A DNA stretch of 64,000 bases from assembly GCF_006540305.1 (NCBI RefSeq), contig NZ_BJOR01000001.1, positions 310,001 to 374,000 on the forward strand, read 5' to 3'. The DNA is from Streptomyces sp. 6-11-2. GTDB taxonomy: Bacteria > Actinomycetota > Actinomycetes > Streptomycetales > Streptomycetaceae. Shown one piece after another: positions 1 to 64,000 of this stretch. Each line of letters opens with the position of its first letter. Within the stretch, counting starts at the first letter, position 1. Below the pieces are notes generated by a model. That model saw only the letters and a list, made by a program, of their open reading frames with translations. It made no database searches and was not told where the DNA came from. A program made the position numbers and the translations under genes.

Positions 1-887
1 GCGCTCGTCGACCGGTCGAGGCCAGCCCGACCAGCACGCGGGTCGGGGCCTCGTGACGACGGGCGGCCAGGGCCGCCTCGCCCACGAACCCGCCGGGCTT
101 CCCGAACGCCACGACTCGGCCCAGTCCCGCATCGAACGGCGTCGTGCGGACGGTGAGTTCCTGACCGTACAACGGCATACCGGCCTCAAGGCGCAGCGTG
201 TCACGGCAGGCCAGCCCACAGGGCACCAGCCCGTGCGACGCGCCCGCCGCGCTGACGGCCCGCCAGACAGACTCCGCGTCTTCGGGACGGCAGTAGATCT
301 CGAAGCCGTCCTCGCCGGTGTAGCCGGTGCGAGCGAGCAGCACGTCGTGGCCTGCCAACCGCGCCGGGTCGATCGCGTAATACTTCAGCGACGGCACGTC
401 GACATCGGCTACGTCGCTCACGATGGCCGGTGACCTCGGTCCCTGGACCGCGATCAGCGCCCACTCGCCGGACGCGTCCCGGACCGTGGCGGCGTAGCCG
501 TCGATCCGCTCACGCAGCTGGGAGAGCACGACCAGCACGTTGCCCGCGTTGGCCACGACGAGGTACCGCTCCTCGGCCAGGCGGTAGACGACCAGGTCGT
601 CGAGTATTCCGCCGTTTTCGTGGACCCAGCATGGAGTAGCGTGCGCGGCCGACAGCGATCTTTGACGGCTCCCCGACCAGGGCGTGGTCCAGGGCCCGGC
701 CCGCCTCGGGACCGGCCAGCTCGATCTCGCCCATGTGGGAGAGATCGAAGATTCCCGCGGTGGTCCGTACGGCGTGGTGCTCGGCCAGCTCGGAGGTGTA
801 GCGCAGCGGCATGGACCAGCCGGTGAAGTCGGTGAACGATGCACCGAGCTGCGTGTGGAGGTCGTGCAGGGGTGTCTTCTTCGACAT
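1..887 (-). pseudogene. gcvT: Aminomethyltransferase (glycine cleavage T protein), frameshifted and cut by the window edge
   Basis: T protein of the glycine cleavage system: it takes the aminomethyl group from lipoyl-GcvH and makes methylene-tetrahydrofolate and ammonia. The ATG at 887 opens a frame with typical GcvT features (LHDLHTQLGASFTDFTGW, then FDLSHMGEIE). After RARYSML, near position 632, the frame is lost. GGILDDLVVYRL resumes in another frame and stays open to position 1 (ALIAVQGPRS, RTGYTGEDGFEIYC, GLACRDTLRLEAGMPLYGQE are all readable). About 295 of some 370 residues are present. A single-base deletion explains the break. It lies 31 bp after gcvP, so they are co-transcribed, and gcvH would be expected to the left of the window. 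Identity is secure; whether the frameshift is real or an assembly error is open. Confidence 0.88.
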
Positions 888-918
888 GGTGGTTTCTCTC
901 AGACCGTGACCGGTCGGG

Positions 919-3786
<2,868 letters not shown>

Positions 3787-3839
3787 GGAAGGAGGCTCCC
3801 TGCTGAGGGCACCGCGGGCGCGGCGCCGTGAATAGGTGA

Positions 3840-4027
3840 CCTCCCCGCTCTGTCATCGGTACCTGAGAGCTTCACCGCCGGGTCGGGCGGTTTGCACCGT
3901 GGGCGCAGGACGCGACGTCCTGTCTTTCCAGAGTTGCCTCACCGAAGCGGTAGTTGGGCCTGAGAGATTCTGGGGAGAGTTGCTCCTTCGGCGCCTCACC
4001 AAGGATGGGCGAGGGCTCTCCCGCTTC
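3840..4027 (-). promoter_or_regulatory. Tandem glycine riboswitch upstream of gcvP
   Basis: Read on the minus strand, the leader holds two glycine aptamers. The first runs from GGGAGAGCCC (about 4022) through GCCGAAGGAGCAACTCTCCC to AATCTCTCAGG (about 3960). The second follows a short linker with ACTCTGGAAAG, a hairpin (GGAC...GTCC), CGGCGGTGAAGCTCTCAGGT and a closing GATGACAGAG near 3848. These are the conserved core elements of glycine riboswitch aptamers, and the tandem order is the classical one. In known examples glycine binding raises expression of gcv genes. No clear intrinsic terminator is visible before the gcvP start, so control may act at translation or through Rho. The promoter should lie in 4028-4137. 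Confidence 0.93.
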
Positions 4028-4137
4028 GGTTCGAGCGGCACGATGTTCAATTGTCCAGCGTGACCGTAAGGTCGCTCTGTGGTGCCGTCGAGGCAGCTCA
4101 GTGCTTTGACGGCACCAGGTGGCCGCTGAGGTCGTGG

Positions 4138-5139
4138 TCAGGCGCGGTCTGCGGACGCCAGCGCGGGACTGGTCACCTGGTTTTTCGTCATCAGCGTGAC
4201 CAGGTCGAACACCACGGTGGCGGCAGCAACACAGGTGATCTCGGCGTGGTCGTATGCCGGAGCGACTTCGACCACGTCACCGCCGATGATATTGAGTCCG
4301 TCGAGGCTGCGGAGCAGGCGAAGCAGCTCCCGGCTGTTGAACCCGCCCATCTCCGGCGTGCCCGTCCCGGGTGCGAATGCGGGGTCGAGCACGTCGATGT
4401 CGATGGAGACGTACACCGGTGCGTCGCCCACCCGTCGCCGTACGGCGTCCACTGCCCCCTCGATCCCGATCACGTCGAGGTCCCCCGCACGGATCGCGCG
4501 GAAGCCGAACGCCTTGTCGTTCACGAGGTCCATCTGGTCGTAGATCGGTCCGCGGATGCCCAGGTGTATGGACTTGTCCTCGGCGAGCAGGCCCTCTTCG
4601 AAGGCTCGGCGGAACACCGTGCCATGGGTGATCGGGGCGTTGAAGTACGTGTCCCAGGTGTCAAGGTGCGCGTCGAAATGGACCAGCGCGATCGGACCGT
4701 ACTTGTCCTTGGCCGCCCGCAGCATAGGCAGTGCGACGGTGTGGTCACCGCCGATGGTCACGATGCGCCGGTCGGAGTGCCCCACGACGTCGCGGGCGTA
4801 GCCCTCGATCTGGGCAACCGCCTCGTCAATGCTGAAGGGTGTGCAGGGAACATCACCGGCGTCGACGACCTGGACCGCTTCCAGCGGTGCGGTGTCGAGT
4901 TCGACGTGGAACTTGGGGCGCAGGTGACGCGAGGCCTGACGGACGCCCATCGGTCCGAAGCGGGCGCCCGGGCGGTACGACGTGCCCCCGTCGAACGGCA
5001 CACCCAGGACCGCGATGTCGTAGTCGCTGACCGAGCCGATGTCGGGTATCCGAGCGAAGGTGCCCAGGCCGGCGAACCGGGGGACCTTCGTGGCGTCCAG
5101 GGCTCCGATCGGGGCGGGGCGGCTGTCGTGGTTCATCAC
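4138..5139 (-). CDS. Ureohydrolase (agmatinase / guanidino-acid hydrolase family)
   Basis: Binuclear-manganese ureohydrolase that removes urea from a guanidino compound. All six expected metal ligands are present in a 333-residue protein: His133 in GGDHT, Asp156, His158 and Asp160 in HFDAHLD, Asp257 and Asp259 in SIDIDVLDPAFAPGTGTPE. The N-terminal VLGVPFDGGTSYRPGARFGP is typical of the agmatinase/guanidinobutyrase branch. It starts 9 bp after the MFS gene stop and ends about 110 bp before the riboswitch-led gcvP gene. Substrate cannot be read from sequence. Because the downstream genes consume glycine, guanidinoacetate (giving glycine plus urea) is an attractive inference; agmatine, guanidinobutyrate, guanidinopropionate or guanidine are alternatives. 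Confidence 0.9.
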   Translation of the reverse strand: MMNHDSRPAPIGALDATKVPRFAGLGTFARIPDIGSVSDYDIAVLGVPFDGGTSYRPGARFGPMGVRQASRHLRPKFHVELDTAPLEAVQVVDAGDVPCTPFSIDEAVAQIEGYARDVVGHSDRRIVTIGGDHTVALPMLRAAKDKYGPIALVHFDAHLDTWDTYFNAPITHGTVFRRAFEEGLLAEDKSIHLGIRGPIYDQMDLVNDKAFGFRAIRAGDLDVIGIEGAVDAVRRRVGDAPVYVSIDIDVLDPAFAPGTGTPEMGGFNSRELLRLLRSLDGLNIIGGDVVEVAPAYDHAEITCVAAATVVFDLVTLMTKNQVTSPALASADRA

Positions 5140-5148
5140 GGTCTCCAG

Positions 5149-6513
5149 TCAGTTCGTAACAGTGGTGGTGGGGGAGGAGCCGGCAGGCTCGGCCGGGTGG
5201 TCGGCGCCCGCGGCGGTGTCGCTGAGCGCCCGGCCCCGGGTCTCGATGCCCCAGGCCAGCGTGATCAGGAGCCCGACGACCGACACGACGGCGCCGACGA
5301 GGAGCGGCAGACTATGGCTCTTGGCCAGGGCGAACGGCATCAGGAAGGTGGCCGCGGCCGCCCCGATGCGGGAGAACGCGGTCCCCACACCGACGGCGGT
5401 GGCTCGGACCTCGGTCGGGAACAGCTCGTTGGGGTAGACCACTTCAAGGAAGCTGGAGCCGCCCGAGGCGAGCGCGAAGACGCAGACCGCGGCGAAGGAG
5501 ACCCAGGACGGCAGTCCGGGCACCAGACCGGGGACGCCCAGGGCGACCGCGATGATCCCGAAGGACCACAGCAGCAGTGCCCGACGGCCGATCCGCTCGA
5601 CCAGCCAGAGTCCTGGGATGCCGCCGACGACGAAGAGCACGGCGAGGAAGACCTCCGCCGCGTTGCCGGTGATTCCCATGCCCGCCAGCAGGTCGGGGGC
5701 GAACGAGTACAGCGCGAACAGCGGGATCACCTGGGCGGTCCAGAAGACGCCGACGAACAGAGTGCGCTTGAGGTACGGCGGGCGGAACACCGTGGTGTAG
5801 CCAGTTCGCGCGAGTGCCGGTTCCCTGGGCAGGTCCGCGACGCCGTACTGCGGACCGAAGACCTTCTTGATCGCCCGGTCGGCGTCGTCGGGACGGCCCT
5901 TGCTGAGCAGCCAGCGCGGCGACTCCGGCGTACCGAGCCGCAGGAACAGGGTCACAAGGGCGAACACGGCCGGGCTGGCGAGCATGAACCGCCAGGCGTT
6001 CTCACCGAGTCCAGCGAGGCCCACGCCCACCACGTACGCCGCCGCGGCACCGATCGCCCAGACCACGAAGGTCGCACCGAGCATCCGACCGCGGAACCGC
6101 CGCGGAAGGTACTCCGCCAGCAGCGACGTGGCGATCGGGTAGTCGGCACCAATGGCCGCGCCAAGGAGGAAGCGCAGGAGCACCAGCTGCCAGACCTCCG
6201 TCGTGAAGGCGGACAGCACAGAGAACAGCGCGAGCGCGCCGAGGTCGGCGATGTACATGATGTGCCGGCCGATCTTGTCGGTGACGTATCCGAAGACCGC
6301 CCCACCGAAGAAGATACCGACCAGGCTGGCGGCCGCGACCAGGCCCTTGTCGCCAGCGGTCATGCCAAGGGCCGGCGTGAGCGTCGTGAAGGCGACACCG
6401 ATGATCGCGATCGCATAACCGTCGATGAACGGTCCGCCCGACGAGTAGGCCGTCAGTTTCTTGTGGAAGCGCGTCAGTGGCGCGTCGTCGATGAGATTCG
6501 ACCGAGCAGTCAT
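5149..6513 (-). CDS. MFS transporter, metabolite:H+ symporter type
   Basis: Twelve-helix major facilitator permease, 454 residues, probably proton-driven uptake of a small polar metabolite across the cytoplasmic membrane. Seen: FIDGYAIAIIGVA in helix 1, the loop 2-3 signature GYVTDKIGRH, ADYPIATSLLAEYLPRRFRGR between helices 4 and 5, and ESPRWLLSKGRPDDA in the central loop, all typical of the sugar/aromatic-acid symporter branch. The ATG at 6513 is chosen because homology begins there and AAGGA lies 8 bases upstream; the open frame continues to 6636 without family features. It is the first gene of a minus-strand operon with the ureohydrolase and is divergent from the PucR regulator, so it probably imports the ureohydrolase substrate. 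Confidence 0.9.
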   Translation of the reverse strand: MTARSNLIDDAPLTRFHKKLTAYSSGGPFIDGYAIAIIGVAFTTLTPALGMTAGDKGLVAAASLVGIFFGGAVFGYVTDKIGRHIMYIADLGALALFSVLSAFTTEVWQLVLLRFLLGAAIGADYPIATSLLAEYLPRRFRGRMLGATFVVWAIGAAAAYVVGVGLAGLGENAWRFMLASPAVFALVTLFLRLGTPESPRWLLSKGRPDDADRAIKKVFGPQYGVADLPREPALARTGYTTVFRPPYLKRTLFVGVFWTAQVIPLFALYSFAPDLLAGMGITGNAAEVFLAVLFVVGGIPGLWLVERIGRRALLLWSFGIIAVALGVPGLVPGLPSWVSFAAVCVFALASGGSSFLEVVYPNELFPTEVRATAVGVGTAFSRIGAAAATFLMPFALAKSHSLPLLVGAVVSVVGLLITLAWGIETRGRALSDTAAGADHPAEPAGSSPTTTVTN

Positions 6514-6677
6514 GGGAGGAGTCCTTGGCTCGCTGGGGCCGTGCGGAGGTGCTGCTCCATGTGTACGTCGGTGCCGAATGCGCCGTGCAGACCCACAACG
6601 CTCAAAGTTCCCGCCCGCGCTTATACATCCGCACAATGCCGCTATGCAGATAGTCAGGCCCGTTGTACCGTGACCGC

Positions 6678-8156
6678 ATGCCGATCACGGTGGGCGAGCT
6701 GCTCGAGATGCCGCACCTGCGCCTGAGACTCCACTCAGGGGCCAGCGCGCTGGACCGGCCCATTTCGTGGACACACACAACCGAGCTGCCCGAACCGTGG
6801 CGCTGGGTGGCCGGCGGCGAACTCCTCATGACGAACGGCATGCCGATCCCGCGGAGCGCGTCCGGCCAGGAGGAACTGGTCCGGCAGCTGGTCGATCACG
6901 GTGCCGCCGCGCTGGCCATCGGCGAGCAGATGTACGCCCCACCGCTGACCAAGCGGCTGGCGCGGACGAGCGAAGAACTGGGCTTCCCGGTGCTCTGGAT
7001 CGCCTACCCCATGCCGTTCGTCGCGATCTCCCGCGCAGTCGCCGAGGCGACCCTCCTGGAACAGTCGCAGCGTCTGATCCGGACCGAGCGGATCTACCAG
7101 GCGCTGCAGCAGATCTCCTCGCAGAGCTCCGGACTCAAGATGCTCACGAGTGCACTGTCCCGCGAGCTCGGCTGCGAGGTCCGGGTGTGCGACCGGGCGA
7201 CCGGCCACGACTGGTACCCGGGCGTCCCTTCGCTCCCCGCAGAGATCCGCACCGCCGTGACCGAGCGTCGCGGAAAGCTCCGCGCCGGCGTCATCGCGGT
7301 CCATCTCGATGGCGACCGTCGCGTGCTCCTGGTCGACGTGCCGACGCATCCGGACGCGGTCCTCGTCGCCCTCCCTGAGCCGGCCGAGCAGCCGGACGCG
7401 CTGCTGCTGCAACACGCCGCGACCGTGTGTGCGCTGGCGCTCTCCCAAGCCCGCTTGACCATCGAGCACGACCGCAGGACAGGTGCGGAGCTTTTGCTCC
7501 AGATCCTCGACGCACAGGTATCGCCGTCCGTGGCCCAGCGCCAGCTGGAGGAACTCGGCCTGCGGCTCGCGGAGGCGGTGTGCGTGGCGGCGCGGAACGA
7601 CCACGACCCGGACCTGCTCAGAAACGTGCACCTGAACCTGTGGCGCTCAGCCGTCAGCCACGTCACGGTGCACCGCGGTGGCACGTCGCTCACGGTTCTC
7701 CCCGACAACGCTGCCGTGCGGGTGCTGGTGCAGGCTCTCGGGCAGAGCGGCCAGGCAGGTGTCAGCGAGCTGATCGTCCGCTCTGACCGCGTGGTCGACG
7801 CAGCACGAGAGGCCACGTGGGCGCTCGACATCGCGCGGGAGCAGGGCACCCCACTGCTGCAGTACGCCGACGCCGGCCCCCTCCTCGGTCCGCGCAACCC
7901 GGCCGAGGCACGGGCACTCGTCGATCGCGTACTCGGTCGCGTTCTCGAGCTGCCGTCCGAGCATGCGAGCGAACTGCTGACGACCCTGCGGGTGTTCCTC
8001 GAAAACGGCAGGTCCTGGCAGCGCACCGCCGAAGCCCTGCACGTTCATCGACAGACGGTGCTCTATCGGGTTCGGCGCGTGGAGCAGCTGACTGGGCGGC
8101 ACGTCACGGATACCGGTGACCTGGCGGCGCTGTGGCTCGCCCTGAAGGCTCTGTGA
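6678..8156 (+). CDS. PucR-family transcriptional regulator
   Basis: Regulator of 492 residues. The N-terminal PucR domain (about residues 5-120) has ITVGELLEMPHLRLRL and the DRPISWTHTTELPEPWRWVAGGE stretch that defines the family. The C-terminal HTH_30 domain ends the protein with LRVFLENGRSWQRTAEALHVHRQTVLYRVRRV. Members often activate catabolic operons (purine, GABA, proline) on sensing a pathway compound. It is transcribed away from the MFS-ureohydrolase-gcv operon across a 164-bp divergent region, which points to control of that operon. ATG 6678 is preferred; a TTG at 6663 is also in frame. No strong ribosome-binding site is seen before either, so the mRNA may be nearly leaderless. Confidence 0.9.
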   Translation: MPITVGELLEMPHLRLRLHSGASALDRPISWTHTTELPEPWRWVAGGELLMTNGMPIPRSASGQEELVRQLVDHGAAALAIGEQMYAPPLTKRLARTSEELGFPVLWIAYPMPFVAISRAVAEATLLEQSQRLIRTERIYQALQQISSQSSGLKMLTSALSRELGCEVRVCDRATGHDWYPGVPSLPAEIRTAVTERRGKLRAGVIAVHLDGDRRVLLVDVPTHPDAVLVALPEPAEQPDALLLQHAATVCALALSQARLTIEHDRRTGAELLLQILDAQVSPSVAQRQLEELGLRLAEAVCVAARNDHDPDLLRNVHLNLWRSAVSHVTVHRGGTSLTVLPDNAAVRVLVQALGQSGQAGVSELIVRSDRVVDAAREATWALDIAREQGTPLLQYADAGPLLGPRNPAEARALVDRVLGRVLELPSEHASELLTTLRVFLENGRSWQRTAEALHVHRQTVLYRVRRVEQLTGRHVTDTGDLAALWLALKAL

Positions 8157-8340
8157 GGCCAATCCATCCAGCCGTTGATCTTCAGCGGTTCTTCCGCTCC
8201 ATGGTCGGCTGGTGTATCACACGGTTCCCGCCGTAGCGAGCGTGGTACTCGGGGTGCCCGGTTGTTGGCCGAGATCGGAGACGATCGCACCCGCTTCGCC
8301 GATGCCTGCGGCCTGAAGGCTAGGGTGGCACGAATACCCC

Positions 8341-8826
8341 ATGGTGAGGCTTTTCTGCTCTTCGTCGGCGCGAGGGGACCCTCTCGGCACTGGGGCGTCG
8401 CCGACGCCGGAGCAACCGCGTCGTTTCCGGCTGATCCGGCGCAGTGTCGCAGGTCAGGTGTTCGTGTTGCAGCTGGTGCTCGTGGTGCTGTTCGGGTTGG
8501 GCGCCGTGGCTGCCCTCGTGCTGCAAGCTCAGGGGGGCGAGTGTGCCGGAGGCGCGGGAACGCTCTCTCACTGGCGCCGAGACCTTCGCCAACGCCCCGG
8601 GGACGCTGGCCGCCATCAAGTCCGCCGACCCCACGGCCTCGCTGCAGCCGCGCGCGGAGGCGGCACGGAAGACGTCGAGGGTCGACTACATCGTCGTGTT
8701 CAGTCCGGCTGGCATCCGCTGGACCCACCCCAACCCGCAGCTGATCGGCAAGCATGTGTTGGGCTCGTACGATCAAGCGCTCGCCGGGCATGCCCAGACG
8801 GGCACATTCACCACGCCCCTGGGACT
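8341..8826 (+). pseudogene. Remnant of a CitA/DcuS-like sensor histidine kinase (N-terminal sensor part)
   Basis: A first membrane segment (QVFVLQLVLVVLFGLGAVAA, about 8455-8514) is followed, after a shift of frame near 8533, by the start of an extracytoplasmic sensor domain: REARERSLTGAETFANAPGT-like text, then DYIVVFSPAGIRWTHPNP and LIGKHVLGSYDQALAGH. This layout is typical of CitA/DcuS-type kinases that sense carboxylates. The gene ends at TTPLG near 8825, where IS630-like sequence begins. The second membrane helix, PAS, dimerisation and ATPase domains are absent from the window. Frameshift plus truncation make it non-functional. Family assignment is by pattern, moderately sure. Confidence 0.7.
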
Positions 8827-8836
8827 ACTGAGATTT

Positions 8837-9215
8837 TCACGGTGGGGTCGGTGGTGCGAGGGTCAGTCCGGTGGCGGTGAGGCAGCCGTCGATCAGGTGT
8901 GGCCGGAGCTGGATCCTGCGTAACTCCCGGCGGAGGACACGGTCGAGGTCGTCGGGTGTGTCGAAGGCGGTGTTGGCCATGGTCCGGCGTACCAGTGACC
9001 AGACGGCCTCGACGGGGTTCAGGTCGGGTGCATACGGCGGGAGGCAGACGGTGGTGAGCCAGTCGTGCTCGGCCTCGTAGCGTTTCAGCCCGACCGCCAG
9101 GTGAGTGTTGAGATTGTCCCAGACCACCACGATCGGGCCGCCGAGCTGGATGTATGCGCGGACGAGCAGGTCGCGGTAGTCCTGCCAGGAGAAGCTCTTG
9201 CGGGCGCCGGGCCCT
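8837..9215 (-). pseudogene. IS630-family transposase, C-terminal remnant
   Basis: About 125 residues of a DDE transposase are left. IVVVWDNLNTH carries the second catalytic Asp, and PPYAPDLNPVEAVWSLVRR carries the catalytic Glu, the hallmark of IS630/Tc1-type enzymes. The N-terminal helix-turn-helix and first Asp are missing; the frame runs instead into the left end of the neighbouring IS3-type element at about 9215. It follows directly on the interrupted sensor-kinase gene, so this element (or its ancestor) probably caused that disruption and was itself later truncated by the IS3-type insertion. Confidence 0.88.
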
Positions 9216-9277
9216 ACCCCTTGATCGTGGACACCCTGATCATTGGATCGTGAAGATCCATAGGACAGGAGTTCCCG

Positions 9278-9565
9278 TTGGGGACGTCGAAGTGCTCGCC
9301 TGAGTTCCGGGCCGATGCCGTCGCGCTGTACCACGCCAGCCCGGGTGGGACGTACGCGTCGGTGGCCAAGGACGTGGGCGTCAACCACGAGACGCTGCTC
9401 ACGTGGGTTCGGGACGCCGAGCAGGCCGCCCGGCCCGGGGCCGTGGAGGCCACCGCGATGGAGAAGGAGAACCGTCAGCTGCGGGCGCGGGTGAAGGAAC
9501 TCGAGCTCGAGCGGGAGATCCTGCGGAGGGCCGCGAAGTATTTTGCGGCCGAGACCAGCTGGTGA
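9278..9565 (+). CDS. IS3-family transposase OrfA
   Basis: A 95-residue OrfA: helix-turn-helix (FRADAVALYHASPGGTYASV then AKDVGVNHETLLTWVRD) followed by a leucine-zipper-like coiled coil (ENRQLRARVKELELEREILR). It binds the element ends and pairs with OrfB. TTG is the apparent start at 9278. Its TGA stop overlaps the GTG of orfB (GTGA at 9562-9565). A usual programmed minus-one slippage would make the OrfAB fusion; no obvious A-rich slippery heptamer is seen at the overlap. OrfA itself looks intact. Confidence 0.88.
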   Translation: MGTSKCSPEFRADAVALYHASPGGTYASVAKDVGVNHETLLTWVRDAEQAARPGAVEATAMEKENRQLRARVKELELEREILRRAAKYFAAETSW

Positions 9566-10457
9566 GCAGCCGCTTCCAGTTCGTCGACGATCATCGTGGC
9601 CCCTTCGGCGTCAAGCGGCTGTGTCGGATGCTGCAGGTCTCGCGTTCCGGCTTCTACCGGCACCTGGCCGGCGCGCAAGCGCGGGCCGACCGGGCACGGG
9701 CCGATGCCGAGCTCGCTGAGCGCATCACCGAAATCCACCAGGAGTCCGACGGCACCTACGATCCCCGCGCGTCACCGCCGAGCTCCGGGACGGCGGCGAG
9801 CGGGTCAATCACAAGCGGGTGGCACGCGTCATGAGGAGGTTCAACATCGTCGGGTTCCACCTGCGCAAGAAGGTCCGCACCACCATCCCCGAACCCTCTG
9901 CGACGCCGGTGCCGGACCTCCTGCAGCGCGACTTCACCGCGACCACGCCGAACACTCGCTACGTGGGCGACATAACCTACCTGCCGGTGGGAGGTGGCCA
10001 ATTCCTTTATCTGGCAACGGTGTTGGACCTGTCCTCGAGACGACTGGCGGGCTGGTCGATCGCCGACCACATGCGCACCGAGCTGGTCACCGACGCGCTC
10101 AAGGCCGCGGCCGCGGCCCGGGGTGCCGACGGCCTGCGCGGGGCGATCTTCCACAGCGACAACGGGTCGCAATACGTCTCGAAGGAGTTCGCCCAGGTCT
10201 GCGGCGAACTCGGCGTGATCAGGTCACGTGGCGCGGTGGGCACGAGCGCGGACAACGCCGCCGCGGAATCGCTGAACGCGACCATGAAAAGAGAGACGCT
10301 CCAGGGGAGAAAACGGTGGAACGGGGCCCGTGAGGCCCGGCTCGGGGTCTTCCGATGGGCAACTCGCTACAACACCAGGCGAAGGCACTCCCGCCTCGGC
10401 CAGATCAGCCCGATCACTTACGAACAGCGATCAACTACGCTGGCCACCGCCGCGTAA
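9562..10457 (+). pseudogene. IS3-family transposase OrfB, frameshifted
   Basis: DDE integrase-type catalytic subunit. The first part reads FVDDHRGPFGVKRLCRMLQV to HQESDGTY; near 9770 the frame breaks and continues one register over as VTAELRDGGERVNHKRVARV. The core then shows RYVGDITYLPV (first Asp), IFHSDNGSQY (second Asp) and NAAAESLNATMKRE (catalytic Glu). Restoring one base (TACGGATCC in place of TACGATCC) would join the frames, so a one-base deletion is the likely lesion. All catalytic residues lie after the break. The open second frame from 9819 might give a truncated product, but it lacks the N-terminal domain. Confidence 0.85.
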
Positions 10458-10636
10458 CCGGCTGGAACTCCGGCCTGGGCGCCTTCACCCAGGCATTCGA
10501 CAGTGACGACCTCGACGCCTCCGCGCTGATGCTGCCCATCGTCGGCTTCTTGCCACCGCACGACCCCCGTGTACAGTCCACCGTGCTGGCCATCGCCACC
10601 CAACTGACCGACCGCAACGGCCTGGTCCGGCGCTAG
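10454..10636 (+). pseudogene. Remnant of a GH15 (glucoamylase/trehalase-like) protein
   Basis: About 60 residues, with FTQAFDSDDLDASALMLPIV followed by GFLPPHDPRVQSTVLAIATQ and LTDRNGLV. That is the conserved segment of bacterial GH15 family proteins in which LDAS and GFLPPDDPR are recurrent. It is fused in frame to the 3' end of the IS3 orfB and stops at 10636, where an IS5-type fragment begins on the other strand. It has neither start nor catalytic region, so it is a stub left by insertions and deletions. Confidence 0.7.
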
Positions 10637-10816
10637 GGTCTTCCAGGCGCCGTAGCGTTCCGGCTGGTCACGCCACGGGACACCGGTGCGGATCCGGAAC
10701 AGGATCCCGTTGAGCACCGTGCGGTGGTCGTTCCATCGGCCTCCCCGCCTGCCTGAAGACGGCAGGCGCCGCTCCAGCAGCGACCACTCGCGATTCGTCA
10801 GATCCCCCCGACCCAT
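10637..10816 (-). pseudogene. IS5/IS4-type transposase, N-terminal remnant
   Basis: Starts with ATG at 10816 and reads MGRGDLTNREWSLLERRLPS, then WNDHRTVLNGILFRIRTGVP and WRDQPERYGAWKTL. This is the N-terminal DUF4096-type domain common to Streptomyces IS5-group transposases. The protein loses similarity after about 60 residues, where the frame enters the GH15 remnant. The DDE catalytic region is missing from the window. Confidence 0.85.
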
Positions 10817-11488
10817 GGCCGAACCAACGAGCGATCGGTCAGAAAGTCACATGATCCGCCGGACAGTGCCTAGCCGTCCCACTGGCTTCGCGCATCCCGC
10901 CTGATCCAGAGCGAGCCCTTCTCCGCCTCCAACCTCGCCCAGTTCACGATCAAGATCCGGACCATATACGGGCCGGAGACAGCCCTCCGTGCTTGAGAGC
11001 TGGCATTCGTACTGGTCAGAGCCATGTGCGCCGTGTACCACCAGCAGACGAAGAACCTCCTGGTGGCACTCAGACGCAGTGTTGAGACGCGGCACTTCGT
11101 ACATCGAGCCAAGAAGATCGGCGCTCACCAGCCAGCAACTACGCACAACAGGGCACGGTGAGCGCCACGTTCACGCGACGACGGGCGGCGCAACCGTCCG
11201 CCAGGTCAGCACTCGTCCGACCGCTACCCAACCTGCAAAGACCGCGGCATGCGACAGAGCTGCGAAGAGCGCCCCAACCGAATCTGACGGGCTGTCAGCA
11301 AAGTTAGCATTAGGTCAGCAAAGGCACTGCCACAGCCGCCCACAGACGGCCACACCATGGAATCACCCGCCACCCCCACTCAGGTCCGCAACCCGCTCAG
11401 CCGTCCCTCCACGAATGATCGAAAAACGGTAGGCAGTACCCAACCGCCTCCCACCCGCCAGCCGCCGACACTCAGTCATTTCCGCAGG
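10817..11488. other. Gene-free stretch after the IS cluster
   Basis: No convincing gene. Base composition is lower in G+C than the surroundings and open frames have poor codon bias. One notable item is a direct repeat GTCAGCAAAG at 11294-11303 and 11314-11323, exactly 20 bp apart, lying downstream of the pirin gene stop. A short coding-like text (NLAQFTIKIRTIYGPETALR, plus strand about 10930-10990) ends in a stop and could be a further decayed gene tail; it was not recognised. Confidence 0.5.
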
Positions 11489-12454
11489 TCAGCGCACCCT
11501 TCCCCGTGGTTTCAATGGGACCGGGGGGAGCTCCGGAGCCAGCAGCGGAGCGCCGTCGTAGCCCTTCACCTCGCCGAATCGGGTGCCCTCCATCCAGTCC
11601 CGGCGGGCCTGGGCGATCTCCTCCTGGGAGCGGGCGATCCAGTTCCAGAACATGATCAGTTCCTCCTCGAACGGCTCGCCGCCCAGGAGCATCAGGCCCG
11701 CGTCCGACTCGGCGCGCAGGGGAAGTTCGGTGCGGCCGCAGCCCAGGTAGAGCATCGAGCCGGGCAGGACGGGTACGCCGTCGACGTGGATCTCGCCGGA
11801 CATGGAGAGCACGGCGTACTCGAAGTCCGGGTCCAGCGGGAGGCGTACGTCGGCGCCGCGGGTCAGGGTCAGGTCGGCGCCCGTGATCGGGGTGTACGCC
11901 GTGCCCGGCGAGGTCGCGCCGTCGAGGTCGCCCAGGATCAGGGTGGCCTTGAGGCCGGGGGCGGTGACCGTCGGCAGTTCGGTGTGGTGCTCGAAGCGCG
12001 GGTCGGTGTGGCGGTGGGTGTCCGGGAGGGCGACCCACAGTTGCGCGCCGTGCAGGAAGCGGGCGTGCGACCTGGGGCTCTCCTCGGAGTGGCTGATGGC
12101 CCGGCCGGAGGTCATCAGACCCAGCTCGCCGGGGCGGATCATCTGGAGGCTGCCCGTCGAGTCGCGGTGCAGCACCTCGCCCTCGTGCAGCCAGCTCACC
12201 GTCTGGAGGCCCATGTGCGGGTGCGGCGGGACCTGCATGCCGGGCTCGTCGGCGATGTCGTCGGGGCCGTAGTGATCGACGAAGCACCAGGCGCCCACCA
12301 TGCGGCGGCCCAGGTTCGGCAGCAGCCGCCTCACCTCGGTGGACTCGCCGAGTTTGACGCGACGGGGGCTGAGGAGTTCCCGTACGGGCTCCGCCACCAC
12401 GAAGCCACGGCCGCCGCACACCGCGGGGACCGACTCGCGATCGAGATTGCTCAT
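11489..12454 (-). CDS. Pirin family protein
   Basis: Cupin-superfamily protein of 321 residues. The N-terminal metal-binding cupin shows PPHPHMGLQTVSWLHEGEV and GRAISHSEE, matching the pirin His-x-His ... His-x-Glu ligand set. HRDSTGSLQMIRPGELGLMT lies between, and the C-terminal pirin domain carries FLHGAQLWVALP. Known pirins bind iron or other metals; some have quercetin dioxygenase activity or act as redox-sensitive regulators. Which applies here cannot be read. ATG at 12454 is preferred over an upstream TTG at 12463. It stands alone and is divergent from the TPR gene across about 165 bp. Confidence 0.9.
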   Translation of the reverse strand: MSNLDRESVPAVCGGRGFVVAEPVRELLSPRRVKLGESTEVRRLLPNLGRRMVGAWCFVDHYGPDDIADEPGMQVPPHPHMGLQTVSWLHEGEVLHRDSTGSLQMIRPGELGLMTSGRAISHSEESPRSHARFLHGAQLWVALPDTHRHTDPRFEHHTELPTVTAPGLKATLILGDLDGATSPGTAYTPITGADLTLTRGADVRLPLDPDFEYAVLSMSGEIHVDGVPVLPGSMLYLGCGRTELPLRAESDAGLMLLGGEPFEEELIMFWNWIARSQEEIAQARRDWMEGTRFGEVKGYDGAPLLAPELPPVPLKPRGRVR

Positions 12455-12619
12455 GGCGCCCAACCTAGCCCCATGGGGCGCTTGAAGCCCCCGCTCGCCG
12501 TCGTTCGCGGGCTTTCTCGGGCCTTCGCCGCCGACAACGGCAGCGTAGTGGAATATTCAACCAATCGTGCCTGTTGTTGCGGCCGGTGGCTCCGAACGAG
12601 GCACCTGAGGAGGTCAGTG

Positions 12620-12973
12620 GTGGACACGACGTACTACGAGCACGGAACCCCGGCGGAGCGCTGGGAGCGGGCGCAGATGTTCTTCGACGCCCGGGACTAC
12701 GCCGCCGCGGCCCGCGTGCTGAACGGGCTGGTCGAGGAGGTGCCGGAGCAGACCGGCCCCCGGCTGCTGCTGGCGCGCGCCTACTACCACTCGGCCCAAC
12801 TGCGCCGGGCCGAGACCGAGTTGCGCGTCATCGTCGAGCGCGACCCGGTGGAGCACTACGCCCGGCTGATGCTGGGCCGCACCCTCCAGCGGCAGGGCCG
12901 CCAGGACGAGGCCGAGACGCACCTGCGCGTCGCCTCCGCCCTCGCGGGCGACTTCGGGGACCGGAGCGAATAA
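12620..12973 (+). CDS. Small TPR protein
   Basis: A 117-residue protein made almost only of tetratricopeptide repeats: RWERAQMFFDARDYAAAARV, then ARAYYHSAQLRRAETELRVI, then HYARLMLGRTLQRQGRQDEA. There are about three units in roughly residues 12-108, with no signal peptide or membrane segment. A cytoplasmic protein-protein adaptor role is inferred. GAGGAGG at 12607-12613 lies six bases before the GTG at 12620; a second in-frame GTG at 12617 is too close to it. It converges on the M56 peptidase gene with only four bases between stops. Confidence 0.85.
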   Translation: MDTTYYEHGTPAERWERAQMFFDARDYAAAARVLNGLVEEVPEQTGPRLLLARAYYHSAQLRRAETELRVIVERDPVEHYARLMLGRTLQRQGRQDEAETHLRVASALAGDFGDRSE

Positions 12974-12977
12974 CCGG

Positions 12978-13907
12978 TCAGAGCGGCGCCGCCGGGTGGA
13001 GGAGCAGGAACAGGGTGACCGCGGAACTCGCCGAGGACACCGCGGACACCACCGCACCGGCGGCGGCGCCCCACACGGCGGCGCCGACCGCCGTGAAGGC
13101 CGATGGCCAGGGCCGGCCCGCCGGTGCCGGCGCCAGCAGGGCGGCGACCCGGCGCGGCACCGGGCCCCCGGCGGTCACCGCGGCGAGGGTGGGCACGGGC
13201 GCGGCGGACGACAGCAGGGCCGCCTTGCCGATCGCCCGCGCGACCACGCGCCGGTCACCGACCGCGCGGGCCGCGTCCTCGTCGGCCCAGCGCTCGGCGG
13301 TGTAGACGACGGCGGACCGCAGCGGCCGCAGGAAGGGGTTGGCGCAGGCCGCCAGGTGGACGGTGAGCAGGTGACGGTGGTGGCGGGCCGCCAGGTGGGC
13401 GCGTTCGTGCGCGAACAGGGCCCGCCGCTCGTCCGGGGCGAGGCCGTCCAGAAGTGCCGTGGTGACGACGATCCGGTCGTGACTGCCGGGCAGGGCGTAG
13501 GCGTAGGGCGTGGTGTCGGGCAGGACCACGACGGGTGCGGCGCGCAGCCCGGTCAGGGCCCGGCGGGCGCGGCGGGCCACCCGCCGGTGGCGCCACAGGG
13601 TGCGCCCGCAGGCCGCCGCGACCAGTGCCAGGGCGGGGATCGCCGCACGGCCGGCGACCCGGTCGCGCGAGACGGCCGCCCTGAACTCGGGATCGGCCCA
13701 CTCGTCCGGAACCGGGCTGCCGGTCAGCTGGGCGCTGCCGACGACCGTGAGCAGGGCGAGGCACAGCGTGCTGGATCCGCCCAGGACGGCGGCCACCCGG
13801 GTCAGCAGCCGGGTGGCCGTGCGCGGGTGCAGGCGCGGTGCGGCCAGGCGTGCGACGGGCCAGGCGGACAGCGGCAGCACCAGCGGCAGTAAGACGTAGA
13901 GCCCCAT
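12978..13907 (-). CDS. M56 (BlaR1-like) membrane metallopeptidase
   Basis: Integral membrane zinc peptidase of 309 residues. The active site HERAH has His167, Glu168 and His171 (ALFAHERAHLAARHHRH); downstream ERWADEDAAR supplies the likely third ligand Glu. Hydrophobic segments lie at about residues 1-20, 36-58, 88-100 and near the C-terminus. No penicillin-binding sensor domain is attached, so unlike BlaR1 it has no obvious ligand domain. It follows a BlaI-type repressor by six bases, the usual two-gene module in which the peptidase relieves repression. No beta-lactamase lies nearby, so the regulated genes are unknown. Confidence 0.9.
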   Translation of the reverse strand: MGLYVLLPLVLPLSAWPVARLAAPRLHPRTATRLLTRVAAVLGGSSTLCLALLTVVGSAQLTGSPVPDEWADPEFRAAVSRDRVAGRAAIPALALVAAACGRTLWRHRRVARRARRALTGLRAAPVVVLPDTTPYAYALPGSHDRIVVTTALLDGLAPDERRALFAHERAHLAARHHRHLLTVHLAACANPFLRPLRSAVVYTAERWADEDAARAVGDRRVVARAIGKAALLSSAAPVPTLAAVTAGGPVPRRVAALLAPAPAGRPWPSAFTAVGAAVWGAAAGAVVSAVSSASSAVTLFLLLHPAAPL

Positions 13908-13913
13908 GAGGCG

Positions 13914-14348
13914 TCAGTGTTCCGTACCGTTGTCCCTCGGGCGTCCCGCGCTGTCGGCGCTGTCGGCGTCGTCCGCGGCGGCGGCCGTGTCCAGCAGTGC
14001 GCGCAGCACCTGCTCGTCGCCGGGCGGCAGCGTGGTGACGAAGCTGGTCAGCACCGCCTCGCGGTCCCGTTCGCCGTCCAGCAACCTGCGCATCCGGAGC
14101 GCCGCGAGGCGGGCGACGTCCGCGGTCGGGGTCCACACGAAGGAGCGGCCCCGGCGCTCGCGGGAGACGACGTCCTTGGCGAGCAGCCTGGTCAGGATGG
14201 TGACCACGGTGGTGTAGGCGAGATCGCCGCCGAGCCGCTGCTGCACCCAGGCCGCGGTGACCGGGCCGTCCGCCTCGCGGAGCGCGCCGAGCACCTGGCT
14301 CTCCAGTTCACCCTGCCCGCGCCGGGCACGCCCGTGTTGTGTCGTCAT
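13914..14348 (-). CDS. BlaI/MecI/CopY-family repressor
   Basis: A 144-residue winged-helix repressor: LESQVLGALREADGPVTAAW, VQQRLGGDLAYTTVVTILTR and LLAKDVVSRERRGRSFVWTP form the DNA-binding domain. The C-terminal half (DREAVLTSFVTTLPPGDEQV) is the dimerisation helix region where family members are cleaved. It is first gene of the two-gene operon with the M56 peptidase. Orphan pairs of this kind are frequent in Streptomyces; targets are not visible beyond probable autoregulation from the region at 14349-14400. Confidence 0.92.
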   Translation of the reverse strand: MTTQHGRARRGQGELESQVLGALREADGPVTAAWVQQRLGGDLAYTTVVTILTRLLAKDVVSRERRGRSFVWTPTADVARLAALRMRRLLDGERDREAVLTSFVTTLPPGDEQVLRALLDTAAAADDADSADSAGRPRDNGTEH

Positions 14349-14558
14349 GTGCGTCTCCCTCCGGCGTCGGCGTGTCGCACCACGCTACTTCACACCGGAG
14401 GCGCTGCCGGGGGTGCTGCACGCCGGTTCCCGCACGCCCCGCGGAAACCGGCGCGTCCTCACCCGCTCAGGACGCACCGGCGCCGGTTACGCGCCAGGTT
14501 GGTGGCCTGCCTGCGCCAGGCGGACCGGGCCGCGCGAGCGCCGTGGCATCCTGACGTG

Positions 14559-15203
14559 ATGGCTTCCCCCCGTGCGCGTACATCCCTGGCCGAGCAGGTC
14601 GAGGAACTCCTCGCCGACGACGGCCCGTTGCCCATCGTCGCCGCCGGAGACCCGGTGCTGCGGCGCGCCGCCGAGCCGTTCGACGGCCAGCTGGAGCCCG
14701 AGCTGCTGTCCCGCCTCATTCGGGCGATGCGCCTGACCATGCACGCGGCACCGGGCGTGGGACTGGCCGCGCCGCAGGTCGGGGTGGGGCTGCGGATCGC
14801 GGTCGTGGAGGACCCGGCACCGGTGCCGGACGAGGTGCGAGTGGCGCGCGGACGGGTACCGCTCCCCTTCCGCGTGCTGGTCAATCCGTCCTACGAGGCC
14901 GTCGGCACCGCGCGCGCCGCGTTCTACGAGGGCTGCCTGAGCGTCCCTGGCTGGCAGGCCGTGGTGGCAAGGCACGCCGAGGTGCGCCTGCGGGCCCTGG
15001 ACGAGCACGGGCGCGCGGTGGACGAGCTGCTCTCGGGCTGGCCCGCCCGGATCGTCCAGCACGAGACCGACCACCTCGGCGGCACCCTCTACCTCGACCG
15101 CGCCGAACTCCGTTCCCTCTCCTCCAGCGACGCGATGACGCGCCGCTGGACCCAGCCGACCCCGGCGGAGGCCGCGCGGGCGCTCGGCTTCGAGTTGCCG
15201 TAG
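14559..15203 (+). CDS. def: Peptide deformylase
   Basis: Removes the N-formyl group from nascent proteins; cytoplasmic metalloenzyme. All three signatures are present in 214 residues: GVGLAAPQVG at 66-75, EGCLSVPG at 124-131 with metal ligand Cys126, and QHETDH at 167-172 with ligands His168 and His172 and catalytic Glu169. About 25 extra N-terminal residues compared with the E. coli enzyme are common in actinobacterial paralogues. ATG 14559 directly follows an in-frame GTG at 14556; either could start. Streptomyces genomes carry several def genes, so this is probably an accessory copy. It converges on the oxidoreductase gene. Confidence 0.95.
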   Translation: MASPRARTSLAEQVEELLADDGPLPIVAAGDPVLRRAAEPFDGQLEPELLSRLIRAMRLTMHAAPGVGLAAPQVGVGLRIAVVEDPAPVPDEVRVARGRVPLPFRVLVNPSYEAVGTARAAFYEGCLSVPGWQAVVARHAEVRLRALDEHGRAVDELLSGWPARIVQHETDHLGGTLYLDRAELRSLSSSDAMTRRWTQPTPAEAARALGFELP

Positions 15204-15270
15204 GCGAGCACCGGCGCACCGCCCCCGCGGGAACTGCCGGAAAAGCCGGGGCGGTTCCCGGGGCGCATGG

Positions 15271-16701
15271 TCAGCCCCGGTAGGCCTCCAGCAGGCGGAG
15301 CCACACCTCGCTGATCGTCGGGTAGGACGGGACCGCGTGCCAGAGGCGGCTGATCGGAACCTCTCCGGCGACGGCGACGGACGCCGAGTGGAGCAGTTCG
15401 CCGACGCCGGGGCCGACGAAAGTGACACCGCGCAGGATCTCTGCGTCGAGGTCGACGACCATGCGGGCGCGGCCGCGGTACCCGTCGCCGTACAGGCCGG
15501 CCCCGGCGACCGAGGAGAGGTCGACGTCGACGGCCCGGACGCGGTGCCCGGCCTGTTCGGCTTCGGCCAGGGACAGGCCCACGGCTGCGGCCTCCGGGTC
15601 GGTGAAGACGACCTGTGGTACGGCGTGGTGGTCGGCGGTGGCGGCGTGCGCGCCCCATGGATCCGTCTCCAACAGGGGCACACCGGCCGCACGGGCGCCG
15701 ATCGTGTCGCCCGCGATCCGGGCCTGGTACTTGCCCTGGTGGGTGAGGAGCGCGCGGTGGTTCACGTCGCCGCACGCGTACAGCCAGGTGCTGCCCAGCA
15801 CGCGCAGGCTGTCGTCGACCGGCAGCCAGGAGCCGGGCTCCATGCCCACCGTCTCCAGGCCGACGTCGTCGGTGCGCGGCGCGCGCCCGGTGGCGAAGAG
15901 GATCTCGTCCGCCTCGACACGGTCGCCGTTGCCGGTGACGGCCACGACGGTGCCGTTCTCGCGGGCGACCGACTCCACCGCGGTGCCGGTGCGGATGTCG
16001 GCGCCCGCCTCCGTGAGGGCGTCGGCGACCAGTTCGCCGGCGAAGGGTTCCATGCGCGGCAGCAGCCCCTTGCCGCGGACCAGGACGGTGACCTGTGCGC
16101 CGAGCGCCTGGTAGACGGTGGCCATCTCGGTGGCGACGACACCGCCGCCCACGATGATCAGCCGCTCGGGCACCTGTTCGGAGCTGGTGGCCTCGCGGCT
16201 GGTCCACGGCTTGACGGCGTCGAGCCCGGGAAGCTCCGGCAGCCGGGCGCGGGTTCCGGTGCAGACGGCGACGGCGTGCCGGGCGGTCAGCGTCCTGCGC
16301 GTGCCGTCGGGGCCGTCGACCGTGACCGTACGCGGACCGGCCAGCCGGCCGTGCCCGCGGTGGAGGTCGGCGCCGATGCTGTCCAGCCACCGCACCTGGC
16401 CGTCGTCGTGCCAGTGCGAGGTGTACACGTCCCGGCGGGCGAGGACCGCGGTGGCGTCGAGAGGGCCGCGCACCGCCTGGCTCAGACCCGGCAGGCGGCG
16501 GGCGTCGGCGCGGGCGATGACCGGGCGCAGCAGGGCCTTGCTCGGCATGCACGCCCAGTACGAGCACTCGCCGCCGACCAGTTCGCTCTCCACGATCGCG
16601 GTGGACAGGCCGGCCGCCCGGGTGCGGTCGGCCACGTTCTCCCCCACGGGTCCGGCGCCCAGCACCACGACGTCGTACGCGATGGTTTCCGTTTCGGTCA
16701 T
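15271..16701 (-). CDS. FAD-dependent pyridine nucleotide-disulfide oxidoreductase, mercuric-reductase-like
   Basis: Flavoprotein of 476 residues. Seen: FAD site DVVVLGAGPVGENVADRTRA, redox-active disulfide GGECSYWACMPSKALLRP (C-x4-C intact), NAD(P)H site RLIIVGGGVVATEMATVYQA, second FAD contact WLYACGDVN, and a dimerisation domain. In glutathione and lipoamide reductases the C-terminus has HPT-x-SE with a catalytic His; here the text is SYPTISE, with Tyr at that position, as in mercuric-reductase-like proteins. The natural substrate is unknown. ATG 16701 is where family similarity starts. It is divergent from a thioredoxin gene, which suggests a shared redox-stress role but not proof of partnership. 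Confidence 0.9.
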   Translation of the reverse strand: MTETETIAYDVVVLGAGPVGENVADRTRAAGLSTAIVESELVGGECSYWACMPSKALLRPVIARADARRLPGLSQAVRGPLDATAVLARRDVYTSHWHDDGQVRWLDSIGADLHRGHGRLAGPRTVTVDGPDGTRRTLTARHAVAVCTGTRARLPELPGLDAVKPWTSREATSSEQVPERLIIVGGGVVATEMATVYQALGAQVTVLVRGKGLLPRMEPFAGELVADALTEAGADIRTGTAVESVARENGTVVAVTGNGDRVEADEILFATGRAPRTDDVGLETVGMEPGSWLPVDDSLRVLGSTWLYACGDVNHRALLTHQGKYQARIAGDTIGARAAGVPLLETDPWGAHAATADHHAVPQVVFTDPEAAAVGLSLAEAEQAGHRVRAVDVDLSSVAGAGLYGDGYRGRARMVVDLDAEILRGVTFVGPGVGELLHSASVAVAGEVPISRLWHAVPSYPTISEVWLRLLEAYRG

Positions 16702-16841
16702 GGGGTCAGTCTGGTGGGTGGTGTGCGCCCTGGCCACACGGGTACGTGCGCGGAATACCCGTAGGGTCGGCCGTGTTGTGCCCACGGCTTCGCCCCACGC
16801 CGGTAAGCCGACACCAGGAAGCACCAGGAAGAGGGATACGC

Positions 16842-17213
16842 ATGACCAGCACCGTGGAGCTGACCAAGGAGAACTTCGATCAGACGGTCACGGACAACGA
16901 ATTCGTCCTCATCGACTTCTGGGCGTCCTGGTGCGGACCGTGCCGTCAGTTCGCCCCCGTCTACGAGAAGGCGGCCGAGGACAACCCGGACCTGGTGTTC
17001 GGCAAGGTGGACACCGAGGCCCAGCCGGAACTGGCGGCGGCCTTCGGCATCCAGTCCATTCCGACGCTGATGATCGTCCGTGACCAGGTCGCCGTGTTCG
17101 CGCAGCCGGGCGCGCTGCCCGAGGCCGCTCTGGCGGACGTGATCGGCCAGGCCCGCAAGCTGGACATGGACGAGGTCCGCAAGTCGGTCGCCGAGCAGCA
17201 GAACGGTCAGTAG
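16842..17213 (+). CDS. Thioredoxin
   Basis: Small cytoplasmic dithiol oxidoreductase, 123 residues. The active site WASWCGPC has its two cysteines at 31 and 34, followed by FGKVDTEAQPELAAAFGIQS and the cis-proline motif SIPTLMI. GAGGG lies ten bases before the ATG. The position corresponds, from memory, to one of the trxA/trxC-type copies of S. coelicolor; the exact number is not assigned here. It is divergent from the MerA-like oxidoreductase across 140 bp, so both may share a redox-responsive promoter region, although no clear SigR-type GGAAT...GTT element was picked out. Confidence 0.95.
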   Translation: MTSTVELTKENFDQTVTDNEFVLIDFWASWCGPCRQFAPVYEKAAEDNPDLVFGKVDTEAQPELAAAFGIQSIPTLMIVRDQVAVFAQPGALPEAALADVIGQARKLDMDEVRKSVAEQQNGQ

Positions 17214-17392
17214 AAACGGTCCGTGGATCGGTTGGCGGATCGGACCGCGAGGTCTCGACGGGCTGCTTTCCGAGCGTGCCGGGCGGTGGGTGTCCTCCCT
17301 GCGGGAGTGGCGCCCACCGCTTTGTTCGTGGGGCCGGTCGGCCTGCCGCAGGTCGCTCGTACGGGCGTCGCGCGGGCCACGTGGACTCGCGG

Positions 17393-18439
17393 TCACGTGG
17401 ACTCGCGGTGGACCACCGTCGCGCCCAGCACCGCGTGCCGCTCGGGCGGGGCGCCGGGGTCGCGAACGGCGCGGTCGACCAGTTCGGCGAGGTCGCGGCC
17501 GGAGGGCAGCTCGATGTGGACGGTGCTCAGCCGGGGCCGCAGCAGCCGCCCGAGCATGAGGTCGTCGGCGCCGATCATGGCCGTCTCCTCGGGGATGCGC
17601 ACGCCCCCGTCCTGCAAGGCGCGCATCAGCAGCATGGCGTACTCGTCGTTGTAGGCGAACACCGCGTCGAGGCCGAGGTCGCGCCAGTTGGCGGCCAGGC
17701 GGGCGGCGGACCGTTCGTCGTAGCCGAGGGGCAGTTCGGTCACGCTGCCGTCGGTGCCGTGCAGGGCGCGCCGTACGCCGGCGAGCCGGGGCCGGGAGAA
17801 CATGTCCAGTCCGCGTTCCTCGGGCACGACCACGCCGATACGGCGCCGGCCACGGGCGTACAGGTGGACACCGGCCCGGTGGCCGACGCTCTCGTGGTCC
17901 ATGAGCAGCACGTGGGCCCCCTCGACGGGCTCCGGGCCGAGGGTGACGACGGCACGCGCGCCGGAGCGTTTGAGCACCGAGACGCCTGCGGGACCGAGCC
18001 CCACGCCGGACACCAGGACGGCGACCGGGCGCAGTTCGGCCCAGGCCCGCGCCGCCTCGTCACCGGGCAGGCCCGCGGTGGCGTGCTGTACGACGGTGTA
18101 GTCGAGGAGGCCGAGCGCCCACTGGAGTTCTTCCAGGAAGCGGCTGTAGAGCGGGCCTGCCGGGATGGCCGGGGCGGGCATGAGGACCATACGGCTGTGC
18201 CCCGCGCGCAGGCTGCGCGCCGCCGCGTGCGGCACGTACCCGAGTTCCTCGGCGGCCTCGTGGACCCGGCGGCGGGTGGGCTCGCTGATGCGGACCGCTC
18301 TGGTGTTGTTCAGGACGTAGGAGACGGTCGCGCGCGAGACGCCGGCCAATCGGGCCACGTCGGCGCTCGTGGGAACGGAGCGCGGAGCGGGCGACGGGGG
18401 CGCGGCGGGTTTGGGAATCTGCACCATGACGTACGGCAT
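17393..18439 (-). CDS. LacI-family transcriptional regulator
   Basis: A 348-residue repressor-type protein. The N-terminal helix-turn-helix reads TSADVARLAGVSRATVSYVL followed by the hinge helix RRRVHEAAEELGYVPHAAAR. The rest is a periplasmic-binding-protein-like effector domain with typical strands (AVLVSGVGLG, RIGVVVPEERG, DAVFAYNDEYA, AMIGADDL, STVHIEL). It probably controls sugar or polyol use, but no transporter or hydrolase stands next to it. ATG at 18439 or the internal ATG at 18427 could start; both precede a proline-rich stretch ahead of the HTH. Effector and target are unknown. Confidence 0.92.
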   Translation of the reverse strand: MPYVMVQIPKPAAPPSPAPRSVPTSADVARLAGVSRATVSYVLNNTRAVRISEPTRRRVHEAAEELGYVPHAAARSLRAGHSRMVLMPAPAIPAGPLYSRFLEELQWALGLLDYTVVQHATAGLPGDEAARAWAELRPVAVLVSGVGLGPAGVSVLKRSGARAVVTLGPEPVEGAHVLLMDHESVGHRAGVHLYARGRRRIGVVVPEERGLDMFSRPRLAGVRRALHGTDGSVTELPLGYDERSAARLAANWRDLGLDAVFAYNDEYAMLLMRALQDGGVRIPEETAMIGADDLMLGRLLRPRLSTVHIELPSGRDLAELVDRAVRDPGAPPERHAVLGATVVHREST

Positions 18440-18990
18440 CTTGGCAGAAGCCGTGGACCGTCCGTCTGGTGAACTGCCCTATTCCATAGGGAAGTTGAAA
18501 CGGAAACCGCTGCGGAGTGGGTACGCGGAGGGCGAGGGCGCGCAGGTCGCACTGCCGGGCGGGGCAACCCTGCCGGATGGCGTGCCAGGCCACGCCGCCT
18601 GTTCTATGGCCCGGGGGGGTGGGCGAGGACGCGACGCCGGTGTCGATGTCGGTGCCGATGTCGGCCCCGCGGCGCGGCCCCGGGGACATCGCCGCCGGCC
18701 TCACCGGGCCGGCCGGCGCGCGGCCCGCCCACATCGCCCGACCGGGTGGTGTCGAGGCGGCCGTGCGCGCGTACGGGAAGGCCGCTCGTGCACGCAGGCC
18801 ACGTACGGGAAAGACGCCCGCAGGCAGACCGGCGGACAGGAGAGCCACCCGCTCGCAGACCGACGGACGGGAACGCCGCGCATACGCGGCTCTTCCGCTC
18901 TTCGGTGCGAACACCACGCAAGCCCGCCGGAGGCCTTCGCCGGAAACACGCGCCGATCGCGGCCGAGCCGGCCGTATCGGCCCCCGGCTC
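18440..18990. other. Gene-free region between LacI and TetR genes
   Basis: About 550 bp with no supported gene. It should hold the LacI gene promoter near 18440-18520; ATTCCATAGGGAAG-like text there could be part of it. From about 18770 to 18880 there are loosely repeated GTACGGGAA and GGACGGGAACGCC motifs of no known meaning. Frames crossing it on both strands have irregular codon bias and were left out. Confidence 0.5.
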
Positions 18991-19680
18991 TCAGCAGGCC
19001 GGCCCCGTGGAGGTGATCCGGGCGACCAGGTCGTGCCAGCCGGACTGCAGCCGTTCCATCGGCATCTGGCACTGCCGGGTCAGGTGGTGGATGAGGGCGG
19101 GCTCGAGGTAGCCCATCAGCGTGTGGGCGAGGAGTTCGCTGTCCGCGTCCGGGGCCGCCTGCCGCAGCAGCATCGTCACATGGGCGTACTGGACCTGGCG
19201 GGCGGGTACGCCGAAGCGGCGGGCCGGGCCCGGATCGGCCGCCAGTTGCAGTTCCAGGTCGTCGGCCGCGCGGCGCAGCGCCACGCAGCCGAAGGCCCGC
19301 AGCCGATCGGCGGGCGGAGCGCCGGGGCCCATGGGCGGGGGCCCGCTGAGGAACGCGGCTTGGAACTTCCGCTCCGAGTGGTCCAGCAGGGCCCTGAGCA
19401 GGCCGGTGCGGTCGCCGAAGCGGCGGAAGACCGTCCCCTTGCCCACCTCGGCCGCCGCGGCGACCGCCTCCATCGTGACTCCGGCCGCGCCGTGCTCCGC
19501 GACCAGGCGCGCGGCGGCGTCCAGCAGCCGGGCACGGTTGCGGGCCGCGTCGGCCCGCAGGCAGGGCTCGTCCTCGCCGGTGCCGAAATCGAGCAACACC
19601 GGCTGCGCCAGCAGCTCCCGGGTCTCCTGAGGTTCTTGAGGCTCCTGGGGCTTCGGAAAGGGCGGCAGGGGGCGGGACAT
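18991..19680 (-). CDS. TetR-family regulator
   Basis: A 229-residue repressor-type protein. The HTH reads ARLLDAAARLVAEHGAAGVT, MEAVAAAAEVGKGTVFRRFG and then DRTGLLRALLDHSERKF. The C-terminal helices form the ligand pocket; ligand is unknown. An unusual N-terminal extension rich in Pro, Gln and Glu (PKPQEPQEPQETRE) precedes the HTH by about 40 residues. ATG 19680 gives MSRPLPP; an ATG at 19698 is also in frame. It is divergent from an NADPH-dependent FMN reductase, and two palindromes in the shared promoter region are likely its operators. Confidence 0.93.
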   Translation of the reverse strand: MSRPLPPFPKPQEPQEPQETRELLAQPVLLDFGTGEDEPCLRADAARNRARLLDAAARLVAEHGAAGVTMEAVAAAAEVGKGTVFRRFGDRTGLLRALLDHSERKFQAAFLSGPPPMGPGAPPADRLRAFGCVALRRAADDLELQLAADPGPARRFGVPARQVQYAHVTMLLRQAAPDADSELLAHTLMGYLEPALIHHLTRQCQMPMERLQSGWHDLVARITSTGPAC

Positions 19681-19711
19681 GAAGACAGCGTAAGGCATCG
19701 GGAACAGAACT

Positions 19712-19760
19712 GGACCGCGGTCCGCTTATGGTGGTAGAAAAATAAACGGACCTCGGTCCG
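19712..19760. promoter_or_regulatory. Paired palindromic operators between TetR and FMN reductase genes
   Basis: GGACCGCGGTCC at 19712-19723 and CGGACCTCGGTCCG at 19747-19760 are near-identical palindromes whose centres are 36 bp apart. They lie between the divergent TetR gene (start 19680) and the reductase gene (start 19802). Position and symmetry fit TetR operators controlling both directions. Binding is inferred, not shown. Confidence 0.75.
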
Positions 19761-19801
19761 GATCTGTAACGCCATTGTGTCATCCCCCCTTGGAGTCCCC
19801 C

Positions 19802-20365
19802 ATGTCTGTTCGCATCCTCGCGCTCGTCGGCAGCCTCCGCGCCGGTTCGCACAACCGCCAGCTCGCCGAGGCCGCAATCAAGCTCGCCCCCGCGGGCGCC
19901 GAGGTCGAGCTGTTCGAGGGCCTGGCCGACGTCCCGTTCTACAACGAGGACATCGACGTCGAGGGCAGCGTGCCGGCCGCCGCCGCCAAGCTGCGTGAGG
20001 TCGCCGGTACCGCCGACGCCTTCCTGCTGTTCTCCCCCGAGTACAACGGCACCATCCCGGCCGTCCTGAAGAACGCCATCGACTGGCTGTCCCGCCCGTT
20101 CGGCGCCGGTGCCTTCGTGGGCAAGCCCGTCGCCGTCATCGGCACCGCCTTCGGCCAGTACGGCGGCGTGTGGGCGCAGGACGACACCCGCAAGGCCGTG
20201 GGCATCGCCGGCGGCAAGGTGATCGAGGACATCAAGCTCTCCATCCCCGGCTCCGTGACCCGCTTCGCCGAGACCCACCCGGTCAACGACGCCGAGGTCG
20301 CCGCCCAGCTCACCGAGGTCGTCGCGCGCCTGCACGGCCACACCGGCGACGTGGCTGCCGCCTGA
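19802..20365 (+). CDS. NAD(P)H-dependent FMN reductase
   Basis: Flavodoxin-fold reductase of 187 residues (chromate/quinone/azo reductase type). FMN-binding loop: RILALVGSLRAGSHNRQLAE. Second flavin contact: LLFSPEYNGTIPAVLKNAIDWLS. Third: PVAVIGTAFGQYGGVWAQDDTR. Family members reduce quinones, azo dyes or chromate with NAD(P)H. The TetR-operator context suggests induction by a toxic electrophile or quinone and a detoxifying role. A near-perfect hairpin terminator begins five bases after the stop. Confidence 0.92.
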   Translation: MSVRILALVGSLRAGSHNRQLAEAAIKLAPAGAEVELFEGLADVPFYNEDIDVEGSVPAAAAKLREVAGTADAFLLFSPEYNGTIPAVLKNAIDWLSRPFGAGAFVGKPVAVIGTAFGQYGGVWAQDDTRKAVGIAGGKVIEDIKLSIPGSVTRFAETHPVNDAEVAAQLTEVVARLHGHTGDVAAA

Positions 20366-20370
20366 GCACT

Positions 20371-20411
20371 CCGGAAGGGGCCGGCGCCCAGTGGGCGCCG
20401 GCCCCTTCCGG
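20371..20411 (+). terminator. Strong hairpin terminator
   Basis: CCGGAAGGGGCCGGCGCCCA at 20371-20390 pairs with its exact reverse complement at 20392-20411. The stem is about 18-20 bp with a tiny loop. It ends the FMN reductase gene and may also serve the convergent PASTA gene. No U-tract, as is usual in Streptomyces. Confidence 0.85.
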
Positions 20412-20457
20412 CTTTCCGCTCGGTTCCGCGACCGAGTCCCGCCCTCCGTGCCGGTGC

Positions 20458-21111
20458 CTACGGGCAGGATTCCCCGAACTTGACCGCCGTGAAGGACACC
20501 GGCTGTCCCTTCAGCTCAGTACCAGGGCCCGGAGTCTGCGAGCACACCTGCCAGTTGCTCTCCACCAGCACCCACCGGTGGTCCGGCGACGCGTCCTTCA
20601 CCGTGAGCGACGTGCTCGCGTCGAGCGCGGCGCGAGCCGCCTTCACCGACTTCCCCTTGAAGTCGGGCATCCTCCCGCCCTCGGCCGAGGGCGGAGCCTC
20701 GTCCTTCGCGGGACAGGACTCCTCCAGCTTGACCGCGCCGAAGTCCAGGGTCGTATCGGTCGAGACCGTCGTGCCCGCCGCCACGTTCTGGCTGCACACC
20801 TTCCAGTTCCGGTCGAACGCCTGCATCCGGCCGCGGCCCAGGGCGTCGTGCGACTTCAGCGAGTAGAAGCCCTGTTCCTGGGCGGCGTCCTGCGCGGACT
20901 GCAGCCCCATACCGACGAAGGCCGGCACCTTCTTCCGCTGGTGCGCTCCCGGCTTGCCGTCCTGCGCGGGCTCGCTGCCGTCCGAGGCGACGGGGGCCGA
21001 CACCGAAGGAGTGGCGCCGCCCGGCGACTTGGTGCCGTCCGCGGGGTCACAGGCCACGAGGACGCCGGCCGCGGCACAGGTCAGAACAGCGGCGGCGAGA
21101 CGAGTTCGCAC
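20458..21111 (-). CDS. PASTA-domain lipoprotein
   Basis: Exported lipoprotein of 217 residues. The signal peptide VRTRLAAAVLTCAAAGVLVA ends in a lipobox with Cys21 as the lipid anchor. After a Ser/Pro/Gly-rich linker come two PASTA domains, at about residues 58-135 (VPAFVGMGLQSAQDAAQEQG) and 150-217 (MPDFKGKSVKAARAALDAST). Each repeat carries a Cys pair (WKVCSQ...ESCP and WQVCSQ...ESCP), probably one disulfide per domain. PASTA domains bind muropeptides or beta-lactams in Ser/Thr kinases and PBPs, but here no kinase or transpeptidase domain is attached. GTG 21111 is chosen because the signal peptide starts there. Confidence 0.88.
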   Translation of the reverse strand: MRTRLAAAVLTCAAAGVLVACDPADGTKSPGGATPSVSAPVASDGSEPAQDGKPGAHQRKKVPAFVGMGLQSAQDAAQEQGFYSLKSHDALGRGRMQAFDRNWKVCSQNVAAGTTVSTDTTLDFGAVKLEESCPAKDEAPPSAEGGRMPDFKGKSVKAARAALDASTSLTVKDASPDHRWVLVESNWQVCSQTPGPGTELKGQPVSFTAVKFGESCP

Positions 21112-21493
21112 GGATTCCCCCCAAGTAATGCTGGTACAGGCGAATAACGGTAGACCAATCATGAAAGAGAGGGGAAATCCACCGTCCGGTCCCGGACACC
21201 GGCCGTGCGGACAACGGCCCAGGCCACGCCCTGTTCCTCCGGCAACCCCCGTACGGCAAGCGGAACATGACTCCGCCGTTCTTACGCAAATGCGCCAACG
21301 GTATGTTTGACAGGCCAAGTACCTGTACATGGCGAGGGACGGTCGGAATGAACGGGGCATGTCGACCTGTCGCGGGCGATCTCACGTCGCCTACGCGGCC
21401 TGGCCGTTCCCCGGTGACTCCGACCGTCGCGACGCCGTATCGCGCGGCACACCACTGCCGCGGATCAGCAGACGTATCCGGAGGGATCTGTTC
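21112..21493. other. Divergent intergenic region
   Basis: About 380 bp between the PASTA lipoprotein (minus) and the YgiB-like lipoprotein (plus). It must hold two outward promoters. A lower-GC patch at 21125-21170 and TTGACAG at 21307-21313 are candidate promoter features; no repeat or small gene was identified. Confidence 0.45.
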
Positions 21494-21943
21494 GTGACGA
21501 GTCAGCAGAGCACCAGTTCACGTCGCCGCTCCTTCGAGGTCTCGGTCGGCGCCGTGGGTGCGGTCGCGATGGCGATAGCCCTCAGCGGCTGCTCCAGCGG
21601 CCCGGACTACCAGGGCACATGCATGGACAGGCTGACCCAGAAACGCGTGACGGACCATCACTGCAACCCCGGTGGGGCCGGTGGAGCCGGTGGAGCCGGT
21701 GGAGCCGGTGGAGCCGGTGGAGCCGGTGGAGCCGGTGGAGCCGGTGGAGCCGGTGGAGCCGGTGGAGCCGGTGGGGGCAGCTACGCCTGGTGGTACACCC
21801 CGCGGGGCAAGGACGTCCCCGCCGTCGGACAGAAGGTCGACCTCAGCAAGGGCAACGGCTCGTTCACCGCGCCGAAGTCCGGCAGCGTCGCCCGCGGCGG
21901 TTTCTCCGCCAAGGGCGGCAAGGCCGGATCGGTCGGCGGCTGA
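21494..21943 (+). CDS. YgiB/DUF1190-like lipoprotein with a Gly-Gly-Ala repeat
   Basis: Exported small lipoprotein of 149 residues. A signal peptide ([20 protein letters not shown]) ends with lipobox L-S-G-C. Then come [20 protein letters not shown] with two Cys, eleven Gly-Gly-Ala units, [20 protein letters not shown], and a C-terminal [13 protein letters not shown]. The Cys-rich start and terminal SVSRGGFG-like motif recall E. coli YgiB (DUF1190). It sits 3 bp before a YgiC-like ligase gene, the same pairing as ygiB-ygiC, which supports the assignment. GGAGGG at 21480-21485 precedes the GTG by eight bases. The role in the envelope is unknown. Confidence 0.75.
21671..21769 (+). repeat. Eleven tandem 9-bp repeats inside the YgiB-like gene
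   Basis: GGTGGAGCC occurs in eleven uninterrupted copies (the first reads GGTGGGGCC), encoding Gly-Gly-Ala eleven times. The copies are otherwise identical, so the array is young or kept uniform by slippage and is likely to vary in length between strains without shifting the frame. Confidence 0.95.
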
Positions 21944-21946
21944 TCC

Positions 21947-23146
21947 ATGAGACGCGAACCCCGCACCCCGAGGGCCGGCTGGGAGCAGACGGTCCTGCGG
22001 TCAGGCCTTCCGTTCCATACCGAAGTACTGCCCGACGGCCGCACGTTGCCCTACTGGAACGAGAGCGCCGCCTACGTGCTCACCTCTCGCGAGGTGGACT
22101 ACCTGGAGGACGTCACCGAGGAACTGCACGCGATGTGCGTGGCGGCGGCCCGGCACGTCCTGGAGAAGGGCGACGTCGAACGCCTCGGCATCGACCGCCG
22201 CTGGGCGAGACCCATGCTCGAGACCCTCGAGAACGAGTCGCCGAGCATCTACGGCAGGTTCGACTTCGCCTGGGACGGCTCGGGCGACGCCAAGCTGTAC
22301 GAGTACAACGGCGACGTTCCGGCGGCGCTCCTCGAAGCCGCCGTGCTGCAATGGCAGTGGCTGGAGGACGTGCACCCGGACCGCGACCAGTTCAACACGA
22401 TCCACGAGCGCCTGGTGCGGACGTGGCAGCGGCTGGCTCCGCGGCTGGGCGGCCAGGTCCACTTCGCGCACTCCGCCGACGAGCCCGACGAGGACATCAT
22501 CACCACGGCGTACCTGCGGGACACGGCCGTCGAGGCGGGCCTTCCCACGGTGGGCCTGACGATGGAGGACATCGGCTGGCACAGCGGCATCCGGCGCTTC
22601 GTGGACCTGAGCGACGTACCCATCGACTCCTGCTTCAAGATGTATCCGTGGGACTGGGCGTTCGAGAGCGTCTACGCCCCGCAGTTGGAGGCCGGGCCCC
22701 GTTCGACGCACTGGCTCGAGCCGATGTGGAAGGCGCTGCTGTCCACCAAGGCGCTGCTGGCGGTGCTGTGGGAGCTGTACCCCGGCCACCCGAACCTCCT
22801 GCCGTCCTACCTCGACGGTCCCGGCGATCTGGCCGAATGGGTCGCCAAGCCCCTGTGGGGCTGGGAGGGTGCCTCGATCAAGGTCCGTTCCGCGGAGCAC
22901 CACTTCGACCAGGCCGGCCCGTTCGACGACGGCCCGTTCCTGTTCCAGCAGTTCCACCGGCCGCCGTCCTTCGACGGCAACCACATGGTGATCGGCTCGT
23001 GGGTCATCGGTGGCAGGTCGGCCGGGATCGGCATCCGCGAATCCAACGAGATCGTCACCGACCGCCGGTCCCGTTTCGTTCCCCACCTCATCGACGCGCC
23101 GCGTTCCACTCCGGAGCAGGTCGCGCACTGGCTGCGGAACGGCTGA
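21947..23146 (+). CDS. Glutathionylspermidine synthase-like ATP-grasp ligase (YgiC family)
   Basis: A 399-residue protein of the GSP-synthase C-terminal (ATP-grasp amide ligase) family. Seen: [40 protein letters not shown] (substrate and nucleotide loop), [35 protein letters not shown] (phosphate and Mg contacts), and [22 protein letters not shown] text near the end. No amidase domain is present. Streptomyces lacks glutathione, so the real substrates must differ from the name. The ATG lies 3 bp after the lipoprotein stop, so the two are co-expressed. By analogy with ygiBC a cell-envelope or peptide-ligation role is inferred. Confidence 0.88.
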
Positions 23147-23236
23147 CCTCGGCACGGCATGGGCGAGGCGCCCGTCCGGCCCGGCGGCAGGGCGGTGTGC
23201 CCGGGGACTCGCTTCCGTGGCCCCCGGGGCCGCCGG

Positions 23237-23677
23237 TCACGCCGCCAGCAGGCTGATGCCGAGGGCGATCAGGACGGCCACCTTGACGATCTCCAGGGCC
23301 ACGTAGGCCAGGTGTCCGCGTGAGCGAGGCCGGTCCTCGCCGGCCTCTTCACCGGCCAGGACCAGGTCGGACCTGCGGTTGAGGCGGGGGCGTACGAAGG
23401 CCAACTGGGCGAGGAGCAGCACGGCGACGGCCGCGGTCAGCCCGGCGACGCCCGCCGGGGGCCCGCCCGCGGCGACCGCGGCGATCACCACGACGGCAAG
23501 GGCGGTCTCGACGAGGTTCAGCGCCCGGAAGACCAGCCGGCCGATGCCCAGTCCGATGGGGATGGTCACGCCGGGGGCCCGGAACTTCAACGGGGCCTCC
23601 AGGAAGGAAATGGCCAGCACCATGCCGAGCCAGACGAAGGTGACCGCACCCGCGAGGGCGGCCGCCGTGGTGTTCAT
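23237..23677 (-). CDS. Four-helix membrane protein, DUF4149-like
   Basis: A 146-residue integral membrane protein with four hydrophobic segments: about residues 5-25, 45-70, 78-95 and 125-145. The text FLEAPLKFRAPGVTIPIGLG followed by IGRLVFRALN is characteristic of a small actinobacterial and proteobacterial transmembrane family. A charged loop (EEAGEDRPRSRG) links helices 3 and 4. Function is unknown. It stands 84 bp downstream of the SufR-like regulator gene on the same strand, so the two may be co-transcribed. Confidence 0.8.
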   Translation of the reverse strand: MNTTAAALAGAVTFVWLGMVLAISFLEAPLKFRAPGVTIPIGLGIGRLVFRALNLVETALAVVVIAAVAAGGPPAGVAGLTAAVAVLLLAQLAFVRPRLNRRSDLVLAGEEAGEDRPRSRGHLAYVALEIVKVAVLIALGISLLAA

Positions 23678-23761
23678 CGATGTGTCGCCTTTCTGCGAGG
23701 TGTGCAGGAACTGCCAGGGCCTGCCGGGTCCGCCGAAGCGCGGCCTCCGCCGCCCTTCACG

Positions 23762-24451
23762 TCACCCGTCCGGCATCGCCCCGGCCGGGCGGGTGGCCAG
23801 GTGGGCCAGGCAGGAGTCGGGGGCCGCGAACGGTTCCAGGCCGGTCGCGACGAGCGGTGCACGCAGTTCGGCCAGCGCCCCCTGCATCAGGCCCAGATGG
23901 ATCGGGCATACCAACTGGCCGTGTTCCTCGGCCAGTTCGAGGAAGGGGCAGTGGCGCAGCCGGATCCGCTCCGGTGGTTCCCCCGCGCCGCCGCCCTCGG
24001 GCTCCGGGGCGAAGCCCAGGTCGTCCAGGAGGGCGACGAGCCGGGCCGCCGCCCGCTCGGCCGTGGGCGGCGGCGAGGGCGGCAGCGGATCGACCAGGAA
24101 ACCGCCCCAGGCGCGGCCCGCCTCCGTCGCGGCCTCCCGCGCCCCGGGACCCTGGGACGTCAGTTGCCCGAGCAGGATCTGCGCCAGGAGCCGGTAGCCG
24201 CGTGTGCCCCGGCGGTCCATGCCGGGCCGGGGGGCGTAGACGGTACGGGGGCGGCCGGGCCCCGAGGGTTCCTCGACCTGGCGTACGACGACGCCCTCGG
24301 CCACCAGGGCGTCGAGATGGAAGCGCACGGTGTTGGGGTGCAGCCCGATCCGCTCGGCCGCCTCCGCGACCCCCAGCGGCTCGGCCGCGGCCCGCAGCAT
24401 GTCCAGCACCTCGCGTCGGCGGGGGCTCTCCCGTGGGGTGGTCACGTCCAC
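23762..24451 (-). CDS. SufR/ArsR-like winged-helix regulator with a Cys cluster
   Basis: A 229-residue regulator. The N-terminal winged helix reads REVLDMLRAAAEPLGVAEAA, then ERIGLHPNTVRFHLDALVAE and GVVVRQVEEPSGPGRPRTVY. The C-terminal part holds three conserved cysteines in LRHCPFLELAEEHGQLVCPI (C-x13-C) and, 31 residues later, APDSCLAHL. Comparable Cys patterns coordinate an iron-sulfur cluster in SufR-type repressors, so redox, iron or NO sensing is inferred. No suf genes are nearby. The GTG at 24451 is preceded by a tandemly duplicated 16-bp leader. It is divergent from a cupin gene. Confidence 0.82.
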   Translation of the reverse strand: MDVTTPRESPRRREVLDMLRAAAEPLGVAEAAERIGLHPNTVRFHLDALVAEGVVVRQVEEPSGPGRPRTVYAPRPGMDRRGTRGYRLLAQILLGQLTSQGPGAREAATEAGRAWGGFLVDPLPPSPPPTAERAAARLVALLDDLGFAPEPEGGGAGEPPERIRLRHCPFLELAEEHGQLVCPIHLGLMQGALAELRAPLVATGLEPFAAPDSCLAHLATRPAGAMPDG

Positions 24452-24453
24452 TC

Positions 24454-24485
24454 AGCTCTTCTCACCCGAAGCTCTTCTCACCCGG
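24454..24485 (-). repeat. 16-bp tandem duplication in the leader of the SufR-like gene
   Basis: AGCTCTTCTCACCCGA (24454-24469) is followed immediately by AGCTCTTCTCACCCGG (24470-24485), 15 of 16 bases identical. On the mRNA each copy supplies GAGAAGAG, a Shine-Dalgarno-like purine run. The copy nearest the GTG is probably the working ribosome site. Confidence 0.85.
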
Positions 24486-24591
24486 AGCAATTTTCACGAA
24501 TCCTACATGTAATAATCGTAGACCCGGGACGCGGGCCCGGGGCATGACGGTCCCGGGAGGAACGGCCGTATCGGGGAATGAGGGGTGCACG

Positions 24592-25005
24592 ATGACATCG
24601 CCTTCCGAGCACGGCACCGGACCGGGCGGCCCGGCGGAGCCGGAACCGCGGGTCCTGTGCGACGCCCGGGCGCTGGCCGACGCCCCGCCGGTACCGGGCG
24701 GCGTGCTGTGGAAGCTGGCGGAGTCCGGGCGCCAGCTCGACGCGAACGTCGTACGGCTGGCGCCCGGCACGGGCGTGGCGCCGCACCGCGAACCGGACCT
24801 GGACGTCCTGCTGTTCGTCGTCGCGGGCGATGGTGTGCTCGGCGCGGGCACCGGCGACGAGCCGCGGCAGCTGACGGAGGGCGCGGCGGTCTGGCTGCCG
24901 CACGGCTCCACCCGCAGCCTCACCGCCGGCCCGGACGGCCTGGCCTACCTCACCGTCCACCGGCGCCGTCCCGGCATGCGGATCCGCCCCCGTGACGGGG
25001 CTTGA
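24592..25005 (+). CDS. Cupin-domain protein
   Basis: A 137-residue single-domain cupin. After an acidic Pro/Gly-rich N-terminus come VLWKLAESGRQLDANVVRLA, GTGVAPHREPDLDVLLFVVA, GDGVLGAGTGDEPRQLTEGA and AVWLPHGSTRSLTAG. The first cupin motif keeps one His (APHREPDLD) and the second keeps His (PHGSTR), so a metal site is possible but sparse. No enzymatic role can be assigned. GAGGGG eight bases upstream supports the ATG. It is divergent from the SufR-like regulator, which may control it; a perfect TACATGTA palindrome lies between them at about 24503-24510. Confidence 0.82.
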   Translation: MTSPSEHGTGPGGPAEPEPRVLCDARALADAPPVPGGVLWKLAESGRQLDANVVRLAPGTGVAPHREPDLDVLLFVVAGDGVLGAGTGDEPRQLTEGAAVWLPHGSTRSLTAGPDGLAYLTVHRRRPGMRIRPRDGA

Positions 25006-25015
25006 CGCGCACGCT

Positions 25016-25245
25016 CTAGTGCTGTGGCCGGGAAGGTTTGCCGGGAAACTCGCGGCGTCCGGTGCTGGGGGGCACCTCCCACGCCGTTCAGGCAGTGGGG
25101 GAGCATCGCAAGGCGGAGCATCACCCGCGTACTGGATGTACTCGGGTGATGCGACAACGCGGCGTGGGGGTACCCCCGGCCGAAGGCTGGGGGAGTGCCG
25201 TGCCGGCCGTCGCGAGCCGGTGAACCCTTCCGGTCACAGCACTAG
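25016..25245. mobile_element. MITE-like element with long imperfect terminal inverted repeats
   Basis: The left end CTAGTGCTGTGGCCGGGAAG (from 25016) and the reverse complement of the right end (CTAGTGCTGTGACCGGAAGG, ending 25245) match almost fully, and the similarity extends inward for about 45 bp (CCGG...CTCGCG...CCGG). The 230-bp interior has no gene but has a hairpin-rich GGGGGTACCCCCGGCCGAAG stretch of a kind common between Streptomyces genes. TA or CTAG flanks both ends, compatible with a Tc1/IS630-type target site. The right end lies 9 bp before the PemK start. Confidence 0.8.
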
Positions 25246-25254
25246 GGTTCCCCC

Positions 25255-25710
25255 GTGACTGCCTTTACCGATGAGACCGACGAGAACGTGCCCGGCCGTT
25301 ACGGCCCCACCGCCACCACGGAGGCCGACCCGCGCGACGTCGGCCGGGTGCGCACCGAGTACGCGCCCGCGCACGACGGCGACCCGGACCCCGGAGAGAT
25401 CGTCTGGACCTGGGTGCCCTTCGAGGAGAACGACGGCCGGGGCAAGGACCGGCCGGTGCTGGTGGTGGCCCGGGAGGCCGCCGGGACGCTCCTGGCGGTG
25501 CAGCTGTCCAGCAAGGCGCACGACGGCGACCGCGAGTGGGTGGCCATCGGGAGCGGCCCTTGGGACCGGTCGGGACGGGATTCGTGGGTGGACGTCGACC
25601 GGGTGCTGCGGCTGCACGACGACGGCATGCGCCGTGAGGCGTGCGCGCTGGACCGGATGCGGTTCGGCCTCGTGGTGCACCGTCTGCGGGAGCGCTACGG
25701 CTGGAGCTGA
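25255..25710 (+). CDS. PemK/MazF-family protein (orphan toxin-like)
   Basis: A 151-residue protein. After about 40 variable residues comes the PemK-like core: GEIVWTWVPFEENDGRGKDR, PVLVVAREAAGTLLAVQLSS, WVAIGSGPWDRSGRDSWVDV and DRVLRLHDDGMRREACALDR. GKDRPVLV and the DRV segment match the beta-barrel endoribonuclease fold. No antitoxin gene is adjacent on either side, so it is either an orphan, has a distant partner, or has a non-toxic role, as is frequent for this Streptomyces family. The start is a GTG nine bases beyond the MITE-like element, whose right end must therefore supply or modify its promoter and leader. Confidence 0.85.
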   Translation: MTAFTDETDENVPGRYGPTATTEADPRDVGRVRTEYAPAHDGDPDPGEIVWTWVPFEENDGRGKDRPVLVVAREAAGTLLAVQLSSKAHDGDREWVAIGSGPWDRSGRDSWVDVDRVLRLHDDGMRREACALDRMRFGLVVHRLRERYGWS

Positions 25711-26006
25711 CGCGTGGGCCGCGCGCCGCGGCACGCGGATCACCCGGTCGGAGTAGCACCGGGCACGGGGGGCCGGTCCGCCCGCGGGACTCCCGCGAAG
25801 GGGGCGGACCCATGCGGATGTGCCGGGCCCCGGCATCGCGGGTGAGCGTCTGAAATATCGCGGATACGGAGATTTGGCGCCACGATTGTCGCGATTTGCA
25901 CCCTTGTGCGAATCGGCCGGAGGGTTTTGGCTGGGACGGTGCGGCCCCGGCCCGGCCCTCCGACCGCCGGGCCGGTGGCATGGTGGAATCTCAGGAGGAT
26001 CCCGAC

Positions 26007-27356
26007 ATGTCCGATGCGCAACCCCCCTCGGCGGGCGGCCGTGCGGAACCCCGTACCGCCGTCACCGAAGCCGAGGCCCAGGCTCTGGTCAGCGGCATCT
26101 GCTTCAAGACCGGACCGCCCCGCACCCTCGGGGTCGAAGTGGAATGGCTCGTCCATGAGCTGCGTGCGCCGCGGCTTCCCGTGACACCCGAACGTCTCGA
26201 AGCGGCCTACGCCGCACTGCGGACCATGCCCCTGAGGTCGGCGTTCACCGTCGAACCCGGCGGCCAGCTGGAGTTGAGCTCGCCGCCCGCCGCCTCCCTG
26301 ATGGAGTGCATCGGTACCGTCTCCGCCGACCTCGACACCGTCCGCGCCGTACTGGCCGAGGACGGACTCCGTCTCGTCGGTGTCGGCCACGATCCCTGGC
26401 ACACCCCCCGCAGGTTCCTGCGCGAGCGGCGCTACGACGCCCTGGAGGCCTGTCTGGACCGCTCCGGCCCGGCCGGCCGGCACATGATGTGCGCCTCGGC
26501 GTCCGTGCAGGTCTGTGTGGACGCCGGCCACGAGGAGCCCGGACCGCTCGGCCACGGGCGCCGCTGGTGGCTGGCGCACCACCTGGGCGCGGTTCTGGTG
26601 GCCGCGTTCGCCCACTCCCCGCTGGTGGCGCGGCGCCCCACCGGCTGGCTCTCCACGCGGCAGCTGATGTGGATGGAGATCGGCCCGGGCCGGGCCGGCG
26701 CCCCCGCGCTGAACGGCAGCCCCCGCACCGCCTGGGCCCGGCACGTGCTGGACGCGCCGGTGATGTGCGTACGGCACGAGGACCGGCCGTGGGAAGTGCC
26801 CGACGGGCTCACCTTCCGCAGGTGGATCAGCTCGCGCCGGCCGAGGCCGCCGACCCGGGAGGATCTCGACTACCACCTCACGACGCTGTTCCCGCCGGTC
26901 AGGCCACGGGGCCACCTGGAACTGCGCATGATCGACGCGCAGCCCGGCGACGACGGGTGGATCGTGCCGCTGGCGGTCACCGCGGCGCTCTTCGACGACC
27001 CGGAGGCGGCGGAGACCGTCTACCGGGTGGTGAAGCCCCTCGCCGAGCGGTCCGGGCCACTGCCCGCGCCGCACAATCCGCTGTGGACCGAGGCGGCCCG
27101 CTCCGGGCTCGCCGACCCCGACCTGCGCGAGGCCGCCGTCGCCTGCTTCGCCGCCGCCCTGGAGGCCCTGCCCCGGCTCGGCGCCACCACCGAGGTCACG
27201 GACGCCGTCGCGGCGTTCCAGGACCGCTACGTCCGCCGGGGCCGCTGTCCCGCCGACGACCTGCTGGACCGGCTGCACGGCTCGGAGAACCCCGGATCCG
27301 GCCTCCGTACGACCCGGGGAACCCCCACCGTCCACGGGAAGGACATCGCGCCATGA
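26007..27356 (+). CDS. egtA: Glutamate-cysteine ligase EgtA (ergothioneine synthesis)
   Basis: Makes gamma-glutamylcysteine, the sulfur donor used by EgtB. At 449 residues it has the length of actinobacterial EgtA. Seen: LGVEVEWLVHELRAPRLPVT (N-terminal substrate motif), FTVEPGGQLELSSPPAAS, ARHMMCASASVQVCVD-like core, and RGHLELRMIDAQPGDDGWIV. AGGAGG at 25993-25998 lies eight bases before ATG 26007; an upstream in-frame ATG at 25980 has no such support. Its TGA overlaps the ATG of egtB by four bases, so the operon is translationally coupled. Confidence 0.95.
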   Translation: MSDAQPPSAGGRAEPRTAVTEAEAQALVSGICFKTGPPRTLGVEVEWLVHELRAPRLPVTPERLEAAYAALRTMPLRSAFTVEPGGQLELSSPPAASLMECIGTVSADLDTVRAVLAEDGLRLVGVGHDPWHTPRRFLRERRYDALEACLDRSGPAGRHMMCASASVQVCVDAGHEEPGPLGHGRRWWLAHHLGAVLVAAFAHSPLVARRPTGWLSTRQLMWMEIGPGRAGAPALNGSPRTAWARHVLDAPVMCVRHEDRPWEVPDGLTFRRWISSRRPRPPTREDLDYHLTTLFPPVRPRGHLELRMIDAQPGDDGWIVPLAVTAALFDDPEAAETVYRVVKPLAERSGPLPAPHNPLWTEAARSGLADPDLREAAVACFAAALEALPRLGATTEVTDAVAAFQDRYVRRGRCPADDLLDRLHGSENPGSGLRTTRGTPTVHGKDIAP

Positions 27357-28684
27357 CCGATCCCGCCCTCGACGACGATACGTTCGACGCCGAGACGCTG
27401 CGCGAGCGCGCGCTGTGCTCGCTCACCAGGGCCCGTGACCGCACGACGCTGCTGACCACCTGCGTGGAGGAGCCCGACCTCACCGCCCAGCACTCGCCGC
27501 TGATGTCCCCGCTGGTGTGGGACCTCGCCCACATCGGCAACCAGGAGGAGCTGTGGCTGCTGCGGGCGGTCGCCGGCCGCGAGGCGATGCGCCCCGAGAT
27601 CGACAGCCTCTACGACGCCTTCGAGCACCCGCGTGCCGAACGCCCCTCGTTGCCGCTGATGGCCCCCGACGAGGCCCGCGGCTACGCGTCCGAGGTGCGC
27701 GGCCGGGTGCTGGACGTACTGGAGTCCACCGCGTTCCACGGCACCCGGCTGACCGAGGCGGGCTTCGCCTTCGGCATGATCGCGCAGCACGAGCAGCAGC
27801 ACGACGAGACCATGCTGATCACCCACCAGCTGCGCCGGGGCCCGCAGGCCCTGACCGCACCGGACCCGGAGCCGGTCCCGCCGTTCACCGGTCCGCCCGA
27901 AGTCCTCGTCCCCGGTGGCCCGTTCACCATGGGCACCTCCACCGAGCCGTGGGCGCTGGACAACGAGCGCCCCGCGCACGTGCGCGAGGTGCCGCCGTTC
28001 CGGATCGACACCACCCCGGTGACCAACGCCGCCTACCAGGCGTTCGTCGAGGACGGCGCTTACACCGAGCCCCGCTGGTGGGCACCGGACGGCTGGACCC
28101 ACATACGGCGGCACGGCATCGACGCGCCGCTGTACTGGCGGCGTGACGGCGGGCAGTGGCTCCGGCGCCGGTTCGGCGTCACCGAGGCCGTACCGCCCGA
28201 CGAGCCCGTGCTGCACGTGTGCTGGTACGAGGCCGACGCCTACGCCCGCTGGGCCGGGCGCCGGCTGCCCACCGAGGCCGAGTGGGAGAAGACGGCGCGC
28301 CACGACCCGGCGACCGGGCGCTCGACGCGCTACCCGTGGGGCGACGCCGACCCCACGCCGGAGCATGCCAACCTCGGCCAGCGGCACCTGCGCCCGGCCG
28401 CGGCCGGCAGCTATGCGGCCGGGCAGTCGCCGCTCGGCGTACGGCAGTTGATCGGGGACGTGTGGGAGTGGACGGCGAGCGACCTCACCCCCTACCCGGG
28501 CTTCACCGCGTTCCCGTACAAGGAGTACTCGGAGGTGTTCTTCGGGCCCGAGTACAAGGTGCTGCGCGGCGGTTCGTTCGCCGTGGACCCGGTGGCCTGC
28601 CGGGGCACGTTCCGCAACTGGGACCACCCGATCCGGCGGCAGATCTTCTCCGGGTTCCGCACGGCCCGCTCGGAGGCCACCTGA
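27353..28684 (+). CDS. egtB: Hercynine oxygenase EgtB
   Basis: Non-heme iron enzyme joining hercynine and gamma-glutamylcysteine into the sulfoxide, using oxygen. 443 residues: a DinB-like N-terminal four-helix domain and a C-terminal FGE-sulfatase-type domain. The iron ligands are visible: His60 in LAHIGNQEE, His146 and His150 in AQHEQQHDET. The FGE part shows FTMGTSTEPWALDNERPAH, RLPTEAEWEKTARHDP, YPWGDADPTPEHANLG and GDVWEWTASDLTPYPGF. Its stop overlaps the egtC ATG by one base (TGATG). Confidence 0.97.
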   Translation: MTDPALDDDTFDAETLRERALCSLTRARDRTTLLTTCVEEPDLTAQHSPLMSPLVWDLAHIGNQEELWLLRAVAGREAMRPEIDSLYDAFEHPRAERPSLPLMAPDEARGYASEVRGRVLDVLESTAFHGTRLTEAGFAFGMIAQHEQQHDETMLITHQLRRGPQALTAPDPEPVPPFTGPPEVLVPGGPFTMGTSTEPWALDNERPAHVREVPPFRIDTTPVTNAAYQAFVEDGAYTEPRWWAPDGWTHIRRHGIDAPLYWRRDGGQWLRRRFGVTEAVPPDEPVLHVCWYEADAYARWAGRRLPTEAEWEKTARHDPATGRSTRYPWGDADPTPEHANLGQRHLRPAAAGSYAAGQSPLGVRQLIGDVWEWTASDLTPYPGFTAFPYKEYSEVFFGPEYKVLRGGSFAVDPVACRGTFRNWDHPIRRQIFSGFRTARSEAT

Positions 28685-29475
28685 TGTGCCGTCACCTTGC
28701 GTATCTGGGACCCGAGGAGCCGCTCGGCCGGTATCTGGTGGAACCGGCGCACAGCCTGTACCGGCAGGCGTGGGCGCCCCGGTACCAGCGGCACGGGACG
28801 GTCAACGCCGACGGCTTCGGGGTGGGTTGGTACGCGGACGGCGACCCGGTGCCGGCCCGCTACCGCCGGGCCGGGCCCATCTGGGCCGACCTGTCCTTCG
28901 CCGATCTGGCCCGGGTCGTACGCACCTCGGCGCTGCTCGCCGCGGTGCGGGACGCGACCCTCTCGGGCGCGGACGCGGAGGCCGCGGCGGCGCCGTTCGC
29001 CGCGGGCACCTGGCTGTTCAGCCACAACGGCGCCGTCACCGGCTGGCCGGACTCGCTCGCCGCGGTGTCCCGGACCCTGCCGCCGCGGGACCTGCTGGCG
29101 CTGGAGGCCCGCAACGACTCGGCGCTCGTGTGGGCGCTGGTGCTGGCCCGGCTCCGCGGCGGTGACGAGGAGGGGCAGGCGCTCGCCGACACCGTCCTGG
29201 AGGTCGCCGCGGCGGCCCCCGGCTCGCGGCTCAACCTGCTGCTCACCAACGGTGAGACGATCACCGCGACCGCCTGGGGCGACAGCCTGTGGTACCTGGC
29301 CGAGCCCGGCCGCCGCACGGTGGTGGCCTCCGAACCCTACGACGACGACCCGCACTGGGTTCAGGTGCCCGACCGCGCCCTGCTCGCGGCGAGCCGCACG
29401 GACGTCCTGCTCACCCCGCTGAAGGACCCCACCGAGGACCTGGCATCCGCACGATCCGAGGAGCCCCGCACGTGA
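28684..29475 (+). CDS. egtC: Gamma-glutamyl-hercynylcysteine sulfoxide amidohydrolase EgtC
   Basis: Ntn-type class II glutamine-amidotransferase-like hydrolase that removes glutamate from the EgtB product. Cys2 (MCRHLAYLG) becomes the catalytic N-terminal nucleophile once Met is removed. Other family text: VNADGFGVGWYADGDPVPAR, GTWLFSHNGAVTGWPDSLAA and ARNDSALVWALVLARL. 263 residues is slightly longer than the mycobacterial enzyme. It overlaps the egtB stop by one base and the egtD start by four bases. Confidence 0.95.
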   Translation: MCRHLAYLGPEEPLGRYLVEPAHSLYRQAWAPRYQRHGTVNADGFGVGWYADGDPVPARYRRAGPIWADLSFADLARVVRTSALLAAVRDATLSGADAEAAAAPFAAGTWLFSHNGAVTGWPDSLAAVSRTLPPRDLLALEARNDSALVWALVLARLRGGDEEGQALADTVLEVAAAAPGSRLNLLLTNGETITATAWGDSLWYLAEPGRRTVVASEPYDDDPHWVQVPDRALLAASRTDVLLTPLKDPTEDLASARSEEPRT

Positions 29476-30434
29476 GTGAGTTCCGTATCACCCGCACCCT
29501 GCCCGAGGACGCCATGGCCGCGGCCCTGCGCGCCGACGTCCAGAACGGCCTGACCTCCGACCCCAAGACGCTGCCGCCGAAGTGGTTCTACGACGCGCGC
29601 GGCAGCGAGCTGTTCGAGCGGATCACCGAACTGCCCGAGTACTACCCGACCCGTGCCGAGCGGGAGATCCTCGCCGGCCGGTCCGCCGAGATCGCCGCCG
29701 CGCTGCCCGCCCGCACCCTCGTCGAACTGGGCTCCGGTTCCTCGGAGAAGACGCGTCTTCTGATCGACGCGCTGCCCCGGCTGCACACCTACATCCCCGT
29801 CGACGTCAGCGACACCGCGCTGGAACAGGCCGGGCGGGCCCTGGTCGCCGAGCGGCCCGGACTGAACGTGCACGCGCTGATCGCCGACTTCACCGCCGCC
29901 CTGACGCTCCCCCACTCCCCCGGCCCACGGCTGCTGGCGTTCCTCGGCGGCACCATCGGCAACCTGCTGCCCGGCGAACGCGCCGAGTTCCTTGCCTCGG
30001 TGCGTGCCCTGCTCTCCCCCGGCGACGCGCTGCTGCTCGGCACCGACCTGGTCAAGGCCGAGGACGTGCTGGTCGGGGCGTACGACGACGTCGCCGGAGT
30101 GACGGCCGCGTTCAACAAGAACGTCCTGAGCGTGGTCAACCGCGAACTGGGCGCCGACTTCGAGCCGGACGCCTTCGACCACGTGGCGCTCTGGGACGCG
30201 ACGAACGAGTGGATCGAGATGCGGCTGCGCTCGCGCACCGCGCAGACGGTGAAGGTGCCCGCGCTCGATCTCGCCGTGCACTTCGCGGCGGGCGAGGAAT
30301 TGCGCACCGAGGTGTCGGCGAAGTTCCGCAAGGACCGGGTGAGCGCGGAACTCGCCGCCGCGGGGCTTGGGTTGGAGCGGTGGTGGACCGACGGCGAGGC
30401 ACGCTTCGCGCTGTCCCTGAGTGTGGCACGGTGA
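29472..30434 (+). CDS. egtD: Histidine N-alpha-methyltransferase EgtD
   Basis: SAM-dependent enzyme that trimethylates histidine to hercynine, the first step of ergothioneine synthesis. 320 residues as expected. Seen: TLPPKWFYDARGSELFERIT and LPEYYPTRAEREIL (histidine-binding region), the SAM motif VELGSGSSEKTRLLIDAL (from residue 84), YIPVDVSDTALEQAG, and FLGGTIGNLLPGE. The GTG start overlaps the egtC stop (GTGA). It is the last gene of the operon. No egtE-type C-S lyase follows; that step must be encoded elsewhere. Confidence 0.97.
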   Translation: MSEFRITRTLPEDAMAAALRADVQNGLTSDPKTLPPKWFYDARGSELFERITELPEYYPTRAEREILAGRSAEIAAALPARTLVELGSGSSEKTRLLIDALPRLHTYIPVDVSDTALEQAGRALVAERPGLNVHALIADFTAALTLPHSPGPRLLAFLGGTIGNLLPGERAEFLASVRALLSPGDALLLGTDLVKAEDVLVGAYDDVAGVTAAFNKNVLSVVNRELGADFEPDAFDHVALWDATNEWIEMRLRSRTAQTVKVPALDLAVHFAAGEELRTEVSAKFRKDRVSAELAAAGLGLERWWTDGEARFALSLSVAR

Positions 30435-30520
30435 CCGGGGCGGGACACCGGACACCCTGACCTCCATACCCCCGGGGTCCTCCGGGCGATCGCCCGGGGG
30501 ATGCCGGGGGATGCCGGGGG

Positions 30521-31768
30521 CTACCCCAACTGCTCGGTGATCCGCTGTGAGGCGCGGCGGGCCTCCGTCGCCGGGTCGCCGCCGGAGAGCACCTTCGTCA
30601 TGTAGTCCTTGATCGGGTTGTCGGCCTCGACCGTGGCCCACTGCGGCGTGTTGGGGGTCGCCCGGCCGTGTGCGGCGCCCGCCGCCATGGCCGCGACCCC
30701 CTCCTCGTCCGCGACGGCGGTGGCGAGCTTCGTCTTGTTGGGGACGTAGTTCATGGTGCGGGCCAGGTCGGTGTCCCACTTGGTGCCGGTGAGGGCGGCG
30801 ACCACGTCGACAGCGCCGTCCCGGTCGGTGGTGTTACGGGGCACGACGAGGTCGGAGCCGCCGGTGAACACCGTGCCCGGCCGGGCGGCGGTCCTGCCCG
30901 GCACGGGGAAGAAACCCAACTTGTCCTTGAGGTCGGGGTTCTTCTCCACGATGGTCTGGGCGAGGCCGGGCACCGCCACGATCTGCGCCACCTTCCCCTC
31001 GGCGAACACCTCCGCCTGCGGCGGGTGTTCCTCGTCGGCGTCGACCGGGCCCCGGCCCAGCGCCTGGAGTTGCCGGTAGAAGTCCATGCCGCGCAGCGCG
31101 GCGGCACTGTCCAGGGCGCCCTTCCAGCCGCTGTCGGTCTCCGTGGCGAGGTCGCCGCCCTCGTCCCAGATGAAACCGGACAGCGTGTACCAGTCCTGTC
31201 CGGCGAGGTAGATCCCCTGGTCGGCCGCGGAGTTGAGCTTCTCGCTCGCGGCCAGCCACTCGGCCCGGGTGCGAGGCGGCTTCGTGATGCCCGCCCGCTC
31301 GAACAGGTCCTTGCGGTAGATGACGACCCGGTTGGCCGCATACCACGGGATGCCGTACTGGGAGGAGTTGTCCAGCCCCGGTTCGGCCAGGCCGGGCAGC
31401 CAGTCCCGCATGCCCCAGTCCCGCATCGACTCCAGCGTCAGGTTGGTCAGCCTGCCGCCCTTGGCGTACTGCGCGACCTGGGTGTTGCCGACCTCGATGA
31501 CGTCGGGGCCGTCCTCGGAGCGATTCGTGAGCGCGGCCTGCACCTTGGGACCGATGCCGGTCCACTCCTGGATGCGGATGTCGAGACGCAGGTCTCCGTG
31601 GGTGCGTTCGAAGTCCTCGGTGAAGCGGTCCAGGAAGTCCTGCGACGCGCTGCCCTTCATCATCCACACGGTGACGGTGTGCCGCCCGCTTCCGCCTGGC
31701 GACAGCACGCCGCAGGCACTGACCAGGAAGGAGGACGCACACACCAGAGCGAGGAGGCGAGGTCTCAC
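30521..31768 (-). CDS. Extracellular solute-binding lipoprotein (sugar ABC type)
   Basis: A 415-residue family 1 solute-binding protein. Signal peptide RPRLLALVCASSFLVSAC ends in lipobox V-S-A-C. Typical text follows: VTVWMMKGSASQDFLDRFTE, IQEWTGIGPKVQAALTNRSE, PDVIEVGNTQVAQYAKGGRL, and LAQTIVEKNPDLKDKLGFFP. It should bind a sugar or oligosaccharide at the cell surface and deliver it to an ABC importer, but no permease genes are adjacent, so it works with permeases encoded elsewhere (MsiK-type ATPase sharing is common). GTG 31768 opens the signal peptide. A DasR-like palindrome lies about 90 bp upstream, hinting at an aminosugar or chitin link. Confidence 0.9.
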   Translation of the reverse strand: MRPRLLALVCASSFLVSACGVLSPGGSGRHTVTVWMMKGSASQDFLDRFTEDFERTHGDLRLDIRIQEWTGIGPKVQAALTNRSEDGPDVIEVGNTQVAQYAKGGRLTNLTLESMRDWGMRDWLPGLAEPGLDNSSQYGIPWYAANRVVIYRKDLFERAGITKPPRTRAEWLAASEKLNSAADQGIYLAGQDWYTLSGFIWDEGGDLATETDSGWKGALDSAAALRGMDFYRQLQALGRGPVDADEEHPPQAEVFAEGKVAQIVAVPGLAQTIVEKNPDLKDKLGFFPVPGRTAARPGTVFTGGSDLVVPRNTTDRDGAVDVVAALTGTKWDTDLARTMNYVPNKTKLATAVADEEGVAAMAAGAAHGRATPNTPQWATVEADNPIKDYMTKVLSGGDPATEARRASQRITEQLG

Positions 31769-31852
31769 GAAGGGTCCTGTTCTTTCCGACGCACAGGGAA
31801 GGGGCCCGACGTGGGGGGACGAGCAGGGGCTCGCGCGGGTGTGGCTGCGATT

Positions 31853-31866
31853 TTGGTATGGACCAA
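31853..31866. promoter_or_regulatory. DasR-like operator (dre candidate)
   Basis: TTGGTATGGACCAA is a 14-bp palindrome that matches the core TGGT-N4-ACCA of the DasR-responsive element (consensus TGGTCTAGACCA). It lies 85-98 bp upstream of the solute-binding lipoprotein GTG, a normal promoter position. DasR represses chitin and N-acetylglucosamine uptake genes in Streptomyces; control here is inferred from the match alone. Confidence 0.65.
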
Positions 31867-32024
31867 TGCCCGGGTCAAGTGATGTCCCGCTTGCCGTACT
31901 TCCTCGTCTCGCGCCCCGCCTCCGCATGCGGCACGGTGGAGTGACGCGCGCCACACGCGCGCCCGGAAGTCGTGACGCCCTTTACTCGCGTCACCGGCGC
32001 CGCCCGCCGAGAGGAGCCACCCTC

Positions 32025-32240
32025 ATGACCGACCACACCTACCGGGTCACGGAGATCGTCGGCAGCTCGCACGAAGGCGTCGACCAGGCCATCCGCAACG
32101 CCATCACCCGCGCCTCGCAGACCCTGCGGAACCTGGACTGGTTCGAGGTGACCCAGGTCAGGGGCCAGATCGAGGACGGGCGGATCGAGCACTACCAGGT
32201 CGGCCTGAAGGTCGGCTTCCGGATCGAGGACACGGACTGA
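32025..32240 (+). CDS. Dodecin
   Basis: A 71-residue flavin-binding storage protein that forms dodecamers. The whole sequence fits the family: RVTEIVGSSHEGVDQAIRNA, RASQTLRNLDWFEVTQVRGQ, and HYQVGLKVGFRIED. The aromatic Trp of NLDWFEV stacks flavins in known dodecins, and Gln in HYQVGLKV contacts the flavin ring. GAGGAG at 32011-32016 lies eight bases before the ATG. It is probably monocistronic and stress-related. Confidence 0.95.
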   Translation: MTDHTYRVTEIVGSSHEGVDQAIRNAITRASQTLRNLDWFEVTQVRGQIEDGRIEHYQVGLKVGFRIEDTD

Positions 32241-32340
32241 CGCCCCTGCGTCCCTCGCTCTCGTACGTCCCTCTCGCACATCCCTCTCGTACGTCCCCGT
32301 TGGCGCGTCCCCCTCGATGCGTGACTGGCGCTCCCGCGGC

Positions 32341-32832
32341 TCAGGTACGCCCCTTGCTCTCCTGCGCGGTCCTCAACTCGGCGGACGGCGCCGTCCAGCG
32401 GGCGCGCAGGACGCGGAACCCCGCCTGTTCGGCGTCCTCGCACACCAGCTCGTCGTCGTCCACGAGGACGCGGATCTCCCGGTCGCGGGCGAGCCGCCGC
32501 AGGATCTCCAGCTTGGTGCGGCGGGCCGGCCTGCGGTCGCCGTCGCGTCGCATGTGCAGGCGCCCCTCGGGCAGCCCGTGGGCGGCCAGCCAGTCCAGGG
32601 TGTCCCGGCGGCACCTCTCGGGTCGCCCGGTGAGGTACACGACCTCGCACTCCGCCGCGCTCCGGCGGACCAGCTCCACGCCCTGCCCGATCGGCGGATC
32701 GTGGGGCGCGGCCGCGAAGAAGGCGTCCCAGTCGCGCGGGCGGCGCCGGAGGAAGCGCTGCCGGTGCGCCGTGTCGGCGAGGGTGTTGTCCAGGTCGAAC
32801 ACGGCGAGCGGCCGTCTGTTGCTGTCCGTCAC
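32341..32832 (-). CDS. HAD-superfamily phosphatase
   Basis: A 163-residue cytoplasmic hydrolase. Motif I is AVFDLDNTLADTAHR with the nucleophile Asp and the acid Asp two residues later. Motif II is VVYLTGRPERCR, and motif IV is VLVDDDELVCEDAEQAGF. The short cap (LRRRPRDWDAFFAAAPHDPP) recalls the 3'-phosphatase domain of polynucleotide kinases and related small HADs. Substrate is unknown. GTG 32832 starts the domain; the open frame further upstream has no family features. It converges on the dodecin gene. Confidence 0.85.
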   Translation of the reverse strand: MTDSNRRPLAVFDLDNTLADTAHRQRFLRRRPRDWDAFFAAAPHDPPIGQGVELVRRSAAECEVVYLTGRPERCRRDTLDWLAAHGLPEGRLHMRRDGDRRPARRTKLEILRRLARDREIRVLVDDDELVCEDAEQAGFRVLRARWTAPSAELRTAQESKGRT

Positions 32833-32927
32833 CCCGACAGCGTAATCGGGCCCTCCACGGAGCGGGCCCGGGCGTGGACCGCCGCCGTCCGGATGCGGCG
32901 GCGCGGCCCGCATCCGATGCTGGGTAC

Positions 32928-33161
32928 ATGCCCGGACCACTGCCTGTGATCGTGCACCCGCCCTCCCCGACGGGCGGCCGGCGCGTCCGCGTGAACGGCG
33001 AGATCCTGGGGCTGGCCTACAGCGTCGTCGATGTCGCCGAGTTCCTGCGCCGCGCGGGGCTGGACGTCGATCCCGTGGAGGTCTCGGTCTCCCCGCTGAT
33101 CGACTGGCGCGGGGGCGGCCCGGAGTACTGGGGTCCCGAACCCGACGACACGCGCGCCTGA
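32928..33161 (+). CDS. Small conserved-type hypothetical protein
   Basis: A 77-residue protein: PLPVIVHPPSPTGGRRVRVN, GEILGLAYSVVDVAEFLRRA, GLDVDPVEVSVSPLIDWRGG. It has good codon bias, no signal peptide or membrane segment, one probable helix (VVDVAEFLRRAG) and an acidic C-terminus. Proteins like this are common in Streptomyces, but no function is known to me. ATG 32928 lacks a clear ribosome site. Confidence 0.7.
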   Translation: MPGPLPVIVHPPSPTGGRRVRVNGEILGLAYSVVDVAEFLRRAGLDVDPVEVSVSPLIDWRGGGPEYWGPEPDDTRA

Positions 33162-33171
33162 GTGCCGCGGT

Positions 33172-33465
33172 TCAGGTCGTCTCCCTCACCCGCGTCTGCT
33201 GGACGGTGGCTCCGCCACCCGCGCTGACGGCGGCCACCACGGCCTGGTGCAGTTCCCGGCTGTGCCGCTCGGTACGGCAGGGAACGGGGCTTCCGGTCAG
33301 GGTGAACCACTCGGTTGTACCGGTGTACCCGACCGTCACGTCGGCCTCGTTCCCGTCCCAGGTCGTGTGGACGGTCAGATTGCCGGTGACGACGCCGGCC
33401 TCGTCCGTTCGTACGCCGCCCCGGCCGGTGAAGACCCCGGGGGTGGTCCAAGATGCCCAGGCCAT
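33172..33465 (-). CDS. Small hypothetical protein
   Basis: A 97-residue protein rich in beta-forming residues: MAWASWTTPGVFTGRGGVRT, VVTGNLTVHTTWDGNEADVT, VGYTGTTEWFTLTGSPVPCR. A C-terminal helix follows (ERHSRELHQAVVAAVSAGGG). GAAGAAGG eight bases upstream supports ATG 33465. No secretion signal. Not recognised as a known family. It lies just downstream of the damaged universal stress gene on the same strand. Confidence 0.65.
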   Translation of the reverse strand: MAWASWTTPGVFTGRGGVRTDEAGVVTGNLTVHTTWDGNEADVTVGYTGTTEWFTLTGSPVPCRTERHSRELHQAVVAAVSAGGGATVQQTRVRETT

Positions 33466-33469
33466 GCCG

Positions 33470-34027
33470 TCAACCTTCTTCCCTGCTCCTGCGCTCGGGT
33501 CGCGTGCGCTTTCCACAGTCACCCGGCAGCCCCCGTGCGTCATAGGGCCACATGGCCTCACCGCACGCCGTCGGCCCCATGGGCGGTGCTCGGTACGGGG
33601 CCGCGGATGACGACCACCGGGCACTCCGCGTGCTGAACGAGGTGCTGGCCGACCCCAGCAGCGCATCGGTGAACCCGCCGTGCCCCCGGTTCCCCACCAC
33701 CGGCAGCTCCGCCCCCCGGGAGGCCGCGAGCAGCACCCCCGCCGGGTTCCCCTGTTCGACCCGGGACCGGATCTCGACCGGCCGGTCGGTACCGAAGGTC
33801 TCGTCGAGCGCCTGAGCGAGGATCTTCGCCGCGTTGTCCGCGAAGTCGAACCCGGCGGCCAGGGCGCTCGTGCCGTACCACATCGGGTACTCCCACACGG
33901 TCACCGCCTCCACCACGGCACCCGTCAGAGCGGCCTGCCGCGCCGCCCACCGCAGAGCGTCCTCCGACGGCCCCGAGCCGTCGACACCGACCACGATCCG
34001 CGCGACGGACACCGCCCGCTCACCCAT
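33470..34027 (-). pseudogene. Universal stress protein, C-terminus lost by frameshift
   Basis: UspA-type protein: IVVGVDGSGPSEDALRWAAR, WEYPMWYGTSALAAGFDFAD, and the ATP motif VVGNRGHGGFTDALLGS (G-2X-G-9X-G-S is intact). Directly after LLGS the frame changes near 33652. The expected last strand (QHLVQHAECPVVVIRG) is in another register and ends at about 33558, while the present frame runs on to 33470 with unrelated residues. The typical text for this spot would be SVSQH; the DNA can be explained by loss of four bases (TCAG) from TCGGTCAGCCAGCAC. The 185-residue product may be unstable. ATG 34027 starts it. Confidence 0.8.
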
Positions 34028-34135
34028 GGCTCACCTGCCTCGGATCCGTACCTTCAGCTTGTCGCCCGCACCCGTCCCACGCACCCGGGGGACGGACCGG
34101 ACCCGTTGTCAGCGGCGGCTGGAAGACTGCCCGGC

Positions 34136-34762
34136 ATGATCGAAGCAGACCCGAAGGCGAACCTTCTCCGCTCTCTGCAAGACGCCCGTGACGCCCTGCT
34201 GTGGAAGCTCGAAGGGCTTTCGGAATACGACGTACGCCGCCCTCTGACTCCCACCGGCACCAACCTGTTGGGGCTGGTCAAGCACACCGCCGGCGTGGAA
34301 CTCGGCTACTTCGGCGACACGTTCGGACGGCCGTTCTTCAAAGGGGATCCGCCGCCCTGGTGGTACACGGAGGACGCCGAGCCCAACGCGGACATGTGGG
34401 CCACCGCCGACGAATCGCGCGAGGAGATCACCGGGCTGTACCGGCGGGCGTGGGAGCACGCGGACGGGACGATCGCGCGACTGCCGCTCGACGCGACCGG
34501 TCACGTCCCGTGGTGGCCGGAGGAGCGGCGAGAGGTGACCCTGCACCACGTCCTGGTCCGCGTGCTGTCCGACACCCAGCGGCACGCCGGCCACGCCGAC
34601 ATCGTCCGGGAACTCATCGACGGGACCGTAGGCCTGTCGAAGGGCGCCGACAGCATCCCTCCGGGCGATCGCGCCTGGTGGGAGAACCACCGGCGCCGGC
34701 TGGAGCACGCCGCACGGGAGGCGGACGAGGGCTGGTCCCAGGCTGCTCCGGCTTCCGGTTGA
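34136..34762 (+). CDS. DinB-family (DUF664) protein
   Basis: A 208-residue four-helix protein. Seen: ANLLRSLQDARDALLWKLEG, LLGLVKHTAGVELGYFGDTF, FGRPFFKGDPPPWWYTEDAE and LVRVLSDTQRHAGHADIVRE. His in VKHTAG and the two His in QRHAGHAD match the metal triad of DinB-like proteins. Many members are thiol-dependent S-transferases that use mycothiol in actinobacteria. Its true substrate cannot be read. ATG 34136 gives the normal start of the domain. Confidence 0.88.
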   Translation: MIEADPKANLLRSLQDARDALLWKLEGLSEYDVRRPLTPTGTNLLGLVKHTAGVELGYFGDTFGRPFFKGDPPPWWYTEDAEPNADMWATADESREEITGLYRRAWEHADGTIARLPLDATGHVPWWPEERREVTLHHVLVRVLSDTQRHAGHADIVRELIDGTVGLSKGADSIPPGDRAWWENHRRRLEHAAREADEGWSQAAPASG

Positions 34763-34808
34763 CCCTCGACCTGGTCGAGGCCTCAGGGTTCCGGACGTGG
34801 AGAGCGAG

Positions 34809-35894
34809 ATGCGCAGTATCGGGGAGATGGCCCGGGACAGCGGACTGGGCGTGAGCGCGCTGCGGTTCTACGACCGGGCCGGGGTGCTGGTCCCGGCCTG
34901 GGTGGACCCGGTGAGCGGCTACCGCTGGTACGAGCCCGGACAGCTCGACGAGGCGCGGTTGCTGGCCCGGCTGCGTCGGGCCGGGATGCCGCTGGCGGAC
35001 GTCCGGCTGGTGCTGGCCGGCTGGTCCAACGCGGACACCGACCTGGTGCGGGGACTCCTCCAGGCGCACCTGCGCCGCCTCGAACTGGGCCTGTCCGATG
35101 CCCGCGGCGAGTTCTCCGCGCTCAGAGCCGTACTCGCCCACAGGGAGAACCCCATGACTTCGCTCCGCACCGCAACCGTCCGCCTGTCCGTCTCCGTCCC
35201 GGAACTGGCCGCCGCACTGGACGCGGTCCGTTTCGCGGCGAGTACCGATCCGGAACTGCCGATGCTCTGCGGGGTCCTGTTCGACATCGAGGGCGAAGAC
35301 CTGCGTACGGTGGCCACCGACCGGTACCGACTGGCCGTGGCACGGGCCCGGACCACCGGACACGACACGGGCCGGGTGCAGATCATCGTGCCCCTTCCCC
35401 TGGCCGACGCGATGCGGGCGCTCCTGGACGGGGAGGAAACCGCGGAACTCACCGTGGACGGCGGCCGCGTGACACTGAAGGCCGGCGACCGCGAGACGGC
35501 CGGCCAGTGCCTGGACCACGACTTCCCCGACTACCGCCGCCTCGTCCACCTGCCCGACGGGCGACGCACCCTCGTCGACGTCGCCGCCCTCCGCGAGTCC
35601 CTGACGACCGGCCCCGTCCGCACCAGCGAACCACGCAACCAGGACGGCCAGCCCTGCGACCTCAGCGTGCTGAAACTCGCGGACGACGGCACGGTGGCCG
35701 TCTGCGGTGACGGCGACGAGGCCCAGCAGCACCACATCGCCGTCAACCGCGACTTCCTCCACCACGCCCTCACCGCCGGATCCCGCCCCGAACTCCTCCT
35801 GGAGTTCACCGCCCCCAGGGCCCCCCTCGTCATCCGCCGCCCCGACGACGAGCACACGTTCTCCCTGCTGATGCCGGTCCGCCTGGAGAACTGA
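34809..35894 (+). CDS. MerR-type DNA-binding domain fused to a DNA polymerase III beta-clamp-like domain
   Basis: A 361-residue two-domain protein. Residues 1 to about 75 are a MerR winged helix (IGEMARDSGLGVSALRFYDR, YRWYEPGQLDEARLLARLRR) with a dimerisation helix to about 115. From about 120 to the end it resembles DnaN: LSVSVPELAAALDAVRFAAS, DIEGEDLRTVATDRYRLAVA, QCLDHDFPDYRRLV, and a C-terminal LLMPVRLEN that mimics the clamp terminus LMPMRL. It may act as a regulator whose ligand domain is a clamp fold, or bind clamp partners. ATG 34809 is preferred; GTG 34797 is also in frame. Confidence 0.85.
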   Translation: MRSIGEMARDSGLGVSALRFYDRAGVLVPAWVDPVSGYRWYEPGQLDEARLLARLRRAGMPLADVRLVLAGWSNADTDLVRGLLQAHLRRLELGLSDARGEFSALRAVLAHRENPMTSLRTATVRLSVSVPELAAALDAVRFAASTDPELPMLCGVLFDIEGEDLRTVATDRYRLAVARARTTGHDTGRVQIIVPLPLADAMRALLDGEETAELTVDGGRVTLKAGDRETAGQCLDHDFPDYRRLVHLPDGRRTLVDVAALRESLTTGPVRTSEPRNQDGQPCDLSVLKLADDGTVAVCGDGDEAQQHHIAVNRDFLHHALTAGSRPELLLEFTAPRAPLVIRRPDDEHTFSLLMPVRLEN

Positions 35895-35977
35895 ATCAGT
35901 CCGTTCGACGGCGGACTTGACCTCACCCCGTCAGCGCCCACTCCGGAAAGGGCTCACTCGTCACTCGCCGATCGAGG

Positions 35978-37576
35978 TCAAGGCTTGGCGTATTTCAGAG
36001 GACGGACGTAGAAGTCTCCTCCGAGGGCCCACAGCCGGGTGTTCTTCATCGTGATCTGCAGCGCGTGGAAGAGGCTCGGGTCCAACGAGCGGACGTCCGC
36101 ACCGCGCCACCGCACCTGGTACCAGCCATCCGGCCCCGGCTCGAGAACGCTTCTGTCTGCCTCGAAGCCGGGTTGGACGGCGGTGCCGTTCTGGTCCATC
36201 AGGGCGACGGAGACGGAGCCGCCGTGGTCGACGTCGACGAGGAACCGCACATCATCGCCGAAGATGCTGAGGCCCTGTGTGGTGACCACGGTGGGCTTGT
36301 GGACCTGCCGGCCGCCGTAGTAGGCGAACTTGTCCTTCTCGATCCACCCTCGCCCGAGTGCTGTCTGCCGCCAGGACGTGTGCCATCCCTTGCCGCCCAT
36401 GTAGTAGAACCAGAGGCGGTTGTCCATCTCGATCGGGACGGACGCGAAAATGACGCTGCTGTCGAAGTCACCGCGCGGGTACCGCCCCATGCCCGAGCCG
36501 TGCGGGATGAAGGTGCTCTCGTCCGGGGCGACGTTGTTCCATTCGGTGGTGTTGGTCGACCACAGAAGCGAGAGGTCTACCGTGTCGTAGTCCGGAAGCG
36601 TCTTGTCGCCATCGGTGTAGACGGAGCCGAGGCCCAGGTACAGACCCTGGCCGTACTCCCACGAAGGCATCGAGTACACCTGGGACTCCAAGCCGTTGCC
36701 GCGATGCACCTCGACCGGCTTCGACCAGTTGACGAAGTCGGTGCTCCGCGACATGGCCACCACGCGGACGTTGCTGTCCCACAGGCGGGTGATGAGCACG
36801 TATTCCCCGCTTACGCTGTCCTTGAACACACGGTTGTGGCAGTCCGCCCCCGGAGAGGGGCTGTTGGCCGGCCAGGGCCGCAGCGGCGTGAAATGGATGC
36901 CGTCGGCGGAGAACGCGACGGACAGCTTGGACGCGAGGGTGATCAGCTTGTATCGGCGGGACGGATCGGGGTCTTCGGGGTCGTAGAGGACCGAAGTCCC
37001 CTGGACTCCCTTCAGCAGGATGTTGTTCGCCGTGCTGCCGTTGAAGTCGACGAGTCCCAGATCGGGCTTGGTCCAGTGGATTCCGTCTGCCGACTCGGCG
37101 TAGTTGCAGCCCGTCACCCGGTTCGCAGTGGAGTACGTCTTTCCGATCCGCTGGTCGACGGGTGTGCTCGACGACGAGGGGTCCACCAGGAAGAGCGTGT
37201 AGTAGCAGCGGAACTTCCGGTGTTCGGGATCCCAGAAGACGTTCGGGTAGCCGTTGTCGAAACGTGGCTCCCAGGGCAGCATTGGATGCTCGTACAGGCC
37301 CTCGCCGAACAGCGGGTTGTGTGCCGTGTCCTTGGTGAAACTCCCCATGCGCACCTGACAGTTCGACATCAGATGGCCGTTCCACAAGCCGGTGTCGAAG
37401 GCGAAGTACTTGTGTTTGCCACTGGTGGGGTCGATGGCCGGAGGTATGGCTGCCGAGCGGGCCGTGGCGGCGAACGCCGAGGGCGTCGTCGCTGCCAGTG
37501 AGGCGCCGGCGGCGACGCCCATGCCTCCGATCAGGACCGCCCTGCGGGAAAAGCTGCTGTCGTGCGCGTTGCCCAT
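35978..37576 (-). CDS. Tat-exported beta-propeller protein (GH32/GH43-like fold)
   Basis: A 532-residue secreted protein. Twin-arginine signal SRRAVLIGGMGVAAGASLAA followed by SAFAAT-type cleavage. The body has repeated propeller-blade text: YPNVFWDPEHRKFRCYYTLF, NYAESADGIHWTKPDLGLVD, LSVAFSADGIHFTPLRPWPA, VVAMSRSTDFVNWSKPVEVH, DNRLWFYYMGGKGWHTSWRQ, and a C-terminal beta-sandwich-like domain. Five-bladed propellers of this type hydrolyse fructosides or arabinosides, but no catalytic triad could be assigned with confidence. Codon bias is weaker than in neighbours and both sides have gene fragments, which suggests acquisition by transfer. Confidence 0.78.
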   Translation of the reverse strand: MGNAHDSSFSRRAVLIGGMGVAAGASLAATTPSAFAATARSAAIPPAIDPTSGKHKYFAFDTGLWNGHLMSNCQVRMGSFTKDTAHNPLFGEGLYEHPMLPWEPRFDNGYPNVFWDPEHRKFRCYYTLFLVDPSSSSTPVDQRIGKTYSTANRVTGCNYAESADGIHWTKPDLGLVDFNGSTANNILLKGVQGTSVLYDPEDPDPSRRYKLITLASKLSVAFSADGIHFTPLRPWPANSPSPGADCHNRVFKDSVSGEYVLITRLWDSNVRVVAMSRSTDFVNWSKPVEVHRGNGLESQVYSMPSWEYGQGLYLGLGSVYTDGDKTLPDYDTVDLSLLWSTNTTEWNNVAPDESTFIPHGSGMGRYPRGDFDSSVIFASVPIEMDNRLWFYYMGGKGWHTSWRQTALGRGWIEKDKFAYYGGRQVHKPTVVTTQGLSIFGDDVRFLVDVDHGGSVSVALMDQNGTAVQPGFEADRSVLEPGPDGWYQVRWRGADVRSLDPSLFHALQITMKNTRLWALGGDFYVRPLKYAKP

Positions 37577-37769
37577 CAGCCGTCGCTCCTTCGAAGCACT
37601 GCACTGCTGGACATGGGACGTCTGATGTCCGATGTCTCGCAGAGAAGCTAAGACCCAGCCGATGCACTGTCAATGAGCGCGGATGCATCGGTCTCGCCGA
37701 GGAGCGCCGCCGGTCCTCGCCGTCGGTATGCCGGAGCCGCCGGTGGCAGAACTCGGCACCCACTGCCCG

Positions 37770-37956
37770 GGGTTCGCCCCAGGCGAGCCGGGTGGCGCGG
37801 GCGTCGAGTTGGGCGTAGCTGAGCCGCTGCCCGCCGAAGACGACCGCTGTGGCGTCCGGGGGCCGCGACCCGCGCCTCGAAGACCTCGTGGACGCAGTGG
37901 TCCGGTTCCGGGAGGAGGCGCGGCGCGGGTGCGAGAACGTCCGTGTCGTCGAGCAT
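37770..37956 (-). pseudogene. NRPS adenylation-domain fragment
   Basis: LPEPDHCVHEVFEARVAA (from about 37915 down to 37861) continues, after a frame change near 37860, as DATAVVFGGQRLSYAQLDAR and ATRLAWGE. This is the boundary leading into a nonribosomal peptide synthetase adenylation domain (A-domain N-terminus with the SYAQLD core A1 region). Only about 60 residues remain and no other NRPS module lies in the window, so it is a remnant. Confidence 0.8.
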
Positions 37957-38000
37957 GTCGAGCCGGGGCAGGGCCCGGTCCGGTTCGACGGCCGCGCCGC

Positions 38001-38078
38001 GGGCTGCTGGTCGCCCAACTGCGGGCCACCGGGCGGCCGGTCTACGCGGTCAACCCGCTTGCCGTCGCCCGCTACCAG
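38001..38078 (+). pseudogene. IS110-family transposase fragment
   Basis: GLLVAQLRATGRPVYAVNPL followed by AVARYQ matches the N-terminal DEDD region of IS110-type transposases, where INPLAVARYR is a recurrent string. Only about 26 residues are left, with no start, and the text then changes. Together with the NRPS fragment next to it this marks a recombination scar. Confidence 0.65.
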
Positions 38079-38193
38079 GACCTTCTGTGGAATCAACGAT
38101 GCCAAGTGATGACGGGCTCGGAACGTCGGGTGGTGCCTTCGGAGGGGTGGGTGCGGTGCGGGTGTTGTCCGTGGGTTCGGCTTGGATGTGGCT

Positions 38194-38868
38194 GTGTCTG
38201 TCTATGAAGTGATCCGTCAGCTGCCCAAGATCTCGATCGTCCGGGATCGCTCCCGAGCCATGGCCATGCTGGATGCCGTCATGAGCCCGGATTGGAAGTC
38301 CCGGTTCTACTCGTTCGACTCCCGGTGGTCGCCGACGGAGGGGATGGCCTCCATGCGCGACGGTTGCGGCAACGACTACTCGATCGTCTTCTCACCGGCG
38401 GGCGCCTACGTCCGCGGCTTCGATCACGAGTCGCCGATGACCCCCTATCGGTTGACGCCTCCAGCTCCGTGGCCCGGACTGTTCGACGGAGTGCCCGAAG
38501 CATTCCTCCCCCAGGTCACAGAGCCCGCCTTCAGCGACGACGACGGCACGCCGCGCGCAACAGTGTGCTTCTGGCGCGAACAGGCCGACACCGAGTGGAA
38601 GTGCGGCGCCGTCGAGGCTCTGCCGGAGGGTGTGGCGGACGACGGCAGTGCGGAATGGCTCTTCGACGTCCTCCTTGACGGCCGGCCCGAGGCGTACCAG
38701 CAGTTCGCGGAGGATTACTACGAGGTGACGGTAAGCCTCGAGGCCGTGCGTCACGTCTACGCCCTGCGGCCTCTCACGAAGAGCATCGTGTCATCGCTGA
38801 ACCCCGATGTTGATCTTGCCGGCCTTGAAGAGGACATCGCCGAGATCGGCTATCCCCTGCGGGGGTGA
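38194..38868 (+). CDS. Actinobacterial conserved hypothetical protein
   Basis: A 224-residue cytoplasmic protein: SVYEVIRQLPKISIVRDRSR, RDGCGNDYSIVFSPAGAYVR, GFDHESPMTPYRLTPPAPWP, GLFDGVPEAFLPQVTEPAFS, and YQQFAEDYYEVTVSLEAVRH. It belongs to a paralogous family seen repeatedly in Streptomyces beside other unknowns, in settings reminiscent of immunity or SUKH-like genes; this is recollection, not proof. GTG 38194 is taken as start because SVYEVIRQL begins the conserved part; GTG 38188 and TTG 38182 are alternatives. Confidence 0.75.
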   Translation: MSVYEVIRQLPKISIVRDRSRAMAMLDAVMSPDWKSRFYSFDSRWSPTEGMASMRDGCGNDYSIVFSPAGAYVRGFDHESPMTPYRLTPPAPWPGLFDGVPEAFLPQVTEPAFSDDDGTPRATVCFWREQADTEWKCGAVEALPEGVADDGSAEWLFDVLLDGRPEAYQQFAEDYYEVTVSLEAVRHVYALRPLTKSIVSSLNPDVDLAGLEEDIAEIGYPLRG

Positions 38869-38889
38869 GGACCTGTTCGAGTGGCGTGG

Positions 38890-39073
38890 ATCCTGGCCCA
38901 GGTTGCAGAACAACACCAGCGTGCGGGTCCTGTGCCAGAAGCAGGGCGACACGGTGAACGCCGAGGGGTACACCAACAACTGGTGGAGCAAGCTGCGGGA
39001 CCAGAACGGCTTCATCAGCAACATCTACATCGACCACCCGGCGGCCCAGCTCCCCGGTGTCCCCCTCTGCTGA
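38890..39073 (+). pseudogene. SH3-domain secreted protein, C-terminal remnant
   Basis: The text NNTSVRVLCQKQGDTVNAEG, then YTNNWWSKLRDQNGFISNIY and DHPAAQLPGVPLC to the stop at 39073, is the C-terminal half of a bacterial SH3-type domain as found in small secreted Streptomyces proteins (VRVLCQ ... WSKI ... GFISNVY). Signal peptide and first half are absent; upstream bases belong to the preceding gene. A perfect terminator still follows. It is read as a decayed gene, with low chance of an unannotated fusion. Confidence 0.7.
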
Positions 39074-39087
39074 CCGAACTCCCGGCC

Positions 39088-39119
39088 GGCCGGCCCGAAC
39101 CCGTACGTTCGGGCCGGCC
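39088..39119 (+). terminator. Perfect hairpin terminator
   Basis: GGCCGGCCCGAAC (39088-39100) pairs completely with GTTCGGGCCGGCC (39107-39119) across a six-base loop. It follows the SH3 remnant stop by 14 bases. Confidence 0.85.
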
Positions 39120-39273
39120 CCACGCCTTGGTGACGGCGTGTTCCTCCCGCGCCGTCACCGCACAACGGCGGCCGTCGGCCGGGCCCCTCGCGCCCGAGTC
39201 GGCCAACCGCTCACCGGGCAACGGCCCGGCACTCACCAGGAGCCGCCGCCACCGCCTCCCCCGCCGCCGGGCC

Positions 39274-40059
39274 TCACCCCGTCCCCTGCCGGACGGAGGC
39301 TCGCTCCATGGCGTTGTCCAGATGAGCGATGACGGCCGGCACGTCACCACTCTCGGTGCGCCGGATCAGCTGCAGGGCCGGCCGGACGAGGCCGCCCGGT
39401 CGTGCTATCAACCGTGCGAGCACGGCGGCCCGGACGTCGAGCCGCTGGATGGTGGCCTCGCGCTCCTTTTCGTTCTGGCCGGCAAGCAGGACGGCGTTGT
39501 ACCACGCCTCCTCGCGGGACTGACGGACACTGAAGTCGAGGATCCGCTCGTCGGTTCGGGCTCCGACCCGATCCAGCAGCGACAGGAAGGGCGACACGGC
39601 GCCGACCGAGTCCTGCACCGCCAACACCACCCGCGCAAGGACGTCGTTGATCAGCAGAAAGTCACGCCGCAACGCGTGGATGGCCTCGCCCGGGCTGGTC
39701 CGCGCAGCGGCGATGGCCAGGTCGAGGTTGATGTGCGCGTTCACGCCGAGTATCAGGTGCTGGACGATGATGGTGTCGGCCTCGTCGAGCAGCCCGAACG
39801 TCTCACGCCAACAACGCGGCCCGCTCCGGTCACGACGCCAGGCGTCGTACGCGTCGAAGTAGCGGTTGCCGAAGAGCGTGTCGAAACGGTCCATGCGGGC
39901 GCCGTCGTCGAACAGCCCACCGTGAATGGCCGTGCGGACCTCAACGGTCACCTGTCGGTACAGCGCCGCGAAGTACCCGACCCGGTCACCCGCGCGACGG
40001 GCCTCCCGCACGATCCCGGCAAGTCCGTCCACGACATCGTCGATGTTCTCTGCCGCCAT
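39274..40059 (-). CDS. DUF5995-family protein
   Basis: A 261-residue helical protein: GDRVGYFAALYRQVTVEVRT, GGLFDDGARMDRFDTLFGNR, YFDAYDAWRRDRSGPRCWRE, IVQHLILGVNAHINLDLAIA. The last string (LGVNAHINLDL) is the family hallmark, with His residues (QHLILGVNAHIN) that could bind metal. No signal peptide. Function is unknown. GAGAGGGGAG six bases upstream fixes the ATG at 40059; the open frame further upstream has poor bias. Confidence 0.82.
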   Translation of the reverse strand: MAAENIDDVVDGLAGIVREARRAGDRVGYFAALYRQVTVEVRTAIHGGLFDDGARMDRFDTLFGNRYFDAYDAWRRDRSGPRCWRETFGLLDEADTIIVQHLILGVNAHINLDLAIAAARTSPGEAIHALRRDFLLINDVLARVVLAVQDSVGAVSPFLSLLDRVGARTDERILDFSVRQSREEAWYNAVLLAGQNEKEREATIQRLDVRAAVLARLIARPGGLVRPALQLIRRTESGDVPAVIAHLDNAMERASVRQGTG

Positions 40060-41150
40060 ACCCAACTCCCCTCTCGCGGTGCCTCGTTCGGCCCGCACTC
40101 TGGTTGCTGTCCGCAGTGCCGACCACAGCCCTGTCCTACCACCGCGGACCGGGGAAGGTCCCCCGCCCTGCAGGAAACGGACGGGAGTCCCGACCCTGCA
40201 CGTCAACATCCCCGGGGCGGGCGCCTGAGCGCGCATCCGACACCCCGTCACCAGTGTTCGGGCACAGCGCCCTCCCGTGGTGCCGTGTGCGGTGTCGCCG
40301 GGCACCACGGAACGTGACTGCTACCAGATCGCCTCGACCCACTCCGGGTGATCGATGAACGGGTTCCGAACGTTGCCTGCCGGAACACTGGTTCGACGGC
40401 CCAGGCGGTTGGTGTCTCCCGAGCAGGGCCGCGCACGGCCCTGTCACCGATCGGGTGTCGGAGACACGGCCGCGCCGGACGTGGGATCAGGACCCGTGCA
40501 CCGGGCGGGGCCGCCGCCGTATTCGACGGAGCGATCCGGTGCCCGGAAGTACGGGCCTGCCGACCGGATACGCCGAGCGGTGACCCGGTTCGCCAGAGAG
40601 CGTCCTCCCTGTGCGAGGCGAGCGGGTCGTGGCTGCGCATCGTCCCGTAACCGCTGTCGGCAGCCGGATGGTTGGACGAGTTCGGTCTCGCCTTGGCACC
40701 CGCGCCCGTCACCGCGATCGCGCCGCTCAGCTTCAGCTCCGCGCCCTGCCCGTCCCGTGGAGCCGCCGTCAGCTCCCCGGTGTACGGCCCGTTGTGCGAG
40801 AGTTTCCCGTCCAAGCGCCTGCCGTCCCACGCTGCGGTGAGCGCCGCGCGCGAAGGTGCGGGGTGGCGCCGTCTCGTCGGGGTTCTGATGTCCTGCCCCT
40901 GGCGGAACAGGCGGCCTACGCCCTGGCCTTCCGTCGCCTCACGGGCTTCGAGGACCTTCTCGCGCGCGCCGAGGACCTGGGGCACCGGCTGGTGAGCGAC
41001 GTGGGCGACAGGCTCGCCGCGGGCGGGCTGGGCGGCTGACGACGCCACTCGCCCGGAATTGCGGTGGGTTGCCGTCGATGTTCCTGACGCAACACCCGGG
41101 TGAGCGGACGGTGCCGCCCACTTCCTGCTGCGCCGTGTCGCTTGTCGCTC
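40060..41150. other. Decayed region with gene fragments
   Basis: About 1.1 kb without an intact gene. An endonuclease-I-like tail lies at 40321-40380. On the minus strand at about 40700-40850 a protein-like text (WDGRRLDGKLSHNGPYTGEL) has no start or end. On the plus strand at 40900-41039 the text LAEQAAYALAFRRLTGFEDL also looks like a gene tail, ending in a stop at 41039. All are too short and shifted to be functional. Confidence 0.6.
40321..40380 (-). pseudogene. Endonuclease I-type nuclease, C-terminal stub
   Basis: NVRNPFIDHPEWVEAIW followed by a stop is the characteristic C-terminus of secreted endonuclease I family nucleases (HNRNPFVDHPEWV). Only about 19 residues remain and nothing of the family is found upstream in any frame. 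It is listed because the motif is specific. Confidence 0.65.
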
Positions 41151-42107
41151 TCAGTGGTGGTACTGGGCGTGGGCCAGGGCGGGCGGCGTCCTGCTCATGT
41201 ACCAACCGTCGCAGCGGGCCCCGACGAGGTCCGACGGCCAGCCTGCCGTTGCGACGGCGGCGTCGTAGACGGCGTCACCGAACGCCACGATGGCGCGGTG
41301 CGGGTCGGGGGTCTGCCTGAGTGCCTCCCAGGGCAGGAGAACCAGACCGGCGTCAGGATGCCAGGCCGCGCCGTCGACACCCCACGACCGGTTCTCCAGA
41401 CCGTCCGGCTGGGGCCAGATGTAGGCGTACATACCCAGGTCCTGTGCCTCGGGACCTCCGAAGGAGAATCCGACCGAGACATACGCCTCGGTCTGGGCGT
41501 TCTGCTGGAAGGCCGGACCGTGGGCCGGTGGCACGGTGGGCTGCGCACGGTAGCGCGTGGCGGACAGGTCGAAGCCGCCCCACATGACCCCGACCCGCGG
41601 ACGGTGTCCCAGGTAGGGCGCCTGCCACTCCTCCAGCCCGTCGGCGGCGAGATTCAGCGCTGTCCACATCAGCCGCGCCGCGCGGTGGTCCCAGTGGCGT
41701 TCGACCTGATCATCTCCGAAGTTCGGCGGGGCGCCGGGAATCTCGCAGATCAGCGAAGTGCGGGGCCTGCGCAGGCCGAGCTCGCCCGCCGCGCCGCAGA
41801 ACGACGCGTAGAACGAGGCGAGTGATCCGTCGGACATGGGCAAGGTCCGCGAGCCCCCGTCGGTCTCGACGACCACGTCGCCGTCGAGCAGCCGGTGATG
41901 CACGGTGAAGGTCACGTCCTGCTGCCGGAGCGTCGGCGTCCTGAGCCCACGGGGAGTGACATCCAGGACGATGTTTCCCCAGCCGACTTCGAACGGCTCG
42001 TCGAGGGTGTACTTACCCGCGATCTGTACCAACCGGTTCACATAGGCGACCATCGGAGCCAGGTCCTCGTGGACCAGCACCGGCCACGCGTGGAGAGGTG
42101 CGCTCAC
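41151..42107 (-). CDS. DUF5996-family protein
   Basis: A 318-residue soluble protein: WPVLVHEDLAPMVAYVNRLV, FEVGWGNIVLDVTPRGLRTP, SFYASFCGAAGELGLRRPRT, VMWGGFDLSATRYRAQPTVP, and near the end MYAYIWPQPDGLENRSWGVD. WGGFDL, SATRY and YAYIWP are recurrent strings of this uncharacterised family. No membrane or secretion signal. GGGAGG six bases before the GTG at 42107 supports the start. Divergent from a cupin gene across 200 bp. Confidence 0.85.
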   Translation of the reverse strand: MSAPLHAWPVLVHEDLAPMVAYVNRLVQIAGKYTLDEPFEVGWGNIVLDVTPRGLRTPTLRQQDVTFTVHHRLLDGDVVVETDGGSRTLPMSDGSLASFYASFCGAAGELGLRRPRTSLICEIPGAPPNFGDDQVERHWDHRAARLMWTALNLAADGLEEWQAPYLGHRPRVGVMWGGFDLSATRYRAQPTVPPAHGPAFQQNAQTEAYVSVGFSFGGPEAQDLGMYAYIWPQPDGLENRSWGVDGAAWHPDAGLVLLPWEALRQTPDPHRAIVAFGDAVYDAAVATAGWPSDLVGARCDGWYMSRTPPALAHAQYHH

Positions 42108-42307
42108 GACGAGCCTCCCAGCCTGTCGATCGGCGGTTCGCGCTGGAAATACCGGCAACACCGCAGTGCCACCCACCATTGTCGTACGCCGACCCGCATC
42201 CTGCCTGCTCGGTGACGCCGCGCATCGCCCACGTGCGTCAAGCGCCCACGGCAGTGGGCCCCGTAGACCTGCGGCACGTTCCCACCGAACTGCTAGCGTC
42301 CGCCCGC

Positions 42308-42694
42308 GTGAGTGACAGTGTGTATGTGGGGAACGCGGGCAAGGACGCGGCGCTGGATCGGGGGTGGCTGCTCGGGCACTTCAAGGAGGTCGGCGATCCG
42401 CGTCGCAGTGAGGCCGTGGAGATCAAGTGGGGAGTTCATCCCCGTGGCGACGAGCGGTCGCGGTGGGTGGAGGGGGAGGAACGTACGGCTCTGCTGGTGC
42501 TCATCAGCGGGCGCTTCCGGGTGGAACTCCCGGGCCGCAGCGTTCTTCTGGAGGAGCAGGGGGACTACGTCGTGTGGGGGCGCGGAGTGGACCACTCGTG
42601 GTTCGCGGAGGAGGAGTCGGTGGTGCTGACCGTTCGGTGGCCGTCCGTGCCCGGCTACGCGGTGGAGGAGGCGGTGCCGCCCGGGCGTCGGTAG
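42308..42694 (+). CDS. Small cupin-domain protein
   Basis: A 128-residue single cupin: GWLLGHFKEVGDPRRSEAVE, IKWGVHPRGDERSRWVEGEE, TALLVLISGRFRVELPGRSV, LLEEQGDYVVWGRGVDHSWF. The motif 1 His (GVHPRGDER) and motif 2 His (GVDHSWF) remain, so metal binding is plausible. AESESVVLTVRWPS-like text closes the barrel. It has no partner gene. GTG 42308 is used; GTG 42320-region alternatives would remove part of the first strand. Enzymatic or binding role unknown. Confidence 0.78.
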   Translation: MSDSVYVGNAGKDAALDRGWLLGHFKEVGDPRRSEAVEIKWGVHPRGDERSRWVEGEERTALLVLISGRFRVELPGRSVLLEEQGDYVVWGRGVDHSWFAEEESVVLTVRWPSVPGYAVEEAVPPGRR

Positions 42695-42753
42695 GCCGGT
42701 TCTTGCGGCGGTGGGTACGGGTTGTCCGGGCGGTGCCGGGCACCTCCCGGTGA

Positions 42754-44193
42754 TCACAGGGCGATGGACTGGTACTCGGTGTAGGCGCTCAGGCCCGCCG
42801 GGCCGAACTCCCGGCCGAGGCCGCTGGCCTTGAAGCCGCCGAACGGTGCGCGCATGTCGCGGGAGGCGCCGTTGACGCCGAAGGTGCCGGTGCGGATGCG
42901 GCGGGCGACTTCGAGGCCGTGCTCCGGGTCGGCGGTCCACACACCGCCGTCGAGCCCGTAGGCCGAGTCGTTGGCGATGGCGACGGCCTCGTCCTCGGTG
43001 TCGTACGGGATGACCGCCAGGACCGGGCCGAAGATCTCCTCCTGGGCGATCCTCATGGTGTTGGCGACGTCGGCGAAGAGGGTCGGGCGCACGTAGAAGC
43101 CCTTCTCCAGGCCCGGGGTGTCCGGGGCGCCGGGGCCGCCGAGGACCAGGCGGGCGCCTTCGGCGATGCCGGCTTCGATGCAGGACTGGACGCGCTGCTG
43201 CTGGGCCTGCTTGACCATGGGGCCGATCCAGGTGTCCGGGTCCATGGGGTCGCCCACGGTGACGCCCCGCATCATGGCGGCGATCGCCTCGACGACCTCG
43301 TCGTAGCGGCTGCTCGGGGCCAGGATGCGGGTGTGGGCTACGCAGGCCTCGCCGTTGTTGCCCAGCGACAGGCCCTTCAGGGCCGCCGCGGCCCGGTCGA
43401 CGTCCGCGTCCGGCAGGACGATGGCGGCGGACTTGCCGCCGAGTTCCAGGCTGACGCGCTTGAACCGCTCACCGGCGATGGCGGCGATACGGCGCCCGGC
43501 CGCGGTCGAGCCGGTGAACGCGATCTTGTCGACGCCGGGATGGGCGACGAGGTACTCGCTGACCTCCCGGTCGGCGGGCAGCACGCTGATCACGCCCTCC
43601 GGGAAGCCCGCCGCGGCGAGGAGTTCCGCGAGCCGCAGGCCGTCCACGGCCGTCTCGGGCGACGGCTTGAGGATCACCGTGCACCCCGCGAGCAGCGCGG
43701 GGACCAGCTTGACCAGGGCGGACTGGTGCGGCGCGTTCCACGGGATCACCGCCGCGACCACGCCCACGGGGGCCCGGCGCACCACGGTGCGATGGCCGTC
43801 CCGGCCGGGCAGTTCGGACTCCCAGTCGAAGCCGGCGGCGACGTCGAGGAAGTCGTCGTTGAAGTCCTTCAGGCTGCGCTGAAGCCAGCCGGTGAACCAG
43901 ATCGGCGAGCCGTTCTCCGAGGTGATGAGCGCGGCCAGTTCGCCGGCGCGCGCCGCGTGCAGCTCGTTGAACCGGGCGACCACCCGTCGCCGTTCCCCGG
44001 GCGTCAGCCGCGGCCAGGGGCCGTGGTCGAAGGCCTCGCGGGCCGCTGCCACGGCACGGTCGACGTCGGCGAAGGACGCCTCGGGCACGACACCCACCAG
44101 GGACTGGTCGTGCGGGGAGCGGACCTCCAGGACGCCGGAGGTGGCGGGGGCGGCCCAGGCTCCGCCCACCAGCAGCTTGTCGAACGTGATCAC
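42754..44193 (-). CDS. NAD(P)-dependent aldehyde dehydrogenase
   Basis: A 479-residue ALDH superfamily enzyme that oxidises an aldehyde to an acid. Seen: cofactor region VVAAVIPWNAPHQSALVKLV, KPSPETAVDG, FTGSTAAGRRIAAIAGERFK, general base Glu in RVSLELGGKSAAIV, catalytic Cys in GNNGEACVAHTRILAPSS, and EEIFGPVLAVIPYDTEDEA. The nucleophile loop reads GEACVAH where GQVC is commoner, and the C-terminal GGFKASGLGREFG is standard. Substrate unknown. It is divergent from a TetR regulator; two similar operator-like palindromes lie between them, so it is probably TetR-controlled. Confidence 0.94.
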   Translation of the reverse strand: MITFDKLLVGGAWAAPATSGVLEVRSPHDQSLVGVVPEASFADVDRAVAAAREAFDHGPWPRLTPGERRRVVARFNELHAARAGELAALITSENGSPIWFTGWLQRSLKDFNDDFLDVAAGFDWESELPGRDGHRTVVRRAPVGVVAAVIPWNAPHQSALVKLVPALLAGCTVILKPSPETAVDGLRLAELLAAAGFPEGVISVLPADREVSEYLVAHPGVDKIAFTGSTAAGRRIAAIAGERFKRVSLELGGKSAAIVLPDADVDRAAAALKGLSLGNNGEACVAHTRILAPSSRYDEVVEAIAAMMRGVTVGDPMDPDTWIGPMVKQAQQQRVQSCIEAGIAEGARLVLGGPGAPDTPGLEKGFYVRPTLFADVANTMRIAQEEIFGPVLAVIPYDTEDEAVAIANDSAYGLDGGVWTADPEHGLEVARRIRTGTFGVNGASRDMRAPFGGFKASGLGREFGPAGLSAYTEYQSIAL

Positions 44194-44230
44194 GATGTCC
44201 TCCCGGATCCCTTCGGACCGGTCCGGCCAA

Positions 44231-44292
44231 GTTAGCCGAACGGCATTCTCTTAACGCTTCTCCGACGGTAACAGAACCCAGTTCTCTTAACC
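44231..44292. promoter_or_regulatory. Two TetR-operator-like inverted repeats
   Basis: Site 1 (44231-44255) is GTTAGCCGAA-N5-TTCTCTTAAC; site 2 (44267-44292) is GGTAACAGAAC-N3-GTTCTCTTAACC. Both share the half-site TTCTCTTAAC, at 44246-44255 and 44282-44291, spaced 36 bp apart. They lie between the divergent ALDH and TetR genes and are likely bound by that TetR. Confidence 0.7.
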
Positions 44293-44342
44293 AGGTCGGT
44301 CGATATCCTGACCGTGGGGACACCGCGAGCGAAGAGAGGGTC

Positions 44343-45029
44343 ATGAGCGAGACGAAGCAGGGGTTCATCCGCGCGCGCAGCCCCGAGAACCGGGAGCTGC
44401 GCAGGCAGTCGATCCTGGACGCTGCCGAGCACCTGCTGGAGACGACGCAGGTCGCAGACATCACCCTGCGCGACATCGGCCGGCAGTCGGGGATCGCCAC
44501 CTCGAACGTGCTGCGGTACTTCGAGAACCGCGAGGCGGTCTTCCTGGAGCTCCTCAACCGGGCCTACGGCGCCTGGCTGGACGCGCTCCCGGCCGAGCTG
44601 GCGCCCGCCGACGCGGACGGCACCGGGCCGGCAGCGCGGGTGCGCGGCTTCGCCGAGGCCTACGCTGCCTCACTCGCCGCCCGGCCGGTGATGTGCGAGC
44701 TGGCGAGCGTGCTGGCCAGCGTGCTGGAACGCACGGTCCCGGTGGAGACGGTCCGCGCCTACAAGCGCCAGGCGCTGACCAACAACGACCGGCTCGCCGG
44801 CATCCTCCACGCCCGCATCCCCGAACTGGACCCGACAGCCGCGAAGGAACTGGCCTCGGCGACCATCGTGCTCATCGCCGGCCTGTGGCCGTTCGCCCAC
44901 CCCGGACCCACCGTCGTCGCCGCCGTCGAGGACCCCGCGCTCCTCGCCGCGCACGTCGACTTCCCCGCCCGTTACGGCCGCATGATCGAGCTGCTCACCA
45001 CCTCACTGCGGGGCCCCGCCGCCCGCTGA
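44343..45029 (+). CDS. TetR-family regulator
   Basis: A 228-residue regulator. HTH: ELRRQSILDAAEHLLETTQV, ADITLRDIGRQSGIATSNVL and RYFENREAVFLELLNRAYGA. The C-terminal domain (MCELASVLASVLERTVPVET, LASATIVLIAGLWPFAHPGP) resembles the TetR_C_17-like group of small actinobacterial repressors. AGAGGG precedes the ATG by two to eight bases. Divergent from the aldehyde dehydrogenase gene; ligand unknown, perhaps the aldehyde or its precursor. Confidence 0.92.
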   Translation: MSETKQGFIRARSPENRELRRQSILDAAEHLLETTQVADITLRDIGRQSGIATSNVLRYFENREAVFLELLNRAYGAWLDALPAELAPADADGTGPAARVRGFAEAYAASLAARPVMCELASVLASVLERTVPVETVRAYKRQALTNNDRLAGILHARIPELDPTAAKELASATIVLIAGLWPFAHPGPTVVAAVEDPALLAAHVDFPARYGRMIELLTTSLRGPAAR

Positions 45030-45128
45030 GCGACGGCCCGGCCGCCGGGCCCGCCGGCCGAAAGGACCGCTCGCGTAGAATTTCAGGGTTTGCCCCTTCC
45101 CGTCCGCACCCCCGTCCGGAGCCCTTCC

Positions 45129-47468
45129 ATGCACAGCCCGCACGACCCGTACGTCCGCGTCCGTGGTGCTCGTGAGCACAACCTCCAAGGGGTGGACGTG
45201 GATGTTCCGCGGGACGCACTGGTGGTGTTCACGGGGGTGTCGGGGTCGGGGAAGTCGTCGCTGGCGTTCGGGACGATCTACGCGGAGGCCCAGCGGCGGT
45301 ACTTCGAGTCGGTGGCGCCCTACGCGCGGCGGTTGATCCACCAGGTGGGGGCGCCGAAGGTCGGGGAGATCTCCGGGCTGCCGCCGGCCGTGTCGCTGGA
45401 GCAGCGGCGGGCGGCGCCGACGTCGCGGTCCTCGGTGGGCACCGTCACCAACCTGTCGAACTCGCTGCGGATGCTGTTCTCCCGTGCCGGGGACTATCCG
45501 CCGGGGGCCGAGCGGCTGGACTCGGACGCGTTCTCGCCGAACACGGCGGCCGGGGCCTGCCCCCAGTGCCACGGTCTCGGACAGGTGCACCGCACGGAGG
45601 AGGCGCTGCTGGTGCCCGACCCCTCCCTGTCGATCCGTGAGGGCGCGATCGCCGCCTGGCCGGGTGCCTGGCAGGGCAAGAACCTGCGGGACATCCTCGA
45701 CGCGCTGGGGTACGACGTGGACCGGCCGTGGCGTGAGCTGCCCGCCGGAGAGCGGGAGTGGATCCTGTTCACGGACGAGCAGCCGGTGGTGACCGTGCAC
45801 CCGGTGCGGGACGCCGAACGGATCCAACGGCCCTACCAGGGCACGTACATGAGCGCCCGGCGGTATGTGATGAAGACGTTCGCCGATTCGAAGAGCACTG
45901 CCCTGCGGACCAAGGCCGAGCGTTTCCTCACCGCCGCCCCCTGCCCGGCCTGCGGCGGCAGCAGACTGCGGCCCGAGGCGCTGGCCGTGACCTTCGCGGG
46001 GCGCACCATCGCCGAACTGGCCGCGCTGCCGCTGACCGAACTCGCGCAGCACCTGCGCGGCACCTCCGAGGCCGCGCGGGTGCTCACCGAGGACCTGAAG
46101 TCCCGTATCGCGCCCGTCGTCGAACTGGGTCTGGGCTATCTCAGCCTCGACCGGGCGGCGCCCACGCTGTCGGCGGGCGAGTTGCAGCGGCTGCGCCTCG
46201 CCACGCAACTGCGGTCGGGGCTGTTCGGGGTGGTGTACGTGCTCGACGAGCCGTCGGCGGGGCTGCACCCGGCGGACACCGAGGCCCTGCTCACGGTTCT
46301 GCAACGGCTCAAGGCGGCGGGCAACTCCGTGTTCGTGGTGGAGCACCACCTCGACGTGGTGCGCGGTGCCGACTGGGTCGTCGACGTCGGTCCGCGGGCG
46401 GGGGAACACGGCGGGCGGGTGCTGCACAGCGGGCCGGTCGCCGAGCTGGCGGGGGTCGCGGAGTCGGCGACGGGCCGGTTCCTGTTCGACGGCTCCCCCG
46501 GGCCGGTGCGCGAAGTACGGTGTGCGCGGGGGCAGTTGACGGTGGGGCCGGTCACCCGGCACAACCTGCGCGCGGTGACGGCGGAGTTCCCGCTCGGCGC
46601 GTTCACCGCGGTCACCGGGGTGTCGGGGTCAGGGAAGTCCACGCTGATCGGTGAGATCACGGAGGAGCAGGCCGGTGTCGGGCGGCTGGTCCGCGTCGAC
46701 CAGAAGCCGATCGGGCGCACACCACGCTCCAACCTGGCCACGTACACGGGACTGTTCGACGTGGTACGGAAGGTGTTCGCGGACACCGACGAGGCACGGA
46801 CGCGCGGTTACGGGGTCGGACGGTTCTCCTTCAACGTCGCGGGAGGCCGGTGCGAGACCTGCCAGGGCGAGGGATTCGTCAGCGTGGAGCTGCTGTTCCT
46901 GCCGAGCACATACGCTCCGTGCCCGGACTGCGACGGGGCCCGCTACAACCCCGAGACGCTTCAAGTGACGTACCGCGGGCGGAACATCGGCCAGGTGCTG
47001 GACCTCACGGTGGAGAGCGCGGCGGAGTTCTTCGCCGACACCCCGGCCGTGGCGCGCAGTCTCGGCACCCTCATCGACGTCGGCCTCGGCTATCTGCGAC
47101 TCGGTCAGCCCGCCACCGAACTGTCCGGCGGTGAGGCCCAGCGCATCAAGCTCGCGAGCGAGCTGCAGCGCGGCCGACGCGGCCACACCCTCTACCTCCT
47201 CGACGAGCCGACGACCGGACTGCACCCGGCCGATGTCGAGGTGCTCATGCGGCAGTTGCACGGCCTGGTCGACGCCGGGCACACCGTGATCGTCGTCGAG
47301 CACGACATGTCCGTCGTGGCCGGCGCCGACTGGGTCGTCGATCTCGGCCCGGGCGGCGGCGACGCGGGCGGCCGGATCGTGGCGACGGGACCGCCGGTTG
47401 AGGTCGCGCGGGCGGCGGGGAGCGCCACGGCTCCGTATCTGGCGCGGGCCGTACGGCGGGACGTCTAG
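45129..47468 (+). CDS. Short UvrA-like ABC ATPase (UvrA paralogue)
   Basis: A 779-residue UvrA relative with two ABC ATPase halves. First Walker [15 protein letters not shown], signature [15 protein letters not shown], Walker [15 protein letters not shown]. Second Walker [17 protein letters not shown], signature [15 protein letters not shown], Walker [14 protein letters not shown]. Zinc motifs are also present: [16 protein letters not shown], and CETCQGEGF with CPDCDGARY. Canonical UvrA has about 950 residues; the missing length corresponds to the UvrB-binding and insertion domains. Such short forms (UvrA2/class III) are linked to DNA-damage or intercalator tolerance, not to core excision repair. 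ATG 45129 starts the domain. Confidence 0.9.
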
Positions 47469-47557
47469 AACTTCATGGCGGTCCCGGCCGCACAACGCCA
47501 CTGCATCTGAGGCGAATTGACGCGTCCGGCGGGTCCGGTGGCGCTACGGGGGAGATC

Positions 47558-49297
47558 ATGACGTTCATGATCCACACCTCTCGTCGCGGCCTGCTCGCCG
47601 CCTTCGCCGCCTCCGCGGCCTCCGTCCCGCTCACCGGCCTGGCCGCGGCTCCCGCCCGGGCCGACGCCGCCCCCGCGCCCGTCGATCCCCTCCCGGCACC
47701 GGCGGGTCTGACCTCGGCCCGTTCCTCGGTGACTCTGCCCGCGCTGGACGCCTCCTACTTCACGCCGGTGACCCTGGTGTCGCCGCTCGCCGTCTCCGTG
47801 CTGTCCGGGGCCCCGGCCCGCACGGAGGTCCTTTCGAACGGGAAACGGGTCGCACTGCTGACCCACGGCGCCCGGACCGTCGTCCTGCCGGGCCCGCGAA
47901 GAACGTTCACCGAGAACAAGCGGTCCTTCGTGGACGACTTCCAGCGCACGCTGACGGGCTGGGGCAGCTCGCCGGGCGGCGGCAGCTGGAACACGCTCCC
48001 CTCCAGCCCCGACGACTACTCGGTCGTACCGGGCACCGGCCTGATCGCCCTCACCACCACGGGTGTCAGCCGGCACGCCAGTCTGCGGGACGACGAGGTC
48101 ACCGATCTCGACGTGCGGTCCGTGGCCCGCTTCGACAAGGTTCCCACCGGTCAGGCCTGTTCGTACGGGCTGACCTTCGGCTACCAGAGCACCCACAACA
48201 ACTACCGGGCCCGGCTGTCCTTCCTGACCACGGGGGCGGTCGAGTTCCGCGTCGAGAAGGAGGTCGACGACGCCGTCACCCAGCTGGCCCCGGCCGTCAC
48301 GCTGGCGACGGGCAATCCGGCGAACACGGACTGGACGATCCGGGTGCGCCGCGAGGGCTCCCGGATCCGGGCGAAGGCATGGCGTTCCGCCACCGCCGAG
48401 CCGTCCACGTGGGCCTTCGACGTCGACGACTCGGCCTTCGGCAAGGGCCGGGTGGGGCTGCGCGCCCTGGCCAACACCGGCTGCACCAACCTGCCGGTCA
48501 CTCTGAAGGCGAGCCGCTTCGAGGTGAGCGCCGCCAACTGGCACACCCCGCCGAGCGTCACCCACGGCGACTGGGTGCGGGTGCTGCCCGAACCCTTCGA
48601 CGGCACCTGGACGGCCGAGTGGGAGCGGACGATCCGCGGCTGGGCCGGCTCCACCGTGCCGGACGTGCTCTCCTACACCGCGATGTTCCTTCCGGGCGCC
48701 CCCGCGGTCACCGCCGGGGACGGACCGGCACAGGGCAAGCAGGTCCTGGGCGAGGCCGGTTACGGCTATCTGAACGCGCAGGGGTACCGCATGGTGGGCG
48801 CCGACTTCCACGAGTACATGGACGTCGGCTGGACCTTCCCCGACGGCGCCTACACCGGGCCGTCGAGCAAGCAGGTCGGGAATCTCGACTGCTCGGGGTA
48901 CACCCGCATGGTCTACGGCTACCACATGGGCGTGCCCATGGCCGCGAAGGCGGACACGTCCGGGACCCGGATACCGCGCCAGTCCCGCGACATGGCCGAC
49001 CACACGCCCGGTGTGCTGATCGACCGGACCGACGGCGTCCGCCCGCCGGCCGCGAACCTGCTCCAGCCCGGTGACCTCGTGCTGTTCAACGCCGACTCGG
49101 GGGACGACGGGGACCTGCGGACCGCCACGGTCGACCATGTGGGGATCTACCTCGGACGGGACGCGGCCGGCAAGCGGCGCTTCCTGTCCAGCCGCAAGAC
49201 GGTCAACGGGCCCACCATGGCCGACCTGGCCGGCGCCTCACTGCTCGACGGCACGGGCCTCTACGCCGAGTCCCTGCACACCGTGCGCCGCGTCTGA
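47558..49297 (+). CDS. Tat-secreted NlpC/P60-type hydrolase with a concanavalin-like domain
   Basis: A 579-residue exported protein. Tat signal TSRRGLLAAFAASAASVPLT with an Ala-rich cleavage region. Residues of about 125-325 form a lectin/laminin-like beta-sandwich (FVDDFQRTLTGWGSSPGGGS, RSVARFDKVPTGQACSYGLT). The C-terminal NlpC/P60 peptidase has the catalytic Cys in NLDCSGYTRMVYGYHMGVPM and His in TATVDHVGIYLGRD. It should cut cell-wall peptides or a related gamma-D-glutamyl bond outside the cell. GGGGGAG precedes ATG 47558 closely; ATG 47567 is an alternative. Its 3' end overlaps the convergent acyltransferase frame by about 95 bp. Confidence 0.88.
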   Translation: MTFMIHTSRRGLLAAFAASAASVPLTGLAAAPARADAAPAPVDPLPAPAGLTSARSSVTLPALDASYFTPVTLVSPLAVSVLSGAPARTEVLSNGKRVALLTHGARTVVLPGPRRTFTENKRSFVDDFQRTLTGWGSSPGGGSWNTLPSSPDDYSVVPGTGLIALTTTGVSRHASLRDDEVTDLDVRSVARFDKVPTGQACSYGLTFGYQSTHNNYRARLSFLTTGAVEFRVEKEVDDAVTQLAPAVTLATGNPANTDWTIRVRREGSRIRAKAWRSATAEPSTWAFDVDDSAFGKGRVGLRALANTGCTNLPVTLKASRFEVSAANWHTPPSVTHGDWVRVLPEPFDGTWTAEWERTIRGWAGSTVPDVLSYTAMFLPGAPAVTAGDGPAQGKQVLGEAGYGYLNAQGYRMVGADFHEYMDVGWTFPDGAYTGPSSKQVGNLDCSGYTRMVYGYHMGVPMAAKADTSGTRIPRQSRDMADHTPGVLIDRTDGVRPPAANLLQPGDLVLFNADSGDDGDLRTATVDHVGIYLGRDAAGKRRFLSSRKTVNGPTMADLAGASLLDGTGLYAESLHTVRRV

Positions 49298-50474
49298 GCC
49301 GGCACGCGGGGCCGGGGCGGCCGGATGGCCGCCCCGGCGGGGGGCACGACCGGCAGAACCGCGCCCCGCGAAGCCGCGCCCCCGCGAGGGCGTCCCCGGC
49401 GGGGGTGTGACCCGCGAGAGCGTCCCCGGCCGGGATGTGACCCACGAGAGCGCCCCCGGCGGAGACCCGACCCACCAGAGCATCCCCAGCAGAGGCCCGA
49501 CCCGCGGCGTCGTGACCCGCGAGCTCGTGACCCGCGACAGCATCGTCAGCAGAGGTCCGACCCGCAGGGACGTGACCCGCGACAGCATCCCCGCCAGAGA
49601 CCCGACCCACGAGAGCGTGACCCGCAGAGTCGTGACCCGCAGAGTCGTGGCCGCAAGTTGCGGTCGAGTGCGGGTCGGTGCCGTGGTCGCGGCCGTCGGG
49701 GAGGTCCTGGCGGGCCGCGCGGGCCAGCGTCCGCCGGTCCGGACAGGCACCCGGAGGGAGCACGGGGCACACATCGACCTCGGCGACCAGGTCGCGTGCG
49801 GTCGCCACCCGCCACAGGGACGCGAGCAGGGAGTCGTCGCCGACGAAGGCCGTGGCCGTGCTGGCCCCTCCCCCGGCGTGCCCCAGATAGCGGATGCGGA
49901 CCGGCTGGACGGGCACCCCGGCGTCGAGGGCGGCCTGGAAGACGGCCCGGTGGAAGGCGCCCTGGGCACGGCCGCACCAGGTGCTGCCCTCGGGGAAGGC
50001 GGCGACCGCGGCGCCGGCGCGCAGCTCCCCGGCGATGTGCGCCACCGTCTCGGGCAGGGCGCGCAGCCGGTCCCGTTCGATGAACAGGGCGCCGCCGCGC
50101 GCGGCGAGCGCGCCGGCCACCGGCCAGCGGCGGATCTCCGTCTTGGCGAGCATCCGGGCCGGGCGGACGGCGGCCAGCAGCGGGATGTCCAGCCAGGAGA
50201 TGTGGTTGGCGACCAGCAGGAGGCCGCCGGTGGGCGGGGCGGTGCCGGTGATGCGGACCCGGACCCCCGAGGCCCTGACGACCGCCCGGCACCAGCGCCG
50301 GACCCAGCCGGCGGGGATCCGCGCACCGAGCGGCGACAGCACGACCCCGGCGAGTACGAGGGCCGTGACCAGCGTGAGCCGCAGCACGGCGCGCGGCACG
50401 GCGGCCCCCGTGGACCCCGTCGTCTCCACGCACGCCCTCGGAGTGCAGGGCGCGCTGGGCAGCCAGAGGCTCAT
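49203..50474 (-). CDS. Lysophospholipid acyltransferase (OlsA-like) with pentapeptide-periodic tail
   Basis: A 423-residue protein. One N-terminal membrane helix (VLRLTLVTALVLAGVVL, about residues 30-46) precedes a PlsC-type domain: NHISWLD at 90-96 carries the H-x4-D catalytic pair, FIERDR and PEGSTW at 161-166 bind the acceptor. The domain ends near residue 260. Residues 275-374 are about twenty units of five residues of the form G-H/R/D-x-x-A/V, and a basic tail completes the frame. Such a tail is unusual for the family. It overlaps the olsB-like stop by one base (TGATG), so the pair should make ornithine lipid, with OlsA adding the second acyl chain. Confidence 0.85.
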   Translation of the reverse strand: MSLWLPSAPCTPRACVETTGSTGAAVPRAVLRLTLVTALVLAGVVLSPLGARIPAGWVRRWCRAVVRASGVRVRITGTAPPTGGLLLVANHISWLDIPLLAAVRPARMLAKTEIRRWPVAGALAARGGALFIERDRLRALPETVAHIAGELRAGAAVAAFPEGSTWCGRAQGAFHRAVFQAALDAGVPVQPVRIRYLGHAGGGASTATAFVGDDSLLASLWRVATARDLVAEVDVCPVLPPGACPDRRTLARAARQDLPDGRDHGTDPHSTATCGHDSAGHDSAGHALVGRVSGGDAVAGHVPAGRTSADDAVAGHELAGHDAAGRASAGDALVGRVSAGGALVGHIPAGDALAGHTPAGDALAGARLRGARFCRSCPPPGRPSGRPGPACRLRRGARCAGTRRRGPCRRAVRRRPGRPWWAR

Positions 50475-51247
50475 CAGGCTGGTACGAGGGAGAGGAAGTG
50501 CCGCAGGTAGCGCGGGCTGACCCGGCGCATCGACAGCAGGACGTAGAAGTCCGCGACCCCGAAGTCGGGGTCGTGCGCGGGCGCTCCGCAGACCTGGGCG
50601 CCGAGCCGGAGGTAGCCGCGCAGGAGGGCGGGCAATTCGGTGCGGGGCGCGGCCGGGAGGTCGGCCCGCGGGATCCACGGCAGCAGGGGGCGCACCCGGT
50701 GCTCCTCCGGTGCCAGGTTCTTCTCGCGCACCCGCTCCCAGGTGGCGGAGGCGAGGGCGCCGCCATCGGCCAGCGGTACCGAGCAGCAGCCCGCCAGCCA
50801 CTCGTGGCCGCGATCCACCATGTAGCGGGCCAGCCCGGCCCAGATCAGCCCGATCACCGCGCCGTCGCGGTGGTCGGGGTGCACGCAGGAGCGGCCCACC
50901 TCCACCAGCCCGGGACGGATCGGGGCCAGCGCGGTGATGTCGAACTCGCCCTCCGCGTACAGCCGTCCGGCGATCGCGGCCCGCTCCGGCGGCAGGAGCC
51001 GGTAGGTGCCGACGACCTGTCCGGTCGTCGTGTCGCGCACGAGCAGGTGGTCGCAGTAGGCGTCGAAGGGGTCGACGTCGTACCCCGGCTGCGGGGTGGA
51101 CAGCAGGGCGCCCATCTCCCCGGCGAAGACGTCGTACCGCAACCGCTGTGCGGCCCGCACGTCCGCCTCGTCACGGGCGAGGGCGACGGTGTAGCGGGTG
51201 GGCGGCGCGGGCTGCGGGGGGCTTTCGAGCGTGGAGACGCCGGTCAT
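50474..51247 (-). CDS. GNAT-fold N-acyltransferase (OlsB-like, ornithine lipid synthesis)
   Basis: A 257-residue protein of the autoinducer-synthase/OlsB acyltransferase group. Seen: RYTVALARDEADVRAAQRLR, YDVFAGEMGA, YDVDPFDAYCDHLLVRDTTT, GQVVGTYRLLPPERA, LVEVGRSCVHPDHRDGAVIG, and EWLAGCCSVPLADGG. These are the conserved blocks of OlsB, which transfers a hydroxyacyl chain from ACP to ornithine. ATG 51247 with AGGAGAG just upstream is chosen. The coupled downstream gene is OlsA-like, so the two form an ornithine-lipid operon, probably for phosphate limitation; no PHO box was identified. Confidence 0.87.
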   Translation of the reverse strand: MTGVSTLESPPQPAPPTRYTVALARDEADVRAAQRLRYDVFAGEMGALLSTPQPGYDVDPFDAYCDHLLVRDTTTGQVVGTYRLLPPERAAIAGRLYAEGEFDITALAPIRPGLVEVGRSCVHPDHRDGAVIGLIWAGLARYMVDRGHEWLAGCCSVPLADGGALASATWERVREKNLAPEEHRVRPLLPWIPRADLPAAPRTELPALLRGYLRLGAQVCGAPAHDPDFGVADFYVLLSMRRVSPRYLRHFLSLVPA

Positions 51248-51493
51248 GTTCTCTCCTGGTCGTGGACCCGGTGCGGAAGAGGGACGGCGGACCGGCGGTG
51301 CGGTCCGTCGTCCCTGTTCTTCCGATGCCGGTTGGCGTCCGCGTGACCTGTGCCGGGAGAACGGATGTGGGGATGTTGAACGGCGCGGGCGGCGCCCCGT
51401 CCGGCCGGGCCACCTGACGCTCCCCTCAGCGTCGAGGACCCGTTCGGGGACCGGGCGGCCCGCCCGCGGCCGGGTCCTCGTGGAGAAAACCGA

Positions 51494-51530
51494 GGCGGGG
51501 CCGGGGATGAGCACCACTCCCGGCCCCGCC
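51494..51530 (-). terminator. Hairpin terminator after sdhB
   Basis: GGCGGGGCCGGG (51494-51505) pairs with CCCGGCCCCGCC (51519-51530) over a 13-base loop, 34 bases beyond the sdhB stop on the minus strand. Confidence 0.8.
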
Positions 51531-51563
51531 CGTCCGCCCCCTCGGCGAACGTTCCCTGATGGG

Positions 51564-52309
51564 CTACCGCTTGGACGCCTTGCGGGTCGCGCGCAGCCAC
51601 TCCTTGTTCATGCTGGTGATCGACACGAGGGGGATGCCCTTGGGGCAGGCGGTGGCGCACTCCCCGGTCAGGGTGCAGCCGCCGAAGCCCTCCTCGTCCA
51701 TCCGGGCCACCATGTCCAGGACGCGCGTCTCGCGCTCGGGGGCGCCCTGGGGCAGCACGTTGAGGTGGTTGATCTTGGCGGAGGTGAACAGCATCGCCGC
51801 GCCGTTGGGGCAGGCGGCGACGCAGGCGCCGCAGCCGATGCACTCGGCGTGCTCGAAGGCGAAGTCGGCGTCCGGCTTCGGTACGGGGGTGGCGTGGGCC
51901 TCGGGCGCGGAGCCGGTGGGGGCGCTGATGTAGCCGCCGGCCTGGATGATCCGGTCGAAGGCCGAGCGGTCGACCACCAGGTCCTTCACCACCGGGAAGG
52001 CGGCGGCGCGCCACGGCTCGATGTCGATCGTGTCGCCGTCCTCGAAGGACCGCATGTGCAGCTGGCAGGTGGTGGTGCGCTCGGGGCCGTGCGCGTCGCC
52101 GTTGATGACCAGGCTGCACGCGCCGCAGATGCCCTCGCGGCAGTCGTGGTCGAAGGCGACCGGGTCCTCGCCGGAGAGGATGAGCCGTTCGTTGAGGACG
52201 TCCAGCATCTCCAGGAAGGACATGTCGGGCGAGATGTCGTCCACCTCGTAGGTGGACATGGCGCCGTCGGCGTCGGCGTTCTTCTGCCGCCAGACGCGCA
52301 GGGTGAGCC

Positions 52310-52313
<4 letters not shown>
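51564..52313 (-). CDS. sdhB: Succinate dehydrogenase/fumarate reductase iron-sulfur subunit
   Basis: A 249-residue electron-transfer subunit. The [2Fe-2S] site is [16 protein letters not shown] with a later Cys in TTTCQLHM; the other clusters use [15 protein letters not shown] and [15 protein letters not shown]. It passes electrons from the flavoprotein to membrane haem and quinone. Its start overlaps the sdhA stop by four bases. It is the last gene of the sdhC-sdhA-sdhB operon. Confidence 0.95.
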
Positions 52314-54259
<1,946 letters not shown>

Positions 54260-54260
54260 G

Positions 54261-54968
54261 TCAGCTCACCACTCCGGTCATGACGCCCACCGGGACGGCG
54301 ATGAAGCCGGCCGTGAGCAGCAGTGCGAGAACGTTGGCGGCGGTCTTCAGGGCACGGTCGCGGGTGCGGCTGCCGACGCCGAGGGTCTGGGCGGCGCTCC
54401 AGAATCCGTGCCGGATGTGCAGGCCGAGCGCCAGCATGGCGACGATGTAGATGACGTTGCCGTACCAGGTGGAGAAGGTGTCCACGACGTTCTGGTACGG
54501 GTGGCCCGGCTGGAACCCACCGGAGTGCACGGTGCCGGTGGTCAGGTCGAGGATGTGCCAGACGATGAACAGGCCGAGGATGATCCCGCCCCAGCGCATG
54601 GTGCGGGTGGCGTAACTGGCCCGGGGCCTGGCGTGCACGTACTTGCTGGGCCGCGCCTTGATGTCGCGGCGGCTGAGCTGGTAGGCGGAGACGGCGTGGG
54701 CGACGACGGCGGCCACGAGCACCACGCGGACCAGCCAGAGCGTCCACTCGTAGTGCATGAACGGCTCGCCGAGCGTGCGCAGCCAGTGGGCGTAGTGGTT
54801 GAACTCGGCCGCCCCGAAGTAGATCTTCAGGTTTCCGATCATGTGGACGACCAGGTACAGCAGCATGATCAGCCCGCTGACCGCCATCACGGTCTTCTTG
54901 CCGACGGTCGAGCCCCACACGGTGCGTGCCATGGACGGCCGTCGGTCCGTCCGCGTTGCCAGTGCCAT
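54261..54968 (-). CDS. sdhC: Succinate dehydrogenase cytochrome b subunit
   Basis: A 235-residue membrane anchor with five hydrophobic segments, at about residues 28-48, 72-92, 126-146, 170-190 and 205-230. Conserved histidines for two haems and quinone are visible ([47 protein letters not shown]). A single five-helix anchor marks the type B SDH seen in Bacillus and in Streptomyces. It is first in the operon, 84 bp from the divergent LysR gene. Confidence 0.93.
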
Positions 54969-55028
54969 GTCTCAGCACGCTAGGGCCGAAGGACCCCATC
55001 GGTCCAAGACATGGTCCAGCTCGTTTCG

Positions 55029-55043
55029 ATAGGGATTGGCTAT
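55029..55043. promoter_or_regulatory. LysR box overlapping the LysR promoter
   Basis: ATAG-GGATTGG-CTAT is a 15-bp interrupted palindrome that fits the T-N11-A rule for LysR-type regulators. It overlaps a TATGCT -10 element (55041-55046) placed 6 bases before the GTG at 55053, so autorepression is likely. A direct GGTCCA repeat further upstream (about 54999-55018) may be a second contact for sdh control. Confidence 0.7.
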
Positions 55044-55052
55044 GCTCGTCTC

Positions 55053-55940
55053 GTGCAGTTCCAGCAGCTCCAGTACTTCGTGGCGGTCGCCGAGACCCGG
55101 CACTTCACCCGGGCGGCCGATCTGGTGCATGTCGCCCAGCCGTCGCTGTCACAGCAGATCAAGGCGCTGGAGCGGGAGTTGGGAGCGGATCTGTTCCTGC
55201 GGGCCCGGGGCAACATCACGCTCACCGACGCCGGTGAGGCGCTGCTGCCGCTGGCCCGGCGCATCCTCGCCGACGCCGACACGGCGCGGCACGAGGTGCA
55301 GGAACTGGTGCAGCTGCGCCGGGGCCGGGTGCGGCTAGGCGCCACCCCGAGCCTGTGCACCGGCCTGCTGCCGGACGTGCTGCGCGCCTTCCACGACCGC
55401 TACCCGGGTGTCCGGCTGCTGGTCGAGGAGGGGGGTTCCCACGACCTGGTGCGGGAGCTGGCCCGCGGCGCCCTGGACCTGGCGCTGGTCGTGCTGCCAC
55501 TGCCGACTCCCTCCCCCGCCCTGACCACGGTGGAGTTGCTGCGTGAGGACCTGGTGGTGGTCTCCTCGCCGGAGGCGCCGGCGCCCGGTGGCCCGGGGCG
55601 GCGCTCGGTCGCCGTCGCGGATCTGGAGGGCGAGCGTCTGGTGATGTTCCGGCACGGCTACGACCTGCGGGAGCTGACGGTCGCCGCGTGCCGCGCCGAG
55701 GGCTTCGAGCCGGACCTCGCCGTCGAGGGCGGCGAGATGGACGCGGTGCTGGGTTTCGTACGGGCGGGGCTCGGGGTGGCCGTTGTCCCGCGCATGGTCG
55801 CCACGCGCGCCGGCCGCGGCCTGCGGGTCACCCCGCTGGCCCGCCCCGGACTGCATCGCACGATCGCGCTGGCCCACCGCAGCGACGTGGCTCCGCCGAG
55901 GGCGGCGAGGGAACTTCAGCGGATGCTGCTGGAGCGGTGA
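55053..55940 (+). CDS. LysR-family regulator divergent from sdh
   Basis: A 295-residue regulator. HTH: FQQLQYFVAVAETRHFTRAA, DLVHVAQPSLSQQIKALERE, LGADLFLRARGNITLTDAGE. The effector domain follows (RLGATPSLCTGLLPDVLRAF, LLVEEGGSHDLVRELARGAL). The nearest -10 ends only six bases before the GTG, so the transcript is probably leaderless. Position suggests control of sdhCAB and its own gene; effector may be a TCA intermediate, which is inference. Confidence 0.92.
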   Translation: MQFQQLQYFVAVAETRHFTRAADLVHVAQPSLSQQIKALERELGADLFLRARGNITLTDAGEALLPLARRILADADTARHEVQELVQLRRGRVRLGATPSLCTGLLPDVLRAFHDRYPGVRLLVEEGGSHDLVRELARGALDLALVVLPLPTPSPALTTVELLREDLVVVSSPEAPAPGGPGRRSVAVADLEGERLVMFRHGYDLRELTVAACRAEGFEPDLAVEGGEMDAVLGFVRAGLGVAVVPRMVATRAGRGLRVTPLARPGLHRTIALAHRSDVAPPRAARELQRMLLER

Positions 55941-56021
55941 CCGTTGAGCGTAATCCGCTCTTCCGGATGCGCACTTGCTCCTCCGTCAGTTTGACGACAC
56001 GTCAGTCTGATTCAATGTCAA

Positions 56022-56702
56022 CTAAGGTGCGCCAGAGGCGATTTCCGCGGCCAGCCGAGCGCGCAGCCCGTCGACCAGTGCCGCGAGGGCGACCTCGAAG
56101 GCCAGGTCCGCGGCGGACCGCCCTTGCGCGGCGGAGGCCTCGTCCCGGGCGTGCACCGCGGCGGTGAACCTGGGCACCTGGGGCGAGTCCGGCCCGGGGT
56201 CGAACATCGCGGCCGGTGCCACCAGGTCCAGCGCCGAACCGAGGACGAACGACTCCACGCCGACCATGACGGGGATGACCGAAGCGGTCGGCCATCCGCC
56301 GCGCTCAAGACCGGAGACCACCGACTCGTACATCCGCAGGGTGCGGTGCGCACCGGACACCGGGATGGTGGCCAGCAGCGAGATGGTCTGCGGATGCGCC
56401 GCGAACGCCGCCCGGTAGAGCCGGGCCCAGCCGACCAGGGCCTCGTCCCAGGGCAGGCTGTCGAAGACCTTCGCGTCGATCGGGTCGGCCACCAGCTCGC
56501 GCACTCCGGCGAGGATGTCGTCCTTGCCCTTGACGTGGTTGTAGAACGACGAGGGCCGGACCCGGAGCCGCCGGGCCAGCAGCGCGATGGAGAACCCCTC
56601 GGCGCCGACCTCGTCGATCAGTTCCAGCGCGCCGCGCACGATCACCTCGCGATCGAGTACGGGCGTGCTCGGCCGTCCCGTCCTTCGCGTCCCGGCGCTC
56701 AT
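56022..56702 (-). CDS. TetR-family regulator
   Basis: A 226-residue regulator. HTH: VIVRGALELIDEVGAEGFSI, ALLARRLRVRPSSFYNHVKG and KDDILAGVRELVADPIDAKV. The C-terminal domain has TetR_C_1-like text (FAAHPQTISLLATIPVSGAH, FVLGSALDLVAPAAMFDPGP). The ATG at 56702 begins MSAGTRRTGRP; the open frame upstream lacks features. It is divergent from the amidohydrolase-permease operon and an interrupted palindrome lies between, so it probably represses that operon. Confidence 0.92.
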   Translation of the reverse strand: MSAGTRRTGRPSTPVLDREVIVRGALELIDEVGAEGFSIALLARRLRVRPSSFYNHVKGKDDILAGVRELVADPIDAKVFDSLPWDEALVGWARLYRAAFAAHPQTISLLATIPVSGAHRTLRMYESVVSGLERGGWPTASVIPVMVGVESFVLGSALDLVAPAAMFDPGPDSPQVPRFTAAVHARDEASAAQGRSAADLAFEVALAALVDGLRARLAAEIASGAP

Positions 56703-56759
56703 CCGGTGTCCCCGCCCCTCTTCCCAAGCGTCGTCGCGTGAGTCTAACCTGCGTCCACT

Positions 56760-56780
56760 AAAACGAATGGCGTTCGCTTT
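56760..56780. promoter_or_regulatory. Operator-like palindrome between TetR and amidohydrolase
   Basis: AAAACGAA-TGGCG-TTCGCTTT (56760-56780) has CGAA/TTCG inner arms and AA/TT outer arms. It ends just before the GGGAG ribosome site of the amidohydrolase, so a bound repressor would block that promoter. Confidence 0.6.
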
Positions 56781-56790
56781 GGGAGTACGT

Positions 56791-58419
56791 ATGCCCCTCA
56801 CCGTCTTCCGCAACGGCACCGTGTGGACCGGTCTGCCCGTACCGCCCGGGGCCGGGCAGCCGCCGACCGCGCTGGCCGTTCGGGACGGCCGCGTCGAGGC
56901 CGTCGGCGCCGAGGCCGAGGCGCTCGCCGGCGCCGCCGACGAGCTGCTGGACCTCGACGGAGGTCTACTCATGCCCGCGTTCGGAGACGGTCACTGCCAC
57001 CCCGACCAGGGCGGATTCGAAGCACTGGGGCCACGGATCAGACCCTGTACCAGCGTGGACGAGCTGGTCGCGGAGGTCGGCCGGTACGCCGCCGAGCACC
57101 CGGAGGCGGACTGGATCCTCGGCGGCAGCTACGACTCCACGCTCGCCCCCGACGGCCTCTTCGACGCCCGCTGGCTCGACGCCGTCGTGCCCGACCGCCC
57201 GGTCGCCCTGCGGGCCTGGGACTACCACACGCTGTGGTGCAACACCGAGGCCATGCGCCGGGCCGGCCTCGACGGCTCCGCCAAGGACAGCGAGCGCGGC
57301 CGGTTCGTACGCCGTGCCGACGGCAGCCTGATGGGCACCATGGTCGAGTGGGACGCGGTCGACGCGGTCCTCGGCGCCGCACCCGAGCGCACCCTGGACG
57401 AACGTGTACGGGCCCTGACCCACGCCACCCGCACCTACGCCGCGGCCGGAGTCACCTGGATCCAGGACGCCTGGGTGGACCACGAGGCCGTCGACGCCTA
57501 TCTGACGGCGGCCCGGCAGGGCGTCCTGGCCACGCGGGTGAACCTCGCCCTGCGCGCCGACCCGTCGCGGTGGCGCGAGCAGCTGGCCGAGTTCGCGGCC
57601 GACCACGACCGGATCCACGCGGAGGGGCTCGACCGGCTGACCGTGCGGACCGTCAAGTTCTTCGTCGACGGCATCATCGAGAACCGCACCGCGGCGCTGC
57701 TCGAACCGTACGCCGACGACCCCTGCACCCGGGGCATGCCGGTCTGGGCCGCCGCCGAGCTGCGCGAGGCGCTGGTGGAGATCGACCGGCTGGGGCTCCA
57801 GCCGCATCTGCACGCGATCGGCGACGCCGGCATCCGCACCGCCCTGGACGCCCTCGCCCACCTCACCGAGGTGCGCGGCCCCCGGGACCGCCGTCCGGTG
57901 ATCGCCCATGTGCAGATGGTCGACCCCGAGGACCTGCCCCGCTTCGCCGAACTGGGCGTGATCGCCAACATCGAGCCCCTGTGGCTTCAGCCCGACCCCG
58001 CGATGACCGACTTGACCATGCCCCGTCTGGGCGAGGTCCGGTCCCGGCAGCAGTACCCGCTGGGCTCGCTGCTGCGCAGCGGAGCCCGGGTCTCGTTCGG
58101 GAGCGACTGGCCGGTCACCGACCACCGGCCGCTGACGGGCCTTCCGGTCCCGGTGACCCGGCAGACGCCGGAGCGCCTCCCCGAGGGCGGATGGCTGCCG
58201 GGGGAACGGATCGACATCGAGACCTCGATGTCCTGCTACACGGCCGGCGTCGCCCATCAGGCGATGGCCGACGACCGGGGTGTCCTGGCCCCGGGACGGG
58301 TCGCCGACCTGGTCTGGCTCGACCGGGACCCCCGCGACCTCGATCCGCACGACGTGCCCGCCATCACCGTGCTCGGCACCTGGCTGGCGGGCGAGCGCAC
58401 CCACGGCACCCAGGGGTGA
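56791..58419 (+). CDS. YtcJ-type metal-dependent amidohydrolase
   Basis: A 542-residue amidohydrolase. Metal motif DGHCHPDQGG (His-x-His), a lysine/His region (LTVRTVKFFVDGIIENRTAA), QPHLHAIGDAGIRTALDALA, PVIAHVQMVDPEDLPRFAEL and the catalytic Asp in VSFGSDWPVTDHRPLTG. The RIAD/GRVADLVWLDRDP-like end is standard for the superfamily. It should hydrolyse an amide or lactam of unknown identity. GGGAG five bases before ATG 56791 supports the start. It is followed after 94 bp by an APC permease, so the pair probably imports and opens one substrate. Confidence 0.9.
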   Translation: MPLTVFRNGTVWTGLPVPPGAGQPPTALAVRDGRVEAVGAEAEALAGAADELLDLDGGLLMPAFGDGHCHPDQGGFEALGPRIRPCTSVDELVAEVGRYAAEHPEADWILGGSYDSTLAPDGLFDARWLDAVVPDRPVALRAWDYHTLWCNTEAMRRAGLDGSAKDSERGRFVRRADGSLMGTMVEWDAVDAVLGAAPERTLDERVRALTHATRTYAAAGVTWIQDAWVDHEAVDAYLTAARQGVLATRVNLALRADPSRWREQLAEFAADHDRIHAEGLDRLTVRTVKFFVDGIIENRTAALLEPYADDPCTRGMPVWAAAELREALVEIDRLGLQPHLHAIGDAGIRTALDALAHLTEVRGPRDRRPVIAHVQMVDPEDLPRFAELGVIANIEPLWLQPDPAMTDLTMPRLGEVRSRQQYPLGSLLRSGARVSFGSDWPVTDHRPLTGLPVPVTRQTPERLPEGGWLPGERIDIETSMSCYTAGVAHQAMADDRGVLAPGRVADLVWLDRDPRDLDPHDVPAITVLGTWLAGERTHGTQG

Positions 58420-58513
58420 CCCCACGGCGGGGCGCCGCCGCACGCCCCGCCCCAGCCGACGCCCTTGCCGGATCACCCGGCGATGCCTCATTCTTCTGCG
58501 GAAGGAACGCTTC

Positions 58514-59905
58514 ATGACGGATACAGACATCCCCGCGGAAAAAGGACTCAGGCGAGTCCTGGGGCTGCCGGGGCTCACCCTCTTCGGGCTCACCTATCTC
58601 GCCCCGGTGACCGTGTTCACCACCTACGGGGCGGTCACCGGCGTCACCCACGGCCATCTGCCGGCCGCCTATGTGATCGCCCTCGTGGTGATGCTCTTCA
58701 CTGCCGTCAGCTACGGGCGGATGGTGCGGGCGTTCCCCACGGCGGGGTCGGCGTACACCTACACCCAGCAGTCCTTCGGCGGGCATGTCGGCTTCATGGT
58801 CGGCTGGACGCTGCTGCTGGACTACCTCTTCCTGCCGATGATCAACTTCCTGCTGATCGGCATCTATCTGCACAGCCAGTTCCCGTCGGTTCCCGCACGG
58901 GTGTTCGTGCTCGCCGCGCTGCTGCTCGCGCTTTTCGTCAACGTGCTCGGCGTGGACTCCATCAGCCGGCTCAGCATCCTGGTGGTGGGCCTGGCCGGGG
59001 TACTCGTGGTGCTCTTCGTCGCCCTGTCCGTCCACCACACGCTCGGCCACGGCGCCTCCAAGCCGTTCGCCTCGTTCCTGCCGGGCGGCTCCGGGACCTC
59101 GGCGGCGTTCTCCGGGGCCGCGATCCTGGCGCTGAGCTTCCTCGGGTTCGACGCGGTCTCCACCATGTCGGAGGAGGCCAAGGACCCGCGGCGCACCATC
59201 CCCCGCGCCATCGTGCTGACCACGGCCATCGGCGGCGTCCTGTTCATCGTGGTGTCCTGGATGGGCGCGCTGGTGCACCCGGGCGCCACGTTCAGCGACC
59301 CCGACAGCGCGGGCCTGGACATCATGCGAACGCTGGGCGGTTCGGCCTTCACCTCGTTCTTCGTGGCCGTCTATGTCGCGGGCGCCTTCGGCTCCGGGGT
59401 CACCACGCAGGCGAGCGTGTCCCGGATCCTGTACTCGATGGGACGCGACGGGGTGCTGCCCAAGCGGGTGTTCGGCTATCTGCATCCCCGCTTCCGCACC
59501 CCGGTGATCGCGACCGGCCTGACGTCCGCGGTCTCGCTGGTCGCCCTGTTCATCAGCCTCGACAACGCCGTGGTGATGATCAACTTCGGTGCCCTGATCG
59601 CCTTCTCGATGGTCAACCTGAGCGTGGTCAAGCACTATCTGATCGACCAGGGCCGCCGGAGCGGTCGCGACCTGCTCTCCTACGGGCTGCTGCCGATCGT
59701 CGGATTCGCGCTGACCGTCTGGCTGTGGACCAGCCTGGAGGGCATCACCTTCGAGGTGGGGCTCTGCTGGATGCTGGCCGGGTTCCTGTACCTGCTGTTC
59801 CTGACCCGCGCGTTCCGGCGGAAGCCTCCGGTGATGAGCTTCAGCGAGGAGCGGTCGGAGGCGGAGGCCGCGCCGGGCGACGTGGCGGCGGTGCGGCGGG
59901 TTTGA
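58514..59905 (+). CDS. APC-superfamily amino-acid/amine permease
   Basis: A 463-residue permease with about twelve hydrophobic segments. APC hallmarks: LGLPGLTLFGLTYLAPVTVF in helix 1, SYGRMVRAFPTAGSAYTYTQ between helices 2 and 3, LSFLGFDAVSTMSEEAKDPR (helix 6 and loop), and RILYSMGRDGVLPKRVFGYL. It likely carries an amino acid, amine or related amide by proton symport. AAGGAA six bases before the ATG. Last gene of the TetR-controlled operon; a perfect hairpin follows 12 bases after the stop. Confidence 0.92.
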   Translation: MTDTDIPAEKGLRRVLGLPGLTLFGLTYLAPVTVFTTYGAVTGVTHGHLPAAYVIALVVMLFTAVSYGRMVRAFPTAGSAYTYTQQSFGGHVGFMVGWTLLLDYLFLPMINFLLIGIYLHSQFPSVPARVFVLAALLLALFVNVLGVDSISRLSILVVGLAGVLVVLFVALSVHHTLGHGASKPFASFLPGGSGTSAAFSGAAILALSFLGFDAVSTMSEEAKDPRRTIPRAIVLTTAIGGVLFIVVSWMGALVHPGATFSDPDSAGLDIMRTLGGSAFTSFFVAVYVAGAFGSGVTTQASVSRILYSMGRDGVLPKRVFGYLHPRFRTPVIATGLTSAVSLVALFISLDNAVVMINFGALIAFSMVNLSVVKHYLIDQGRRSGRDLLSYGLLPIVGFALTVWLWTSLEGITFEVGLCWMLAGFLYLLFLTRAFRRKPPVMSFSEERSEAEAAPGDVAAVRRV

Positions 59906-59916
59906 GTGACGCGGCT

Positions 59917-59949
59917 GAGGGCCTGCCGACGGGGTGTCGGCAGGCCCTC
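59917..59949 (+). terminator. Perfect 14-bp hairpin terminator
   Basis: GAGGGCCTGCCGAC (59917-59930) pairs exactly with GTCGGCAGGCCCTC (59936-59949) over a five-base loop, just past the permease stop. Confidence 0.9.
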
Positions 59950-59995
59950 GCCCGTGTCGGGCCATGTCCCGGGGCCGAGAACCGTGTTCGGCCGC

Positions 59996-60191
59996 GGGTC
60001 CGTTGTCGCTGGGCGCGCAGTTCTCCGCGCCCCTGGCGCCCCTTCGGGGCCCGAAGAACGTGCTCCCCATGGGTCCGTCATCGCCGGGCGCGCGGTTCCC
60101 CACGCCCCTGGGCGCCCCTTCGAGGCCCGAAGAACGTGCTCGCCCCATGGGTCCGTCATCGCCGGGCGCGCAGTCCCCCGCGCCCCTCGGA
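59996..60191. repeat. Two and a half tandem copies of a common Streptomyces intergenic motif
   Basis: Units start at 59996, 60071 and 60149 (75 bp, 78 bp and a partial 43 bp). Each opens GGGTCCGT then GGGCGCGC-AGTTCCCCGCGCCC-like text, and the two full units end CGAAGAACGTGCTC-CCCAT. The GCGCGCAGTTCCCCGCGCCC core is scattered through Streptomyces genomes. It lies between convergent transcripts and could act in termination or as a protein site; the local duplication is recent. Confidence 0.8.
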
Positions 60192-60209
60192 GCCGCCGGG
60201 CGTTGCCGG

Positions 60210-62351
60210 TTACGTTGTCGCGTCTGCCAGGGCCAGGTCGTGCAAGCGGTCCGGTGGGCCCGGGCGGGCGTAGTACCAGCCCTGGGCGGTGTCGCAGCCC
60301 AGGACGCGCAGTTGCTCGGCCTGGGCGCCCGTCTCCACGCCCTCCACGGTGACCGCGAGGTCCAGGCTGTGGGCGAGCGCGACGATGCCCTCGACGATCT
60401 TCAGGTCGACGGGGTCGGCCGGGAACTGCTGCATGCCCTGGGTGAAGGAACGGTCCAGCTTGAGCACGCTCACCGGCAGCCGGCGCAGGTTGGCCAGGTT
60501 GGAGTAGCCGGTGCCGAAGTCGTCCAGGGCGATGTCGACGCCCATCTCGGCCAGCCGGCGCAGCGGCTTGAGCAGGTCGTCGTCGGCGCCGATGAGCGCC
60601 GACTCGGTGACCTCCAGGCACAGCGCGTCCGGCTGCACGCCCGCGCGCTCCAGGATGTCGACGGTGTCCTGGACGAGCCCGGGGTGGGTGAGCTGGCACG
60701 GCGAGAGGTTGACGTTGATGCGCAGCGGTCCCTCGGCGCCGTCCCGGTGCGTCTCCCGCCACCGGCGGGCCTGGCGCACCGACTGCTCCATGACCCAACG
60801 GCCCAGCGGGACGATCAGCCCGGTGTGCTCGGCGAGCGGGATGAACCGGTCGGGGCCGAGGACGCCGTGCTGCGGATGCAGCCAGCGCACCAGCGCCTCG
60901 GCACCGCGCACGCTGCCGTCACCGAGGTGCACCAGGGGCTGGTACTCGATGAAGAACTCGCCCCGGTCCAGCGCGGCCGGCAGCGCCGTGGTCAGTCCAT
61001 GCCGGGTGATGGCGCGGGCGTCGGCCTCCGGATCGGCGAGCTCGAAGCGGTTGCCGCCGGCCGACTTGGCCCGGTACATGGTGATGTCCGCGCTGCGCAG
61101 CACCTCGGCCGCGCTGCGCTCGCCCGCCGGTCCCTCGACGATGCCGATGCTGCCGCGTACGGCCAGTTCCCGGCCGTCGATGCGGACCGGGGCGACCAGC
61201 GCGTTCATGATCCGGGCGGCGAGCTCGTCGACCTCGCGCCGGGTGCCGGGGCCGGTGGTCAGCGCGACGAACTCGTCACCGCCGAGCCGGGCGACCATCT
61301 CGCCGGGCGCGGTCGCACAGGCCTGGAGCCGGTCGGCGACCTCGACGAGCAGCCGGTCGCCGGCCGCGTGGCCGAGGCTGTCGTTGATGGTCTTGAAGCC
61401 GTCCAGGTCGAGGTAGCACAGGCCGAAGCGCTGGTCCTCGCCCGCGTTCAGCGCCTTCTCCAGGCGTTCGAAGAACAGGGTGCGGTTGGGCAGGCCGGTG
61501 AGCGCGTCGTGGGTGGCCTCGTACCGCAGTCTCAGATTGAGCAGCCGCCGCTCGGTGGTGTCCTCCATGAGGGCGAGCTGGTACTGCGGGTAGCCGTCCG
61601 CGTCGCGGAGCAGGGAGACGGTCAGGTTGGTCCACAGAACCGTTCCGTCCGGCCGGTAGAAGGCCTTCTCCACGTGGTAGTGCTCGCGCTCGCCGCGCAC
61701 CAGTTCCTCGTACAGCCGCCACATCTGCGGGGCGTCGTCGGCGTGGGTCCACTCTTGTACGTTGCGGCCGCGCACGGTCTGCTCGGAGCCGCCGAACATG
61801 CGCAGCAGCGCGCTGTTGACCTGGAGGACGTTGCCCTCCAGGTCGGCGATGGCGATGCCGATCGCCGCGCCTTCGAACACGGCGCGGAAGCGGGCCTCGC
61901 TGGCGTGCAGGGCCTGGGCGACCACGCCCTGGGCGCGCAGCGCCGCCTGGGCTATCGCCTCCTGCTCGGCCAGTGTGCGTTCGCGCAGCGCCCGCGCGAA
62001 CCCTGCCGCCATCGAGTGCTGCAACCGCGCGGAGCGGGCGCGCAGGTCCTCCTGGTCGCCGTCCTCGCCGCAGTACAGCACGAGATAGGCGTCGAGGCAG
62101 TCCAGCGAGCGGCTGAGCGCCTCGGGCGCGGTGCAGTGTGCGTCGACCAGGGCCGCGCCGACTGCCTCGCCCTCCTCCGCGGCGAAGGCCCGGTCCCGTA
62201 GCGCCGTGCTCAACCGGCGGGCGAGCGGCAGGAGTTGCTCCTCGAACTCCGGGCGGGTCAGCGACGTCGAGGTCACCGGGAAGACGGCCCGGCTCCAGAT
62301 CGTCGTCAACCGGCGAAGTCTGCCCTCCGGCCCGTCCGGTCCCGCGATCAC
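60210..62351 (-). CDS. rmdA: PAS-GGDEF-EAL cyclic-di-GMP protein (RmdA type)
   Basis: A 713-residue cytosolic c-di-GMP enzyme. N-terminal helical region to about 150, PAS domain at about 160-280 (ARFRAVFEGAAIGIAIADLE, SLLRDADGYPQYQLALMEDT), GGDEF at 357-361 (ARLGGDEFVAL), EAL at 485-487 (GAEALVRWLHPQHG) with DFGTGYSNLANL and LKLDRSFTQGM. Both catalytic motifs are intact. S. coelicolor RmdA has this layout and works mainly as a phosphodiesterase affecting development. GTG 62351 overlaps the methyltransferase stop (GTGA), so the two are translationally coupled. Confidence 0.88.
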   Translation of the reverse strand: MIAGPDGPEGRLRRLTTIWSRAVFPVTSTSLTRPEFEEQLLPLARRLSTALRDRAFAAEEGEAVGAALVDAHCTAPEALSRSLDCLDAYLVLYCGEDGDQEDLRARSARLQHSMAAGFARALRERTLAEQEAIAQAALRAQGVVAQALHASEARFRAVFEGAAIGIAIADLEGNVLQVNSALLRMFGGSEQTVRGRNVQEWTHADDAPQMWRLYEELVRGEREHYHVEKAFYRPDGTVLWTNLTVSLLRDADGYPQYQLALMEDTTERRLLNLRLRYEATHDALTGLPNRTLFFERLEKALNAGEDQRFGLCYLDLDGFKTINDSLGHAAGDRLLVEVADRLQACATAPGEMVARLGGDEFVALTTGPGTRREVDELAARIMNALVAPVRIDGRELAVRGSIGIVEGPAGERSAAEVLRSADITMYRAKSAGGNRFELADPEADARAITRHGLTTALPAALDRGEFFIEYQPLVHLGDGSVRGAEALVRWLHPQHGVLGPDRFIPLAEHTGLIVPLGRWVMEQSVRQARRWRETHRDGAEGPLRINVNLSPCQLTHPGLVQDTVDILERAGVQPDALCLEVTESALIGADDDLLKPLRRLAEMGVDIALDDFGTGYSNLANLRRLPVSVLKLDRSFTQGMQQFPADPVDLKIVEGIVALAHSLDLAVTVEGVETGAQAEQLRVLGCDTAQGWYYARPGPPDRLHDLALADATT

Positions 62352-63160
62352 GCCGTACGCCCCACGCCCGCGAAACCGGAGAAGGCATACGGGTCCTCGT
62401 CCTCCGGCGCCGTACGCGGCCGCCAGTTCGGCATCGGCACCAGCCCGGGTTCCACCATGTCGTACCCCTCGAAGAACCGCGCGATCTCCTCGCGCGAACG
62501 CATGATCAGCGGGTTGCGAATGTCCTTGTACACGTCCACCAGGGACCGGCTCCGCTTCACGGAAAGCGGGATTCCCTCGAACGCGGCATGGGTGAGGACG
62601 AGCAGGCTGCCGGGCGCGAGCGCGTCGCGCAGCTCGGCCACCGCACCGTAGGGGTCGTCCGCGTCCTCCACGAAGTGCAGTATGGCAACGAGAAGGAGCG
62701 CGACTGGCCGATTCAGGTCGATCAGCCGCCCCAACTCGGGGCTCGCGAGGATTTCCCCGGGCTTGCGCAGGTCGGCCGCGATCACGTCCGCGTCCTCGTT
62801 GCCCGCCAGAACGGCCTTGCTGTGGCTGACGGCCACCGGGTCGTGGTCGACGTACAGCACCCGCGCGCCGGGCCGGGCGGCCTGGGCGACCTCGTGGACG
62901 TTGCCGAAGGTGGGGATGCCGGACCCGATGTCCAGGAACTGGGTGATGCCCTCCGCCAGGGCGAAGTCCACGGCCCGGCGCATGAAGGCCCGGTTGGCCT
63001 GCATGATCTTGGGCAGCCCCGGCATCAACTCCATGGCCCTGCGGGCCGCTTCCCGGTCGACCTCGAAGTTGTGCGAACCGCCCAAGTAGAAGTCGTAGAT
63101 TCGAGCGACGCTCGGCATCGAGATGTCGATGCTTCGCGGAGCCCAGGCGGGACGCTCCAT
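62348..63160 (-). CDS. SAM-dependent methyltransferase, DUF574/SAV2177 type
   Basis: A protein of about 270 residues: SVARIYDFYLGGSHNFEVDR, QANRAFMRRAVDFALAEGIT, QFLDIGSGIPTFGNVHEVAQ (SAM motif I), VLYVDHDPVAVSHSKAVLAG, and LVAILHFVEDADDPYGAVAE. YDxxLGGxxNFxxDR is the family signature. Streptomyces has many copies, targets unknown. Start may be ATG 63160 or GTG 63172. It overlaps rmdA by four bases; this coupling is its main functional clue. Confidence 0.9.
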   Translation of the reverse strand: MERPAWAPRSIDISMPSVARIYDFYLGGSHNFEVDREAARRAMELMPGLPKIMQANRAFMRRAVDFALAEGITQFLDIGSGIPTFGNVHEVAQAARPGARVLYVDHDPVAVSHSKAVLAGNEDADVIAADLRKPGEILASPELGRLIDLNRPVALLLVAILHFVEDADDPYGAVAELRDALAPGSLLVLTHAAFEGIPLSVKRSRSLVDVYKDIRNPLIMRSREEIARFFEGYDMVEPGLVPMPNWRPRTAPEDEDPYAFSGFAGVGRTA

Positions 63161-63330
63161 CCATCTCTCCACAGCGTAGGCGATCCGGTGTTCGAGCTGA
63201 GGCTACTGATCGCCCGCCGAACGGGCGAGCGGAAACGGAAATTGACCATCCGTTCCCGGTCACCACCTGCGCTTCCGACCTGCTCGTCGCACCCGCATCG
63301 CGGTGAATTGCCACGATCTGCACACACGGC

Positions 63331-63367
63331 GGACCGCCCCCTCCGTGCGGTACGGAGGGGGCGGTCC
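63331..63367 (-). terminator. Perfect 16-bp hairpin terminator
   Basis: GGACCGCCCCCTCCGT (63331-63346) pairs exactly with ACGGAGGGGGCGGTCC (63352-63367) over five bases. It lies downstream of the lipoprotein gene on the minus strand. Confidence 0.88.
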
Positions 63368-63370
63368 GAT

Positions 63371-63435
63371 CTGGAGAGAGTTGGGGAAGTGGGGAAAGCG
63401 GGGGAAGTGGAGAAAGCGGGGAAAGCGGGGAAAGC
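63371..63435. repeat. Purine-rich tandem repeat
   Basis: Nearly uninterrupted purines on the plus strand, built from degenerate 9-bp units such as GGGGAAAGC and GGGGAAGTG, about seven copies. It sits between the lipoprotein stop (63441) and its terminator, so the mRNA 3' end carries a pyrimidine tract. It may form triplex or unusual structure. Confidence 0.8.
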
Positions 63436-63440
63436 GACCC

Positions 63441-64000
63441 CTACTGCGGCGCGCCGATCGCCTTCCCGTCGGGGGAGACGGCGAACCATGTGCCGCCGAT
63501 GCCCTGGCCGTTGACGTCCCCGGGCGCCTCGTCCCCGGAAAACGTGTAGAGGGGCCAGCAGTTGATGGTCATCTGCTTGACGCCGTCGGGCCGGGTGAAG
63601 GGCATCATGCCCTTCTTCAACACGCCCTTGGTGTCGCTGACGGCAACGGGCGCCACGGCCGGCCACTTCTCCAGGCAGGAACCGGTGCAGGCGGAGACCG
63701 ACTTCGGCCACGCCTGGTCCTTCGAGAAGCGGTAGACCGTCATGCCGTTCTTGTCGACGACGACATCGCCCAGTTCGGTCTTCTTCACGGACAGGCCCGG
63801 CAGGTTCACCAACGAGGCCTTCTTGCCGTCGGGCGCCAGCGCGAACCACTTGCCGTTCACGCCCTGGCCGCTGGTCTCGCCGGCCTTGGTGTCCTTCGCG
63901 TAGCGGTAGGCGGGCCACCCGGCGATGGTCAGCTGCTTGCTGCCGTCGGCGCGGGTGACCTCGCCGAGCAGGGCCTTGTCGATACCGGCGCCGGCCGTGG
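63441..64000 (-). CDS. Secreted-repeat lipoprotein (YxFxxD repeats), cut by the window edge
   Basis: At least 186 residues, with the N-terminus outside the window. Three blades carry the Y-x-[FWY]-x-x-D signature: AYRYAKDTKAGETSG, VYRFSKDQAWPKSV and LYTFSGDEAPGDVNGQG. Each is followed by a G-x-G ... WFA/LAPDG segment (NGKWFALAPDG, GGTWFAVSPDG). CTGSCLEKWP in the middle supplies a disulfide. This matches the lipoprotein family with secreted repeats common in Streptomyces, function unknown. A lipobox signal is expected to the right of the window. Confidence 0.88.
   Translation of the reverse strand, partial: TAGAGIDKALLGEVTRADGSKQLTIAGWPAYRYAKDTKAGETSGQGVNGKWFALAPDGKKASLVNLPGLSVKKTELGDVVVDKNGMTVYRFSKDQAWPKSVSACTGSCLEKWPAVAPVAVSDTKGVLKKGMMPFTRPDGVKQMTINCWPLYTFSGDEAPGDVNGQGIGGTWFAVSPDGKAIGAPQ

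Follow-up and report, generated by a model that had tools for sequence, protein, structure and literature searches.

Streptomyces sp. 6-11-2 carries a ureohydrolase that probably hydrolyses guanidinoacetate, as read from the genes and RNA around it, and the glycine so formed would switch on the genes for its own breakdown. The host is a soil Streptomyces with a genome of 8.73 Mb, and the window, the whole 64-kb stretch of DNA that was analysed, lies at C1:310001-374000. The block sits at the left end of the window and contains the following features:

6663..8156, plus strand: divergent PucR-family regulator (PF07905 and PF13556; an ATG at about 6681 is also possible)
5149..6513, minus strand: MFS permease (PF00083/PF07690; stop at 5149)
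4138..5139, minus strand: ureohydrolase, proposed guanidinoacetate hydrolase (PF00491, 309 bits)
4080..4117, minus strand: terminator-like hairpin without a T run, between ureohydrolase and riboswitch
3938..4033, minus strand: glycine riboswitch aptamer 1 (RF00504)
3848..3933, minus strand: likely glycine riboswitch aptamer 2, diverged (alignment of eight leaders)
919..3786, minus strand: gcvP, glycine decarboxylase, second operon-type copy (TIGR00461, 1314 bits; tree of 22 gcvP)
627..887, minus strand: gcvT, first piece, before the frameshift
1..625, minus strand: gcvT, second piece, in another frame, continuing leftwards beyond window base 1

The initial annotation had named an MFS permease, a ureohydrolase with all six metal ligands, gcvP and a divergent PucR regulator, and profile matches bear out each of these calls. 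It had also named gcvT, which does lie on the same minus strand but is not intact: a frameshift near window position 625 breaks it into two pieces that lie in different frames (window 1-887; 9786-10887 in locus L004 of the same genome). The named genes are all part of the block, but the block is larger than described: beyond the left end of the window the operon goes on with gcvH, glyA, lipA, a tandem glycine riboswitch (Rfam; L004 7138-7044 and 7038-6951) and, directly behind these aptamers (L004 6951-7138), purU for formyltetrahydrofolate deformylase. The open reading frame of the MFS permease extends to a TTG at 6636, with the ATG at 6513 as the likelier start, and the permease is separated from the ureohydrolase by 9 bp. 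PucR scores 193 bits against the PmfR model NF045769, under the cut-off of 800.

Either flank of the block carries transposase genes or remnants, at window 8837-10816 (DDE_3, HTH_Tnp_1 with rve, DUF4096) and L004 5333-6130 (DDE_Tnp_1), which suggests a mobile or rearranged island. In the gap between PucR and the MFS permease (window 6513-6690), a TTGTGCG...ATAA-like stretch is visible by eye and recurs in the Rhodococcus-like loci L109, L112 and L113; it is a possible promoter or operator. A search for inverted repeats as a PucR operator in this and eight other divergent gaps found none common to them.

In the proposed pathway, the MFS permease would import a guanidino acid, and the Mn-type ureohydrolase would split guanidinoacetate into urea and glycine. 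From the class of the riboswitch, rising glycine would bind the tandem aptamers and lead to expression of gcvP-gcvT-gcvH-glyA-lipA. Glycine cleavage and serine hydroxymethyltransferase would convert glycine to CO2, NH3, one-carbon units and serine, while PurU, behind its own tandem glycine riboswitch, would free folate. PucR is probably a substrate sensor that controls the permease and the ureohydrolase. Induction of the gcv part would be product-driven, because glycine would be its activator.

The riboswitch had been described as tandem. Aptamer 1 stands by its Rfam match (67 bits against a gathering score of 32, E 9e-12), whereas the second aptamer is visible by alignment only, and relaxing Rfam to E<=10 across 3700-4200 brings up no match to it. 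With eight leaders aligned (those of the operon gcvP, core gcvP and purU of this genome, of L010, L011 and L012, and two from L090), CTCTGGA, CTCTCAGG and GACAGAG are kept in 8/8 rows in the stretch behind aptamer 1. This conserved stretch at about 3933-3848 is likely a diverged second aptamer, in a tandem arrangement.

Within the 104-nt gap between the ureohydrolase and aptamer 1 lies a hairpin whose outer stem is GC-rich and 10 bp long; the interval 4030-4140 folds at -42.7 kcal/mol (z -3.84). A terminator pattern scan of this gap found none, and the stem has no T run behind it. The hairpin in this gap may part the ureohydrolase and gcvP transcripts, so that the block may yield one transcript or two. 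The corresponding gap is 87 nt in L090 and 34-36 nt in L010-L012; the latter therefore have no room for such a hairpin plus a promoter.

Recurrence of this arrangement was surveyed in 100 loci, 80 of them in named genomes among the matches listed for the ureohydrolase alignment and 20 as stretches from further genomes; 45 of the 100 bear Pelagibacter-type names, and many flanks are short. Within the examined flanks, gcvP occurs at four loci (L010, L011, L012, L090), each of which also has gcvT, gcvH, glyA and sdaA. The flanks of L010-L012 contain lpdA, and those of L011 and L012 also lipA. These Mycobacteriaceae-like loci were found by searches with the ureohydrolase alone. The gene order of the Streptomyces block, which the initial annotation had suggested seeking in other genomes, was found in L090 with cycA inserted: PucR, MFS permease, ureohydrolase, riboswitch, cycA, riboswitch, gcvP, gcvT, gcvH, glyA and sdaA (cycA by NF008272, 778 bits against a cut-off of 732). 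An MFS permease that is 58-66% identical adjoins the ureohydrolase in L013, L019, L022, L023, L090 and L109-L113; an APC permease takes its place in L011 and L012.

Within the narrow clade of the ureohydrolase, which has modest support (83 in one tree, 87/84 in another), Rfam was run on 23 loci: the Streptomyces locus itself, L009-L013, L018, L030, L089-L091, L093, L109-L114 and L154-L158. A glycine riboswitch directly follows the ureohydrolase in nine of them (the Streptomyces locus; L010, L011, L012, L090; L154, L155, L156, L158). The gene behind it is gcvP in Streptomyces and three Mycobacteriaceae, cycA with gcvP in L090, which comes from a relative of these Mycobacteriaceae, and glyA in four Nocardioides-like loci. 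The other 14 loci, among them L009 at 84% identity, gave no glycine riboswitch by Rfam in the examined flank. None was found in five loci of neighbouring clades (L014, L016, L019, L020, L021) or beside seven paralogues at 54-61% identity (L100, L102-L106, L108). The contrast of 9/23 inside the clade with 0/12 outside it gives a Fisher p of 0.015, which serves as a guide only, the loci being related. Because both the downstream gene (gcvP, cycA, glyA) and the transporter (MFS, APC, NCS1) vary, glycine is the shared term. The initial annotation had proposed that the ureohydrolase makes glycine, which then switches on its own degradation; the recurrent context in 9/23 loci and three lineages supports this, and the broken gcvT counts against it.

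The ureohydrolase is sparsely distributed, which counts against the proposed reading. At E<=1e-128 it occurs in 12/394 genomes of the class and in 1/392 of the genus, a count that stands beside a genome of the same genus (G348) found in the class draw and not among the matches of the own-genus draw. Other draws gave 9/301, 6/297 and 5/304. A plasmid search for the ureohydrolase returned five records, the best at 65.9% identity.

A second configuration is found in a Nocardioides-like family, in which 5/304 genomes carry the ureohydrolase (L154-L158). This search was not blind, as the family was picked because co-location matches of gcvP and ureohydrolase pointed there. In L154, L155, L156 and L158, one strand carries PucR, a GMC oxidoreductase, a small ORF, an aldehyde dehydrogenase, an NCS1 permease, the ureohydrolase, a glycine riboswitch and glyA. 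Both aptamers lie above the gathering score in three of these loci and one does in L156; L157 keeps the upstream part, with neither riboswitch nor glyA in its flank. This configuration is the strongest evidence for glycine as product, because here the ureohydrolase and the RNA are the same and the glycine-using enzyme behind them is a different one. The glyA may be a core gene before which the cluster was inserted. Genomic context lends strong support to glycine as the product of the ureohydrolase. Urea release is a family trait of ureohydrolases, and guanidinoacetate would be the simplest substrate because it accounts for both a glycine product and the release of urea.

A GMC oxidoreductase and an aminobutyraldehyde-type aldehyde dehydrogenase lie upstream of the ureohydrolase in L154-L158 and L009, and Sciscionella also has a GMC oxidoreductase and an aldehyde dehydrogenase there. 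These two enzymes are a possible alcohol-to-guanidino-acid route. Guanidinoethanol is obtainable from lombricine, the earthworm phosphagen. We tentatively propose, as a speculative extension, a modular actinobacterial route from guanidinoethanol through guanidinoacetaldehyde and guanidinoacetate to glycine and urea, in which a glycine-sensing RNA would have been recruited more than once and would control whichever glycine-using genes lie behind it.

On a ureohydrolase tree of 29 rows the riboswitch label requires five changes, three of them forced by starred branches, and a one-clade tree for the riboswitch-linked enzymes is rejected at p 4e-5 with six rows of unknown context left out. The label is nonetheless clustered, with 5/500 shuffles as low. 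By this tree, the riboswitch-linked ureohydrolases are not one clade. There may have been one ancestral gain of the association followed by several losses, or the ureohydrolase may have been inserted before existing riboswitch operons.

Linkage between the ureohydrolase and the operon-type gcvP is also visible from contig sizes. When 120 listed ureohydrolases are compared with the 120 listed gcvPs closest to the operon-type copy, six pairs fall on contigs of identical size; shifting the lists by 1-500 gives 0.083 pairs on average and at most 2. The comparison uses the longest contig of each protein cluster, so the pairs show co-location and not adjacency. They comprise the 8.2-Mb chromosome of NBC_01618 and contigs of size 64,564 (NPDC057611), 92,618 (Nocardioides sp. 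AN3), 134,551 (Phycicoccus), 218,070 and 224,658 (N. maradonensis), and organism names agree in five of the six, which are all that carry one. Of the other organisms named in the ureohydrolase list, most are absent from the top 120 gcvP rows. Four Rhodococcus-like genomes have ureohydrolase and gcvP on one contig, 19, 19, 43 and 103 kb apart, and a fifth has them on different contigs; the Rhodococcus-like ureohydrolases group with a R. jostii row in the tree.

The block is the second gcv set of its genome, because another gcvP (at 6.06 Mb), another gcvT (unbroken and above cut-off, at 2.05 Mb) and two further ureohydrolases are present elsewhere. Within the operon, P and H are above cut-off and T is frameshifted, so that an intact set of P, T and H is lacking. 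The frameshift may be real or an assembly error, and the unbroken gcvT could stand in for the operon copy. The operon gcvP is 68% identical to the core gcvP of the same genome. In a tree of 22 gcvP sequences it groups with the second copies from Mycobacteriaceae-like genomes, separate from the core copies of these genomes and its own (93/88). By this identity and grouping, the operon gcvP is not a recent copy of the core gene. The core gcvP likewise has a glycine riboswitch.

Operons of the second gcv type also occur without a ureohydrolase in the examined flank (L146, L147). In L146 (M. agri), the operon follows genes for an NCS1-like permease and a RidA-like protein (both by eye), a cyclase and an M20 hydrolase. 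A Rhodococcus-like genome has its second gcv operon near a riboswitch-led unit (L144 72-3121), in which genes for a DUF5058 protein, a family-less ORF and an M20 amidohydrolase follow a tandem glycine riboswitch; this is possibly another glycine-yielding or glycine-transport unit. The second gcv operon seems to be a general module for burning glycine, with various glycine-yielding feeders attached to it.

The PF00491 match and six metal ligands place the enzyme in the ureohydrolase superfamily. Residues H133, D156, H158, D160, D247 and D249, which we take to be the metal ligands of the family, are invariant in 32 aligned homologues, as are R74 and H78. The nearest ureohydrolase among the matches listed is that of Streptomyces sp. 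NBC_01618, at 94% identity. By sequence, the closest solved relatives are the 3-guanidinopropionase GpuA and the guanidinobutyrase GbuA of Pseudomonas aeruginosa (3nip, 3nio), followed by proclavaminate amidinohydrolase and then the agmatinases. GpuA and GbuA share the sequence family, the metal ligands and a capping arginine with the Streptomyces enzyme, and His78 is shared with GpuA in the HMMER alignment; the Streptomyces enzyme differs in its context, a glycine riboswitch with gcv or glyA, and in the loop after the capping arginine, which carries His78 and is one residue longer than in both. The longer cap could perhaps suit a shorter acid. R74 aligns with GbuA R72, counted by hand along the alignment, as expected of a guanidino-acid hydrolase. 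According to PMC9772407, GbuA R72 lies above the active site of the adjacent subunit and could contact the substrate carboxylate there; the paper also describes human GDAH, in one variant with the same arginine, as inactive on guanidinoacetate. The capping arginine alone proves nothing, because human GDAH does not use guanidinoacetate.

Several other candidate marks were set aside. Capping-loop length was rejected as a tie to GpuA, since the loop is one residue shorter in GpuA and GbuA alike, and the motif DTWDTYF was rejected as a mark of specificity, being common to gcv-linked enzymes, paralogues and SAR11 homologues. A predicted ureohydrolase structure was not used (mean pLDDT 64.5; pocket loops 51-64, 74-89 and 161-169 below 50). 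Guanidine was rejected as substrate, as an Rfam scan of the 64-kb window and L004 gave no guanidine riboswitch that reached gathering score.

Further ureohydrolases were noted in passing. In L030 (10001-10958, Saccharopolyspora spinosa), the gene is found in two overlapping tblastn pieces and is perhaps broken. The mostly SAR11-like loci L031-L088 have 55-59% identical ureohydrolases beside one conserved gene family in 45/53 loci, aldehyde dehydrogenase-like by eye. In L115, L118, L120 and L121 (f17 genomes), the ureohydrolase adjoins an ORF whose start resembles cytosine deaminase and whose later part resembles polysaccharide deacetylase, as tested in L115 and by eye in the other three; the substrate here is maybe a cyclic guanidine.

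The kinship with GpuA and GbuA also favours a longer guanidino acid as substrate, 3-guanidinopropionate or 4-guanidinobutyrate, giving beta-alanine or GABA, with gcv a neighbour only as one of the catabolic genes on a mobile island. The transposase genes or remnants flanking the block and the second-type gcv operons without a ureohydrolase fit this account, as does the aminobutyraldehyde-type aldehyde dehydrogenase beside the homologues, which is expected for a guanidinobutyrate route; guanidinobutyrate is made from guanidinobutyraldehyde. It is nevertheless unlikely, because the ureohydrolase gene recurs in front of a glycine riboswitch in three lineages, with three different glycine genes, and because no GABA or beta-alanine aminotransferase is found among the annotated genes of the operon. 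The enzyme might instead cleave another glycine-yielding amidine such as formiminoglycine, as HutG cleaves formiminoglutamate, with PurU in one-carbon balance. HutG belongs to the same superfamily (its model gives 123.7 bits, under the cut-off of 229), PucR regulators are often tied to purine breakdown, and purU is in the operon. However, the best solved relatives release urea, the annotated operon genes include no hut gene, and the likelier HutG is the third ureohydrolase of the genome (L006 8533-9537, C2), which makes this reading improbable. That C2 ureohydrolase lies about 5 kb from a HutH-like ORF at 14824-16413 (by eye) and may be HutG. A plain agmatinase making putrescine, as in the automatic annotation and in keeping with TIGR01230 (238.6 against 174.3) and NF002564 (311.3 against 302), is very improbable, given an invariant arginine where agmatinases 7lol and 4dz4 have the small residue alanine, a sequence closer to the guanidino-acid hydrolases and no polyamine gene among the annotated operon genes.

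Guanidinoacetate hydrolysis is thus the preferred reading, and its parts have known counterparts. Operons of gcv under a glycine riboswitch are known in Streptomyces and other bacteria. They share the riboswitch family and target gene with the block described here, which differs in that its gcv operon is a second and divergent one, contains glyA, lipA and purU, and is coupled to a ureohydrolase and a permease. Clusters of the guanidine hydrolase GdmH are also known; GdmH shares the ureohydrolase superfamily, but its guanidine riboswitch has no counterpart at gathering score in the window or L004. The proposed reaction, guanidinoacetate plus water to glycine plus urea, is that of guanidinoacetase (glycocyaminase, EC 3.5.3.2), to which we know of no assigned sequence. 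No paper joining guanidinoacetate with a glycine riboswitch, agmatinase with a glycine riboswitch, or guanidinoacetate with ureohydrolase and glycine cleavage was found in the open-licence literature. The parts are known, and the coupling of ureohydrolase, glycine riboswitch and glycine genes was not found in that literature. A 1969 report on guanidinoacetase concerns Penicillium roqueforti, as cited in the references of PMC7439472.

The block offers a specific sequence as candidate for guanidinoacetate hydrolase; to our knowledge this activity has an EC number and no gene. If the reading is true, the actinobacterial clade now called agmatinase would be renamed. It also suggests that a general product-sensing riboswitch may be reused as a catabolic inducer, the signal for the later steps being the product of the enzyme and not the substrate.
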